A stretch of DNA of 64,000 bases, taken from Entophlyctis helioformis (lineage: Eukaryota; Chytridiomycota; Chytridiomycetes; Chytridiales; Chytriomycetaceae). The position numbers and the translations under genes are program-made. The notes below the pieces were generated by a model, which was not told the DNA's origin, did not search any database, and saw only the letters and a list, made by a program, of their open reading frames with translations. Positions within the stretch are counted from its first letter, which is position 1. Every line of letters starts with the position of its first letter. Shown here piece after piece: positions 1-64,000 of the stretch. The stretch is from assembly GCA_025526915.1 (NCBI GenBank), contig JAHLKH010000018.1, forward strand, positions 62,001-126,000. Direction: 5' to 3'.

Positions 1-464
1 ATTGCTCATGTCAGCGTGGCTCATTTGATCTGAAGCCTGCATAACGGCGTGGTATACCTTTGAGCTTGTTTCGGATCTCGCCAGAGATCTTGTTGGTTTT
101 GTCCATGGTCGCATCTAGCTCCTTTGCAATTTCTGTGCCACGACCGCCATACAACAACAATAGTGGGTCAGCTGGCGACAGTCCGTGAAGGGCACTCACA
201 AAGGGTTAGAGGCAGGACAGGACACTCACGCGCATTCTGCTGCTCGCTGATGACGTTGTTGAGAGCGCGATCATGGATGGCCCGGATCTCGTCGACATTG
301 CCGCGAGCCATGGCAATCTGGTCCTTGATCTGCGCAAGCTCGTCAAAGAATCCCTGCATAGCCGCAGAGCTTTCTGCCTCGGCATCTTTGGCCTTTTTGT
401 CGACCTTGGGCTGCTTCTTGGGCTTTTCCTTCTTGTCGGGCTCCGGCTCCGGCGGCGCGTCGGA
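1..464 (-). CDS. Syntaxin (Sso1/syntaxin-1-like t-SNARE), N-terminal part, runs off window start
   Basis: Plasma-membrane Qa-SNARE that pairs with Sec9/synaptobrevin in exocytosis (family knowledge). Two exons are visible: about 464-230 and 132-1, with a 97-bp phase-1 intron (229-133, donor gtgagt). The first exon gives a Lys/Pro/Glu-rich N-terminus followed by MQGFFDELAQIKDQI and EIRAIHDRAL, the start of the Habc three-helix domain. The second gives ELDATMDKTNKISGEIRNKL, the classic Habc helix B. The exon at 464 opens directly after an acceptor (cggcag), so the true start codon lies in an upstream exon that I could not identify between about 480 and 650. The SNARE motif and membrane anchor lie outside the window. 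Family call is firm; subfamily (Sso1/2 against Pep12/Tlg) is inferred from the FFDE...I pattern. Confidence 0.8.
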
Positions 465-479
465 CTGCCGTGTTTATGT

Positions 480-1467
480 GTGGCCCCCGTTCATAACCGG
501 TCGATACCGTCGCAGGGCAAACGACGGCCACGGGCGGTTGGTTCGATCGGCCGGCCAAGAACACAGAACCAAGCAAGTCAGACAGTGTGCCAATGTCAGT
601 GACTATCAAAGCGGAGCAGTGTGGCTTGAAAGATACGCTGCAGGGCAAGACTGTTTGAAGGCAGATGGTGTCACGGATGCATCAAGGAATCGGCGGAGAA
701 TCACAGCACAGCACATCGCGTTGCAGAATGGCTGTGCGATGGACATGCGGGTCGATGCATGGCCATGGCACCCGATTGAGAACCAAAGCGAGGCAGCTTC
801 CAATCAACCATGGCATGCCAAGCCGTGCCAGAAACCGCAAGGCTTTGCAAGACCATAGCATGGTGATGACTGCCCGCCGTTTGTTCTTCTTGTCAAACCA
901 GCCGAAAAGCCAGCAGGCACGGCAGACGCGGTATGGCCACATGCGACCGCGTCATCGTCTCATCCAAACTTGCCGGATGCCGTCCCATCTCGTGCGACGG
1001 CCCACACAAGCAGCATACTTGCAGATGAACATTGGACTGCTGGGAGCGAGGCTGAAGCGCCACGCAACACATCCCTCTTATCCACCGCTTGCGACGGCCC
1101 AGACAGCAACGACGGCCACGGAAAGCAAACGCATCCCGCAAACAAACACACCTGCAAGTCTTGCAAGCGGTCTCTCATCTCGTTGCCAGTCGGAGTTGGA
1201 AGTTGAGCGGATTGTGGCCAAGTTTGTTCAAACTCTTGTCAGATGTTGGGTCGTCGAGCAGAGATGCACACAAGACGCTTGCTTTGCATGTAAAGCCATA
1301 ATGCAGCGATGAGGATGCCAAAATGGGCCCTCATGAGGTGAGATGTCTTGCTAGTGTAAAGGTGACAATATATTTCGAGGTTGGGTCCCTGCCCCATGGT
1401 TACACCCTACAAGTCCGACTGTCAAAGTCGGCCATGAACGAGCATAACTTTGCAAGACAGAGACTGA
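480..1467. other. Intergenic, no supported gene
   Basis: About 1 kb between the syntaxin exon and the 3' end of the next gene. It presumably holds the syntaxin promoter and first exon. The open frames here (for example plus strand 665-1312) have no recognisable domain and no codon pattern like the neighbouring genes. Nothing else was recognised. Confidence 0.6.
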
Positions 1468-3892
1468 TCAGACACCGAGTTTGGAGATGGCAATCTCGAG
1501 GTATCCTTCTCTGTCAGGGACACGCACGGTGGTGAGGCTTCCAAGCACGGCAGGACCTCCCAAAGGAACAATGTTGCGAGCCGAGCGCGACTTTTTGACA
1601 AGGCTGCCGTCGGCATTGAGAACGCTCTGGCCGCGGTACCCCTCGATCAGGACAGCGTCAAAGATGGGCTTGCCTGGTGCTGACGCCGAGACTGGCTGTG
1701 TGTCATGGCCGGCGGTCGAGGTTGGAGCTGCGGAAGAGTCGGCATGTTTGGTGCCGGGGCAGCTGCTGGCCAGAGTGCCATCAGATGGCACTGCAGCAGC
1801 GTCCTTGTCATTCTTGGTCTGTGCTGAAGACGCGGCGCGGTTGGGGTCCTGTGTGAGCAGCACGCAGAGGTGGCGGTACTCAAATCCCGGCGCATACGCG
1901 AGCAGGATCCACTTGGTCTCGGTCTCATAGATCCAGACGTCAATGTTGGCAATGATGTTCTCGGTGCGAGCATGGGCGGACGTCTTGGCCGACATCGCCA
2001 TTGGTGTAGACGCGCGTTGCACAGGCGCAGACGGGCGGATCGCGTTGATGGCGTGTTTTGAGAACGACTTGGCTCTGGCAGGTGCCAATGGATAGGGGCC
2101 AGCAGAGACAGCGTGGCGTGCTTGGCGGCTGTGCGCGTGCAGGCTCGGCTGCTGTTGGAATTCCTGCTCCGATGGCAGCTCTGTCAGGGACGCTTGGCGA
2201 GAGTGCTTGTGGTGGTTGGGATGGATCTTGGCACCGGACGCAGTGACCGAAGGGCTGGTCGACGACAGGCGATGCAGACGGTAGTGTGTGGGCAGAACAG
2301 AGGCGGCAGCCTGCTGGTACGGCGTCGAAGAGATCGCCGTTAGGACCGGGCCGTACATGGGCCGCATATGGGCGACAGGGAGCTGGACGTAGCGCACAGG
2401 CGATGCAGCCCTGGACACGTTTGCAGACGATGCAGCAGACGACGCGTTGTCAGACGGGTAGGCAGCTGATCGGCGAACAGCAATGGCGTGCATGCCAGCG
2501 GCCCTGCCAGCCGGCTCTGCAAGACGGTAGGCAGGCGGGAGCTCCGTGATCTGCAGAGACGAAGCCGGGTCTGTGGCTTTGGATGTTGCCTGCGCCTGGC
2601 GAGTTGAAGATGCAGGTGTGGTTGATCGGCTCATGGGAGCAGGCATGGGAACAGCCATGATGTAAGAGGCTTGCTGGACGTGTCCTGGGAGTGTATATAC
2701 GATGCGTTGTTGCTCCTGCTGTTGCTGCTCCTGCTGTTGCTGTTGCTGCTGTTGCTGGTACACGGGCGATGCGGTGGGGGAATGGAGCTGGACTGGCTGA
2801 GAGCCAGAAGCAGCAAATGCCGACGCGACGCGCTGGGGCTCGTCGGCCTCTTGGCTCTTGGTGGAAGACGTCGAGGGAATGTGCGTGTCGTCCGAGAGGA
2901 GCGAGCAGCTGCTTTCGCGGTGCTTGAGGCCCATGAGCGCAGCGGCGGCACCTTCATCCGAGATTTCCTTGGAGCTGCCAGAGGCCATGATGCACTGCGA
3001 CGATGTCGAGTCCTGATCAGCAACAGACGAAGACGACGAGTCTGATGTGGACATGGACATGGAGATGCTCATGATGGACGCGGACGACGGGTGGCGAGCA
3101 ATCACTGTAGATGTGGACTCGGGCTGGTCTTGGTCAATAGCCATCGCGATGGTGCCAGAGACAGAAGCATCTGCCTGGTGTTTGTCCACGATGCTGTTGC
3201 TGTTGGTGGTGGTGGTGGTGGTGAATGCACAACCATTAGCAGAGTCGGCAGCTGCGCAGTCCTTGTCGATGGGATGCACACTGCCGCTAACATCGACCAT
3301 GTTGCTGTCGCCCGATCCGTCGTCGGCATCCACTCGTTGGCCGCTGCCGGACTGTTGTTGATTCTGCGGCTCGTCCTGCTGCTGCCCATGATCGCATTTG
3401 TTTACATCTCCATTCGCGTTTGTTGACACAGCGGCGACCTCGACCGCAGCTTCCGTGGAACCAGTGTGAGGCCGCAAGCAATTTTCTGCGGCAGCAGGGG
3501 CGGTAGTTGGGGCCGCAGACGACGAAGACGATGAGGACGAGGACGAAGCAGATGTGAGCGATGCCGACGACGAGGACAGATCCGCGAAAGAAGCTGCAGA
3601 CTGGGCCATCACAATCTCGAACATCTCGCCAGTGACAGGGTCAACCACCATGCGCCGACGCTGCGAATTCATCATGACAAAGCGCTGTTGCTGCTGCTGC
3701 TGAAGGGACAACTTTGGGCCGCCTGGCATGACAACAAAGGCAGGTGCGCCGCGACGGGACGAGCCACCAAACCGCGTCAGTTGCTGTGCACCGTCGACTG
3801 TCATACTGCGCAGAGCAGCGACATCCATACCAGCAGTTGCAACTGTGTAGCATCCAGGCTGGCGAGTGCCAGATCTCTGCATGCTGGCTTGG

Positions 3893-3930
<38 letters not shown>

Positions 3931-4356
3931 TTGCATCCGCATGTTGTAGTTTTGTTGACGGATGGCTGCCAGATGCTGAGGCGAGCCGGCAGGGACGACC
4001 GTGTAGCCTTGGGGCAGGTAGCCGCGGGGAGGGCCGGCGCACACCAGGGATCCAGGTGCAGCCGACAATGACGAAGCGGCCGGGGAGCATTGCGTGGCAT
4101 AGTACTGCTCGGCCATCATTCGCTGTTGTGTTTGGTGCATTTGCTGTTGGCGTGCAATGAAGCTTTGTTGCATGTGCACATCCTGCACGTCCACATGCGA
4201 GTGCGATGGTTGGAGCACCGATGCCATGCCGGATGCCATGCCGGAAGCCATGCCGGCCGCCTTGGCTGGTGGGACGGGCCGCGAATGCTGCATCACAATG
4301 TATCGCTGGGGAGTACCAACAGAAAGCTGGGACGGCTGTTCGGCAGATGCAGACAT
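1468..4356 (-). CDS. Large Gln/Ser-rich protein of unknown function
   Basis: A 962-residue uninterrupted frame starting at ATG 4356. I do not recognise the family. Most of the protein is low complexity: QQQ tracts, Ser runs (about residues 265-290), a (QA)n run encoded by a six-fold gcctga hexamer near 3895-3931, and His/Gly/Ala segments. The conserved-looking part is the C-terminus (about residues 790-962): ENIIANIDVWIYETETKW, then LLAYAPGFEYRHLCVLL, then after a disordered loop PIFDAVLIEGYRGQSVLN and VPDREGYLEIAISKLGV. This looks like a small folded domain rich in beta strands. The composition resembles fungal transcriptional or RNA-binding regulators, but that is inference only. No signal peptide or membrane segment is seen. 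Confidence 0.8.
3894..3931. repeat. Hexanucleotide microsatellite (gcctga)n in coding sequence
   Basis: About six tandem copies of gcctga, read on the minus strand as alternating Gln-Ala codons of the Gln/Ser-rich protein. In-frame length variation is expected. Confidence 0.85.
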
Positions 4357-4658
4357 GAAGGGTGTTTGGAGATGGCGAAAGTGTGTCGTGCTTGGTTATA
4401 GATCTGTTTGTGTCGACGAGGGAAATGCTCACGGCAGCGCTCCATGTTTTGAGGGCATTTGCGGCATGTGTTGAACAATGGATCTGTCAACAACAGCCTG
4501 AACATGAGCGGCTCGATTAGGGTGGATGCGGCCGGGTCGTGGAGGAGGCATGGCAAGAGCCAAACAAGAGCCAAACAAGGGCCAAACAACGCGTTTGGCA
4601 GACGCTTTGGCGAGCTGCATGATAAGAGGAGTTTGGTGCCGGGATTATGCACATGTGT
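4357..4658. other. Short intergenic spacer
   Basis: Lies between the start of the Gln-rich gene and the 3' end of the GH5 gene; presumably the promoter of the former. Contains three tandem copies of an agccaaacaag-like 11-mer at about 4557-4590. No gene seen. Confidence 0.5.
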
Positions 4659-7600
4659 TCATTGGTCGCCATTGAAAGGGGTCGCAAGGCTGATCCGAAT
4701 CGAGTGCACATTCACACTCTTGCCGCCGTCGTGCAAATTAAGGGCATTCGGGTCAGGACAGAAGTATGCCAAGAAGGATAATGGCGCCTCGTCAGCCCAC
4801 GGCTCAACACGCTCCGTTGGATCGATTTTCCACAAGAGAGTCTGCTGCCGAGGGTTGTACGACCATTCACCATCCGAGACCGTCACGTTGAGTTGGTCAA
4901 ACACGCTATAGTGGAACGACGGCACAAAGATCTCGGTGATGTTGGCCTGCGCAGAGGTGCTGCGCTTGCTGATGTCGATGGGCGTGGAAAAGTAAAGCTC
5001 AAACTCGAGGCTCTTGAGGTCAAACGACATGCGAAGGGGCTCGCCAGCAACCTTGGCAGCATAGGGCCTAATGACGGCGTCGAGCGCGCGTCCGCCAGCA
5101 TGGGCTTCGCCTTCGGCATCCTGATCTTCAAAGGTGAGCTCGTTGATCTCAAAGGGCGTCATCGGAGTGTGCAGCGCCGTCAGAGATCGGTGGTCCTTCC
5201 AGTCGGCATTACCAGACTGTACTGGTGGCGGCAAGACGGCGGATGCAGCGGTGTTGGCGGGCGACTTGCGGTGGATCAAGCCGGCAGACGATTTGTGCAA
5301 AAGAGTCGCGCCGAGGGGCAGCAGGCTTGATGGTGCGCCGTCGCCGTTGGCAACTGGCACTGACGCTTGCGACGACGAGTTGGACGATTCCATGAGGGCT
5401 TTAAGCGACGTCTCAAAGCGCAGAGGAGATGTCTGTCTTGACACGCCAGGGCCGCCTGAGCTGGATCCAGCCAGATTGCCAGCCTGGTCGACCGAGTCGT
5501 TGCTACTGCTGCCCTGCAAGCCATGCTGACTAAGCTGTGCTGCAAGCGTTGCGTCAGGAACTTCGGCTGCAGACTGCTGGCGCGACAATTGGCGCGAGTG
5601 CTGCCTCGAGTGCTGCCTCGAGTGCTGTCTAGACTCTTGGCGCGACGCGACCCTCGATGTGCTTCGCGAGAAGATGGAAAAGTCCTCGCCGTTCCAGTGA
5701 TCGCCGTACATGTTGTCGTTGTGCGGGTTGTAGTTCCACAGCGTAAAGTTGACCAGATTCGACTGGTGCGTGGTGTCCAAGATTAGCAAGAGCTTCGAAC
5801 ACAGCCGCATGGCAAAAGATGGTTGCTGAAAATCTTCTCACCTCCATCGCAGTGATGACAGCGTCCAAGAAATTGGTGTGGTGTTTGTAGTCACCAGAAT
5901 TGTAGGCTTCCTTCTCGTTAATATCCATGGGAATGCCACACTCGCCGATCAGGCAAGGCTTGTCGCCGACGAGCTTGAGGCCGGCGCTGACAATGTTGGA
6001 GATCTGGTGGCGGTAGTTGCGTTTTGCGCCAGTGATGCCAAAGTAGCTTGCTTGCAAAACGTTTTTGGTGCCACGGCTCAAGCCTTGCACGTCGTGTGTC
6101 ACGAAACCATTAAAGGACTTGCTAAACACCGACTTGAGATCATACCAGTGAGGAGCAAAGACGACGTTGTTGAGCCACGTGCCAGGCTCGTTGGCCATGT
6201 TCGGCGGGTCGTCGTTTGGTACAGGCTCGAAAAAGTGCAGCATGCTTGGGTTGGCGCTCTCGATAGCCTCTGCGTAGCGGCGGACAAACGGCAGATAGCA
6301 GTCTCTGTTGAAATCGATGGGCGTCCCGTCTCTCTTGGTGCGGAAGTAATCCGACTTTAGTGCGACGGGGTTGCCGCGCGTATCAAAGTCCCAGACGCCG
6401 TGGTCGCGCCTGAAAGAAAGCGTCGCGCGGCTAAATGTCAGCTGGCTGCACTGGGACAGGATGTGAAAGCGGACGAGGGACAGATTCAACCAGCGCCATA
6501 TTGTTTACCAGATGCACGATCGATCCGGAAGCCATGCAGACTTGCGGTCACTGTTGAGAAGACGTTTTCCAGCCTTGCGCGTCGGCCACGGCCAGCTCTT
6601 GACCCAATAATCAACAACCTGTGAGGTTACCATGGGAGGAAGACTTAATGGTCAGATCTGGAATTGCTAGCGGGCCAAGAAAACAGCTTGCCTGCGCAGA
6701 GCCGCTGCCAAGAGCCAGGGATTGGAGAGGCGTAGGCGTGCAGGCAAGGTGGAGATCCTTCAAGAGATCAAAGCCAGCGAGGGAATGCAGGCCAATGTAT
6801 CCAGGGTGTGGCTCGTTGAGAACCTCAAACCCGACAACAGCCTCAACGCCTGCAGCCTTAAAACGACTGTCATTGGGCAACAGACTTAGCCACGATGCCG
6901 TGCAAGCATGGTTGCAGCGCAAAGCCTTACGCTGCAAGGTGTGCATAAGCATTACAAAAGTGCCTTTGCAGGAACGATTCGGCTGACTCGCCGTTGTACT
7001 TGAGCTTTGGCGCAAACTCATCGCCAGCAAAGAAGAGCGTGAACATGGTTGCCGATGCCAGCTTGATGTAGTTTGTCGGCCAGATCATCTTTCCGTCGTC
7101 GGTGCTGCTGCTGCTAAAGTCGTGCAGGTGGGTGGCACCGGTCGTTTCGAGATTTTTGACGTCGAGCCCGGCAACCTCAAAGGTCCATCTGCAAGAACAC
7201 CGCCGAGGTACAGATGAAAGACATTAGCAAAGAGCCAGAGGACAGAGGCACGGCGCGTCGTGGAGATGTATGAGCGTGACGTACCCAGGCGCGCCAGAAC
7301 CGCCCGAGAAGCGACTCCAAGTGTCCTGGTGGGGATCTGGGCAAGACACGTGCAAGTATCGAGGCAGTAAGCAACAAGCGATGCAGCGCCAACTGTCGAT
7401 CCGCATCTGTGAACGTACCGATGAAGCACTTGATGCCGTACTCTGGCATGCGTTTGACAAGGGCGATCAGGTAGTCGATGTACTGCTCGTCATAGCTGCC
7501 AGGCCCAGCGTGTTCTGTTGGCGTTGGTGCCGCAACGCGTGCCGGTCGCTTGGGTCAGCATTAACGTAACTCGCCAGCGCCGCCAGCGGTGGCCGGACGA

Positions 7601-8353
7601 CAGCAGGAGGATGGGCAAGGTGGCAATGTAGCGAGGTGGGCAAGGTGGGCAAGGTGGTGGCTGCTTACCAAGCGCTTCCCACGGGACCAAGAGGCGGGTA
7701 AAGGTCAGACCCCACGCACGCAGCCGGTCGAAATGCTCGTCGGCTTCGGCGAGCGGAAACGGCCTGCCAACAAACGAGACGTTGCGGTGGTCGAAGAAGG
7801 ACTCGAGATTGGCACGGTTGCAGCTGCCGGTGTGGCCACTGTGCTGCTCGGCGTGGGCGATGCTGTCTGCGCCAGCCGCACCAGCAGTGTTGGCTGTGGC
7901 TGTTGCTGGAGCGGCAGCCGTCGTGGTCGCCGTTGTGGCCGCCGTCGTGGTCGTGCAGGTCGAGCACGCCGTTGCCGTGGGTTTGTTGAGCACCAGGTGC
8001 CTGCACGAGCCCGGCGGGGTGCTAGGCAGCTTGGAGTTGCCCGACATGTTGACCCCGCGCACCAGCAGCGTGCGGCCGTGCTCGTCGGTGAAGCGGCTGC
8101 CCCGCACCAGCACCTGCGACCCCGTCCACGAGTGCGCCGCCTGCCCTGCTCCGCCACCGGCTGCTGCCGACGAGGCCGACCGCGGCCGTGTGCCTGGAGC
8201 GGCGCCGCTTCCTCCCGCCGGCCTAGGCTCCTGTCCAGGCTCCTGCCCAGGCTCGTGCACAGACGCTTCGGCAGCCAGATGCATGCCGTCCTGGTCGGCC
8301 AGCAGCACCTTGGTGGCCTCGGTTTCGGCCTGGAGAAGCCGGTGCTTGATCAT
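4659..8353 (-). CDS. GH5 family beta-glucosidase (cytosolic glycosylceramidase / steryl-glucosidase, EGCrP/Egh1 type)
   Basis: Hydrolyses glucosylceramide or steryl glucoside in the cytosol (known for fungal EGCrP1/EGCrP2-Egh1). Exons read in order: start ATG 8353 with VLVRGSRFTDEHG and VRGVNMSGNSK; VGRPFPLAEADEHFDRLRAW; WEALEHAGPGSYDEQYIDYL; MPEYGIKCFIGT; WTFEVAGLDVKN; AVVGFEVLNEPHPGYIG, where NEP carries the acid/base Glu; CLIGECGIPMDI with the nucleophile Glu; and YGDHWNGEDFSIFS. A Ser/Arg/Gln repeat (SRQHSRQ) follows, then a C-terminal beta domain ending VNVHSIRISLATPFNGDQ. At least six introns interrupt it. No signal peptide is present, in line with an intracellular role. The Thr/Ala/Asn-rich insert after exon-1 residue 110 or so is unusual. 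Subgroup (ceramide or sterol substrate) cannot be decided by eye. The frame is open to 8518, but MIKHRLL at 8353 is a better start. Confidence 0.88.
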
Positions 8354-8808
8354 GCGTGCCGATTTGGATGATTGAGCAAGTCGCGATCTGCGCGCCGCCA
8401 AGCATGTTGTGAGCCGTGTCGGAAGCGGTCTGGACCACACGTGGCAAAGCATCTGGTTGTTTGGCCAAGTGTGCTTGCATATGGACATGCTCTTCAAGAC
8501 GTCCCTGGGTGATGCCAAAGTTCATTCCAAGAAGATTCCCAGTCCCCAAGACACTAGATGCCATACCCTTTCGAGCTTTAGGCCGTGCGTAGATCCCTCA
8601 GTTATGTCATCCCCCTGGTCCGACACGTCCATGGTGATGTATCCATAAAGTACGCTGGAACACACCATGGGCAGCCTGAAGAAATGCGCACATTCGCGAG
8701 GCGAGTGGACGCACGTCTCCAGGTGCATTGACTTGTTGCTGGTCACCACAGAGCCAAGACTCTGTAATGTCCGCAACACCGGATAGAACTCCTCCGCCGA
8801 GGAGCGTT

Positions 8809-9015
8809 ATGTACACTTGGTCGATTCTTGTAGATACTCGGATGGTCCTAAACGTAGCCAGAAGATCGTCGTCGTAGCCGAGAACGGCGAGAGCGGCGGG
8901 ATCGTTGGATTCGGGGAGTTTGTGTTCGATGGCTTCCGAGATCTGGGCAATGAATGGGGCGAGGTTGGCGTCGTCGCGTTGGATGGCGAGGCCGGTGCAG
9001 CTGACGACAAAGTGA
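8809..9015 (-). CDS. Hypothetical coding fragment
   Basis: Codon choice in this stretch is like the neighbouring genes (GCC, CTC, GAC). It reads CTGLAIQRDDANLAPFI..., ISEAIEHKLPESNDPAALAV and LGYDDDLLATFRTIRVSTRI. An acceptor-like cgtcag precedes it at about 9002-8997. No family is recognised, and no convincing start or 3' continuation was found: downstream it reads into apparently non-coding sequence, and upstream lies the tRNA pair. It could be one exon of a small gene or a decayed gene. Confidence 0.25.
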
Positions 9016-9071
9016 GCCCACTCGTGGGTGGTGCAAATAGGAAGCCACAGACACGACGGGCAAAAATGTAC

Positions 9072-9143
9072 GCTCCCGGGTGGGCTCGAACCACCAACCT
9101 TAACGTTAACAGCGTTACGCGCTAGCCATTGCGCCACGGAAGC
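9072..9143 (-). tRNA. tRNA-Asn (GTT)
   Basis: 72-nt cloverleaf read on the minus strand. Acceptor GCTTCCG pairs with CGGGAGC. D-arm GCGC...GCGC. Anticodon stem TAACG/CGTTA with loop CTGTTAA, giving anticodon GTT. T-arm GGTGG-TTCGAGC-CCACC. No intron. Confidence 0.95.
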
Positions 9144-9159
9144 CCCACCAAGAAAGTGC

Positions 9160-9230
9160 TCTTCAGCGGGGAATCGAACCCCGGTCTTCCGCGTGACAGG
9201 CGGAGATACTAGCCACTATACTACTGAAGA
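9160..9230 (-). tRNA. tRNA-Asp (GTC)
   Basis: 71-nt cloverleaf read on the minus strand. Acceptor TCTTCAG pairs with CTGAAGA. Anticodon loop CTGTCAC gives GTC. T-arm CCGGG-TTCGATT-CCCCG type. It lies 16 bp from the tRNA-Asn gene in the same orientation. No intron. Confidence 0.95.
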
Positions 9231-9486
9231 TCCGTTCATGTCCCGATTTTGCCCCTGTGACACTAAGTACATTGCATGCACTAACATCCAGGCATTCTGC
9301 TGTTTGTCGTTGTCTGTCGCTGTTTGTTGGATTTGTTCATTCAACGGCCCAGGTTGTCCCAAGTGCTGCGTTGCTGTGCGTTGCTGTGGTGCTGTGCGTT
9401 GCTGTGCGTGCTGTGCATTGTCTGTTTATTCTGTTGGGTTCAGCCAGGCCCAATCCAAGACATCCTTCCAACCAAGCTATGTGCGA

Positions 9487-10695
9487 TCAGTCAGCATCGT
9501 CATAGGAGCGGTCAATGGCGCCGACGCACAGCTTAAGCAGCCATGTCTCGGGAGTGAGCGGCACACCCTTTCTGGCAAACTCTTCCGACTCCATCTCATA
9601 GTTTGACGTCACGTCCACCATACGGCCAAACACGGGGTCTTGGTCCATGGACGCCAGGAACTGCTGTGCCTTTTGGTCCGTGCCCACTTGGCCAATCTGG
9701 ACGGCCAAAGCGCCAGACCCGTAGCGTGTGCGACTCAGGGCGTCCATGGCAGCAGCAATCGATCTGCCAAGGGCATCGCGCGGCTCCTTGGTTGGCTCGC
9801 CGTCGGTGATGATGATGGCCAGCACCGGCTTGCCGAGGTTTCCAGACATGGCTGCCGGAATAACGTTTCGCTGCAAGACGCGGTTGTTGAACTCGGTGCC
9901 GAGCGGCGTCATGCCCGTGAAGTTGACTTTTTTGATGAGATCAGCGACCTGAGTGCCCGTGCGGATGTTGTCGCCGCGGAGATTGTTGTTCATGAAGACG
10001 ACAGAGATGCCGTCGTCGTCAAACTGGGTAGCAATCTCGGCAGTACGGGACAGGATGAACTCGAGATCCGTGATTCGCTCGCCGCCCTCCTCGAACGCCA
10101 TGGATCCTGTTGCGAGGGTTTTGGCAAGCGTTAAAGCCATGATCGCAGGGTCAGCAATGCGGATGCGGATGCGGATGCAGGTGCATAGTGTGTGCGCCAT
10201 GAACTGACCAGAGTCGTCCACAAAGAAGACAATGTCGTATAGGGCCAGACTGCAAAAGTCGTACACAAGATCCGAGTTGATGCGCATGGAGCGGCCCAGC
10301 CCGCTCCAGTCGATGGAGAACAGCCGGCCCATGACGTGGTTGATGCGGGCCGGATCGGCGTACCAGGCACTCAGCCGGTTCTCTGCGACGATGGACTGGA
10401 TCTTCTCCTGGATCGCACTGCGGTTGACGGCGGCAGAAGCAGCAGGTGCTGCTTGGCCACCGGCCGGAGGCACGCCGTACTGCGGTTGCAGAGGCATCAT
10501 GCCTGGGGGAGCGCCTGGGGGCGGGCCGTACATGGGCTGCTGCATGGGCGGGGGGCCCTGCGGTGGTATGCCGGGCATGCCCGGGGGAGCGCCCGGGGGC
10601 GGGCCGTAAATGCCTGGAGGAGGGCCCTGTGGCGGATGGCCCTGGGGAGGCGGGCCGCCGTACATGCCTGGAGGAGGCGGTGCGGACGGGGCAAA

Positions 10696-10727
<32 letters not shown>

Positions 10728-10842
10728 CTTGTGGCGGCATGCCGGGCTGGTAGTAGACGGGCTGGCCCTGGGGCGGCGGCGGCGGCGGCGGCAGGCCGGC
10801 AGTCGCAGCCTGCTCAGCGCGCAGTTTCGAGACGAGCCCCAT
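9487..10842 (-). CDS. von Willebrand factor A domain protein with Pro/Gly-rich N-terminus
   Basis: Start chosen at ATG 10842 (MGLVSKLRAEQ), because upstream sequence is microsatellite. The first 140 residues or so are a Pro/Gly/Met-rich low-complexity arm (GPPGPPGP, PPQGPPP). A helical segment (AIQEKIQSIVAENRLSAWY) and a vWA domain follow. One intron, 10208-10107 (102 bp, donor gtcagt), lies inside the metal-binding motif. Removing it joins DDSG to SM and restores the MIDAS motif D-x-S-x-S (VDDSGSM), then AFEEGGERI. Later vWA elements are TGMTPLGTEF (MIDAS Thr) and LAIIITDGEPT (MIDAS Asp). It ends with WLLKLCVGAIDRSYDDAD. Likely a cytosolic adhesion/scaffold-type vWA protein of fungi; the partner is unknown. 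Confidence 0.85.
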
Positions 10843-11068
10843 TGGAGGTTGTGTCTGTGTCTGTGTCTGTGTCTGTGTCTGTGGTGGTTGTGGTGGTTGT
10901 GGTGGTTGTGGTGGTTGTGGTGGCGGGACAACGTGGATCGTGTTTGCGTTGAACCTCAACCTCATCAACCTCAACAACCTCAACAACTACAACTACGACA
11001 ACGACTACGACTACGACTACGACCACGACTTGAACAACAACCAACAACAACTACTGCGACAGCGCAGA
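10843..11068. repeat. Microsatellite-rich bidirectional promoter of the vWA and HRD1 genes
   Basis: Only 226 bp separate the two divergent start codons. The interval is almost entirely simple repeat: (tctgtg)n at about 10851-10885, (tggttg)n at about 10883-10922, then (caacct)n and (tacgac)n at about 10955-11040. It must contain both promoters. Confidence 0.8.
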
Positions 11069-13469
11069 ATGCCGTTCACCTTTGCCCGCCCTGGGCGCCT
11101 CGAGCTGTTTGGCCTCACCACGACGCTGCTGTCGCTGGCCGCCATCGCCAACGCCATCACCGTGCGCCGCGGCCTGTTCTTTGCCACCTGCATCCACCTG
11201 ACTCAGTCGGTGGGCAGCATCATTGTGCGTCTCGTCTAGTCTGGTCTCGTCTCGTCTCGCCTGCCCTGGCCTGGCCTGTCCCTCTCTGACAACGCTGACC
11301 TGCTCCAACACCACACGCAACATCCGTCCGTCGGTCGGTCGGTCGGCCTCGCAGGTGCTGTCGAGCATGCTGCTCTATCTGACCATCGTCATTGGCCGTG
11401 CTCTGCAGCGGCTGCTGTTTGGCGAGCTGCGTGCCGTCGAAGTCGAGGTGCGCTGCCTCGCATCCGTGCATGCATCCGTGTGTGCTCCGCCATTCGCCAA
11501 CGCCACTAACGGCCTGCTCGCTCTGCTGCAGCACCTGTATGAGCGCTCGTGGTTCTCGGTCATGGACACCTGCCTGGCCATGACCATCTTCAGAGACGAG
11601 TTCGATCTGCGCTTCGCCTGCCTCTTTGGCCTGCTGCTCGCCGTCCGCATCTTCCACTGGATCTCGGCCGACAGAGTCGACTTTGTACGTTGCTGGCTCT
11701 GTTATGCTGCACAAATGCTCCCCCATGCTGCGCAATGCAGCCTTGTGCACCTGTCGCTCACCCCTTGTCCTATCGGCGCACAGATGGAGCAGATGCCGAA
11801 CCTGACGCTGTCGTTCCATTTCAAGATCAACTTTGCCCTCATCGGCCTCATGATCATCGACTTGGGCTTCTTGGTCCACGCCGTCGCAAGCGTTCTGGAA
11901 TCTGGCCCCACGATCATGGTGGCATTCACGTTCGAGGTTGGTTGCTGCCCGTTCTGGCTCGGCTAACTCCCCCGTCCGTGTTCTGGCTGACCCCAACGAT
12001 CTGCCTCTCCAGTACGCCATGCTGCTTGCACTGGCCATCTCAACGTATGCAAAGTATGTGCTGCACACAATCGATCTCCGCGCCGCTGCGCCGTGGGAAG
12101 AAAAGTCCATGTACTTTTTGTACATTGACCTGGTCAGCGGTACGTGCAGATCGCGCCACAGTCGGTGCATGGCATGGGCTGGATTGCACGGCCATCCAGC
12201 TGCTAACTGCGTGCGACAGACTTTGTCAAGCTGGTCAGCTTCATTGCCTTTTTCGCCGTTGTCATCCACTACTACGGCATTCCGCTGCACATTGTGCGCG
12301 ACCTGTACATGACACTGCGCAGCTTCATCCAGCGCTGCAGGGACCTGATCCAGTACCGGCGCGCAACAGCCAATATGCAGCAGCGCTATCCAACTGCCAC
12401 CGCACAGGAGCTGGACGCCACCGATCGTGTCTGCATCGTCTGTCGCGAAGAAATGACAGCACCGCAAGATGCTGTTGCCGCTGCCGCTGCCGCCGCCGCA
12501 CCAGCCGTCGCAAACCGACCGCCCAACCCGCCTGCTGCTGGTGCTGGTGCTGCACAGCCTGGACAAGCAGACTTGAATGCACCCAAGAAGCTGCCCTGTG
12601 GCCACATCTTCCACTTTAGATGTCTGCGCAGCTGGCTTGAACGCCAGCAGTCTTGCCCTACATGGTAACCTGGACATGCCCGCATTATCTTGTGGCAAGA
12701 ATGCGCCAATCTGACACGCAGTAATGCCCAAACAGCCGCCGATCGGTCATGGATGCCTCTCCCCCTGCAGCGCCGGCTCCTGGCCCTGTGCCTGCTCCCG
12801 CTGGTGCTGCTCCCGCTGCTTTCCCTGGCCAGCCGCAAGCCGCTGCTCCTGCACCTGCCGCACCTGCTCCCGCTGCTCCTGCTGCTTTCCCAGTCGCGCC
12901 TGGAGGTGCCGCTCCGATCCAACCACAACAGCCAGCTGCAGCAACGCCAGTGGTGTCTCAGCAGCCGCCTCAGCAGACTGCTGACAGATCGACGACATCA
13001 GAGGCTGCCGCTGGACCAAGCAACTTGGCCGCGCTTCCTCCTCAGCTCTTTACAGGCAACGCCGGCGTCACCATCACGCCACTTGGCCCAGCACCTCCAG
13101 GATTCGCCATGTCAGGCAAGTCTGCAGCCCGGCGACACGCATCTGTCCACTGCAGCGCACTGACACTCGATGCCCCAAACAGCCACCACCATTGCATCGT
13201 TTGCACAGGCACACGCTCAAGCACACGCGCAAGCACAAGCACACGCGCAACTGGCACTGCTTGCTCATGGCCGCCAACATGCCTCTGCATCGGTTCCTCT
13301 CGAGCCTCTGGTGCTGGATCATCTGAGCGACGAGCAGCTCCGTGTGATGGAAGGCAACTCGCGAGCAGCCATCATTGAGCGGCTCGAGGCCATCCAGCGC
13401 ATCCAAACACAGTTGACTGGCATCACAACCCAACTCACACAGATCCTGCAGTTGATGCCTGCCCCATAG
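11069..13469 (+). CDS. HRD1: HRD1/synoviolin-type ER membrane RING E3 ubiquitin ligase
   Basis: Central E3 ligase and retrotranslocon of ER-associated degradation. Eight exons: 11069-11224, 11355-11447, 11532-11684, 11784-11936, 12013-12139, 12220-12664, 12736-13115, 13183-13469. The N-terminal half gives the multi-spanning membrane domain (MPFTFARPGRLELFGL, LYERSWFSVMDTCLAMTIF, FHWISADRVDF, HYYGIPLHIVRDLYMTL). The RING-H2 reads CIVC...LPCGHIFHFRC...SCPTC and is completed only when the 71-bp intron at 12665-12735 is removed, giving CPTCR. An Ala/Pro-rich tail follows, then a conserved C-terminal helix (HLSDEQLRVMEGNSRAAIIE, TQLTQILQLM). The last intron (13116-13182) is GC-AG with the perfect donor AG|GCAAGT; an in-frame TGA at 13161 rules out the nearer acceptor. 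Complete gene. Confidence 0.95.
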
Positions 13470-13613
13470 GCCTCCCCCTCTGCTGCACCTCTTGCTGCTC
13501 CACTCCGATCGAGCCATGGCCTGATTGTGATCACAATGAAGGGCCGACACGGCTGAGATGAGTGGCGTTTGATGTGGACACTGGATCGGCTTGCCGTCCT
13601 TCACAAAAACAAC

Positions 13614-14925
13614 ATGCCGCTGGTCGAGGTCGCCAACGTCGACAACGAGCCAGTCGAGATGCACTATGAGGTGCATGGGAGCGGCCCACAGCGCATCCTG
13701 TTCATTGCAGGTGCGCCGGTCTTTCGCTGCGCTGCGCAGGTGCTCATGCGGCTCTCTGCAACAGCCGCTCCAAAGTGCCGTCCAACGCCAGATCGGCTGC
13801 TGACGTATTTCCGCATTGCGCCGCCTCCCAGGTCTTGGTTCGGTTGGTCGGGTTTGGGACAAGCAGGTGTGTGCATGCCCAGCAGATGCCGCCAACGTCG
13901 CATACCACTCACATGCCGTCCTTCCTCCCAGGTCGAGCACTTTACGAGCTTCCCTGAATTCTCCGTCTGCACCTTTGACAATGTCAACATCGGACGATCG
14001 TCGGTGCGCACAGGAGCGTACTCGTAAGTGCCAGATCTGCGCCACCGAGACCTGCGCCACTTACCGACGCTGAGCGGACAACGATTGCATGGAGCAGGAT
14101 CGCAATGATGGCGGCCGACACTCTGGCGCTGCTGGACCATCTGGACTGGAAGCATGTCCACGTGGTGGGCACGTCCATGGGCGGCATGATCTCGCAGGAG
14201 CTGTGTGTCCTTCTCGGCGACCGTGTGATCAGCCTCTCACTGGCCAGCACGTACTCCAAGTTCAACGGCATCCCCGTAGGTCGTTGAGCCTGGCAGCAGA
14301 CCTCGAACACCACGACCAACACTCGATTGCCCTGAACAGCTTCCCATGCTCCGAATGTCCATCTTTGGAACCGGATTTGCCGCCGACGATATCAAGGGAT
14401 ACGCACAGTACTTTCCGACCATCATGTTCCCGCCCAAATGGCTGGGTCTGACCTCCAAGGACGACCCATCCATCACCAACCACGAGGCCATGACGGCATT
14501 CGTTTACGAGCGCAACTCGAATGCTGGCCGCTTAGATCCCGATGCCATCAGCAGGTCGCAGCGCGCTGCCTTTTTCCACTACTGCGACCGCCGTTTGGAC
14601 GATATCCGTGCCCACGGATATCCTATTCTTGTCGTTGCCGGCGACGAAGACTATGTAAGCTGGCCGTGATTCTCGCAGCCGCCTGCCCATCTTGGCCGTC
14701 TCTTGCACCCGCACGCAACTGACACGCCATTGCACCGCCCTTGTCCAGATTCTTCGTCAGCCGTCGGGCTCCGAGTACCTCGCCAAGCGTCTGCAGGCAC
14801 GCTTTGAGATTTACAAGGGCGGCGGCCACAGCATATACTGGCAAGATCCTGAATGGTACAACAACCTTGTCCTTGACAATATCCGCAAGGGCCATGCACG
14901 CCACCTTGCCAAGACGGAATCGTGA
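13614..14925 (+). CDS. Alpha/beta-hydrolase fold protein
   Basis: Six exons: 13614-13710, 13832-13866, 13932-14023, 14098-14275, 14340-14654, 14749-14925. The 35-bp second exon encodes GLGSVGRVWDKQ, the oxyanion-hole loop. FDNVNIGRSS is the usual strand-4 motif. The nucleophile elbow is GTSMGG (Ser). The acid is the Asp in VVAGDEDY, and the catalytic His is in KGGGHSIYW. A cap region (MFPPKWLGLTS, FVYERNSNAGRLDP) lies between elbow and acid. No signal peptide or peroxisomal C-terminus (ends AKTES). Fungal homologues are annotated generically as hydrolases, so the substrate is unknown. An AATAAA occurs right after the stop (about 14929). Confidence 0.9.
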
Positions 14926-15069
14926 CCAATAAATCTGGGTCGATAATCAATCCGGCGACGCGCTGATCATGTAATCAGCATCAATCACGGGACGGCGGTA
15001 TCAGCCTTCAAAAGGCTGCAGCGTTGATGGACGAGCCAGCCCCGTTCCCCCAAGCTCCTCGCGACACTC

Positions 15070-17785
15070 ATGGCCAACACCGTCTCTCCTGACTGCGTCG
15101 TTTTGCAGACGGCGTATCCGTCCATCTTCCCTGTTGGGAATAACTGCTGCACCGACCCAAGCCTTATCTGCGACTCGGACAGTCGAGTCACGCAGCTGTA
15201 CGCTCTGCTTGCAGCCCTTGTCGCCCCCTGTCATGACCTGACACTCTCCAACAACACAGCACGCTCAGCGGCGACATTCTCCCAGAGGGGCCGATTCCTG
15301 CCAGCATTGGAAACCTCACGCGCATCGAGCTGCTGTACGTGGCTGCATTGGCATGTCTGCCAGAGTTAAACGCCGCACTCACCACGTATGGACCGTGACC
15401 CTGCAGGCGGCTCTCGTCAAGCAACGTGAACGGCACCATTCCAGACTCGTTCGCCCGTCTTCAAAGCCTTCGCGAACTGTATGTCAGCGTGTGATGCGTG
15501 CATGTCGTCAATCACACAAGCACATGCACACTTTGACCTGACTCTGGTGTTTGGCAAACAGCGACTTGTCTGGTACGCACCTGACCGGCCCTGTTCCGGC
15601 GTGGATTGGCAGCCTGGTTACGCTGACAAGCATGTGAGAACCGTCCCTGGCGTTTTCGATCATGCGTGGCCTTGCAGCGTTGCTGATCACGGCATCTGTT
15701 TGGCTCGCAGCGAGGTGTCCAACAGCGACTTGTCTGGCCCGATACCCGACCTTGGCAACCTTGCTAATCTGCAAAGCCTGTAAGCAGCATTCTTTGCATT
15801 GTCCATGCTATTCTACTCGCTGGTCTGGCCGACAGCACTCACTCACACACACACACACACACAGTCTACTTGGTGGCAATCGGTTCGAGGGCCAGATCCC
15901 ATCGTCCCTGGGACGTTTGTCAAACCTGCGCATTCTGTAAGTTCTCGTACGAACGTTTGGTGATGGCAAGATAGACATGCTCACAGCGCACGGTGTGATA
16001 GGGAACTGAATTCGAACCTGCTGACGGGCCAGATACCCGCTTCGCTCGGCAGCCTGCTCAATCTGCAGAAACTGCAAGTGCCAGTGATTGTGTCGTTGTG
16101 GGCTGTAAGACGCTGTATCTGACAGACGAATGTGCGGTCAGGGCCCTGTTTGGAAACAACTTGACTGGCCCAATTCCCGCGACGATCGGCCAGCTCGCCA
16201 ATCTCGAGTTCATGTTCGTCTGTACTGCAGTGCATGCAATGCACGGTACACCAACAACTAACACGGCATGTGTACGCACACAGAGATGCGTCCGACTGCA
16301 GCCTCTCGGGGCTCCCCGCTTCGCTTGCTGGTCTTCAGTCACTCAAGACCGCGTACGTTGCCGCCATGCTCGTTTGTGCAGCTTGTCTTGCCGACATCTC
16401 ATGCCTGCTCCAGTTACTTTGAAAACAACAAGATCGGCGGTGGGCTGCCTCCATCGTTTGGTCAGCTCTCGCGTCTCAATATCCTGTGAGTCCTCCCCAA
16501 CATATGAGAGGCTTGCAACTCGCACATGTGCTCATCTGTGCATATCATTCGCTGCAGCTCGATTGCCAACAATCGCCTGACGGGCCGCATTCCGGCAGAA
16601 TTTGGAAACCTGGCCTTGCTCCAGTACCTGTCAGTGTTCATGCTTCGTGCTGCATGGATGCATGTGCTGGCAACTCACGCGCGCTGATGGTCAGGGATCT
16701 GTACGGCAACCAACTGTCGGGCCGCATTCCGCCGTCGCTGGGCAAAATCCCGCTCGTCCAACTGTCAGTGCCACCCTGCCGTGCCAGATCCGTGCATGGA
16801 TGCTAACATGGCACCATCTTGACAGTCGCTTGAACAACAATCAACTGTCGAGCAGTATCCCAGACTCGATCGGAAACCTGACCGAGCTCCGCGACCTGTA
16901 AGCAGAGTGTCTTGTTCGCCCACGCCATATATGGGATACTTACAAGATGCAATCCAGCAATCTTGGAAGCAATCGGCTGGTTGGCCGTATTCCTGACTCG
17001 TTCGCAGGTCTAATCAACCTCCAGGAGCTGTACGTGGCATGTCGTGGTTGCACTGCCATGTGTTCAGTGCAGGCCAACCTGACGTCATGTGCTTGCCATA
17101 GGAACCTCGAAGCCAACCAACTGTCAGGACCGATCCCAGAGTCATTGGGCCTAATTGAGCGTCTGGGGTCACTGTCAGTCACACATTTGCACCCTGCATC
17201 TCATTACACAGCGGTCATACGCTCACACCGCACAACTCTACAGGAGACTCGGAGACAATCGATTCTCTGGAATCTTGCCGCAGTCGCTTGGCACGTTTGA
17301 GAAGCGGTTCTTGTGAGCACGGTTTCGTTTCACGCATGATCCGACGCGACACAAGGATACAACACTGACTACACATGGAATGTGCAGCTACTTTGACAAG
17401 AATCCAGGCCTGTTTGGACCGCTTCCGCAAAACCTACGCGTGTCGTCCATCTGCGATGGAGAAGGAACTCGTGTATGCGTTCCCTTTGACCATATCGGCG
17501 ATACTTGCAACCTCCCGCCCTGTAAGTTGTATCGTTCCCAGCGCACCACATGCGCGATTTTGCATAACTGATCGAGCTTGGTGCACCAACCCCATCTGCG
17601 ATCCAGGCCGTAACGATCCAACCCCAACCACCACAACTGCTCTGACAGCCACGCGGACTGGGACGTGCACGGCCCCAGTCACCATTACTCGCATCTTGCA
17701 GGTCACCACGACCGTGACGGACACTGAGACTGTGACTGAAACGATCAGGACCCGTTGCAACTCGCCTTCACCCACATCCAACTAA
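15070..17785 (+). CDS. Leucine-rich repeat protein, one repeat per exon
   Basis: An N-terminal cap exon (DCVVLQTAYPSIF, CCTDPSLICDSDSRVTQL, typical LRRNT cysteines) is followed by 16 exons. Each carries one plant-type LRR of the form L-x-x-N-x-L-x-G-x-I-P, for example DLYGNQLSGRIP and NLEANQLSGPIP. A last exon encodes a Thr-rich tail ending SPSPTSN. Introns are 55-80 bp. Every intron from the first through the repeat region is phase 2 and cuts the same Leu codon (CT|N), so most repeat exons are 72 bp. One intron (16074-16141) is GC-AG. The Thr-rich tail suggests a cell-wall or extracellular protein, but the start used (ATG 15070) gives no signal peptide, so an upstream exon may be missing. 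Likely ligand-binding or adhesion role; no kinase domain follows. Confidence 0.88.
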
Positions 17786-18116
17786 ACCTACACACCCGGA
17801 TTCTTGGTAGCATTAAAGCATGGATTGGCTCGACAATACATATCGTTGGTGAACATGCCCATCGTCCTCCAGTCGATAGGCAGTGATCATGCGTAACAGT
17901 CTACATCCGGAAATCTCAGCTTCGCCACCATCCAACTCGCTCGCACGCAGGCTCTGTCTTGCAGACGACAAGCAACGCCTGCAATGCTTTCATCCATGCC
18001 TGGCTTCTGGCCGGCTCTCAAGCACTGCACACAATGACATACCAAGATCTGACTCATGATGTTATTGAGCAAGTGCCCGTAGACTTCATCTTGCAATCCA
18101 AGGCACGGCGCCGTCT

Positions 18117-20397
18117 TCAGTGAGCACGCTCGGTCACTGCGACATGCAAGCCGTTCTTGAGAGACGACGTGAGGTACGTGACAAACTCAAACGTCTGGCC
18201 CTCGACCAGCTTGAACGAAAAGTTGCGCAGCAGGTGGATGGCAGCCACGCGAATCTCGACGTTGGCCATCTTCTGACCGATACAGACGTGGCCGCCTTCG
18301 CCAAACGGACTGTACGTGTTTGGCACTGGAGTAAAGTCGTTCCAGCGCTCGGGAATGAACGACTCGGGGTCCTTCCAGAAACGCGGGTCCTTCATGGTGC
18401 CTCTGAGGCGGAGTGAGAAATAGACGCCAGCAGGGAACGTAACACCGTTGAGCGTGACAGGTTTGACGGACGTGCGGGAAGTGGCAGGGACAGTCGGGTA
18501 GTAGCGCATCGACTCTTTGACGACCCAGTCAAGGTACCTGGATTGGATCATGTCAGTATCCGCATATCCGTCATGATGCTTCACAGACAATAGCCGGTGA
18601 TAAGGCATGGTCATGGCATGACGCACTTGAACTGGAAGAGATTCTCGATGGTGATCTTGCCGTCAATGCTTGCATAGACACGGTCAATGTCAGCAACAAG
18701 CTTGGCCATGACGTCGGGATGCTCGCAAAGCACAAGTATCAGGTGCGTGAGCGTATTGGCAGACGTCCTGCAGTAAAATGTTGGCATGTGTAAGTGCATC
18801 GCAAGTTGGTGTGCCATCCTGGTAAGACACTCACTCGTGGCCAGCAACAAAGAAGCCCAGCGTCTCTCCAATGACTTCGTCCTCGGTCATTCGCTGGGCA
18901 AGGCAATGCATGGCAGTCGGTCAGACAGATGGCGCTGCATTGTGCAAGATGAGTGATGCGCGATGCGCGATGGCGATCACTCACGTTCTCGGGCGACACA
19001 GACGGGTCGTCGCAGTTGAGAAGGAGACGGTCGAGCACGTCCATGTCCCACTTGCTCCTTTCCGCATGGTTGCCGCTGATCATTGCAGCACGACGCTCTG
19101 CAATGACATCTCGGACCAGCTTCTTGGTGTAGCTGCGCACGCTGGCAACCTCTGGAGAGTCCGAGGCGATTCCGTTCCGCTTCCAAAGGAAATGCGGCGT
19201 GTACACACGCTGCAGTCAAGGCACGCAAGATGCGGGGAGTCAATCCATGTGCAGATGTAGATTCAGATGCAGATGCAGATGCAGATGCATGTACGATGCC
19301 AAGCCGCGTACATTCTGGACAATGGCCATGGTGGCAGACAGGTTCTTTTGAGCCATGGCTTGGTCGCTGGTGCCGAGCTTGGAGACGGATTCGAGGTTCT
19401 TGGAGAAGCCGATCTTGCCAATGACGTCGAGCGTGAGGGCGGCCATGTACTCGTGGAAGTCGATTGTGATGCCGTTGGGCGAGGTGGACGCCTTGATCAG
19501 GACGCGCAGGTCGGCAGCGACCGTGTTCACCACATCAGCGGTTGCTGTGATGGTTTGGCGCAGATGGCTGGGGCCAAAGGCCGGCTGGAGGAGCTTGCGA
19601 TGGCGCTTCCACTGGTCGTTCGTGGGAAGCATGAACAGCGCATGGTCCAGCACGCCGCTGTTTGTGGTTGGGGCATTGCAATCATGGGCCAATGCGGTCA
19701 GCCTGGTGGATGGGCATCGACTGCACCAACGTGCAGGCTGGCCAGGATCCAAAGCATCATCCGCATCAACGCCGTGAGCAGGACAGTCGTGACCAACCTT
19801 GCAATACGATCACGGGAGGCAGGGCGTCCAAACTCGTCGGGGGTCGTGAGAATGTGCTTGATCAAGTCAGGGTCGGAGACGACGATCCAATACTCGCCGA
19901 GCATGCTAAAGGCCACCAGGTCGCCGTACTTTTTGGCCAGGATGTCAAAGTACTTGAAGGCTCTTCCCTTGGCGTATCTGAGAGCAACGGCGACAGAGCA
20001 GCAGAGCAGCAGAGTGTGAGTGTAGCCATGGCACGCCAGCCGTGGTAAGCCAAGCACATTCTCCTCCATCAGAGCCACCAGAGCCACCAGAGCCATCATA
20101 GATATCAGAGCTAACAGAGCCAGCAGCACACAGGCGGCTGCAGAGGACCAGACGCAGAAGCGAGACGGCAGTGGCGGCGCAATGGCATGCACCACTCACG
20201 GAGCAAACTCGAGAAAGTTGCCGAGGATGGGCCAGCCAGGCGGTCTCGGGATGCTGGCCGGCGGAGTGGGCGTGAGGGCGGCGGCCAGCCAGTACAGAAG
20301 CGGCACGGCGGGCGACAGCAGCAGCGACAGCCAGAGACAGCTGGCTCTGGCGCTGGAGCGAGTCGGCGAGAGAGCCGAGTGTGCTGAGGATGGCCAT
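18117..20397 (-). CDS. Cytochrome P450, left copy (frameshift in the N-terminal anchor)
   Basis: Haem monooxygenase anchored in the ER. Seven exons: about 20397-20200, 19977-19798, 19657-19312, 19209-18985, 18893-18835, 18767-18627, 18537-18117. Motifs: proline hinge IPRPPGWPILGN; I-helix AGHETSANT; K-helix KESMR (ExxR); FIPERW; haem loop FSPFGEGGHVCIG-type (FGEGGHVCIG, Cys ligand). It ends AVTERAH. Compared with the right copy, the exon-1 Ala tract is 2 bp shorter (about 20294-20317), which moves the upstream ATG (MAILST, 20397) out of frame with the hinge. An in-frame ATG exists upstream (about 20510), but it gives a poor membrane anchor. The catalytic body is intact. Shares about 450 bp of divergent upstream DNA with the left ankyrin gene. 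Confidence 0.85.
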
Positions 20398-20853
20398 GCT
20401 GGAGATGGATGGGGACAGCGCGACGAGGAGCGCGACGAGGAGCCTTTCCAATGGAAAAGCTTTGGTGCACGTGGCTCTTCAGATGTGTCACTGCCACCCA
20501 AGCGGTGCATAAATGGCACGTGCTCGCCGGCAACGATCCCGCACGGCCACGGCCCAACAGCGCGCTGCTTGTGTCTGGATCTCAGACCGGATCATTCAAA
20601 GCGACGCTTGCAGCACGTCTGCTCAGCCCATCCGCCTCGAGCCTCTGCATCTGCTGCGCATTGTATGCGTCGCCCCGTGTCATGCCAAGGGCCAGCCCCC
20701 ACGCCAACCTCACCACGCCCCACCAGCCATGGCATGGCATGCCGTGTCGGTGCATGTCCCACATTCTCGTTCGTTTCATTGGCGTTTGTTGGACGCGGTC
20801 GCGACGAGTGGATCTCGTCCTTACAACAACAAAGCAAGCAAGCCGCTGTTACG

Positions 20854-22667
20854 ATGCTGGCGGAGCGACAGACGGCAGTCAACGCAGACGCAGACGCAGC
20901 AGCGGCCAGCGACAAGCTGGTGCGCAGTCTGCAGAGCCAGCTGCAGACCACTGCCGAGCTGCTGGTTGCCCTTGGCCGCACCGACGTCGTGCTGGCTGTG
21001 GTCGGGCAGGTCGTTGGAGCAAGTGGCAGCCAGGCCGTCGAGCCAGGACAGCCAGCAGCAGCGACCGCACAGCCAGGTGTGCCTCGCTATGTGGTGCCGC
21101 CAGCCACCGGCGACCTTGCGTTCGGCAGCAGCCACTGGGACCGCAAGCCAGCCGAGATCCACGCCTTGATCCTCAAGCACGCCGGCCTGCTCACGCGCTT
21201 CCTGTGCGGCCTGCTCGGCGAAAAGCGCCGTATCGACCAGGCGACCACATTGCGGCTGTGGACCGATGCGTTCAAGATGGACTGGCAGGGTGACCTGGCT
21301 CTGCTGCCTGACGTCGGCCGACGGCCGACGACGGACTGCTCCTCGCACACTCTCGCTCCATGTACGACCGTCTCTGCAAACGCTTTCCTCTACACACCGA
21401 GCCCTACCGCGCGAGATACGACGCAAACAACAACCACCACGACGTCTTGTTCGGATTTGATTGCGCGAGCTCAAGCCGGCTGCTTCTCATTCCCATGCGG
21501 CACTGCTGGTTTGATCTGCTCGACTTTACGTATCCGATCGCACTCGCTCGCTTGTCCATCCGCTTTGGCTGCCTCGATCTGCTCAGGCATCTCGATGGCA
21601 AGTACAATGTACTCCAGGACTGGATGGCCAAGCACGGTCCGGCAAGCGAATACTGGCACCGAGCAGTTGATGTTGCTGCGGAATACGGACATCTCGATGT
21701 TATTCAGTATCTGTTTGATCTCGGTGTGACGGGATGCACGAAATGGGCAATTGACTGGGCGGCCAAAAATGGCCATCTGCACGTCGTCAAGTGGCTCCAT
21801 GAGAATCTGACGGAAGGATGCACGAAACAAGCGATGGACTGGGCGGCTCGCAACGGCCATCTGCATGTGGTCATCTTCCTTCACGAAAACAGGACCGAAG
21901 GATGCACGAAACAAGCGATGGACTGGGCGGCTGAAAACGGTCACCTGCCTGTGGTCATCTTGCTCCACGAGAGCAGGTTGGAAGGATTCACGACTGATAC
22001 GATGAACGGCGCGGCTGAAAACGGTCACCTTCATGTGGTCAAGTGGCTCCATGCCAATAGGACCGAAGGATGCACGACTCATGCGATGGACGTCGCAGCT
22101 ATCAACGGTCATCTTCCTGTGGTTCAGTGGCTCCACGAGAATAGGACGGAAGGATGCACGACGTTGGCGATGGATAAGGCGGCCGGCTGCGGCCGGCTGC
22201 ATGTCGTCAAGTGGCTCCACGAGAATAGGACGGAAGGATGCACGGAAGAGGCAATGGTCAATGCGGCTCGAAATGGAGATCTGGTTATTGTGCGGTGGCT
22301 CCACGAGATGCGCCAAGAGGAGCTAACGTCCCGCGCACTCGATGGTGCCGCCGGCTGGAGACACTTGGACATCGTCAAGTACATGCACTCCAAGGGCGTC
22401 CGCGCATCAAGCAGTGCTGTTGAGACGGCAGCCAATTTGTGCAACACCGAGATGCTGCGATACTTGCTGGACTACGGATACTCGGTTGAACTCGGAGCAC
22501 TCAACCGCGCCGGATTGCCCGCCATCGCCACTATGCTCCTTGAACACCTCACGCTGGACCGGGCACAGACGCTGCTTGACGAAGCAAAGCAAAGAAAATC
22601 CAAAAAGGCCACCATCAATCGACTCGAGTCGACCATCAAGAAACTGCAAAAGCCGCGAAAGAGATGA
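20854..22667 (+). pseudogene. Ankyrin-repeat protein, left copy, single-base frameshift
   Basis: Intronless. N-terminal domain from ATG 20854 (SLQSQLQTTAELLVALGRTD, YVVPPATGDLAFGSSHWD, HALILKHAGLLTRFLCGLL) shared with the right copy. It then shifts frame: at about 21313-21317 the left copy has one base fewer (gtcgg against gtcgag), so the N-terminal frame ends at about 21729 and the ankyrin part continues in another frame to the stop at 22667. Ankyrin part: repeats of the form GHLHVVKWLHENRTEGCT...AMDWAA, about ten in number. Apart from this deletion the frame is clean, so this is either a young pseudogene or a one-base assembly error. Function unknown; such proteins form large families in some protists and chytrids. 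Confidence 0.65.
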
Positions 22668-22678
22668 ATGGAGAGCCA

Positions 22679-22935
22679 TGAATCTCTCCTTGGCATTGGA
22701 ATGAAGACGTGATTGCCGCACATTTTAGCGCATGGATGCGATGGTCTTTGGATGATGATCTCAGGGATGCCGTCGAGTATGCCATTGACGAACAGGATGA
22801 ACAAGAGGCAAGACAGCGGGCAGCCTCGGTGGACGCCTCGCCTGACACTGAACGGCTCAGAACGCACATTGGCTGATCGTGCACATGCAGTGAATGACGT
22901 GTAGAGCGCCTTGAGGAACTCTTGCGTGCATTGCA
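22679..22935 (-). mobile_element. Non-LTR retrotransposon reverse transcriptase remnant, 3' of the left ankyrin gene
   Basis: Minus-strand translation reads FLKALYTSFTACARSA, SEPFSVRRGVHRGCPLSC and LLFILFVNGILDGI, i.e. RT palm motif (GvrQGcplSpllFnl) with decay. The QG of the motif is RG here. Only this ~85-residue segment is recognisable. It begins immediately after the ankyrin stop codon. Confidence 0.75.
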
Positions 22936-22981
22936 GAATCAACAGTCGTTGCATAGACAGGCTTTCAGACGACTCACACAC

Positions 22982-23393
22982 GTGGAGACATACGTGGTGA
23001 CAAAAGACAGCAAACGCCAGGGGCAAAGAGCAGCCGGCATGAGATGAGATGTGATGAAACGAATGGGATGTGATGTAATGAATGCGTTGTAATGTGACGT
23101 GATACAACGTGCTTAGATGCAATGTCATTTGTTTAAACGGCCATACCCGCCGCGTTTGTACGCTTCGCAGCGTGACGACACGTTTATACTGTACCAGACG
23201 CGGCAATATGCAACGCACGCCTTGGCAGACGTCCGGGAGAAGGCGTCCTGCTGCTGAATACATTGGATCCACGCGAGATCCGTGTCTTGCCCTGGCCCGC
23301 CTAACATGATCGCTGTGATCGCCGTGATCGTGCTGGCCGTGCTGGCCGTGGTGGTGGCCTTTTGTGAGTACTGCGTGAACATGCCATCGTCGC
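22982..23393. repeat. Dispersed ~410-bp repeat, copy 1
   Basis: Near-identical (only a few differences) to 26476-26897 in direct orientation, 3505 bp apart. It contains taatgaatgcgttgtaatg-type short repeats and a ccgtgatcgtgctggccgtg stretch. No gene was recognised in it. Copy 2 abuts the 3' flank of the right P450. Confidence 0.85.
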
Positions 23394-23671
23394 CCGAGCC
23401 TATCCAATGCAGACACTGGCAATACCACGCAACGGTGCTTGTGTCCCTCGTGCCAGCGCCACCATTTTCGAATTGTGCAGATCGTGCTGAACGTGTTCAA
23501 CCCAAAGCGCTCTTTCCAAGCGTTCCACAACGGCAAGAATATCTGGCGGCACAAGCGCCACCAACTCAGACACCCTCGTCGTGCCCTCGCCCTGGCCCTC
23601 GCCCCGGCCGCTGCTCTGGCTGCTCCGGTCTCTCTCTCACGCACTCGCAGCGGTCCAACAAGCTTCCAGCC

Positions 23672-23745
23672 GCCAGACGCCAGATGCCAGCCGCCAGACG
23701 CGAGACGCCAGACGCCAGACGCCAGCCGCCGGCCAGCCGGCCCAA
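23672..23745. repeat. Minisatellite based on gccagac/cgccagac
   Basis: Tandem ccagccgccagacgc-like units, about five degenerate copies. Confidence 0.7.
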
Positions 23746-24451
23746 GTGGGTCGAGCCAACGGCGGAGGTTGCTGCTCCGTTCCGCCAGCCTCTGTTGCGA
23801 GCTTGAACCAGGGGGTAAGGAGACTCTGAATGCCTGCAAGCGAGTGCTGACCTGCCCATTCACCATTGCCTTTTGTCCGCGTCTCGGTCGTGACCCGGCC
23901 CGCACCGACCGCCCACAGCCAGCGCGACAAGCTCCGCAGTGTTGTCGTTGTCGCTCGCTCGCTTGCTCGCAATTGCGGCGAATCACCGGGCGGGAATCAT
24001 GTCTGGCTGCGCCCGACCCTTGCAGGCAGGCAGGCCGTCGGTCTGTCCGTGCAACCCGCCGACGGGTCCACGGCTGTCTGCTCGGCTGTGTGCCCACGAC
24101 GGTCGTGTCGACGGGTACCTCCCCAGTCCAGACCTCCCCAGACCAGACACGGCTGCGCGGTATTCAATACCACCCACGCTACCACCGTTGGTCTCTGCTT
24201 GGCCGGCCGGTAAGTGCTGCTTCCTGTTGGCCGCAGTGTCCCAAAGAGCATCCCGCCGCTAACGCCGACCCCGACACGGCCATTGCCGCCTGTGCCGATG
24301 CAGATGCCGAGTTGCCAACGCGCTGGGTCGCTTCACCCAGGCAGATGAGCGCGAGACGCTCCAGTCTGTCTTGTGGTCGAGGCGGCTGCGGTGGTTGAAG
24401 CGAGACCACATCAGCTGGAAAGGCCAAGAAAGTGGCCAATCGCCCAACCAG

Positions 24452-24550
24452 CCGTTCGCGAAGCAGTTCGCGAAGCAGTTCGCGAGAAGTTCGCGAAGCA
24501 GCACACAACCAGCAGCACACAAAGCAGTTCGCGAAGCAGTTCGCAAAACT
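24452..24550. repeat. Minisatellite based on gttcgcgaagca
   Basis: Tandem 12-bp gttcgcgaagca units, interrupted. Each contains the palindrome ttcgcgaa. Confidence 0.75.
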
Positions 24551-24580
24551 GCACGCAAAGCTGCAGGGCTTGCGGTCATT

Positions 24581-24622
24581 CTCTCCACTCTCTCCACTCT
24601 CTCCACTCTCTCCACTCTCTGC
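24581..24622. repeat. Tandem (ctctccactctctcca)n
   Basis: Five tandem copies of an 8-9-bp ctctccact unit. Confidence 0.8.
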
Positions 24623-24949
24623 GTTCGCCGTACTATCCAACGTTTATCCATAATATTTCGCCGTGCAACGCCATGACGCTCAAACAGTGACTGGATCGGT
24701 GAACGGCCAGTTGCTGTCTGCGCATCATGGCGATGCCGATTCCTCCGCATCTCCCCAATTGCTTCGGCTTTGCTGGCTCGCTGTCTCTGCATGCACGCTC
24801 ACTCGCCTGTACTCGAGACGAACGCAGCCATGCGGACCAGAGCCGCAGATCTGCATCCCAATTCATTTTTGTTCCACGCGGGCTTGCAAAGCAGACGTGG
24901 ATAAGGACCGGCTGCTCCTTTGCATCACCGCAGTGGTGAGACTATTGTT

Positions 24950-25090
24950 TGCAGATCTGCATCTCTCCACCGCGCTCTCTCGATCACGCTCTCTCGATCG
25001 CGCTCTTTCCACCGTGTTCTCTTCACCACACTCTTTCCACCGCGCTCTCTCGATCGCGCTCTCTCCCCACTGCCCTCTCTCCACCGCGTC
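24950..25090. repeat. Minisatellite of ~21-bp ctctctcgatcgcgctctttccaccg-like units
   Basis: Six to seven degenerate tandem units mixing ctctcgatcgcg and ctttccaccgcg blocks. Confidence 0.7.
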
Positions 25091-26402
25091 GTCATCCTAA
25101 CCGCTGGATGTTTCCACGACAGGGATCTGCATTCGGCCACAACCGTCCCCCACAAACAGCTGCTTTCCACCAGCTGCTCTCCACAATCTCCGATCACGAC
25201 GCGCATGGTTGCTTGCAGGCGTGGGAGTGCGGGCCGATTTGACGCGAGCCTCCTGCCATTGCCGAGCATTTCATCTGCAATCCACGCGCGGACGTCACGT
25301 CACGTCCAGCCACACCACGGCCACGCGCCTCTCAACGCCCTGCTCTCCCTGCCCTCCACGACCGCCAGACCCACGCCACCGGAATCGACAACTCCTGACG
25401 CAGCAAATCGGAGTTGGCCATGAGCAGCACGACAGCCAACTCCGCCTGCTGCCTATCCATGCGTCGCTTAGTCGCCCCACCAATGCTCTCGACACAGCGG
25501 CTTGTGCGAGACGGGCATGCGAAAGCGCTTGGATATTGGCAACTGCCAGTTGACAGGCAGTGAAGCCGACGTATAAGCACCTCGGCAGAGAAGCAACTGC
25601 TTCGAGAGCCGACCTGCACGAGCAGAATACTCGCCGTGGCGCTGGGTCGAGACGCCACAGATGCCACAGATACGCCAGAAGCCGCCGACGCCCAATGCGC
25701 ATCTACCAGCCAGCAACGAGCGACACGAGCAACACCAGCAACAACGGCGAGCGGGACGGGCCGCAGTCTACACAGGCCGACCGCCGCTTCTGTCCTGACG
25801 GCCATGGCCAAGATGGACACGACAGACGGCCGCTGCATGCGTACCGACTCGCCCCGCCAATGCTGCGCTGCTCCTGCGCTGCTCCTGCCCAAGCAGAACT
25901 CCGCCGTTGCTTCTGAAAATACCGTTCTCACGCCCTCACGCCCTCGCGCATTCAGGCCCTCACGCATTCACGCACCAACGCATTCAGCAGCGCTCTCTGG
26001 TCGAGCTGTTTGGCTGCTCTCACGGCCTGCATCTGCAGCAGCAGCAGTAGCAGCAGCGTCTTGCGGCGGTGCTGCTCCAGTATGCGCTGCCAGTCGCACG
26101 CATATCTGCCTGCGCGACCGTGAGCAGCTCCAAAAGCATGGCCCGGCCTGCCTGCCCCCAAATCTTGGCTCGGCAGCAGCAGCAGCAGCCAATACAGCGA
26201 GCCAGAATATTGGCAAGACGACGGAATTGGAAAACACCTCTCGAGGCGCCCGTCAACGGCGCACCCGCCAAACAGCACGGCCCAGACCCAGATGCTCAGA
26301 GTGGGATGCCATATCCACCGTGTCTATCGCCTGGCGTCGACCTAGACTTGTGGTCTCTGCATTTCCCGCATCAAGCGAGTAGAGAGCGTGCAGGGCCTGT
26401 CA

Positions 26403-26475
26403 GCCAGCTCTCCGACGCGCCAGACGCATCTCAGACGCTCCAGACGCCTCCAGACGCCTCACAGACGCCTCTCAC
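26403..26475. repeat. Minisatellite of cagacgcctc units
   Basis: About six tandem 10-11-bp (cagacgcctc/cagacgctc) copies immediately before the second dispersed repeat. Confidence 0.7.
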
Positions 26476-26897
26476 ATGTGGAGACATACGTGGCGACAAA
26501 CGTGGAGACAAAAGCAAAACGCCAGGGGCAAAGAGCAGCCGGCATGAGATGAGATGTGATGAAACGAATGGGATGTGATGTAATGAATGCGTTGTAATGT
26601 GACGTGATACAACGTGCTTAGATGCAATGTCATTTGTTTAAACGGCCATACCCGCCGCGTTTGTACGCTTCGCAGCGTGACGACACGTTTATACTGTACC
26701 AGACGCGGCAATATGCAACGCACGCCTTGGCAGACGTCCGGGAGAAGGCGTCCTGCTGCTGAATACATTGGATCCACGCGAGATTCGTGTCTTGCCCTGG
26801 CCCGCCTAACATGATCGCTGTGATCGCCGTGATCGTGCTGGCCGTGCTGGCCGTGGTGGTGGCCTTTTGTGAGTACTGCGTGAACATGCCATCGTCC
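26476..26897. repeat. Dispersed ~410-bp repeat, copy 2
   Basis: Direct copy of 22982-23393. Identity stops at gtgaacatgccatcgtc, after which the sequence continues as the 3' flank of the right P450. That flank matches the flank of the left P450 from about 17853. Confidence 0.85.
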
Positions 26898-27145
26898 TCC
26901 AGTCGACAGGCAGTGATCACTGCAACTCTCTACATCCAGAAATCTCAGCTTCGCCACCATCCAACTCGCTCGAACGCTGACCGGGTCTTGCAGACGACAA
27001 GCAACGCCTGCAATGCTTTCATCCATGCCTGGCTTCTGGCCGGCTCTCAAGCACTGCACACAATGACATACCAAGATCTGACTCATGATGTTATTGAGCA
27101 AGTGCCCGTAGACTTCATCTTGCAATCCAAGGCACGGCGCCGTCT

Positions 27146-29303
27146 TCAGTGAGCACGCTCGGTCACTGCGACATGCAAGCCGTTCTTGAGAGACGACGTG
27201 ATGTACGTGACAAACTCAAACGTCTGGCCCTCGACCAGCTTGAACGAAAAGTTGCGCAGCAGGTGGATGGCAGCCACGCGAATCTCGACGTTGGCCATCT
27301 TCTGGCCGATACAGATGTGGCCGCCTTCGCCAAACGGACTGTACGTGTTTGGCACTGGAGTAAAGTCGTTCCAGCGCTCGGGAATGAACGACTCGGGGTC
27401 CTTCCAGAAACGCGGGTCCTTCATGGTGCCGTTGAAGCGGAGTGAAAAGACGATGCCAGCAGGGAACGTAACACCGTTGAGCGTGACAGGTTTGACGGAC
27501 GTGCGGGAAAATACAGGGACAGTCGGGTAGTAGCGCATCGACTCTTTGACGACCCAGTCAAGGTACCTGGATTGGATCATGTCAGTATCCGCATATCCGT
27601 CATGATGCTTCACAGACAATAGCCGGTGATAAGGCATGGTCGTGGCATGACGCACTTGAACTGGAAGAGATTCTCGATGGTGATCTTGCCGTCAATGCTT
27701 GCATAGACACGGTCAATGTCAGCAACAAGCTTGGCCATGACGTCGGGATGCTCGCAAAGCACAAGCATCAGCTGCGTGAGCGTATTGGCAGACGTCCTGC
27801 AGTAAAATGTTGGCATGTGTAAGTGCATCGCAAGTTGGTGTGCCATCCTGGTAAGACACTCACTCGTGGCCAGCAACAAAGAAGCCCAGCGTCTCTCCAA
27901 TGACTTCGTCCTCGGTCATTCGCTGGGCAAGGCAATGCATGGCAGTCGGTCAGACAGATGGCGCTGCATTGTGCAAGATGAGTGATGCGCGATGCGCGAT
28001 GGCGATCACTCACGTTCTCGGGCGACACAGACGGGTCGTCGCAGTTGAGAAGGAGACGGTCGAGCACGTCCATGTCCCACTTGCTCCTTTCCGCATGGTT
28101 GCCGCTGATCATTGCAGCACGACGCTCTGCAATGACATCTCGGACCAGCTTCTTGGTGTAGCTGCGCACGCTGGCAACCTCTGGAGAGTCCGAGGCGATT
28201 CCGTTCCGCTTCCAAAGGAAATGCGGCGTGTACAGACGCTGCAGTCAAGGCACGCAAGATGCGGGGAGTCAATCCATGTGCAGATGTAGATTCAGATGCA
28301 GATGCAGATGCAGATGCATGTACGATGCCAAGCCGCGTACATTCTGGACAATGGCCATGGTGGCAGACAGGTTCTTTTGAGCCATGGCTTGGTCGCTGGT
28401 GCCGAGCTTGGAGACGGATTCGAGGTTCTTGGAGAAGCCGATCTTGCCAATGACGTCGAGCGTGAGGGCGGCCATGTACTCGTGGAAGTCGATTGTGATG
28501 CCGTTGGGCGAGGTGGACGCCTTGATCAGGACGCGCAGGTCGGCAGCGACCGTGTTCACCACATCAGCGGTTGCTGTGATGGTTTGGCGCAGATGGCTGG
28601 GGCCAAAAGCCGGCTGGATGAGCTTGCGATGGCGCTTCCACTGGTCGTTGGTGGGAAGCATGAACAGCGCATGGTCGAGCACGCCGCTGTTTGTGGTTGG
28701 AGCATTGCAATCATGGGCCAATGCGGTCAGCCTGGTGGATGGGCATCGACTGCACCAACGTGCAGGCTGGCCAGGATCCAAAGCATCATCCGCATCAACG
28801 CCGTGAGCAGGACAGTCGTGACCAACCTTGCAATACGATCACGGGAGGCAGGGCGTCCAAACTCGTCGGGGGTCGTGAGAATGTGCTTGATCAAGTCAGG
28901 GTCGGAGACGACGATCCAATACTCGCCGAGCATGCTAAAGGCCACCAGGTCGCCGTACTTTTTGGCCAGGATGTCAAAGTACTTGAAGGCTCTTCCCTTG
29001 GCGTATCTGAGAGCAAGGGCGGCAGAGCAGCAGAGTGTGAGCCGAGCGAGCTGTCAGAGCTATCAGAGACAGCAGTGACGGCGCAGGGGCATGCACCACT
29101 CACGGAGCAAACTCGAGAAAGTTGCCGAGGATGGGCCAGCCAGGCGGTCTGGGGATGGCGGCCGGCGGAGTGGGCGTGAGGGCGGCGGCCAGCCAGTACA
29201 GAAGCGGCACGGCGGCGGCGGCGGCAGCAGCGACGGCCAGAGACAGCTGGCTCTGGCGCTGGAGCGAGTCGGCGAGGGAGTTGAGTGCGCTGAGGATGGC
29301 CAT
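27146..29303 (-). CDS. Cytochrome P450, right copy (intact)
   Basis: Seven exons: 29303-29104, 29006-28827, 28686-28341, 28238-28014, 27922-27864, 27796-27656, 27566-27146. All but the first are exactly 9029 bp from their left-copy counterparts. Start MAILSALNSLADSL leads to an Ala-rich hydrophobic anchor (VAAAAAAAVPLLYWLAA) and hinge IPRPPGWPILGN. AGHETSANT I-helix, KESMR, FIPERW, FGEGGHICIG. Introns have the same positions as in the left copy; intron 1 is 97 bp here and 222 bp in the left copy. Residues just after the ExxR helix differ from the left copy (VFSRTS against ATSRTS; IVFSLRFNGT against VYFSLRLRGT) although surrounding exons are almost identical. Substrate unknown. Confidence 0.92.
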
Positions 29304-29607
29304 GCGGGAGACGGATGGGGACAGCGCGACGAGGAGCGCGACCGGCGGCTTTTCAATTGCAAAAGCATTGGTGCAGATGGCTGTGCATGTTTGCCACTGC
29401 CACCCGAGCGGTGCATAAATGGCACTGCCACCCGAGTGGTGCATGAATGGCAATGACAACAGGCAAGCGAGAGGAGCTGAAGAAGGGGTGGCTGTGCACA
29501 CGTCCCTCTGCTGTGCCACGGCTTTGGCTGCCTGCTGAGAGTGCTGTCCATGCCTCGATCGGGTCGACGAGATGCAAAAAGAAACAAGCAAAACATTGCA
29601 AAGGTGC

Positions 29608-29679
29608 GATCCCGGTGGGGATCGAACCCACGATATTCTGCTTAGAAGGCAGACGCCTTATCCACTGGGCCACGGGACC
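29608..29679 (-). tRNA. tRNA-Arg (TCT)
   Basis: 72-nt cloverleaf read on the minus strand. Acceptor GGTCCCG pairs with CGGGATC. Anticodon stem TCTGC/GCAGA with loop CTTCTAA gives anticodon TCT. T-arm GTGGG-TTCGATC-CCCAC. No intron. It lies between the divergent right P450 and ankyrin genes and has no counterpart in the left module. Confidence 0.95.
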
Positions 29680-29744
29680 TTCTCGTTCCGAAAATCCGAT
29701 ATGTACATTATACACATTGTTTGGTTAAACGTTCAAGGAGCATT

Positions 29745-29900
29745 GTTTTGAGCATGACCTCGTCTGCTGCAAACATCAGTCCACAGATGCCATGATTGTC
29801 GGCCATAGAGGGGATGATGAACTTGGGGGGTGCCGTCAAGGTTGTCGCTGAGGAGCAGGTTGAACAAGAGGCAAGACACCGGGCAGCCTTGTCAACAAGC
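29745..29900 (-). mobile_element. Reverse transcriptase remnant 5' of the right ankyrin gene
   Basis: Minus strand reads RCLASCSTCSS / GCPVSCLLFNL (alternate frames of the RT palm block) followed by ICGLMFAADEVMLKTMLL. This matches the RT catalytic block normally written FADD (here FAAD). Frames are broken. The plus strand of the same bases runs in frame into the ankyrin gene, which explains why that frame stays open upstream of the true start. Confidence 0.65.
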
Positions 29901-30014
29901 TTTCTGCCAAGGCCACCGCACAGCAAGCGAGCGAGCGAGAGGACCAGCAAAGCCAGGTGGAGCCGATCGCGTCAAACCGCTTTTGCCATCACAACCACAA
30001 AGCGAGCGGGCGCG

Positions 30015-31868
30015 ATGGCGATGCTGACAGAGCAACAGACAAAGCGAAAGTCAAGGCGACAGACAACGGACGACAGCGAGCATGCGCGACGAATGCAGAG
30101 CCAGCTGCAGAGCACAGCCGAGCAGCTGGTTGCCCTTGGCCGCACCGACATTGTGCTGGCCGTGGTCGAGCAGGTCGTTTCAGCGAGCGGCAATCAAGCT
30201 GTCGAGCTAGACCTGCCGGGACAGACGCGAGCACCGCCATCGACAGCAACGACAGCACAGCCAAGTGTGCCTCGCTATGTGGTGCCGCCAGCCACTGGCG
30301 ACCTTGCCTACGGCAGCAGCCACTGGGACGGCAAGCCCGCCGAGATCCACGCCATGATCCTCAAGCTGGCTGGCCCACTCACTCGCTTCCTGTGTGGCCT
30401 GCTCGGTGACAAGGACAGCCTCGACGACGCGACCAAGTTGCAGCTGTGGATCGATGCGTTCAAGATGGACTGGCAGGGCGATCTGGCGGTGCTGCCTGAC
30501 GTCGAGCCGACGGCCGACAACGGCCTGCTCCTCGCACACTCTCGCTCCATGTACCGCCGTCTCTGCAAGCGCTTTCCTCAGTACACCGAGATAGTGTATA
30601 CCAACTCAGACGCACACATCAACCACTACGATCGAAAGTTTCTTCTCGCTCCTCGCTACTGCCACCGTTTGCTTCTCATCGCCATGCGGCACGGCTGGCT
30701 CGACCTGCTCGACTTTACGTATCCGATCGCACTCGCTCGCTTGGCCGTCCGCTTTGGCTGCCTCGATCTGCTCAGGCATCTCGACGTCAAGTACAACATA
30801 ATCCATGACTGGATGGCCAAGCACGAGTGGCGAGTCGATATCTTGCCTGGTGCCATTGACCAGGCAGCGGAATACGGACACCTCGATGTTGTGCAGTACT
30901 TGTTTGCAGCAGGCGTTGCGTGCACGACAAAGGCAATGGACCAGGCAGCTGCAAACGGTCATCTGCATGTCGTTATCTGGCTTCACAAGAACACGACGGC
31001 AGGATGCACATATCGGGCGATGAACGGCGCGGCTGAGGACGGCCATCTCCATGTCGTCAAGTGGCTCCACGAGAACAGAACGGAAGGATGCACGGCTGCT
31101 GCGATGGATAGGGCGGCTTCCAACGGCCACCTGCATGTGGTCATCTGGCTTCACGAGAACAGGACGGAGGGATGCACAGAGTTTGCGATGGGCTGGGCGG
31201 CTCGCAGTGGCCATCTGCACGTCGTCAAGTGGCTGCATGCCAACAGGACAGAGGGATGCAGGAAGTGGGCGATGGATGGCGCGGCTGAGAGCAACCACTT
31301 GCATGTCATCAAGTGGCTCCACGAGAACAGGACGGAAGGATGCACGCATCAGGCGATGTATGGCGCTCTAGCTCGCGGGCATCTGCGTGTCGCGATCTGG
31401 CTCCACGAGAACCGCACCGAAGTCTGCACATCTCTTGCGATGTCCTATGCTGCAAGCCAGGGCTGCCTTGGCATGGTGCAGTGGCTCCACGAGACCCGCG
31501 GCGAAGAGTGCACGCCGGACGCATTCGATGCCGCCATCAGCAAGGGACGCTTGGACGTGGTCAAGTACATTCACTCCATAGGCGGCCGCGCATCAAGCAA
31601 TCCCGTTGTGCGTGCGGCCATAGCGGGCGATGTTGCGACGCTGCGGTACTTGCTGGATTGCGGATATGCGGTTGGGCTCAGAGCACTCGATTGCGCCAAG
31701 AATGCCGCCATCGCGAACATTCTGCTTGGCAGCCTCACACTGGATCAGGCAGAAGAGGTGCTTGCCCGGGCGAAACAAGAACACGGCAACACGGCTATCA
31801 TTGAGCAGCTCGAGTCGACCATCAAGGAGCTGCAATCATCAAGCGTCTATCATGGGATGAATGGATAG
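30015..31868 (+). CDS. Ankyrin-repeat protein, right copy (intact)
   Basis: Intronless; about 617 residues from ATG 30015 (MAMLTEQQTKRKS). The frame is open to 29796, but that part is antisense RT sequence. N-terminal domain (residues about 30-200): MQSQLQSTAEQLVALGRTD, YVVPPATGDLAYGSSHWD, TRFLCGLLGDKDSL, FKMDWQGDLAVLPDV, then a bridging region (LLLIAMRHGWLDLLDFTY). About eleven ankyrin repeats follow with the signature GHLHVV(K/I)WLHENRTEGCT. C-terminus: SLTLDQAEEVLARAKQEHG and a short coiled coil. No F-box, kinase or signal peptide. Role unknown; substrate-recruiting scaffold is only a guess. Confidence 0.85.
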   Translation: MAMLTEQQTKRKSRRQTTDDSEHARRMQSQLQSTAEQLVALGRTDIVLAVVEQVVSASGNQAVELDLPGQTRAPPSTATTAQPSVPRYVVPPATGDLAYGSSHWDGKPAEIHAMILKLAGPLTRFLCGLLGDKDSLDDATKLQLWIDAFKMDWQGDLAVLPDVEPTADNGLLLAHSRSMYRRLCKRFPQYTEIVYTNSDAHINHYDRKFLLAPRYCHRLLLIAMRHGWLDLLDFTYPIALARLAVRFGCLDLLRHLDVKYNIIHDWMAKHEWRVDILPGAIDQAAEYGHLDVVQYLFAAGVACTTKAMDQAAANGHLHVVIWLHKNTTAGCTYRAMNGAAEDGHLHVVKWLHENRTEGCTAAAMDRAASNGHLHVVIWLHENRTEGCTEFAMGWAARSGHLHVVKWLHANRTEGCRKWAMDGAAESNHLHVIKWLHENRTEGCTHQAMYGALARGHLRVAIWLHENRTEVCTSLAMSYAASQGCLGMVQWLHETRGEECTPDAFDAAISKGRLDVVKYIHSIGGRASSNPVVRAAIAGDVATLRYLLDCGYAVGLRALDCAKNAAIANILLGSLTLDQAEEVLARAKQEHGNTAIIEQLESTIKELQSSSVYHGMNG

Positions 31869-31869
31869 C

Positions 31870-32110
31870 CAAGAGCCGCTCCTTGGCATTGGAATGAAGA
31901 CGTGATTGCCGCACTTGTCCTCGCACAGATGCGATGGTCTTTGGATGCTGATCTCGGAGATGCCATCGAGAATGCCATTGACGAACAGGTTGAACAAGAG
32001 GCAGCCTTGGCAGACACGCCGTATGACACTGAACGGCTTAGAAAGCAGATTGCCTGATCGTGCACATGCGGTAGATGACGTGTAGAGCGTCTTGAGGACC
32101 GCTTTCATAC
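31870..32110 (-). mobile_element. Reverse transcriptase remnant 3' of the right ankyrin gene
   Basis: Minus strand reads VLKTLYTSSTACARSGNLLS, KPFSVIRRVCQGC and LFNLFVNGILDGISEISI, the same RT block as at 22679-22935, with a small deletion after QGC. It starts right after the ankyrin stop codon, exactly as in the left module. Confidence 0.75.
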
Positions 32111-32201
32111 ATGGCAGGTGATGTCCAGCTTGGCAAGTGGCAGCGAGCTCACACGTCCAACTCTCCAAACAATACACCAACGTCCACAAAGTCCAGCGCA
32201 G

Positions 32202-34945
32202 ATGGGCGGCGGCCCCAGCAACAGCAGCAGCGACTCCAACAGCAACGAGCTCAGCGGCGACAGCGACAACAGCAACACCAGCGACACCGGCATCAACCGC
32301 CTCGTGCTCTGCAGCCAATGCAGCATCGGCGTTCACTACAGTTGCGTCGCTCTGCGTTGAACGGCTGTGACGAGCCTGGCTTGCTGATGGGCCTGCCGCA
32401 TCCACCCTGCAGAGGACGTCAAGGCCGTCGCCATTCCAGAGCTGCTGATGGGCGACTCTTTCTACGAGTACAAGTGCGTCTCTTGCACGGGCACTGGCTC
32501 GGACGAGCTCAACCGCTCCAACATTTCATGGTGCGTTGCCGCTGCGTCCATGGCTCGATCTGCCGAGCGGACGCATTCTGACACGCCTTGCTCCACGACG
32601 CATGTCTGGGCAGGCCGACTCTGTCGCACATGGCGCTCTTCCACCTCCACATCACACAGCCAGACCGCCAGTTCTTTCGTCTCAAGGAAGACATTTGCGC
32701 TCTCCTTGACAAGTGCTGGGGCTATCTGCAGCCCAACAGAACACGTATGCCGCGCTGAGATCTCCGCTGGCACGAGATGCGCACAGTCATTCACCGCGTG
32801 CCGTGCTGCCTCTTCTGGACAGGATCTGCAACGTGGACAAACTCAGTGTCGGCCTCACTCTCCACCCAGGCCAAGCTCTTCCTGTCTGGCCAGGCTACCA
32901 TGGGCCAGTTGGGCTACTGGGCACTCAAAAAAGTGGAGCCGCCGTCAAAGCCTACCAAACGCGGCAAGCAGGAACTGCCGGCATCGCACAGCACGCCATC
33001 GTCTGTCCGCAAGCAAGCCCAGTCGTCGGCATCTGCCTCGCCTGCTGGAACACCTTTGCGATCTGCCACCTCGACACCCGTCCCAGCCGCCTCAAAGCCG
33101 CCAACTGCCTCGAGCGTGTCTAAAAGTTTCTCGGCTGTCATTGGCGCATCGACAACCACGCCGCCACAGCAGTACAAGAGGAGTACTGTCATGGCTGCTG
33201 TGTCTGCATCTGCACCTGCCGCACTTGACGCACCTGCTGAACCATCTGTGCCTCTGAAGCGACAAAGGAGTCGGCCGCCGAGCGATAAAAGCCGCAGCTC
33301 AGACGAGTCAGACAGTGAATCATCAGGCACCGATCAGGAATGCACAACACCTTCCCGGCCACGCAAGCGGCAGATGAGCCAGCATGGCCATCAATCCATC
33401 TCGCGTGATGCACCCATGTCTAGATCCGAGTCCGCTCCTGCGCAGTCATCCTCGCTGTCGGCCTTTTTCCTTGCCAAAGGCCGGCCTATTCTCGGTGCAG
33501 ACGCTCAAACACCGGCCAAGCCATCAACAGCGCCAACTATGCCGCAATCATCAATAGCACCTCCCTCGCATCTTCTGTCCACAGCGCCAGTGTCGACCAC
33601 CGACGCAGCACCAGCAGCACCATCAGCGCCATCAGCCATCAGCACCACCACCAGCACCACCAACGCAATCGACAACGCTCATAGCAACTGGGCCGCCAAG
33701 AGCAAGGCAGAAGCGTGTCCCTCAACTGTCAATCCAACGCCAGTTTGAGATAAAGTCTCGACTGGACGTCATGCCATCTTCGTGGCTGACGCCGAGTCTG
33801 GCCCAGTTTCGTCGCAAGCTTCATCTGCAGGCAGAGAAGCGCGTGCTGGGACTGCGGCTGTTTGATCTGGATGCCTGGATGAACCGGTATGCGCGCGTCC
33901 GACAGCCGGCACCGACCCCCATGACGTTGCCGCCCGATGCCAAGGCACGGGTATGCCTGCCAGACGGATCCTGGCGTATACTGTCGCTGCCAGACATGTC
34001 ATCCAACCAAGTCCTGGACAGGTTCCGCAAATCGGCCAAGCAGATAGCCACGCCGTACGACCGGTCGCTGCGGTCGAAACTCTATGGCAACCCGATGCTG
34101 CGAGACACCCTGACTGTGTTTGAGGACCGCATCAGTCCGTACACGGGCAAGCGGCTACGTCCGTACATTATGCGCGACTACGGGTCTCGGCCGCCACGCA
34201 AGGCCATGCTTGAGACTATTTCGGCCATGCAAGAGGCGCCGAACCATCTCGGCACAGATGTAACACCGGCAATACGCGTCAAGGACTTGGTTGCCTGGGC
34301 ATCCGCATCGCCTCCGCCACCGCATCGCCAGTCGCCCATTGACTATGTGTATCTCCACGACATGCACATTGACGCTGTCAACGACGCCCTCGCGCACATG
34401 TTCTGGCCGAGCATAGACGTGTCTGAGAATCTGCTGTTTCCCGACTATAGCGTTGTGGCGCTGTACAAGCGGCTCGTGGTTGGCTGTGCGTTCATGACGC
34501 CCGAGGGATACATTACCTACATTATGGTGGTGCCTGGCTGGGACGGGTGTGGTATTGCAAGCCGCATGCTCTTCCACCTCATCGAGGTCAGTTTGGCCGG
34601 TCCGTTGTCTTGCATATGCTGGTCGTCGTTCGACTGACGCTGGCCATGCACCGATTCTGTGGCTGGCGTGGCTGCAGAAGGCACGATCGGCATCTCTGGA
34701 CGTGACGCTCCATGTGTCTGCCAACAACCGTGCCATGGTAAGGGACTTGCATCTGCACAAGCCGGGCGTGTCGTCAACGTGCGCTGATACAGATCCATGT
34801 ACCTATCCACCAATGCGCGCAGCTGCTGTACCAAAAGTTTGGCTTCAAGCCAGAGGGGTTTATTGTTGGCTTCTATGACAAGTACCTCGCATCCAACTCG
34901 CAAGCGTGCAAGAACGCCGTGTTCACGCGTCTGCGTCTACGGTGA
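32202..34945 (+). CDS. KAT14/ATAC2 (CSRP2BP)-type GNAT acetyltransferase
   Basis: The N-terminus has a zinc-binding/winged-helix module seen in metazoan KAT14: CSQCSIGVHYSCV (32202-32355), FYEYKCVSCTGTGSDEL...W (32413-32530), ALFHLHITQPDRQFFRLKED and DKCWGYLQPNRT (32614-32744), then FLSGQATMGQLGYWALKKV (exon from 32847). A Ser/Pro-rich linker follows. The C-terminal part reads LSIQRQFEIKSRLD, ISPYTGKRLRPYIMRDYGS, MFWPSIDVSENLLFPDYSVV, the acetyl-CoA loop VPGWDGCGIASRML, TLHVSANNRAM and LLYQKFGFKPEGFIVGFYD. Introns at 34588-34674 or so and about 34739-34829. The linker changes frame somewhere in 33500-33650; an intron there is likely but its ends are not resolved. In animals this protein is a subunit of the ATAC histone acetyltransferase complex. 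Confidence 0.88.
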
Positions 34946-35129
34946 CCCTCATGGCCCTGGTGGATGGCCTCCAATGAGCTGCTGTTTGCCATGGCAATAA
35001 AGGTCGTTCATCAGTTCATAGTCAGCCAGTGTGTCGGTCAGTATGTCAGTCTGCACTGCCGTGCACTGCCAGTATGATCGTGGACCAGGCACTTGCCCGC
35101 TTGATCGCACAACATCCATCTCACCGCAC

Positions 35130-36217
35130 ATGTCACTGCGAACAAGTAAAGGCACACACAAACGCTCAGTGCCAGGCGACAGCGACAATGGCAGCACTGC
35201 AGGAGCCAGCCAAGGCGTCCCTGCCGCTCACCAGCCTGCCAAGAAGCCCAAGACGATTGCAAGCACACCGAGTACCGGCAGCAGGCCAGCGAAAGCCAAT
35301 CCGGGCGACACCGACTTTGGTATCATCGCACGAGTCAAGCTGCCCGAGGGGCCGGTGCCCAAGACTGTGGGTCCCAGAGGCACCATCTACGACTACACTC
35401 TCGACTTTCTGGCCTCGCTTGCGGGCAAGAACAACACCAGCGAGTGGGTGCGCATCAACAAGGTGGGCCAGTCTCGTATGCCAGCCAGCCAGCCAGCCAC
35501 GGCCATTGTAGGGACAGCGGTGGCACCGACAATGGCCATGCAAGCAGCGATGCATCCAGTGTGGTCCTGACAGCCAGACGGGCATGCGCTGTGCAGAACC
35601 CGTACGATGCGGCCAAGGACAACTTTCTCGAGTTTGCCAGCGTGGTGCTCGAGCAGCTCAAGAGAGTCGATCCGACCATCGACGCAGACATGGACGCCAA
35701 GGCATGTGTGTTCCGCATGAACCGGGACACCCGCTTCTCAGCGTCCAAGCAGCCGTACAAAGAGTTCATGTCCATGTCTGTCAAGCGCGGCGGCCGAAAG
35801 AGCGCGTATGCCGGCTACTATGTGCAGATCCAGCCAGGGGGCAAGAGCATGATCGGCGCGGGCATCTACGAGCCGTCGTCGTCCTGTCTGGCCCGTCTCC
35901 GCGGCCAGATCTCTGACAACAGCGGGCCGCTGGGCGAGTCGCTCGATGGCGAGGCGGTCGCCTTGCATTTTGGACAGCGTGGCCGACCGTTTCTTGTCGA
36001 CTATGTGGCGGCCATGAGCAACCAGACACTCAAGACTGCGCCAAGAGGCGTGCCACTGCATCATCCTGACATTGATCTGCTGCGGCTCAAGTCGTTGCTG
36101 GTTGGTCGGACATATACAGACCAGGAGATCCTCGAGGTTGGGGCAGTCGAGCGGATCTCGAGTGCATTGGCAGCACTGACGCCGTTTGTCCAGACACTCA
36201 ACGCCATGATGGATTGA
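35130..36217 (+). CDS. DUF2461 family protein (TIGR02453-like)
   Basis: Two exons, 35130-35462 and 35597-36217, phase-0 intron of 134 bp (donor gtgggc). After a disordered Lys/Ser/Ala-rich N-terminus, the conserved domain runs DYTLDFLASLAGKNNTSEW, PYDAAKDNFLEFASVVLEQL, KACVFRMNRDTRFSASKQPY and KSAYAGYYVQIQPGGKSMIG, matching the DUF2461 pattern (LaaNN..W, F...RD.RFS..K.PYK, GYY..i.pgg). Biochemical role of the family is unknown. Closest upstream neighbour on the same strand is KAT14 (185 bp away). Confidence 0.88.
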
Positions 36218-36301
36218 TTGAAAAGGATGCTTGACATGGATGGATTGGATGCAATTGCAAGCCGCTGATGATCAGCTGTGCACCAGTCGTCGTCTCGCGG
36301 A

Positions 36302-37164
36302 CTACTCTGTATCGACCCAGTTGGATGCCACTGGTCCGAAATACGGCAGCTGATACCTGGCCAGACTGTCTGCGTTGATGTATGCCTGGTACCTATTAGG
36401 AGCGTTCCCACAAACGTCAGTCGCGTCCGTCTGGACACACGGATCTGGCCAAGCGTTGCGCTGGAGACGGCATAGACGCACCCCATCCACGCGGCGAGGG
36501 CAACCTCGAGGCCAAACACGAGCCACACCAAGGTGCTTGAGAAGATGCTGAAGAGCACTTGAACCAACTGTCGGAGCAGTGTCAGATACTGTCCATGCCC
36601 ACCACCCATGATTGCTCGCGAGTGGATGTACCATGATGGCAACAAACGTCAGAGACGACTGCCAGGCGTGGAATCTGAGCCAGAGGATGGATACCCGTTC
36701 ATGTCAGCAGTCACTCCATGCACACCATGCACACCATGCCACCGATGCCACGATGCCAGGCAGCTTCATGCCTCACCGGACATAGTCGTTCTTGGTTTCC
36801 AGAATGAGAAACAGTGCGCCTGTTGTGCCGGCCAGGGTCAGACCCCACACAGTCGCAGCCGCAACCAGCATGGCTGCCGTGCAGGGGCGGCAGGCCCAGA
36901 CCCACCTGTGATGGGGCCGAGTGCATAGGCGAGCGCCGCTTCAATGTCGAGACGAATCGGCAGAGCCGTCTCGTACTTGTTGATACGGACCGTGCCGGGA
37001 GGGGGCAGCTGTCCGCCCGGAGCACCGCCCATGCCCATGTTGATGCCCGTCGCACCTGCTACGCCCGACGACAGGCCGGCGTGCGCTGGCGCCATCAGCG
37101 TCGGGTCGTCAATGTCGTCGTCGTCGTCGGGCAATCGTAGCTGGCCTTGTTGCTGATACGTCAT
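36302..37164 (-). CDS. Small Tic20/DUF4870-like membrane protein
   Basis: Five short exons. Exon 1 (from ATG 37164): MTYQQQGQLRLPDDDDDIDD, a Gly/Ala/Pro-rich stretch, then DIEAALAYALGPITG. Exon 2: ALFLILETKNDYVR. Exon 3: FHAWQSSLTFVAIM. Exon 4: LVQVLFSIFSSTLVWLVFGL and EVALAAWMG. Exon 5: YQAYINADSLARYQLPYFG, ending ASNWVDTE. The pattern GPITG-(hydrophobic)-E..Y.RFHA.QS-(2 TM)-A....YQLP..G is that of the DUF4870/Tic20-like four-helix proteins. Fungal members are unstudied, and the name Tic20 does not imply plastids. Confidence 0.8.
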
Positions 37165-37196
37165 ATGAGTGGCGATTGTGAGGCAAAGTCACTGCT

Positions 37197-38338
37197 TTAT
37201 TCCAAGCTCGGCAGCCGCATCAAGGACGGCGCCAGCTCGGCAGGAGTTGCGCCGTCGTGGTCTGCAATGTCTGGGCGTGCACCTCGCCCGACAAGCAGCC
37301 GCACCATGTCCGCACTCTCGACAATCGCCGCGTAGTGCAGCGCCGTCTGTCCGTTGTCGTCCTGCACGTCGATCTGCGCACCAGAGTCGAGCAGCAGCCG
37401 CGCCAGATCCGTGTAGTCGCGGTCGGCTGCCCAGTGGAGGAGCGTCATGCCCTGCACCCGCCATCGCAGACGTGTGAGTGGGCAGACGGGCGGGCATCCA
37501 GACACCACCACGGCATTGGACCGACCTGGCTGTCTCTGGAATCCACGTCTGCCTGCCCCGACCGCAGCAGCTCTGCGACACGATCTGTGTTGCCCTCTTC
37601 CGCCCAGTGGAACACCGTCTTGTCCTGATCCCTGTGGCAGCCAGCCAGTCAGCCAGCCAGCCAGTCAGCGTGCTGCCCCAGATCCGCAGGTTTGACAGCG
37701 CGTCGGGGTCGTCCAAGGTGGCCAGCAGACGTACCGCAGAACCTCGCGAGAGCCTCCCATCTGGCTGACATGCACGCCCATGACATTGCCCCCACTGCCA
37801 GCCCCGCTCCCACTGCCCCTCCTCTGCCACCATCACTATCGCTGTCGTCGTCGCCGCCGTCGCTCAAACTGCCGCGATCGCTGCCTCGGCCATGAGCGGC
37901 ATCGTCAGGTGCAGCTTGCTGGATGCGGCCAGGCGGCAAGAGGGCGTCCACGAGCGCAATGTACTCGGTCTGCGCGCTCGTCGGGTCCATGGCACCGAGC
38001 TCGTTCCATGCGGACCACTGCCATCGGCATAGTCGGTCTGTGAGCCTGTCACTGCTGCTGCTGCTGCTGCTGCGACTGCCGCCACCCGCCGGCTTACCTT
38101 GGCTCGGCCGGAAAAGTCGAGCAGGTTGGGTCTCTGTGTGTTGCATGGTCCGATGGTTGCGACCTTGAACAGGGCATACAGCTGCACATGCCGCCCAGCC
38201 GGGTCAGTCCTCTCGATGGGGGGACAGGTGGATGGATAAGTCGGCGCAGACCTTGAGCAGCTGGTCGTTGCCCAGCCGCAGGCTTGCTCCGTGTGCCTGC
38301 AGCCGGTCGGCAGCGGCTGTGAACGGCGTTGCCATCAT
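37197..38338 (-). CDS. ACBD6-like protein: acyl-CoA-binding domain plus ankyrin repeats
   Basis: Cytosolic binder of long-chain acyl-CoA (family). Start ATG 38338. Exons give FTAAADRLQAHGASLRLGND; LYALFKVATIGPCNTQRPNL and LDFSGRAK (ACBP core with the Tyr and Lys that contact the ligand); WSAWNELGAMDPTSAQTEYI; an acidic Asp/Ser linker; DDPDALSNL; DQDKTVFHWAEEGNTDRVAE; and three ankyrin units (MTLLHWAADRDYTDLARLL, QTALHYAAIVESADMVRLL). Same ACB + ankyrin order as animal and plant ACBD6/ACBP2. The stop TAA at 37199-37197 lies inside an AATAAA, so the polyadenylation signal overlaps the end of the CDS. The exact exon join in the acidic linker (about 37730-37800) is uncertain. Confidence 0.88.
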
Positions 38339-38519
38339 GAGGGGAAGTCTCTTTCATTGACGAGGCTCTGGTCATGGTTATGGTTATGGTGGTGATGCTA
38401 AAGGGATGAGGTCGTTGAGGGGAGAGCCGACGAGCGACGAATATGTATGATGCTGATGAGAGGGGTGGGCATAGTGGTAGGTGTAGGGCTCTTGTTGCTG
38501 GACGATCGCTGTCCCTCGT

Positions 38520-39529
38520 CTACTGCTTCTTGTCGACAAACGACTTGTAGCCCAGATACGCGGCGGAGAACCTGCCAGCGGTGCCAAACAGATGCGTTGC
38601 ACAGACGCCCACGAGCCCGTGTCAGCAAGCCGTGTGTGCGTGGGCATCTGCAAGGCATCGACCAACACGTATGCATTGTGTGCGACGGAGATCTTGGCCG
38701 ACAGACAGACACACAAAAGGACGTACCAGAAGGTTGTGAGGCCGGCAAAGAAGAGAGCGCCGAGCAGGAACCAGAAGAGGAAGAAGCCGGCAATGGCGAG
38801 GAGCGATCCCTGCACGATGGCAACACCAGTGCCTGTGTTGCGCGACGGTCGGGTCAGCGCAAGTACGTCGTCAGGCGACTCGTTAGACTTTGCCGTCGGC
38901 TGATGAGCTGTGCCGCTCTCACGGGAGCAGCGCACGGCGACGGGAGAAACCGTTGCGGCGCGTCGCAGGGGCACAGTGCAGGCCCCCGCCACCCGTGTAA
39001 TGCGGGCGGGCGGGCGGGCGGGCCGGTTGAGAGCGGGCGGGCAATGCGGATGGCGCATCCAGCAGCAGCAGCAGCGGCAGCAAGGGCAAGAAGGCGGCAG
39101 TTGAACTCACCGGCAGTGCCGAGCACGATGGCGCCGGACGTGAGGCCAAAGGCAGCAAACGTGCCGAGGGGAATGGCGGAGAACAGGACGATGGCGACGA
39201 GGAAGGCCTGTTGGTGGTGGCATGAATGGGGGCGGCAGATGCGGGGGCGGCAGATGCGGGGGCGGCAGACAGAGCGTGAGACAGGGCGTGAGACAGCTGG
39301 GCAACAGCAACGACTGCACAGAGCAGCAACAACAGCAACAACAACAACGGCGACGACAACTGCGCACCATCAGAGGCGGGTAGCGCTTGAGCACGGCCTG
39401 GGTGTACTTGAGCGAGGCGATGGCAGCCTGGCGGGCCTGCTCGAGGGCAGGGCCGACCTTCTGCTGGGCAGAGTGCGACCAGGTGGCCACGGAGATGAGG
39501 GCGGACTGGGGCTTGGGGAGAATGGCCAT
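38520..39529 (-). CDS. Promethin/LDAF1-like lipid-droplet assembly protein
   Basis: Start MAILPKPQSALISV at 39529. Exon 1: HSAQQKVGPALEQARQAAI, then LKYTQAVLKRYPPLM. Later exons are mainly hydrophobic: FLVAIVLFSAIPLGTFAAFG, TSGAIVLGTAG, GTGVAIVQGSLLAIAGFFLF, WFLLGALFFAGLTTFWYV, ending RFSAAYLGYKSFVDKKQ with a KKxx-like basic C-terminus. A short amphipathic helix followed by paired hydrophobic hairpins matches the promethin (PF16015) family, which works with seipin at ER sites of lipid-droplet formation. Introns carry short Ala/Ser-coding shadows and a gcgggcgg repeat. Family call is by pattern, not alignment. Confidence 0.75.
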
Positions 39530-40046
39530 TGGGAAGCTAAGAGGTGCCTGCAGGCGCAGCAGATGGGCGGTCAGCATGCGTGCCGGCCATCCGAGGATCT
39601 GCCACGTAGTCCAACGTACGTTGTTTGGTTTAGAGCCAAGTTGCCGCCCGGTTCTCATACCATTACCCCTGGTGGAATATTCCTGATTGGTCAATTCTGG
39701 TGGAATCGCTGTGATTGGTCGATCCTGGTGGAATCGGTGTGATTGGTCGATCTAGAGAGCCCTTGCACAGTGCTGACACTGCGTGATGCGAGCACAGCAA
39801 CGACAGTGGTGCAGGCAGCAGCGCCTGCTGTCTCGCTGGGCCGTGCGTGTGTGTCCTCCATGAATAAAGAGGGGCGAATGCATAGTCATGTGCAACGCTC
39901 TCTCTCTCTCTCTCTGAGGAGCATGCCATTCCACACACACAGACCAGTGCTCCATGTGTTGCTGCCAACCATCAGTCTGATATTACGAGAGCAGCTTGCC
40001 CATAAAACGACCGACACAAAACAACACCAACAACAAACCAACGAGC
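39530..40046. promoter_or_regulatory. Divergent intergenic region between LDAF1-like and XPG-Fanzor genes
   Basis: 517 bp with no gene. Contains the 29-bp tandem repeats, a (ct)n tract at 39898-39916, and gccaagttgccgcc at 39635-39648, a motif that recurs with one extra A at 47652-47666 on the other side of the locus. Core promoters are not resolvable by eye. Confidence 0.5.
39662..39753. repeat. Three tandem ~29-bp repeats
   Basis: Units ctggtggaatcgctgtgattggtcgatc recur three times with small changes. Located upstream of the XPG-Fanzor gene and of the divergent LDAF1-like gene. Confidence 0.85.
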
Positions 40047-43000
40047 ATGGGAGTCGACGGCAGTCTCCCCACCATCGACAAGAGAGGTGGTGTCAAGACA
40101 TACAAAGCAGACACCCCTCTGCCCACTGCCATTCAGGCCATTGCCCAGCAGCAGCCAGATGCCAGCAGCAGCAGCAGCAGCAGCAGCCGACTCGGAGCCC
40201 ATCAGCTGCATCATCCATGTCGACATCCTTTGCCTGCTCTTCATTGACATTATGAGAGCAGCAGCCGCAAAGCCGCCCCAGTCTGACAACGACTGGAGGC
40301 TGCTACTCGAGCCGCTCATCAGCAGCCTCGCCGCAGCCATTGGACAGCTGCACACAGTCCAGCTGCACGTCGACGGCTCGCAGCTCGACACTGGCACCAA
40401 GGCTGCCTATGCCGGGCGGGCCTGGGCGGCATTGGAGGCGGCATCCTTTCTCATGGCTGAGGCAGCCAAGCGAAATGCTGGCCAGAAGAGCGGCAAGCTC
40501 TCGAGGTGTGCCACTTGCTGCTGTTGATCTGCATGCTGTACTGACTCAATGCCATTCCAGAAACGAGATGCAGCGCCTGCAGAAGGCATACCCCCTCACA
40601 CGCGAGCGCAAGGCAGCCATCTGCAAGGCCCTGGGCAGTCTTTGTAACTGCCTCGTCGAGAGGCTGGCCGTCTGGTGGCAGAGGGCAGTGAGTATACAGG
40701 CTTACGGCGGATACAACTACAACAACAGGCCAAGCAAGTCCGGGCGAGGCGCGTCCAGATCATGCCAGCAGGTCCGTGACCACGGACTGCGGCGGCATCT
40801 GTTACAGTCTTCTTGGATACTTCAAAGGCGGGTCTCTGTGTGCCTTTGCGAGAATGAGGCGGATGTTTGCATTGCACGCCATTCCCACGAAGCAAGGTTG
40901 GTTGGTCTTCTGCATGCTTCTAGAATCCATGGCTCACGCGCCTTCTTGACAGCAATGTGCCAGTCATTGTCATCAGTGGCGACTCCGATCTGGTGTTCCA
41001 CTGTGCCGGCTATTGCCCTGTCCTGCTGCTGCAAATGCGCAGTGGGCAGATCAATAGAATGCGATCCTACAATCACCATGGGATTGCCTCCATTGCAGCC
41101 GCCTTAGGCTTCCATTCCTTTGTCTGCCAGTTGGTGGCCGCAATGGCGAGCAACGACTATTTCCATTGTGTTGGGATTGGTAGGTTGGCTTGCCTGCTTT
41201 GCATTTTTGGATGTCATGCACTGCGACCTTGACTTACTGTGATGCTGCGATGTGGACTTGAAGGGATTGTCACGGCTGCAAAGTGCATCATGGCATGCAT
41301 TCGTTTGGAGGCAGAGCAGCTGGGTATCTCTGTCGCGGATGTCTGTGAATGCCTCCAAGACCCCGACATTGCCAGAATGTTTGTGCATGTCATCAAGATT
41401 GCGTTCATGTGGCAGATGTACAAGATCGGCGGCAAGCCTCTTGCCCAGTCATTCAGCAATGCCTTCGCGGTGTTTCTCAACCGTGACGAGAGGGAGCGAT
41501 ATTGGAGAGATCACAGCCCCAGCATGTGGCCATTATGCCAGTGTGTTTGCAGGACAGATGCGGCAGTAAGTCTTGGTTTGGATGCACTTGGACAGCATGG
41601 CATTGACATGAATGCATGCACCATCCAATGGCAACAGCATCACTGCCAACAGGACCATCTCGCCCCAAAACAGGTAGGCACGGCTGCGATCTCTGCAGGA
41701 TTCTTGTGGCACTGACTCTGATGGATGCCACTGGCAGATCTGCCTCTGCATGCACGGCCTACAGCGACTGCTGCTTGAGCCACACGGCACAGCAGCTGAA
41801 GGGAAATGCCAGTGGTGCGGTTTGGCACATCACACGGGACGCAGTCACAGAGCTCGCCAACCACACTGTCAGCACAAGGCGGATGGACGGCGTTTTTGGC
41901 GAATTCAATGGCTGCCGTGTCGTGCTTGGCTGCATCCTCCGGTGCACAGCAGATCAGCTTGCCAATGACAGCATCAACGGCCGCGACATTCTTGCTGATA
42001 TCTGCGAGAATGCAAGCAAGCAGCTGCTCCAGGCTGTGCACGAGAAGGATCTGCTACAAAAGGATATGAGATACTCAGCCCAGCTGAGCAGAGCCTGTTA
42101 CACGCCTTTGTGAGTTTTGGGTGGCTTGGATGCGTGTCTTGACTGTCCACTGCATGCTGTTGCTGATTTTGAGCATGGCTGACTTGATCCATCACTGGGC
42201 GAGCAGATGGTGATCCTGAGACTGCAGGAACGGCTCAAGAGGTATCCAGGCATCGCATGTGCACCATTCAGGCGTTCAAGGAAGCCAGGTTCGCTCTGCA
42301 TTTGTTTGGCACAGTGCGACCTTGTGTATTCACAATCAATCACGGCATTCTTCTGGCAGGCAACCGCAAGGCTAAACAGCACCGCAGAAAGAGCACACGG
42401 ATCGCGACTCGAAAGGCTGTCGCTGCCATTCGCAAACAGGCCGTAGATACGCTGAATCTCTTGGAATGCCAAAAGAAACACAGCCCGGACGACTTCAAGC
42501 CGCTGGCACTTTCTGAGCAGTATCAACAAGCCACAGACACGCTGAAACTGATCATTGACAGGGCTCCAGTGCGTCTTTGCATTTCTATGCTCTGTTTGCA
42601 TGTGGCGGCTTGATGCACCTGCTCATGCTTTGACTTGACAGGTCGGCAAGCCACCAAAAGCGCCAAAGATGCTGCTGCCATCTCCAGCCGCAGCTGATGG
42701 CACAGATCGCGACAAGATCCTCTACATTGATGTGCTTCAAGACACAAAGACAACCGTGAGTTGAACTGCAGGCTTGTGATTGTGAGCATCTTGTGCACAT
42801 TCAGAATGCACGCCTAAGATTGCATCCAAACACGGCAGGAGCCATACCTTGTCACACTGGCCAGACAGGCTGTATTCAAGAAGGAGCGAGAAGAGCGTGC
42901 AGAGAAGGCCAAGGCAGATGAGATCATCAAGGAGCTCAAGAAGGATGCAAGCAAGCAAGCCCGCCAGGCTCAATCTGAGGACGAGACACAGGCGTAAGTG

Positions 43001-46000
43001 GCATATGGCATGTCGCGTGCCTTGATTGTGCTTGCTGACATGCATTCTGCTGGCAGATACGCATTTCATGCAAGACGCACCTTGCACAATGAGCTTGTCC
43101 GGATGGGCGACTACAAACAAGGGGCCTGCCAGACTCTTCCTGCAGCCGCCAATTTCAAAGCACCAACAAAGGAGGGCACGGAGAAAGACAAGGAGGAGGA
43201 CGAGCACGAGCGCGAGCAGGAGGCACAGCAGCATCCCAAAGCACCAAAGGCTCAGACAAACACGCAGCAACATCGCCCCAATATGATCGTGGATCTGAAG
43301 GTATGGGAGTTGATCGCGATGCTGCTCTGCATGCTCGGCTTTGTGTTTGCTGACAGGTGTGCAGGAGATGGTTTCAGACAATCCAGCAAGCGCAAAGTTG
43401 TTGGGCCCTCCAGCCAAACCACCATCAGCAGAGCAAACCATCGCCATGGTTGTCCTAGCCTGCATTTCCAAGGTTTACACGTTCATCATTGGCGCTCGGC
43501 ATGTCGGGATTGTGATGCTTGGCGCTGTTCTTGAAGTACTGCTCAAGCTTGAGTCAGATGAGCCGCTGCCACTTGATTATCGCGTTTTCAAGTGGACCCG
43601 CGATGGAAAGACCAACTACTGCTTTCTTGATCGCGAGAAACTTGACCGCAAGACGGAGGCTGCGCTCTTGGCAGGATACTGTGTGCTGGAAAAGGACACC
43701 ATGGTCCGGTTTATGTACGGCGTTGGTCCACATGGTTGCAAGGGCAAAATCCCTTTCTATGGGGATTCTGTGATCCTCTCAAAGGACACAGTGCTTGAGC
43801 TCTGCTCGCTCGGACACGTCAAGAAGCCCAAGCAGCCCAATGGCCCCAATGACCCTGACAGTCCTGACAGCCATGAGGACGATCGCGACCACGAGGATGA
43901 TGATGATCATGATGACCACGAGGACGATTTTTTTTTTTTTGGATAAGAAAGCTTCATTCCAAATGCTCGCATAGCATGCCCCACCAGTGATGGCATAGGC
44001 TCGTTGGACCACGAGGACGATGACAATCATGAGGATCACGAGGACAACGAGCAGCATGAGGATCACGAGGATGACGAGCAGCATGAGCAGCACGAGCAGC
44101 AAGCAGAAGCAGAAGCAGAAGCAGCAGCAGTCATTCCAACTGCCAATCAACTCCTCACAGCACTGACCAGCAGCAGATCCGGTGGCGAGACGTCTGTGGC
44201 ATGTCTCCTACGCCACATTGTCACGATTGTTGGCAATGGTCGCATGGCAAAGCCGCGATCATATATGGACACCACCAACGCATGGCTGGTCACCGTCATG
44301 CAACTGATTGTTCACCGTAACTGGACGCGGCGCATGGTGCACGCCAATGCAGGCAAGGTGCGTGCAGACATGGCTGATGCTGACATGATGGGCATGGATA
44401 TGATGGATGCTGACAAGATGGACGCGATCCAGACAAGCGCGATCCAGACAGATTTGGACAAGGCAGTCCTGCCATGCAAGCTGGCTGTTGGTCTGTGTGG
44501 GAAAGCGGCCAATGACATCTACAGCTACTTGGCCCGAGATATCTGCACCATGCTGGCAGTGCATGTCATCTCGAACCAGTCGATGCTCGTGCTTGCTGCT
44601 GCCCACCAGCTGATGCCCGGCGCATCAAAGGAGGAGGTCGTGGCATCAGTCGCGGCCATGACCAAAGCCATTGAGGATGCCATGCCACTGGCCGCCAAGG
44701 ACGCGGCACCACTGGTCGCTGAGGACGCCATGCCGCTGGTCGCCAAGGATGCCCCATCGCCGGCCGATCTTGACACTGCACCACAAGCCACTCTGGATGC
44801 TGCACCTTCTGCAACAGGTCGCAAGAGGGCCCTGTCTAGCTCTTCGTCGCCCACCGATTGCACCGCGACCAAGAAGCCATGTGGCGAGAGGGACGAGGCC
44901 ACCACAGACGCGGCATCCAGCACACCTTCAGACACGGAGGGCATAGCCATTGCTGGGATCCCCCAACAGCTGGTCAGGCTTGCGGCGATCTTGCTCAACA
45001 AGTTGCTGTCGGAAATAGGCAAGTTCTACCGGCTGCGCAAGCTGGCTGGCGAAACAGTGATCAAGTTATGCCCTGAGGCGGCGAATCGGGACCCGTTTGT
45101 TCATATCACCGAGACCATTCTGTTTTGGTCGGTGATAGGGAACCCAAAGGATCGCAAGCCAACCAAGAACAACGCGGCATTGCAGGCTTTGCAAAAGCGT
45201 CTCTTGGCTGCGATCAGCAGTAGGTCGCACTTGGTTATGCCATGCTTACATGATTTGATACTTACAAACCACTCTTCTCAAAGAGCCTGGCTCGCAAGCC
45301 TTGACTCTTGCGTCATCCAACAAGGACATACAAGCCGCTTTCAGCTCAAGCCGCGAGGATTGCGTTCTCGACATTCTCCTCCCCGGACTCGCCTCGGATA
45401 CACGACGCTTCCAGACGCCTGCAGACGCTAAGGTCCAGATGGACGCGGCTGCCAAGGCCAGAGCAGACGCCATTGCCGATGCGACTCTTGAGGCCAAGAG
45501 ACTCCTTCTGGTTGGCAAGGTGCGCGAGGATTACATCCAGGCTGCGATCAAAGCCCTGCCCCCAGCGCGACCAACCAAGGCTGTCAGACTAGGCAGCATC
45601 AAGACCGATGGATACAGCGTCTCTCAGCTGACTCTGGACTTTCGCACAGACCGTCCAGAGTCGCCTCGCAGTATGTGGCGCACTTGAATGCGATGGTGCA
45701 CACATTGGTTCTGACATCCGCCTTGATCTGCAGGTCCCAACGCGGCGTCTTCAGCCCAGCAACTCAGTCTTGCTGGTGATGCTCATGATCACATGGACGT
45801 CACATGTGAGTTGCTGTACCAATCCAGACGCGCACTTGTTGTCCACACCGACTGACATGCCATCCACAGCCACCGATCCAGCCGACCCATCAGCCACCAA
45901 GCCAAAAGCACCCAATCCTGTAAGCCACTTGCATGCCAACCTCGCGCATTGGTGCACATGCACTGCACATTCCTCACTCATGTCATGGCACGACAGGCCC

Positions 46001-46878
46001 AGTGCAACTTTTACGCCTCGCAGCGACTGCGTGACATCATCAACGCCAACAATCTGTTCACTGACCAAGGCTACCAGTCTGTTCGTGTTGTCAGCTTTGA
46101 TTGGGGCAAGCGGTACCTGTATGGCGCGTCCAGCATCTTGGTCGACCTCAGAGACTTTTCGTATACGCTCGAGTCCAACTACGTGCTCTCCTCTGGCATG
46201 GCACGAGCCGAGCACAGCCTTCAGCGGTGGTATGCATGCAATGACTCTGCCACGTGCACTCTTGACCAGATCAACTCACAGTGCCCGTCTCTTGCGCCAG
46301 GTTTGATGACCGACTTGCCAAGGCTGCTGACATCCAGGCGGCCATTGCATTCAAGACAGCAAAGCATGCCGATCCAAACGTCAAGCCTGGCGAGAGAGCC
46401 TTTTGGGATCTGCGCTGCCATGCGTACTGCACACCATTCCTGAATGCACGGGTACGGTTTCTCTGTTTCTGGATGTCCATTGCCATGACCGCCATACTGC
46501 TTGATCGCCTGCTGATTGCACTGGATGGCATGGCATGACATGGCATTCCACAGAAGGTCAAGGCCAAGCGGTTCACCATGTGCAGCAACAGCACGTCTAT
46601 TCGCGGAAACGCTCTTGAGGGCATCATGAAGCTGGCAGGCTCGACCACTAGATATCGCGCATCCGATGCATCTCAAGGCCTCCCTGTCAGCAACCCTGAG
46701 GACAACATTCCCGTTGTGTGGGCATTTGGCATTGACTTTACAGGCCAAGGTGGCCGGCACGCTGTGTTTGAGAAGTTTCTCATCAGGCATCTGCGGTCGT
46801 CTGGATATGCCTATGTGCGTCTGATGCCATGCCATCCATCCATCCATCTGTGCACCAACTGACCACACACACGATCAT

Positions 46879-46931
<53 letters not shown>

Positions 46932-47494
46932 TCTACCGCTGCAACGAGAATCTGACCAGCCAGATGTGCCCGCAGTGCAAGCAGCGGATCCCAGACAAGA
47001 ACCGCACCAACCTGCGACGCTACGAGTGCATACCATGCAAGACTGTCTACCACCGCGATGTGCTTGGAGCCACAAACATCGGGATGGTCGCGCTGTGGCA
47101 TCTGCTCTTTGGACACCGGCCGCTCTACTTGACACACACAAAACCTGACAGCAATCCAGCCACGCCAGAGCACCTCAAAAGCATCGCAAGAATGCATACT
47201 GCCATCAAGCTGCGTGCACGAGATGCTCCGCCTGTTGTCCCACAGCCTCAAACGCGGAAACACTTCAAGTCGCATGTGGCCTCATGGGACCAGATCAGCC
47301 TGCCGTCCTGTGGTATTCAAGACGTGCTGTACAGCAGCGTTCAAGACACGGACCATCCGTCGTCCAGCTGCGACCAGCACGCAGACAGCCTGCCCTCAAG
47401 TCACTTGACCTGCATCCCACACAGTGACTTGTTTGACTACCAACTCTTTGAATCGGGGGACCTCCCGATCGACCTAACGGGTCACTTTTTCTAA
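40047..47494 (+). CDS. XPG/FEN1-type nuclease domain joined to a C-terminal Fanzor (TnpB-like RNA-guided nuclease)
   Basis: About 20 exons, roughly 1,900 residues when the insertion at 43929-44006 is set aside. N-terminus MGVDGSLPTIDKRGG and IHVDILCLLF resemble XPG-N. CENEADVCIARHS and VIVISGDSDLVFHC are the XPG-I acidic motifs (EAD, DSD), and AMASNDYFHCVGIG is the H3TH entry. A helical, coiled, acidic middle follows (HED repeats at 43860-44100). From about 45999 the Fanzor core appears: RuvC-I VVSFDWGKRYLYGAS, YTLESNYVLSSGMARAEHSL, VVWAFGIDFTGQGGR, CNENLTSQMCPQC (zinc ribbon and the rearranged catalytic Glu typical of Fanzors), YECIPC, and RuvC-III YHRDVLGATNIG. Introns checked in phase include 40688-40807, 41180-41263, 41674-41792, 42110-42249, 43301-43364 and 45809-about 45870. 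Could instead be two adjacent genes; no start or stop supports that. Confidence 0.82.
43929..44006 (-). mobile_element. Short retroposed insertion with poly(A) tail and 15-bp target-site duplication
   Basis: Twelve T's open the insert on the plus strand (43929-43940), so the retrocopy lies on the minus strand with a 3' poly(A). It is flanked by perfect 15-bp direct repeats gaccacgaggacgat at 43914-43928 and 44007-44021. The insert brings an in-frame TAA (43944). Removing insert plus one repeat copy (93 bp) keeps the reading frame of the XPG-Fanzor protein through its acidic linker. The body matches no RNA family I know. Confidence 0.8.
46879..46929. repeat. (CA)n microsatellite in a Fanzor intron
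   Basis: About 25 CA dinucleotides forming the polypyrimidine-poor 3' end of the intron just before the zinc-ribbon exon; the acceptor is the final acacag. Confidence 0.95.
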
Positions 47495-47682
47495 CGATAA
47501 AGGTGAGCACTTCGTCGGATGTGCCTCGCCCGCCTGTCGTCGCATGCTCGTTGCTGACTCGAACCTTCAATCACGTGATATGTGGGCTTGCATCCGTCGC
47601 CTCTCTGGTCGAATTTAATTCAATACTTCTTGGTAATTGTATGAATATCGGGCCAAAGTTGCCGCCACAATAACCCATCGAA

Positions 47683-50624
47683 ATGGTTCTCTTGAACACG
47701 GCCCTCGCGTACGTTGCTGTACCGTGCCGTGACATGCCGTGCCATTGGCAGCGAGGCGGGCTTGACGCTGACCGCCAGGACCTTCGGGGCTGCAACAGAC
47801 ATCCCTTCTCGGAAGAGCAGGCGGAGCGCAAGCGCGAGCTTGAGCGGAAGCTGGCATATGACACGGAGAAGCTGAATCTGCTCGAGACGAGTCTGGACAA
47901 GACCAACCGACTCACAGAGCAGATGGTGTGTCGCCGTCTGTTCAGGAGTAACATCGCCAGCGGCCGTTGGTGGCCGTGCGCTGCTGTGCCCTCTCTGACA
48001 CTGCCACGCCTGTCTGCCATGCCTGCCACAACAACAACAACAAACCACGCCGCGTTCATCTCGGAGCCAGCAAGCCATGCTCGCGTCCTTTGACAATCGC
48101 CTGTCCAAACTCGAAAACTTTATCCTGCCCATCCACAGGTCGACCCAGAAACTCACCCGTCTGCACACGAGTAAGCTGCGCACAGCCTTTGTAAACTCGC
48201 CACGGCCACGATGCTGACAGCACGAAACTAGACATTGATCTGGCTCTGGCCCAGATCGACAACTTCACGGGCACGTTTGATGTCATCAAGCAGCACGAGG
48301 CCGTCGTGACCAAAGGGTGCGTGGTCGCGCGCGTCTCGCTGATTGTCCCCTTGAGCCTGACCTTTTCTGTCCACGTGGTGGGCTGGCAGACCGCGCGGCA
48401 TCGAACTGCAGACGTATCTGGTGTCGATCGCCAAGCTCAAGGAATCTCTGCACAGCCTCGAAGCGGCAAAGTACAAGTCGTCGGAGCGCACTGTGCAGGG
48501 ACTGGTGAGTGGCACGCGGATGTGTGCTGGTGCTGTGTGCTGATGCCAGTCTGACATGCTCGTATGTGGCCGCGTGTTTTAGAAAGCAACGCTGTGGAAC
48601 GGTATCCGCCAGCTGGACGAAATGTTTACAGCCACGCTCCAGGCCGCCAGCGATGCCATTGACCCGGCCGTGTATCTGTCAGACGGCACGTCACCACGAC
48701 TGTTGTGTCTCTGCCTGGCAACGCTCCATGTCGCCGCAACTGACACTGCGCCAACATGGCATGGCATGGCATGGCATGGCATGGCATGGGTTTATAGACG
48801 AGTCGCCGGCTATCCCTGACGCCAAGCTGGTTGAGCTGCAGAACCTTGCCAATGCACTCGCAGACTCGCTGGTGGAGATTGGGCCCATCTCGGCATTCAT
48901 CAAGCAGTACGAGGACGTGCGGTCGGCGCATCTGATCAAGGTCATGGCAGGCGTCAGCCAGAGCGCCAAAGATCAGGAACTCAAGAGCGTCAACCAACGC
49001 GGCACGTACCAGAAAGGATCCAGTCTGCTCGTCCCGTACGGCAAAACACTCTTGCGAGCCCTCAATGTGCGTGCGTCTATCTATCCATCCACTGGTTGTC
49101 TGGTTTGCAAGTTGGCTGCTTCTATGCCAATCGTGGCACGACTGGCTGACATGGACGACCGCCTAGAGCGAGCATCTCCTGCACCTGAAAATCGTGCCCA
49201 AGCACCATGCGGTCACCACATTCGTGGCGACCATCAGCGCGGCGGTTGATGGCTTCCTGGACGCGTGCGAGACTATGCTCAATCGCGTGCGCCGCAACAT
49301 CCAACGCCGCGAGATCAACGACGTGTACATGCTGATTGATGTCTGGGACGACCTGTCCGACATGTTTTCGCGCCATGCTGCCCTGCAGGCTGTGAGTGTC
49401 ATGTGCTGTGTGAATATGTGGTTGGCACGTGGTTCTGATGAGCGTGCACTGATTGCGCGTGGTGATGGTGACGTGAGTGTAGTACTGTGGGAAGAAGGGG
49501 CACGAGATTGATGTCGTGCTGGGTAATGCCAGCGCGACTGTCATCAGCTACTTCAAGGAGATTTACGACGAGTTCAAGGCGAGACACGCGTGGACCTGTG
49601 CATACATCCCTGGCTTTGGCACGCGCGCTGACGATGCTGTGGATGAACTCGCTGCAGACGGACTCGGAAAAGAAGCAGTCTGCTTTGTCTGTCGATGGCA
49701 CTGTCCACGAAACAACAAGCATGGTGTGGTGGTCATGAGGGAGTCAGATGCTCGCTGATGGTGTGTGCGTTGGGGACTCACGAGCGTGCATGGCAACGAC
49801 AGACCATGAACACACTCAAGCGTCTGCTCGACTTTTCTCATGCCATGGACCACATGATTATCAACAGCCAGGTACCGCGTCATTGCCATCAGCCATCACC
49901 TGCCGGCCCTTGCAGGCTGACAAACCACCCAACACGGCACAGGGCAAGACAGGCTCGTTCCCCGCCACGTCCTTCCCAGACTTTATATCCAAGATGGTCG
50001 AGTCGCTGCTCACCGACCTGGAGACAAAGTCCAAGGGCTACAAGCGACCGACGCTCACGACGCTCTTCCTCCTCAACAACTACCACTACATCCTCAAGAG
50101 CATCAAGGGCACCAAGTCGCTCGCCGAGAGCATCGGCCCAGACGTCCTCGACTCGCTCGAAAAGAGCATCAAGCGCCAGTTGGACGTGTACCGCAACTCG
50201 TGGATGCCCATCATCGAGCACCTGATGGACACGACCAAGATCTCGGACCAGGGCAAGATCGTCACGAGTCTGAGCAAGGCGCAGCGCGAGACCATCAAGG
50301 ACAAGTTCAAGGCGTTCAATAAGGATTTCGACGAGCTGTTCCAGACCCAGAAGGCGTACGCCATTCCCGATGTCGAGCTGCGTGCACAGGTCGTTAAGGA
50401 GGTCAAGCAGGTGCTGCTTCCCATGTACAACCGCTTCCATGACAGGCGAGTCGGGCATCCTTGTACCCCCTCTGCTGTTGTGATGTCATACGTGCACTCA
50501 CACGCGTCGACACGCACACAGGTACACGGAAGTCGAGTTTTCCAAGAACAAGGAAAAGTACATCAAGTACGACAAGGACGCGCTCGCCCAAACACTCGAC
50601 AAGTTTTTCGATGCGTCGTCGTGA
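47683..50624 (+). CDS. EXO70: Exocyst subunit Exo70
   Basis: Exocyst subunit that binds PI(4,5)P2 and Rho GTPases at sites of exocytosis. Many exons with short introns. N-terminus MVLLNTALAHPFSEEQAERK leads into a coiled coil (LAYDTEKLNLLETSLDKTN). Diagnostic blocks are SFDNRLSKLENFILPIHRST, QIDNFTGTFDVIKQHE, YVKY-like GSSLLVPYGKTLLRALN, INDVYMLIDVWDDLSDMFSR, DGTVHETTS, LLDFSHAMDHMI and LFLLNNYHYILKSIKG. C-terminal domain: SWMPIIEHLMDT, IKDKFKAFNKDFDELFQTQK and YIKYDKDALAQTLDKFFDAS. Last intron at about 50443-50520. Complete gene, full family architecture. Its 3' end converges with the kinesin gene, 111 bp apart. Confidence 0.93.
48755..48790. repeat. (atggc)n pentanucleotide repeat in an EXO70 intron
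   Basis: Six to seven tandem catgg/atggc units just upstream of the exon that begins DESPAIPDAKL. Confidence 0.9.
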
Positions 50625-50735
50625 GCTGGCCCGTCTCTCCTCTCCCTTCCGGGTCTTCATTCATACATGATAAATACAATTGGCGTGGAGATCTGGCCAT
50701 TCAGACGCATGCAGACACACGCAGACACACGCTGG

Positions 50736-53700
50736 TCACCGTACACGGCCTGCACTCATTTTGCCGATTTCGTGGTTGAGGGCATGGACGTCTTGCATGA
50801 TGAGGTGGCGGTTATTGACGACAGAGAGCGTCTGGTCAAGCGGGAGCCTTTCGCGCGGCTTGGCTGTCTTGTTTGCGGCGGAAACAGCGGCATGGCTGCT
50901 CACCGTGGGCGTAAAGCCGTTCGAGCCGGATCCGACAATCGGTGCATGCTCGCGTCGCGGCGGTCGTTTCAGCGGCGACCCCTGCGATGTGGTCGTGGTG
51001 GAAGTCGACTGCCGCGACACGGACCGTTGCTGTGTTTGTTGCTGTTGCCGTTGGCGTGACGCTGGCGGTGCTGCTGACGGTGCCTTGGGCTGTTTCGACG
51101 GCGACAAGGACTGACTGTGCGGTTTGGCTGCCGTTGAACGCGACGGTGATGCGGCATGGCTGGCGGACGGCGGCAAGGGGCGTGCCGTCCTGGCCGGCGA
51201 TGGTTTGGCCGTGTAGGACGTGGTGGTTAGTCGACCACCCGCTCCCGCCGCCCGCTGTGCAGACGAGACTGCGGGCAGCTTTCCCGGGCTTGCAGCAGAC
51301 GGCCCAGGCGACCGAGCGGCCGACAAGCCCTTGCGCGGTGACGACGGCAGCGCGACTTTATCGCGTCCGCGTGCACGCGAGGTTGCGGTTGCACGCGCGG
51401 CTACGTGGGCACCACTCGGCTGAACAGACACGGCCGGCAGATGCTGTGCAGGCGTGTCAGACCGCTTGAGAGTATTCACACGATGCGTGGCCATGGTAGG
51501 CGGGCCCGGCTCGTACATGGACCCTGTCCCTGCCGCTGTCCTGCCGCCGGTCGCCGACTTTCGGCCCGACGGCTGGCGTTTCCCTGTTGCCGACGACGCG
51601 ACGGACGACCGCCCGCCCGCTTGCCCGCCTGTCCTGCTGCTCGCTTGCCCCGCCATCGGATGGCGCGATGACGGCGGTACGGGCTGTGGCGTGATGGGCG
51701 GGAACATGGGCGTGCCGCCGTAATGCGATGGGTATCCGCCGTTGTGGCCGGCGTGACCGGCGTTGCTGTGCATGGACGTTGTATCCGAGAAGCCGCCATC
51801 CATGTGTCCGGCATGCATTGCGTGGGTGTTGCTTGCTGCCTGCAGTCTGCCGTGTCCCTGCAAGTCGTGCACTGTATGCGACCCGGCGATCCCATGCAGT
51901 TCGAGCGGGTCATGCGCCATGTACATCTGCTGCTGCTGTTGCTGTTGCTGCTGCTGCATCTGCTGCATGTGGTGCTGCATGTGCTGTTGTGGATGTAGCT
52001 GTGGCTGAACAGGCGGGAACAGCGCCGTGCCCACAGACGCCACGGATGCCGTATCGCCCTTCATGCCGCCACTTCCACCGGTAGCGATATACTTGCGATC
52101 GCCGTTGAGCGCACCACGCAACGCCTGGTTCTCCTTCTTCAGCCCCGCAATCTCGCGCTTGAGGATCAGCACCATCTCTTCGCGGGCATCCAGCCGCACG
52201 ACGGGCTTGTTCACAATCCGACGCGCCTTGGACGCGTACCGCAGCGTCTTGATGGTTTCGGCCATGTTGGCCAGCCCGGGCGACACGCAGGCGATCATGA
52301 GAGCGAGGCCGTTGCCGCCGAGCGAGTCGGCGAGCAGCTTGGTGAGCTTGGAGTCGCGGAACGGGATGTGGCCCTGGCGTTTGCGCGAGTCGGAGAGCGC
52401 CGTGATGCAGAGGCCGAGCGTCAGCAGGCTCTTGTTGATACTGAGCGCCTCGGTGAAGGTGTCACCGGTCGCTTTGGACTCTTTGACCTTTTCGCTTCCT
52501 GCGATTGTGCGAGAGCGTGCGAGAGTGTGTGAGTGTGTGAGAGCGTGTTTGTGGGTCTGGGAAAGCGGTGGCAGGGCAATGCGCCATGCACAAGACCGCA
52601 CCTGCCAGATCAACAAAGCTGATCTTTCCGTGTGCCTTGACTGGCCGGCCTTCGTCCTTGTCCATGGACACGGTCTCCAAGTAGATCGTGAGAACGCTAT
52701 GGCTGCGCGACGAGTGCTCGTTCATGTCATGCGACGCCGTCGTGCGGTTTCTCAATCCTGTCCACCAACCAGCCGGTCATTCATCCAGTCAGCCAACACT
52801 CCGCGCATGTACCACGACGGGAGGACTGCTTGCCTTCTTCGAGAACGGCGAGTGCATCGTCAAGGACTTCGCAGTCGACAATAAACAGATTCTCGACATA
52901 AAAGCCGCGTTCGGCGCTCCACCGGACCGGCAGCGTTGTGTTGGGCGGATTCAGCAGATCCTGGACCTGCACAGCCAGCCATCAGCCTCACCGCGACCAC
53001 GCCACCACGCCTGCAACTCTCACAACCACAACCACAACCCACATGCTCATTGTAAATCTCGAGATACGACGCCTGGATACGGATGCCGACGAGCACGCCC
53101 GCAGCCCGCAGCGTCGCCACATGGCCAAACAGGAAATTCAGCGCGCGCGGCACAATACCGACCGTGTCCGGCGTCTGCGGGCCGTCTGGTCCCGTGATCG
53201 TAAACGTCTTGCCGCTGCCCGTCTGCCCAAACGCGAATATCGTCGCCGCGTAACCGTTGAGCGCCTGGTTCACGAGATCGCGGATACCGGACAGGTCGAA
53301 AAAGAGCGACTGCGCCGTGTGCGCGTCGTGGACTTGGTCAAATGTCATGCTTGTCATTCGGCCGTCTGGCATATACACCTGTGTATGCAGTGTCAGCATG
53401 CATGTGCGCGATACTGCGATACTGCGACAATGCGACTCTGCGACCAAGACTTGCTATGGCTGATCGGCCGTCTTCGCTTGCTTGGACAATCTTGTACTGG
53501 CTGTCTCGCGTCGACTCGGTCTGTGCCGGCGGCCGTATTCTGTTCCATCGGCGTCCAAGCCCACCACGGGTGTTAGTTGGTACTGACACGCGCCATGTGT
53601 GACGCACGCACAGTGACGCCAGCTGCCGGTGCGTACCTGACAATCGTGCGCACCTGGCCCTGTGGTTCATCTGCCACGCCCATGACACCGAGACTGCCAT

Positions 53701-53949
53701 CGACTGCCATTAAATCTGCTGTCACGCAACAGACGCGCGCGCGCGCGCTCTGGTCAGTCTCGACAGTCGGGTCGCAGTGACACGGCCGCGTCGTGCGGCG
53801 TGGTCGCAAACCGCTGAATGCGTACCTCCAGCAGTCGACTCGTCCTGTTCAGCAGACGGCGGCGCGGACCCATCGCCATCGCCATCGCCGTCGCCATCGC
53901 CGGCACCCGCAGCAGGCGGTTCTTTCTTCTTGCCCAAGCCAAACGCCAT
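50736..53949 (-). CDS. Kinesin motor protein, kinesin-12/KIF12-like
   Basis: Plus-end microtubule motor with an N-terminal motor domain. Start MAFGLGKKKEPPAAG at 53949. Exons give VRTIVRIRPPAQTES; VYMPDGRMTSMTFDQVHDA; P-loop FAFGQTGSGKTFTITG; SYLEIYNEH; VQDLLNPP; switch I NEHSSRSHSVLTIYL; switch II ISFVDLAGSEKVKES; INKSLLTLGLCITALSD and IPFRDSKLTKLLADSLGGN. The neck is ETIKTLRYASKARRIVNKP followed by EEMVLILKREIAGLKKENQA, closest by eye to KIF12. The tail (about 400 residues) is Gln/Met-rich then Ser/Pro/Ala/Arg-rich, ending DVHALNHEIGKMSAGRVR. The tail is unusually disordered and has no long coiled coil. Subfamily needs a phylogeny. Confidence 0.9.
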
Positions 53950-54123
53950 TCAACGCCACGACACGCAGTCTATCAATCGGAGATGAAGCAAGAGACAATC
54001 GACTGTAGAGCCGTGTATTGGATGTGGATGTAGATGGATCGCAAAAGACAACAAGGGGGAGCGACAAAGGAAAATGCTATTACAGAGACATGAGAGGGCA
54101 GGATGGCAGGATGGCAAGCAGCT

Positions 54124-56168
54124 CTATTCCTCGGTGAGGCGAGATCCGGCCGAGACCATCGAGTTGGCACGCTGGATGCTGGCAATCGCAAACACGGCTA
54201 AGGGCACCAACCAGCACGCGTCAGTCTCGTCAAGGGCAAACCCAACAGGACAGACACAGCGACAGGACAACCATAGCCACGAACCCTTCTTGAACGTCTT
54301 CTTGGCGTTAAAGTTCTTGATGACGTTGGGCAAGAGGTCGACAGACTCCTGGGTCGAGAGCCACGGGTGCATCAGAGCCTCTTTTGCAGTCATGCGCTTG
54401 GACGGATCGACAATGAGGAGCCGCGAAATAAACTCCTTGGCAAGCGACGACACGTGGCCCCAGTACTCTTCGTCAAACTCAAACTTGCCCGACACGATCG
54501 ACTGGTAGAGCAGCGTTGTGGAGTTGGTCTCGCCGCCCCAGAAAGGCGTGTAGCCACAGAGGAGGACATAGGTGACTAGTGTGCGTGTGAGTGTGCGTGT
54601 TGGTCAGGGGGAACGGCGTCGATGTGAGGTGGGCGGACCAAGAGACTGGACTTACTGACTCCAATGGACCACATGTCCACAGCGACACCGTGGCCAAGGT
54701 CCTTGAGGATCTCGGGGGCGACATAGTGGGGCGTGCCGCAGGACGTGGTCAGGAACTGGTTGGTCTTGACGGCCTTGGACAGGCCGAAATCTGTGAGCTG
54801 CAGCCATCGTTAGCCGGCAGACGACCGAGTCACAGACCACGAGAGCGGGCAAAGGACAGAGCCTACCAGGATGTCCGACTCGTCGGTTGTGTCACGGAAG
54901 ATCATGTTCTCGGGCTTGAGATCTCTGTGCACAATGTCTGGGCAAGACGAACGCATGTGAGCATCGTGTGCGGAGATGCCGTTCCCAGTCTACGACTATG
55001 GGCAGCTGCCCACTCACTGTGCTCGTGGAGGTAAGCGAGTGCGCTGATGAGCTGCTTGACGATCGAAGCAGCGTCCTTTTCCGTGTAGCTGCCCTTTGCA
55101 AGAATGCGGTCAAAGAGCTCGCCACCTGCCACGATGGATTGCAGCGGTCAGCAAGCATGCCACGCCGACATGACTGGCAGCGTCCGGCAGACAACGACGC
55201 ACCGCTGGCGAGTTCCATGACCAGGTAGTAGTGCGTGGGGGTCACATAGAGGTCTTTCAGCGCAATGATGTTGGGGTGCGAGATGCTCTGCAGGATGGCA
55301 ATCTCGCTCTGCATCATGGTGTCGTGGTCTGTCGTTCCACAGCGTCAACGTCAGCCAGCAGATCCGCCAGCCAGCGAGCCAGCCAGACGGGCATGCAGCC
55401 GTGGATGGACCGACCCTTGAGCTTGGATCTGTCGACAATCTTGACGGCAAACTTTTGAGAGTCGGACTTGCGGACGACCTCCTTGACGGTCGCTGGTTGG
55501 CGGCAGATGACGGCACAGCCAGCCACGGCCGATCGACGGACACGGGCGGAGCGAGTATCGGCGACGTCGGCGGCGGTGGAGGGCAGCGACAGCGGTGGCC
55601 GTGCAGACACCAGGCGATTGCAGTCAGTACGCGGCGTGCAGCAGACAGGCGGCTGCAGTTGCAGTTGTGGTTGCGGTGCAAGGCAGTTGTAGGGCAGTTG
55701 CGCAAGGAGAGCCAGCCAAGCCAGCCAAGCCAACCAAGCAGAGCACAGCGCCATTGGGCAACGTGGCAACGTGGCAATGAAGCGCCGGCGGGCCGTACAA
55801 GGCTGGCCGCTGCCTGGCTCGCTGGTGCCTGGCCGGGGGCTGCCCCGTGCACAATCGGGCGGCGGCTTGCTCTGCAGCACTCGCACTGCCTGGTCCGACT
55901 GCGGCTGCAGCTGGCCCGCCCGCCCGCCTGCCCGCCCGCCCAGCCACAGGCCTCGCAGCGAGTGGAGAGGCGTTGCCGCCATCGGGCCAGCCGGGCCAGC
56001 CAGGCAGGACAGGCAGACGGAGGGTGGAGACGGCGGCTTACCAAAGGCGCCGTTGCCGAGCGTCTTGCCCAGGAAGTAGTGCGCATCAAAGTCGTTCTGG
56101 ATCCGCCCCGTCTTGGTGGCCTTGGGGGCTGCCGCCTTGCTCTTAAAGAACTTGTCGAACATGCCCAT
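54124..56168 (-). CDS. Calcium/calmodulin-dependent protein kinase (CaMKI-like)
   Basis: Ser/Thr kinase in about nine exons. Start MGMFDKFFKSKAAAPK (56168). Gly-rich loop LGKTLGNGAFG; VAIK-like Lys in KFAVKIVDRSKLKG; EIAILQSISHPNIIAL; HRD loop VHRDLKPENMIF; DFG in LTDFGLSKAV; activation loop Thr in TTSCGTPHYVAPEIL; TPFWGGETNSTTLLYQ; KRMTAKEALMHPWLS. The autoinhibitory/CaM-binding tail FNAKKTFKKAVFAIASIQRA forms across an intron (about 54280-54190). It ends SAGSRLTEE. All catalytic residues are present. Intron 1 is long (about 500 bp) compared with the rest of the window and contains repeated aagccagccaagcc units. Confidence 0.93.
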
Positions 56169-56299
56169 GGCTGCTTTGGTCGTTGTGCTTTAGGCGGGCA
56201 AGGTGGTAATGTGGACCAAAAACTTCATGGCAGGCGGTAGATAGACGGATGGATGGATGGACAGACGCATAGATGAACAGACGGATAGACGCAGACAGA

Positions 56300-59263
56300 C
56301 TACTGCGAGTGGCTCTCCTTCTGCGTCGGCTGGCGGGCAATCACACGCGGGCTGCCGCTGCCCGAGAGCAGGTTGGGCACGCTGCTGTTCGGGGCTGCCA
56401 GACGCGCCGAGCTGGCCGATCGCGCCGGTGCCTGTGCACTGCCGCTGTCCTGCACGTTGGTCGACGACGGCGAGCGGGGCAGCGGGTGCATGGCCAGGTT
56501 GGCAAGCAGCTGCGCCTGGCGCTCCTGCAGATCGTGCAGGTCCTTCTTGAGCTGCTCGACCGTCTGTGTCGCAGAGGGATCCATGAGCGTGAGTGGGTGA
56601 TGATGGGCGGGCTCTGCAACGGGCGAGAGTAGCCATGATGATGGCCATGATGGCCGCAGGCATCCAACGTACCGTCTCCATGTTGCTCTGCTGCGACATG
56701 TTGCCGCCAGAGCCGCCAAACGAGCGAGGGCCGCCCACCAGCGTGCGCATGAGTCCACGGATCGACTCGGCCCGTGCCTCAATCTTGCGGCTAAACGTAG
56801 ACCCCGGCGATGTGGGTCCGTCCACAGTCGGAATGGGCATGGCCGCGTTCGACGCGGGACTGCCAGGACGGCCCTTACCGCTCTTGTCTCTCTCGGCAGC
56901 ATCCAGCGTGCGTCCCATGTCCTCGAGTGCCTTTTGAATGTGCGCAATCTCGTCCCAGACCTCAGCTTCGCCAATGTTGGCGCCGCGACGACGGGCAGCC
57001 TGCGGGTCGCTGCGCTGGTACTCGAGACCAAGCGTCGCGGCGGCTGCATCCGGGTGCATGCTGGGACGACGGCCAAAGTCGAGCGGCTCATATGGACGGT
57101 GGTTTTCACCAATGTAGATCTGTTGCAAAGCACCGTGTCAGCAGCGGGTTACGGCCACGACAAGGCAACAGCCAAGGGCACGCCATCGACAGACTGCTGC
57201 AACGCACTTGGCGTGGGCGGTAGATCTTGTACTCGGGATCATCAATGCTCTCGACGAGATGGGCAATCATGCCGGCGACGCGCGGCAGGAGCATCCAGAC
57301 GGGGAACATGTCCGACGGGAACTGCAGCGTGTGGAAAAAGACACCGGTCCAGTAGTCGATGTTGGGGTACAGCTTGCGGTTGATAAAGTACGGGTCGGAG
57401 AGGGCCCTTGCCTCGAGCTGCAGGGCAATCTCGCCGAGCTCGCCCTTGCCCATAATCTCAAACAGCTCCAGAGTCAGCGTCTTGCAGAGACGCACACGGG
57501 GGTCGTGGGTCTTCCAGATGCGGTGGCCAAAGCCCATGAGACGCAGGCGGTTCTTTCTGGGCGAGAAGGTGGCGATGCTATCGCGAGCGGTCGTGCCCGA
57601 CTGCTTGACCAGTGACAGGAACTCGTCGATTCTGTCGACGCTGCCGATTCGCTTGAGCATGTCCACGACGGCCGAGCTGCACACCGCACGCGAGCCACGC
57701 GGTCAGTGGGTGATCGGCACACATAGCCATCTGAGATGCGAGCCATGAACGGCGCTACTACCTTTTGCGCTCGCCAAAGAGGGCACCGGCCGCACCCGAG
57801 AGGGCGGTGTAGGGGTCGACACCAGACGAGGCCAGGTGGCGCATCATGACGGTGGAGCAGTTTGAGCCGCTCTCGGCCAGGAGGATAAAGACCTTGTTGA
57901 GGATCTTGACGAGGCGCGGGTCGGGACGGTAGTCGATCTCGTTGAGCTTGTCCATCATGTAGAGCAGGTTCTCGCAGTAGTCCATTGAGCCAGCCAGCGG
58001 ACGGTTGAAGGGGCGGCCTGGTGACGAGGGGAGGGTCAGTGGGTGAGGTGGTGGGTGAGGTGGTGCACAAGGTGTGCAGCCAGGAGGGCCAACCGACCAC
58101 GATCACAATCACGACAGATCCGACAACAACAAGAGCAACAACAGCAACGACGATCATCACGCACCCAGACGGTGGCGGTAGGCGTTTGCGGCAATGGTGG
58201 TCATTCTGCCGACCATGCGGTAGATGGTGGCGTTGCGGGTCTCGTCGACCTTGCGGATGCGGTCGGCCTCTTCGGGGGTCGGAGTCTTGCCGGGGGCGAT
58301 CCTGGGCTTGACGTAGAGATTCTCGCCCTTGAGGGCGGGGTTGGCGTCGGGGTGGAACGTGGACAGCGCGGCGATGGTCGAGATGACCATGCCCATGGGG
58401 TGCGCGTCGTGGCGGAACGTGCTCATCTGCGGAGTGCATTGTTGTTAGTGAGAGTGCATTATTGTTAGTGGAATGCATCAGTGGAATGCATAAGCGGCAG
58501 ATGCATACGCATGGCTGCCATCCATCCATCGCACGTCACATTGACGCGGTCCCCCACGGCACTCGCTCCACAGCCAGATCACACGACCCGCGCAGTCATG
58601 TGCCTGCAATGAGACAGAGTGGCAGACAGGCCAACGCACCTGCCGTTCAAGGCCCGTGTGCAGGTAGTTGTGGGTCATGATGTTGTACGCCCACGTCTTG
58701 CCCTCGACCTGTGGGGGGCGTGAGAGGCGTGAGACAAGAGAGGCGTGAGACATGTGAGACAAGAGAGACAAGAGACAGGAGGAGAGACAAGAGGCAGGAA
58801 GAGGCACCGCACCTTGTTGGGCAGCTCGCCGTGCAGCAGCAGGTAGGCGACCTCGAGAAAGTCGCAGTGCTCGACCAGATCCTCGACATCGTAGCCTCTG
58901 TAGTACAGCTTGCCGTTCTCGCCGTCGACGGACGAGATGGCCGACTTGCACACGGCGGTGTTCTTGAAGCCCTGGTCATAGAGGCGGATGGGCACGGTGT
59001 CTGCGGGGCTCACGGGCGGCGGCGTGGTCTGGGCGATCTTGATCTGGGCAAAGGCCGTGGCGGGGATCCAGCAGACGTCGTTGGAGAGGATGGGCACGGT
59101 GACGGTGGCGCCCGTCAGCGAGTCGGTGACGGTGAGCGAGCTGCTTGGATGGGCGGGCGTGAGACACGAGTGAGACATGCGAGTGTGAGACACATGCGAG
59201 TAGGTCGAGTGCGGCACAGCAGGCGAGACACACGCACTCTGACGGGGGAGCGACGGCAGCCAT
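56300..59263 (-). CDS. Citrate-synthase-like protein lacking catalytic histidines, with C-terminal extension
   Basis: Fold of bacterial (type II) citrate synthase. Start [20 protein letters not shown] spliced from 59263. [87 protein letters not shown] (retains the Asp of the DPR motif), [20 protein letters not shown] and [20 protein letters not shown]. However, the block normally LHADHEQNAST reads [11 protein letters not shown], and the WGPAHGGANEAV block reads FGERKSSAVV, so both catalytic His residues are absent. After the domain there is a roughly 230-residue tail with a predicted coiled coil ([40 protein letters not shown]). Probably non-catalytic or changed in activity; role unknown. Divergent from ELP4 (275 bp). 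Confidence 0.85.
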
Positions 59264-59537
59264 GTGGGGCAGTTGGACAGGCAAGTTTGAGACCGGGTTC
59301 GCTGCCTTGGTCAAGGCAGAGTCACGTGAGAGCACACGTGACCCGCAGTTGGAAAAGCAGCGTTGCGAACTGCCCCACGGATCTGCCCCGACAGACCACG
59401 GCCGAGACTGCATGTGTGTGGATGCCTGCATGTGTGTGGATGCCTGCCTGCTGTGTGTGCATGCGTGTGTCTGCTGTGACTGACTACAAGGCCGTGGCTG
59501 CCCACCACCACAACCACGACTAGCCCGCCAGCCCGCC

Positions 59538-61443
59538 ATGTCGTTTCGCAGGCACGGCAGCAGCCGCTTGAATGCACCATCGCCCGGTGCTGGCCGTGCA
59601 CAGGCGGGTGCTCAAGCATCCAGTGCAGCCGGTGCATCCACAGCAGCCAGCACGTCAATGCCAACGCCAACGTCTCCAGCAGCCAGTGCACCACCGCCCT
59701 CGCCCAGGCTGCAGGCTGCCGGCGCCGCCCTGCCCGGCACGCGCATCTCGGCCAACAGCCGCACGACGCTGACGTCCTCGGGCGTGTCGTCGCTCGACGA
59801 CGTGCTCGGCGGCGGCCTGCCCCTGGGCTCGCTGCTGCTGCTGCGCGAAGACCGCTTCTCGGGCTACGCCGCCCTGCTGCTCAAGTACTTTGCCGCCCAG
59901 GCCGTCGCATCGGCCCACGCCCTGACCCTCGCCTCGGCCGACCTGCCGCTCCCGCTGGACGACTGGCTGGCCGACCTCATGGCCGTCGTGCCGGCCTCGT
60001 CGTCGTCGTCGTCTGCTGCGTCTGCGTCTACTGCTGCGTCTGCTGCCCTCGACGACACCGACGACGCTGATGCCGCAGACGGCCACTCGCCGTCGTCCGC
60101 GTCTGGCAGATCTGCGTCGCTCTTGATCCCGTCGGCGTCGGGCGCCATCCTCCCTTCGACGGCCCCGTCCGTTGCCGGCCGCTCCCGCGCACTGGGATCG
60201 CTGCGCTCGGCTGCTCAACCACCACCACAGCAACCACCACAGCAACCACCACAGCAACCAGCACAGCCAGATCACCTGCAACAACCACAACAACTACAAC
60301 AACAGCAACCACAACAACCACAACAACCACAACAGCCTGCCGCAGACGATCGCATGACTATTGCTTGGCGATACCAGTCGCTGCCGCAGTTCTCGTCGTC
60401 TTTGTCGTCTGGCACTCCGTCTGCAACGTCTCGCCAAGGTACATGCTCCTCTGCCCTCTGCTCAGGCTGCCGCGCTGGCAGACGTGTACTCACTCGCGTC
60501 GCTGCACAGGCCAGACCTACTGCCACACGTTCGACATCACAAAGCGCATTGCGCCTGAGCTGCTTGCGGCCGTTCCCATCACCCTACACGACCCTCTCTC
60601 GCTCACATCTGGCCAGCAGCCCGTCTACAGATCGCTGCTCAACAAGATTCGCACACAGATTGCAGACGGCGGCTTTAGGTAAGCGGTGCGTGTGTGTGTC
60701 TGAGCCTTGGACAGGACTGACGCGACTGGTGCGACTGGTGCGACTGGCATCGGCCTTGCAGTCCGCAGGCGAGCACAGACTCGGAGACGTCCCGCACCGT
60801 GCTGCGCATCGCCATCCACTCACTCGCATCGCCGGGCTGGTCGGCGTCCGCAGCCGGCCCCGAGCCGTCGATGCAGGACGTGTGCCTGTTTCTGCACGGG
60901 CTCAAGGCGGCGGTGCGCGGCACGCACGCGGTGTGCATGGTGACGGTGCCGGCGCATCTGTTTGACGACTTCCACGGCATGAACGCGCACACGCACCCGC
61001 TCATGCGGCGGCTCGAGCACATTGCGGACGCGGTGCTGGAGATTGAGTCGTTTGCCGGGTCGCCGCGGCCGGCCAACGCGTCGTACACGTCCGAGTACAG
61101 CGGGCTGGTGCACCCGCGCCGCGTGTTCTCGCTGCAGTCGCACGCAGACACGACGCGGCTCACGCCCGTGCAGCTCGCCTCGCTCGCCTTCAAGGTGCGG
61201 CGGAAGCGCTTCTCGATCGAGACGTTCCACCTGCCGCCCGACGTTGGCGGCGACGGCCCCTCCTCGTCTGCATCTGCATCTGCGTCGTCGTCGTCGTCGT
61301 CGTTGCAGGGCACTGGCACTGGCACTGGCACTGCGACAAGGACCGCACCACGCGCAGGGCCGCGGGCGGGAGCGTCTGCAGGCGCCAAGGCGGCGAGCGC
61401 GTCGTGCCACGCGGCAGACGCACGCAACCCGCTCGACTTTTGA
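59538..61443 (+). CDS. ELP4: Elongator complex subunit Elp4 (PAXNEB)
   Basis: RecA-fold subunit of the Elp4-Elp5-Elp6 ring needed for tRNA wobble-uridine modification. Three exons: 59538-60438, 60510-60678, 60762-61443. N-terminus disordered (Ala/Ser/Pro). SGVSSLDDVLGGGLPLGSLL and LLREDRFSGYAALLLKYFAA are the family entry. Exon 1 then has a long Ser and Gln/Pro/Asn-rich insert (CCACAA repeats at about 60224-60340) before MTIAWRYQSLPQFSS. Later: FDITKRIAPELLAAVPIT, DVCLFLHGLKAAVRGTHAVC, HLFDDFHGMNAHTHPLMRRL, ADAVLEIESFAGSP, EYSGLVHPRRVFSLQSHAD and FKVRRKRFSIETFHLPPD. Intron 2 contains three gcgactggt repeats. Confidence 0.92.
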
Positions 61444-61618
61444 GCAATAAAGCGCGCGCGCGCGGCCCGTGTCGGCGTGCCGCACCCTGGCCCCCGTGTC
61501 ATTGTGCCGCACCCCGGCCGGTCGTGGGCAAGCTGCAAACGCGCAGCGTGCACGCTCTTGCCCGCACAACCACAAACACCTTCGACACCACCACCGCAAC
61601 CTTCGACCACCACCGCAC

Positions 61619-64000
61619 ATGCACGCAGACCCGACGCTCGCCCCCGTGCGCAAGCGGCGCGTGTGGAGCGCGCGGCTGCCGTACGAGACCGCCGCAGAAG
61701 GCGCCGAGTGGCTGACGCAGACCCGCCAGGCCCTCGTGCTCGCCGTGCACGCCCGCGACTACGGCCTGGGCCTCGCCCACGCCGCCAAGGCCCTCAAGGA
61801 GTAAGCCCTGGCCTGCGTGCCTGTGTGCCCGCCCGCCTGCCTGCATGCAACCCTGGCCCTGCCTCGCTGACACCGTCACACGCCTGCCTACGCACGTCGA
61901 CGCACGCAGGTACCTCGCCCGCAAGTACCCGCTGTCGTTCGACGACCGCGCCTGGTTCGCCACCGCCCTGTACGGCCTCGCCTGCATCCCCGACCTCGAC
62001 CTGGACTTGGCAGACGTGTACGCGAGCGTCGCCACCAAGCTGCTCAAGTGCGTCCTGCCCTGCCCGCCTTGCTCCTCTTGCGCATCGTGCTACTCTTGCT
62101 AACAGATCCCCCGCACAGGAGCAAGGACCACCTGCCCACGGGCTCGATCGTCTTGGACTGGCGCCCCATCAACGCCTGCCTGCACAGGGCCTTCTTCCCA
62201 AGCAGCGCAGCGAGATGTTCCCCGCCGGCTACAAGTTCGTCAACACGATCATCAAGCTCGCAGAGGCGGCCAGGCGCCACTTTGCCCCCGACTGCGCCGC
62301 TGACATCCTGGCCGAATACCTGCCCCGGCTCAACGTGCACGATCTGTCCACGCTGATCACAAACTTATCGCTCGTCTCTCTCTTCCTGCCTGTCCACGCG
62401 CCGCCGTCGCTGCCGTCGCCCTCCGACTGGGACACGCTGCCGGACGAGCCCCAGCAGCGGTTCCACTGGGTCCCAACCCTCTTTTCCGTGTGGCTCATGG
62501 TGGCCGACGTGCCCAGCTACGACATGCTGTTCTTTGACCTGTTTGCCCGTCTGGCCGAGTCCCAGGTCGCCCATCCTGACTCCGTCGCCTGGACCGATCT
62601 CCAGATTCGCACCGTGTTCACCATTGGCATGAAGAACCTGGAGCTGCCGGTCGGCAGCGGCGCCAGCGGCCTCGCCACCATGCCCATCCGCAGCAACAAT
62701 GCCAGCATGGATCTGTCGCTGAGCACCGGCGACAGAAAAATCGAGCTCATGGAGGGTCTGCGCAAGAACTCGATGGAGACGTTTGCTCGGTTCATCGTGT
62801 TCACCATCTTCCCGGCACAGTCGGACCCGGGCCAGTTCAGCAGCAACTCGCTCGACCATCTCGAGACACTCATTCGCGCCGTCGAGAGCTTCTACCATCC
62901 GTCCAACAGCGGCAAATGGTCCTACCCTCTGGCGCGCTTCATCCAGTGCCTTTCCTTTGAGTTTTACAGACGTTTGCAGCTTGGTAAGCAGCGCCTTTGT
63001 TCGTCCGTCTTTGCACAAGAGTCAACCTCACACTCAGGCCTTGTCCAACGACAGAGCGCAAGCCAGACACTCAAGTCCCGCAGCACTACCGGCTGTCCAG
63101 CGACATCCAGACGCGCTTTGTGACGCTCCTGCGCACGGTTGCTTACCTGGCCATGTTTGGCAAGGATCCGCGTGCCGTGTCGTCTGCCAACGGTGCCCTC
63201 AAGTATCTCGCATGGGTCGATCCGGCTGCCATTGTTCCCGGCTTGCTGTCGCGCATCTACCCGTCGCTCGAGACGCTCACAGAGACACATCGCACCATGT
63301 CGTGCATCGGCCTGCTCTACACGGCCGCCATCCCCATCGTCAGCCGCAAAAACTACCGCGAGGGAGGCCAGCACCTCGCCAGTCTCTTGGAGCTAACGCT
63401 GCCGGGCGTCGACATGAACGACATCAGCAAGTCGTCCTCGACCCTCTTGTTCATCACCAACGCCGTCATGACCGTCCCGCTGATCGATGGCTCTGCTTCT
63501 GCCCCGTCCATGGACGTGGACAGCCCAGACGCAGACGCAGACAACGCCTGCCGCCTGAGCACCGCCGACTTTGACGCTTGGGTCGCCAAGTACATCGACC
63601 GTATCATGGCCATCTTTGAGAACCTGCCGCAAAACTTTGGCAGTGGCTCGTCGCGTCCGACGTCCGAGCAGAACCTGCTTGACATGATCATGTTCACGTC
63701 CGAGGTCGTCTTTGGCCAGCTCTCCAGCCGCCTCGAAGACATGGTCATCCGCAAGCTGGCCGAGACGTGCCGGTCGAGCGTGCTGCCTGGCGCCACCGTG
63801 GCCATGGGCCGGCTCTGTGGGCTGATTGCGTCGGCCAACCCACGCAAGCGGCTCGCCGTGTTTGTGCCCATGTGTGTCTCGCGCATCCGCGAAGAGCTCG
63901 AGCATGGCGCAGCGTCCAAGCCGTCGAGCAAGCTGTCGGCCAACGCGAATCCATTTGGGTTCGCGTCCATGTCCGATGCGACGCTCCATTGGTTCCAGTC
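61619..64000 (+). CDS. BLM10: Proteasome activator Blm10/PA200 (PSME4), 5' part, runs off window end
   Basis: Large HEAT-repeat protein that caps the 20S proteasome. Start MHADPTLAPVRKRRVW (61619). Exon 1 ends at about 61801. Exon 2: YLARKYPLSFDDRAWFATAL. Exon 3: HLPTGSIVLDWRPINACLHR. Then MFPAGYKFVNTIIKLAEAAR, FHWVPTLFSVWLMVADVPSY, FFDLFARLAESQVAHPDSVA, FTIGMKNLELPVGS, LDHLETLIRAVESFYHPSNS and GKWSYPLARFIQCLSFEFY. After an intron near 62983-63052: KPDTQVPQHYRLSSDIQTRF, SIGLLYTAAIP-type CIGLLYTAAIPIVSRKNYRE and LTLPGVDMNDISKSSSTLL. Roughly the N-terminal third of the usual ~1,900-2,100 residues is present. Confidence 0.93.

Follow-up and report, generated by a model that had tools for sequence, protein, structure and literature searches.

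Can a single polypeptide join an XPG-like nuclease to a Fanzor-like RNA-guided nuclease, and what kind of gene would encode it? The question is raised by a locus of the chytrid Entophlyctis helioformis (host assembly of 29.6 Mb in 482 contigs) that lies on contig C18, within the 64,000-nt stretch of DNA analysed here, which we call the window. The initial annotation had read exons with XPG motifs as running on, uninterrupted by a stop and in fitting splice phase, into exons with a Fanzor core. It had proposed that one polypeptide carries both halves, and that the XPG half could process ends made by the Fanzor or mature its guide RNA. We find here a DNA transposon of ~8 kb with inverted repeats, present in many copies, of which the locus is a decayed example. 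The window copy is dead, one broken member of a family whose gene has 18 exons. The window also holds three minus-strand tRNAs (tRNA-Asn at 9071–9143, tRNA-Asp at 9158–9230 and tRNA-Arg at 29606–29679).

The outer limits of the gene stand as first annotated, from an ATG at 40047 to a TAA ending at 47494 on the plus strand, and so do the motifs of both halves, which the Pfam matches given below show not to be a chance resemblance. Exon 1 (40047–40505) holds the start codon, the XPG N region and HVDG; exon 2 (40561–40896) holds ENEADVCIA and is split by an insertion; exon 3 (40953–41179) holds GDSDL and NDYFHCVGIG; and exon 4 (41264–41565) encodes the XPG C-terminal part. Exon 5 (41678–42109) and exons 6–10 (42207–42241, 42289–42568, 42642–42755, 42839–42993 and 43057–43300, the exon 6/7 borders being the least certain of the gene model) are followed by exon 11 (43365–45219), a middle region without a known domain. 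Exon 12 (45284–45670) encodes the Fanzor WED part with the TDG motif, and the Fanzor core continues through exons 13–15 (45734–45805, 45870–45919 and 45997–46229; RuvC-I, FDWG) and exons 16–17 (46301–46451 and 46554–46814; RuvC). Exon 18 (46931–47494) carries the alternative glutamate of NENLTS, the C4 zinc ribbon (CPQC/CIPC), the RuvC-III motif HRDVLGATN and the stop.

In the window copy itself this reading is broken in several places. Compared to sister copies, a 1-nt insertion near 40162 ends the ATG frame after 66 codons, 1 nt is lost near 40834 (exon 2) and near 42053 (exon 5), and 2 nt are lost near 41498 (exon 4). The insertion that splits exon 2 is 169 nt long (40643–40811), comes with a 7-bp duplication (CAGTCTT) and is missing at the same site in 12 of 12 other aligned copies; related sequence sits elsewhere in copies L011 and L022. 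A second, retroposed-looking insertion of 93 nt (43929–44021, minus strand, with oligo-T and a 15-bp duplication, GACCACGAGGACGAT) brings an in-frame TAA at 43944–43946 and is missing in the five closest copies (L009–L013). The RuvC half, encoded by exons 12–18, has stayed open, with fitting exon phases. The claim of an uninterrupted, phase-matched reading thus fails for the window copy, with its frameshifts, two insertions and TAA, and largely holds for the family.

What the two halves are was assessed in four lineage rows, one of them L017 and the other three 38, 42 and 66% identical to it in the XPG part, where three rows were hand-assembled. The Pfam model XPG_I_2 is found in all four at E ≤0.1 (best 2.8e-4), below the curated cut-off (20.9 bits for L017 vs 24.2). 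Since the curated cut-off is not reached, we label this half ‘XPG-like’. Seven carboxylates (D8, D58, E145, D147, D168, D170 and D228 in alignment A2) are invariant in 4/4 rows, and they sit where a FEN/XPG active site would be expected to have them. As FEN1-type criteria we assume seven active-site carboxylates plus DYxxxxGxG; the GxG of this motif is present in three of the four rows, of which one was spliced by hand. A solved-structure search gave no XPG structure matching the profile, and three unrelated weak matches.

For the other half, the zinc-ribbon model PF07282 (Cas12f1-like_TNB, called OrfB_Zn_ribbon in PMC10711439) matches the window’s last exon at E = 5.7e-9 and all four lineage rows (best 1.5e-10). 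TnpB models also match 4/4 rows, the matches being partial and sub-cut-off. TDG, D, NENLTS, the C4 zinc ribbon and HRD are invariant throughout the four rows, and the alternative RuvC-II glutamate adjoining the zinc ribbon is present in all of them (assigned by eye). DPG is described as a nearly Fanzor-exclusive motif, and TDG as one that characterizes Fanzor1 (PMC10711439). Here, RuvC-I reads DWG instead of DPG in 4/4 rows and in a distant lineage, L029, so we describe the protein as Fanzor1-like with one hallmark missing.

The gene sits inside a transposable element with recognizable ends. The left terminal inverted repeat (39645–39667, plus strand) differs by one mismatch from GGCCCGGTTCTCATACCATTACC, and the right one (47632–47654, minus strand) is the reverse complement of GGCCCGATATTCATACAATTACC; together they form an imperfect inverted repeat with 19/23 bases alike (by eye, from aligned copy flanks). 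Genome-wide, the left-end pattern has 86 matches and the right-end pattern 170 at ≤3 mismatches, vs 0 for either reversed control, and a few genomic sites match both patterns. A 9-nt target duplication, AAGTTGCCG, flanks the window copy at 39638–39646 and 47656–47664, the left copy sharing 2 bases with the start of the left end. Twelve copies have both flanks readable: in six, the two sides of the element agree in 7–11 bases (L009 11; L010, L018 and the window copy 9; L023 and L024 7), four of these in 9–11, and in the remaining six they agree in just 3–6. Among 132 mismatched pairings used as a control, five reach 7, one of them between copies with a common flank. Right flanks often start with AAAG or similar, a possible target preference.

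The family is large. As DNA, the Fanzor part (46000–47494) occurs in at least 40 genomic places including itself, 83–100% identical (40 of 304 candidates scored), and scoring of the XPG part covered 40 of 117 candidates, so that the copy count is a lower bound. Protein queries give at least 265 genome matches for the Fanzor half (105 of 820 candidates scored) and at least 216 for the XPG half (150 of 326). The locus has no DNA match in the plasmid collection, no Rfam family and no relatives in viral contigs. Some copies share one flank only: L019 and L020 have left flanks identical over 1,278 bp and right flanks without a match, L010 and L012 have a common right flank (91%) and different left flanks, and L015 and L017, compared on the right side, have a common flank there (97%). 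Break-induced copying, segmental duplication or misassembly could each explain this sharing. Two long copies (L042 and L043) contain nested Ty3/Gypsy-type retrotransposons carrying a chromodomain.

The gene for the ~1,900-residue polypeptide is the sole recognized gene of the element. The middle region has no known domain, just weak or low-complexity matches in a Pfam-type scan; the 7 minus-strand open reading frames inside the window element have no known domain at E ≤0.01; and no transposase domain was found in these frames or in the scanned gene pieces. Movement to new sites with ~9-bp duplications would need a transposase, which might act in trans or lie concealed in the middle region. It is conceivable that an unrelated transposase supplied in trans moves the elements, which would then be non-autonomous, and that the protein helps in retention only, a reading that we consider unlikely but worth weighing. 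The ~9-bp duplications speak for it and fit the 4–10 bp given for MuDR/MULE (PMC10045372), and fungal Fanzor1 elements that make 9-bp duplications but lack a transposase have been called MuDr-like (PMC3627910). Three of these (ROr-4, PBl-3 and MCi-4) likewise have inverted ends, a ~9-bp duplication, a Fanzor1-type protein and no transposase recognized; the accessible part of PMC3627910 describes neither a fused XPG half nor a ~1,900-residue protein for them. Against it, a genome-wide transposase search, which covered MULE PF10551, gave 0 matches in this genome, and the same search finds matches in 3 of 14 control genomes. An autonomous partner inside two larger elements (on C23 and C297) was considered and rejected, as the 8–10 kb of them covered by the analysis contain in both cases a nested Ty3/Gypsy-type retrotransposon with a chromodomain.

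Equally unlikely, and also to be taken seriously, is the possibility that the XPG part and the middle region are the transposition machinery of the element, with the Fanzor a captured passenger swapped between families. This reading draws on a mosaic pattern. In window coordinates, L017 and L027 are 67–85% identical up to ~45.65 kb and 92–95% after it, a sharp recombination border between families just upstream of RuvC-I. Synonymous divergence follows suit, being far lower in RuvC than in XPG (0.095 vs 0.814 for L017–L027; 0.181 vs 0.825 for L010–L027). However, exchange is not confined to the Fanzor end: L017 and L010 are 91–99% identical to 42.6 kb, 82% over the next 500 bases, 55–68% to 45.6 kb and then 88–94%, and their synonymous divergence runs in the opposite direction (XPG 0.065 vs RuvC 0.178). 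Judged by these identity profiles, the families have swapped parts of the gene, RuvC with the 3′ end included. Low divergence of RuvC and the 3′ end is therefore not evidence of constraint alone.

The nuclease of AcademX transposons is XPG-type. AcademX is likewise a DNA transposon encoding a nuclease, and its lineage is described as nuclease-encoding, which favours the passenger idea; it belongs to a DDE-transposase superfamily, with 3–4 bp duplications, and the portion of the source available to us describes no Fanzor in it (PMC10045372). The E. helioformis element does not show the 3–4 bp duplication but one of ~9 bp, and its middle region lacks a known domain, both of which count against the Fanzor as passenger.

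Within the exchanged 3′ end, one noncoding block stands out. This 34-nt candidate guide-RNA scaffold core (47535–47568, plus strand), chosen after the alignment was inspected, has a pairwise difference of 0.017 per site, vs 0.083 for codon position 3 and 0.028 for positions 1+2 of exon 18 (28 of 28 copies). The whole 158-nt noncoding end is at 0.11 (A1) or 0.15 (A5) per site, above codon position 3 (0.083), and without the block at 0.136 (A1) or 0.181 (A5); because the rest is variable, the block alone stands out. A guide-RNA fold was not well supported by covariation (term +1.18 in A5, -0.39 in A1). In sequence terms, the block is compatible with a guide-RNA scaffold having a fixed core.

Whether the two halves form one protein has to be read from the less damaged sister copies. 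A frameshift-tolerant gene model with introns of ≤125 nt was run on 13 copies. It recovers the introns 41180–41263 and 42756–42838 in 12/13 copies, 45920–45996 in 11/13, 40506–40560 and 43301–43364 in 10/13, and 46230–46300 in 9/13, and several others differ between copies. With fixed borders, the copies that have suffered least keep matching exon phases all the way from XPG to RuvC, exons 9 and 17 of L027 each being 1 nt short. In L017, exons 1–12 are stop-free and run through the XPG-like part, the middle region and the Fanzor TDG motif. With exon 13 kept, the reading stops at residue 1546, inside an insertion in that exon; with exon 13 omitted, exons 1–12 and 14–18 give a 1,920-residue frame to the stop. 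The insertion in exon 13 of L017 resembles a tRNA-derived SINE (by eye). When borders may shift by a few bases in exons 1–12, 116/156 exon-copy cells are in phase and stop-free across the 13 copies (L027 12/12, L010 and L017 11/12, the window copy 8/12), a generous test that passes window exon 2 despite its insertion and L027 exon 9 despite its 1-nt deficit, and that misplaces L017 exon 12, open in direct reading. Exon 11 is stop-free in the model frame in 3/11 rows (L010 1756 nt, L017 1831 nt, L027 1402 nt). No copy among those examined could be read intact from start to stop, and most are damaged.

In addition, dN/dS (by Nei–Gojobori, with codons of low local identity excluded) is <1 in every part measured: 0.14 (L017–L010) to 0.47 in XPG, 0.22–0.80 in the first linker, 0.28–0.47 in the middle region, 0.27–0.40 in WED/REC and 0.35–0.65 in RuvC.

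The halves also tend to lie together. At least 99 XPG loci could be read off among the matches listed; of these 99, 61 were examined for a partner, and in 58 a same-strand Fanzor lies ≤14 kb downstream. Forty-eight are paired with a listed Fanzor, 44 at 4.2–8.6 kb and 4 at 11.8–12.7 kb. Another 13 unpaired loci (L028/L030, L029 and 11 short stretches placed at the distance expected of a partner) were examined, and ten also have a Fanzor, one of them judged from 210 bases where a contig ends; in L033, L035 and L038 none was found in the 2.1 kb examined. The distant lineage L029 has XPG, middle and Fanzor in the same order. In L028, XPG and middle are followed by a Copia-type retrotransposon, and the Fanzor resumes beyond it, in L030; the Fanzor reading of L030, which lies on C18, has a match in a predicted E. 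helioformis protein.

Open, phase-matched exons, the same order in distant lineages and dN/dS <1 lead us to a single polypeptide at the family level, and we consider the XPG-like/Fanzor-like fusion likely as a family trait. The one-polypeptide claim of the initial annotation is thus carried by the family and not by the window copy. A rather improbable alternative is that two genes or an internal start produce the XPG part and the Fanzor separately, merely in tandem. Public E. helioformis models do split the region, P0002 starting in the RuvC part and P0001 just upstream of the TDG motif, and those found there (among candidates of 0.55–1.75 × 378 residues) are fragments of 217–332 residues. No public protein of 1,056–3,360 residues was found to match residues 1480–1830 of the L017 reading, the full 1,920-residue reading has no match at E ≤1 among 8,000 candidates, and further solved-structure searches gave no match in two cases and in another one at E 0.95, to an AI-designed RNA-guided nuclease. 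The shared domain order in distant lineages is compatible with one gene or two. On the other hand, L017 reads on from the XPG part to TDG without meeting a stop, exon 11 changes length between families by multiples of three in the 3/11 open rows, and the gene model fits without any intron >125 nt, which leaves no evident space for an intergenic gap.

If one protein is made, its halves may share a task. In the account that we prefer, the 3′ end of the transcript would be a guide scaffold and continue into the flank, which would supply the guide; the Fanzor part would cut empty or sister sites, and homologous repair would copy the element back. Copy-back after nuclease cutting has been proposed for TnpB (PMC10432273). 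The tethered XPG part would trim 5′ ends or flaps at Fanzor breaks. Such an action of the XPG half on the ends of breaks made by the Fanzor is a tentative proposal, which we would sooner bet against than for. The full statement (a decayed transposon copy, a fused ~1,900-residue XPG-like/middle/Fanzor1-like protein and the roles proposed for its halves) we place a little short of even. Far less probable is a protein that achieves mobility by itself, with no DDE transposase; its Fanzor half would pick and cut sites by RNA, and its XPG half would make or trim staggered ends giving the ~9-bp duplication.

A described XPG–Fanzor fusion was not found in the titles and abstract openings of the literature searched, no paper of which names both Fanzor and XPG, and the nearest systems differ in layout. 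SPu-1/SpuFz1 of Spizellomyces punctatus is also a chytrid Fanzor element with inverted ends (PMC3627910, PMC10432273); it is ~2.1 kb long, with one 633-residue reading frame and a putative TA duplication, whereas the E. helioformis element has 8 kb, 18 exons, a ~9-bp duplication and a DWG RuvC-I. PGv-1 is likewise a transposon carrying a Fanzor and a second nuclease, but there the GIY-YIG nuclease and the Fanzor are separate proteins beside a Mariner transposase (PMC3627910).

The biological roles of Fanzors have been called unknown (PMC10432273). A tethered second nuclease under selection in a large family would suggest that break processing is part of the job of a Fanzor, an idea that can be tested. 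If true, the E. helioformis family would offer a natural design of an RNA-guided nuclease that carries its own end-processing enzyme.
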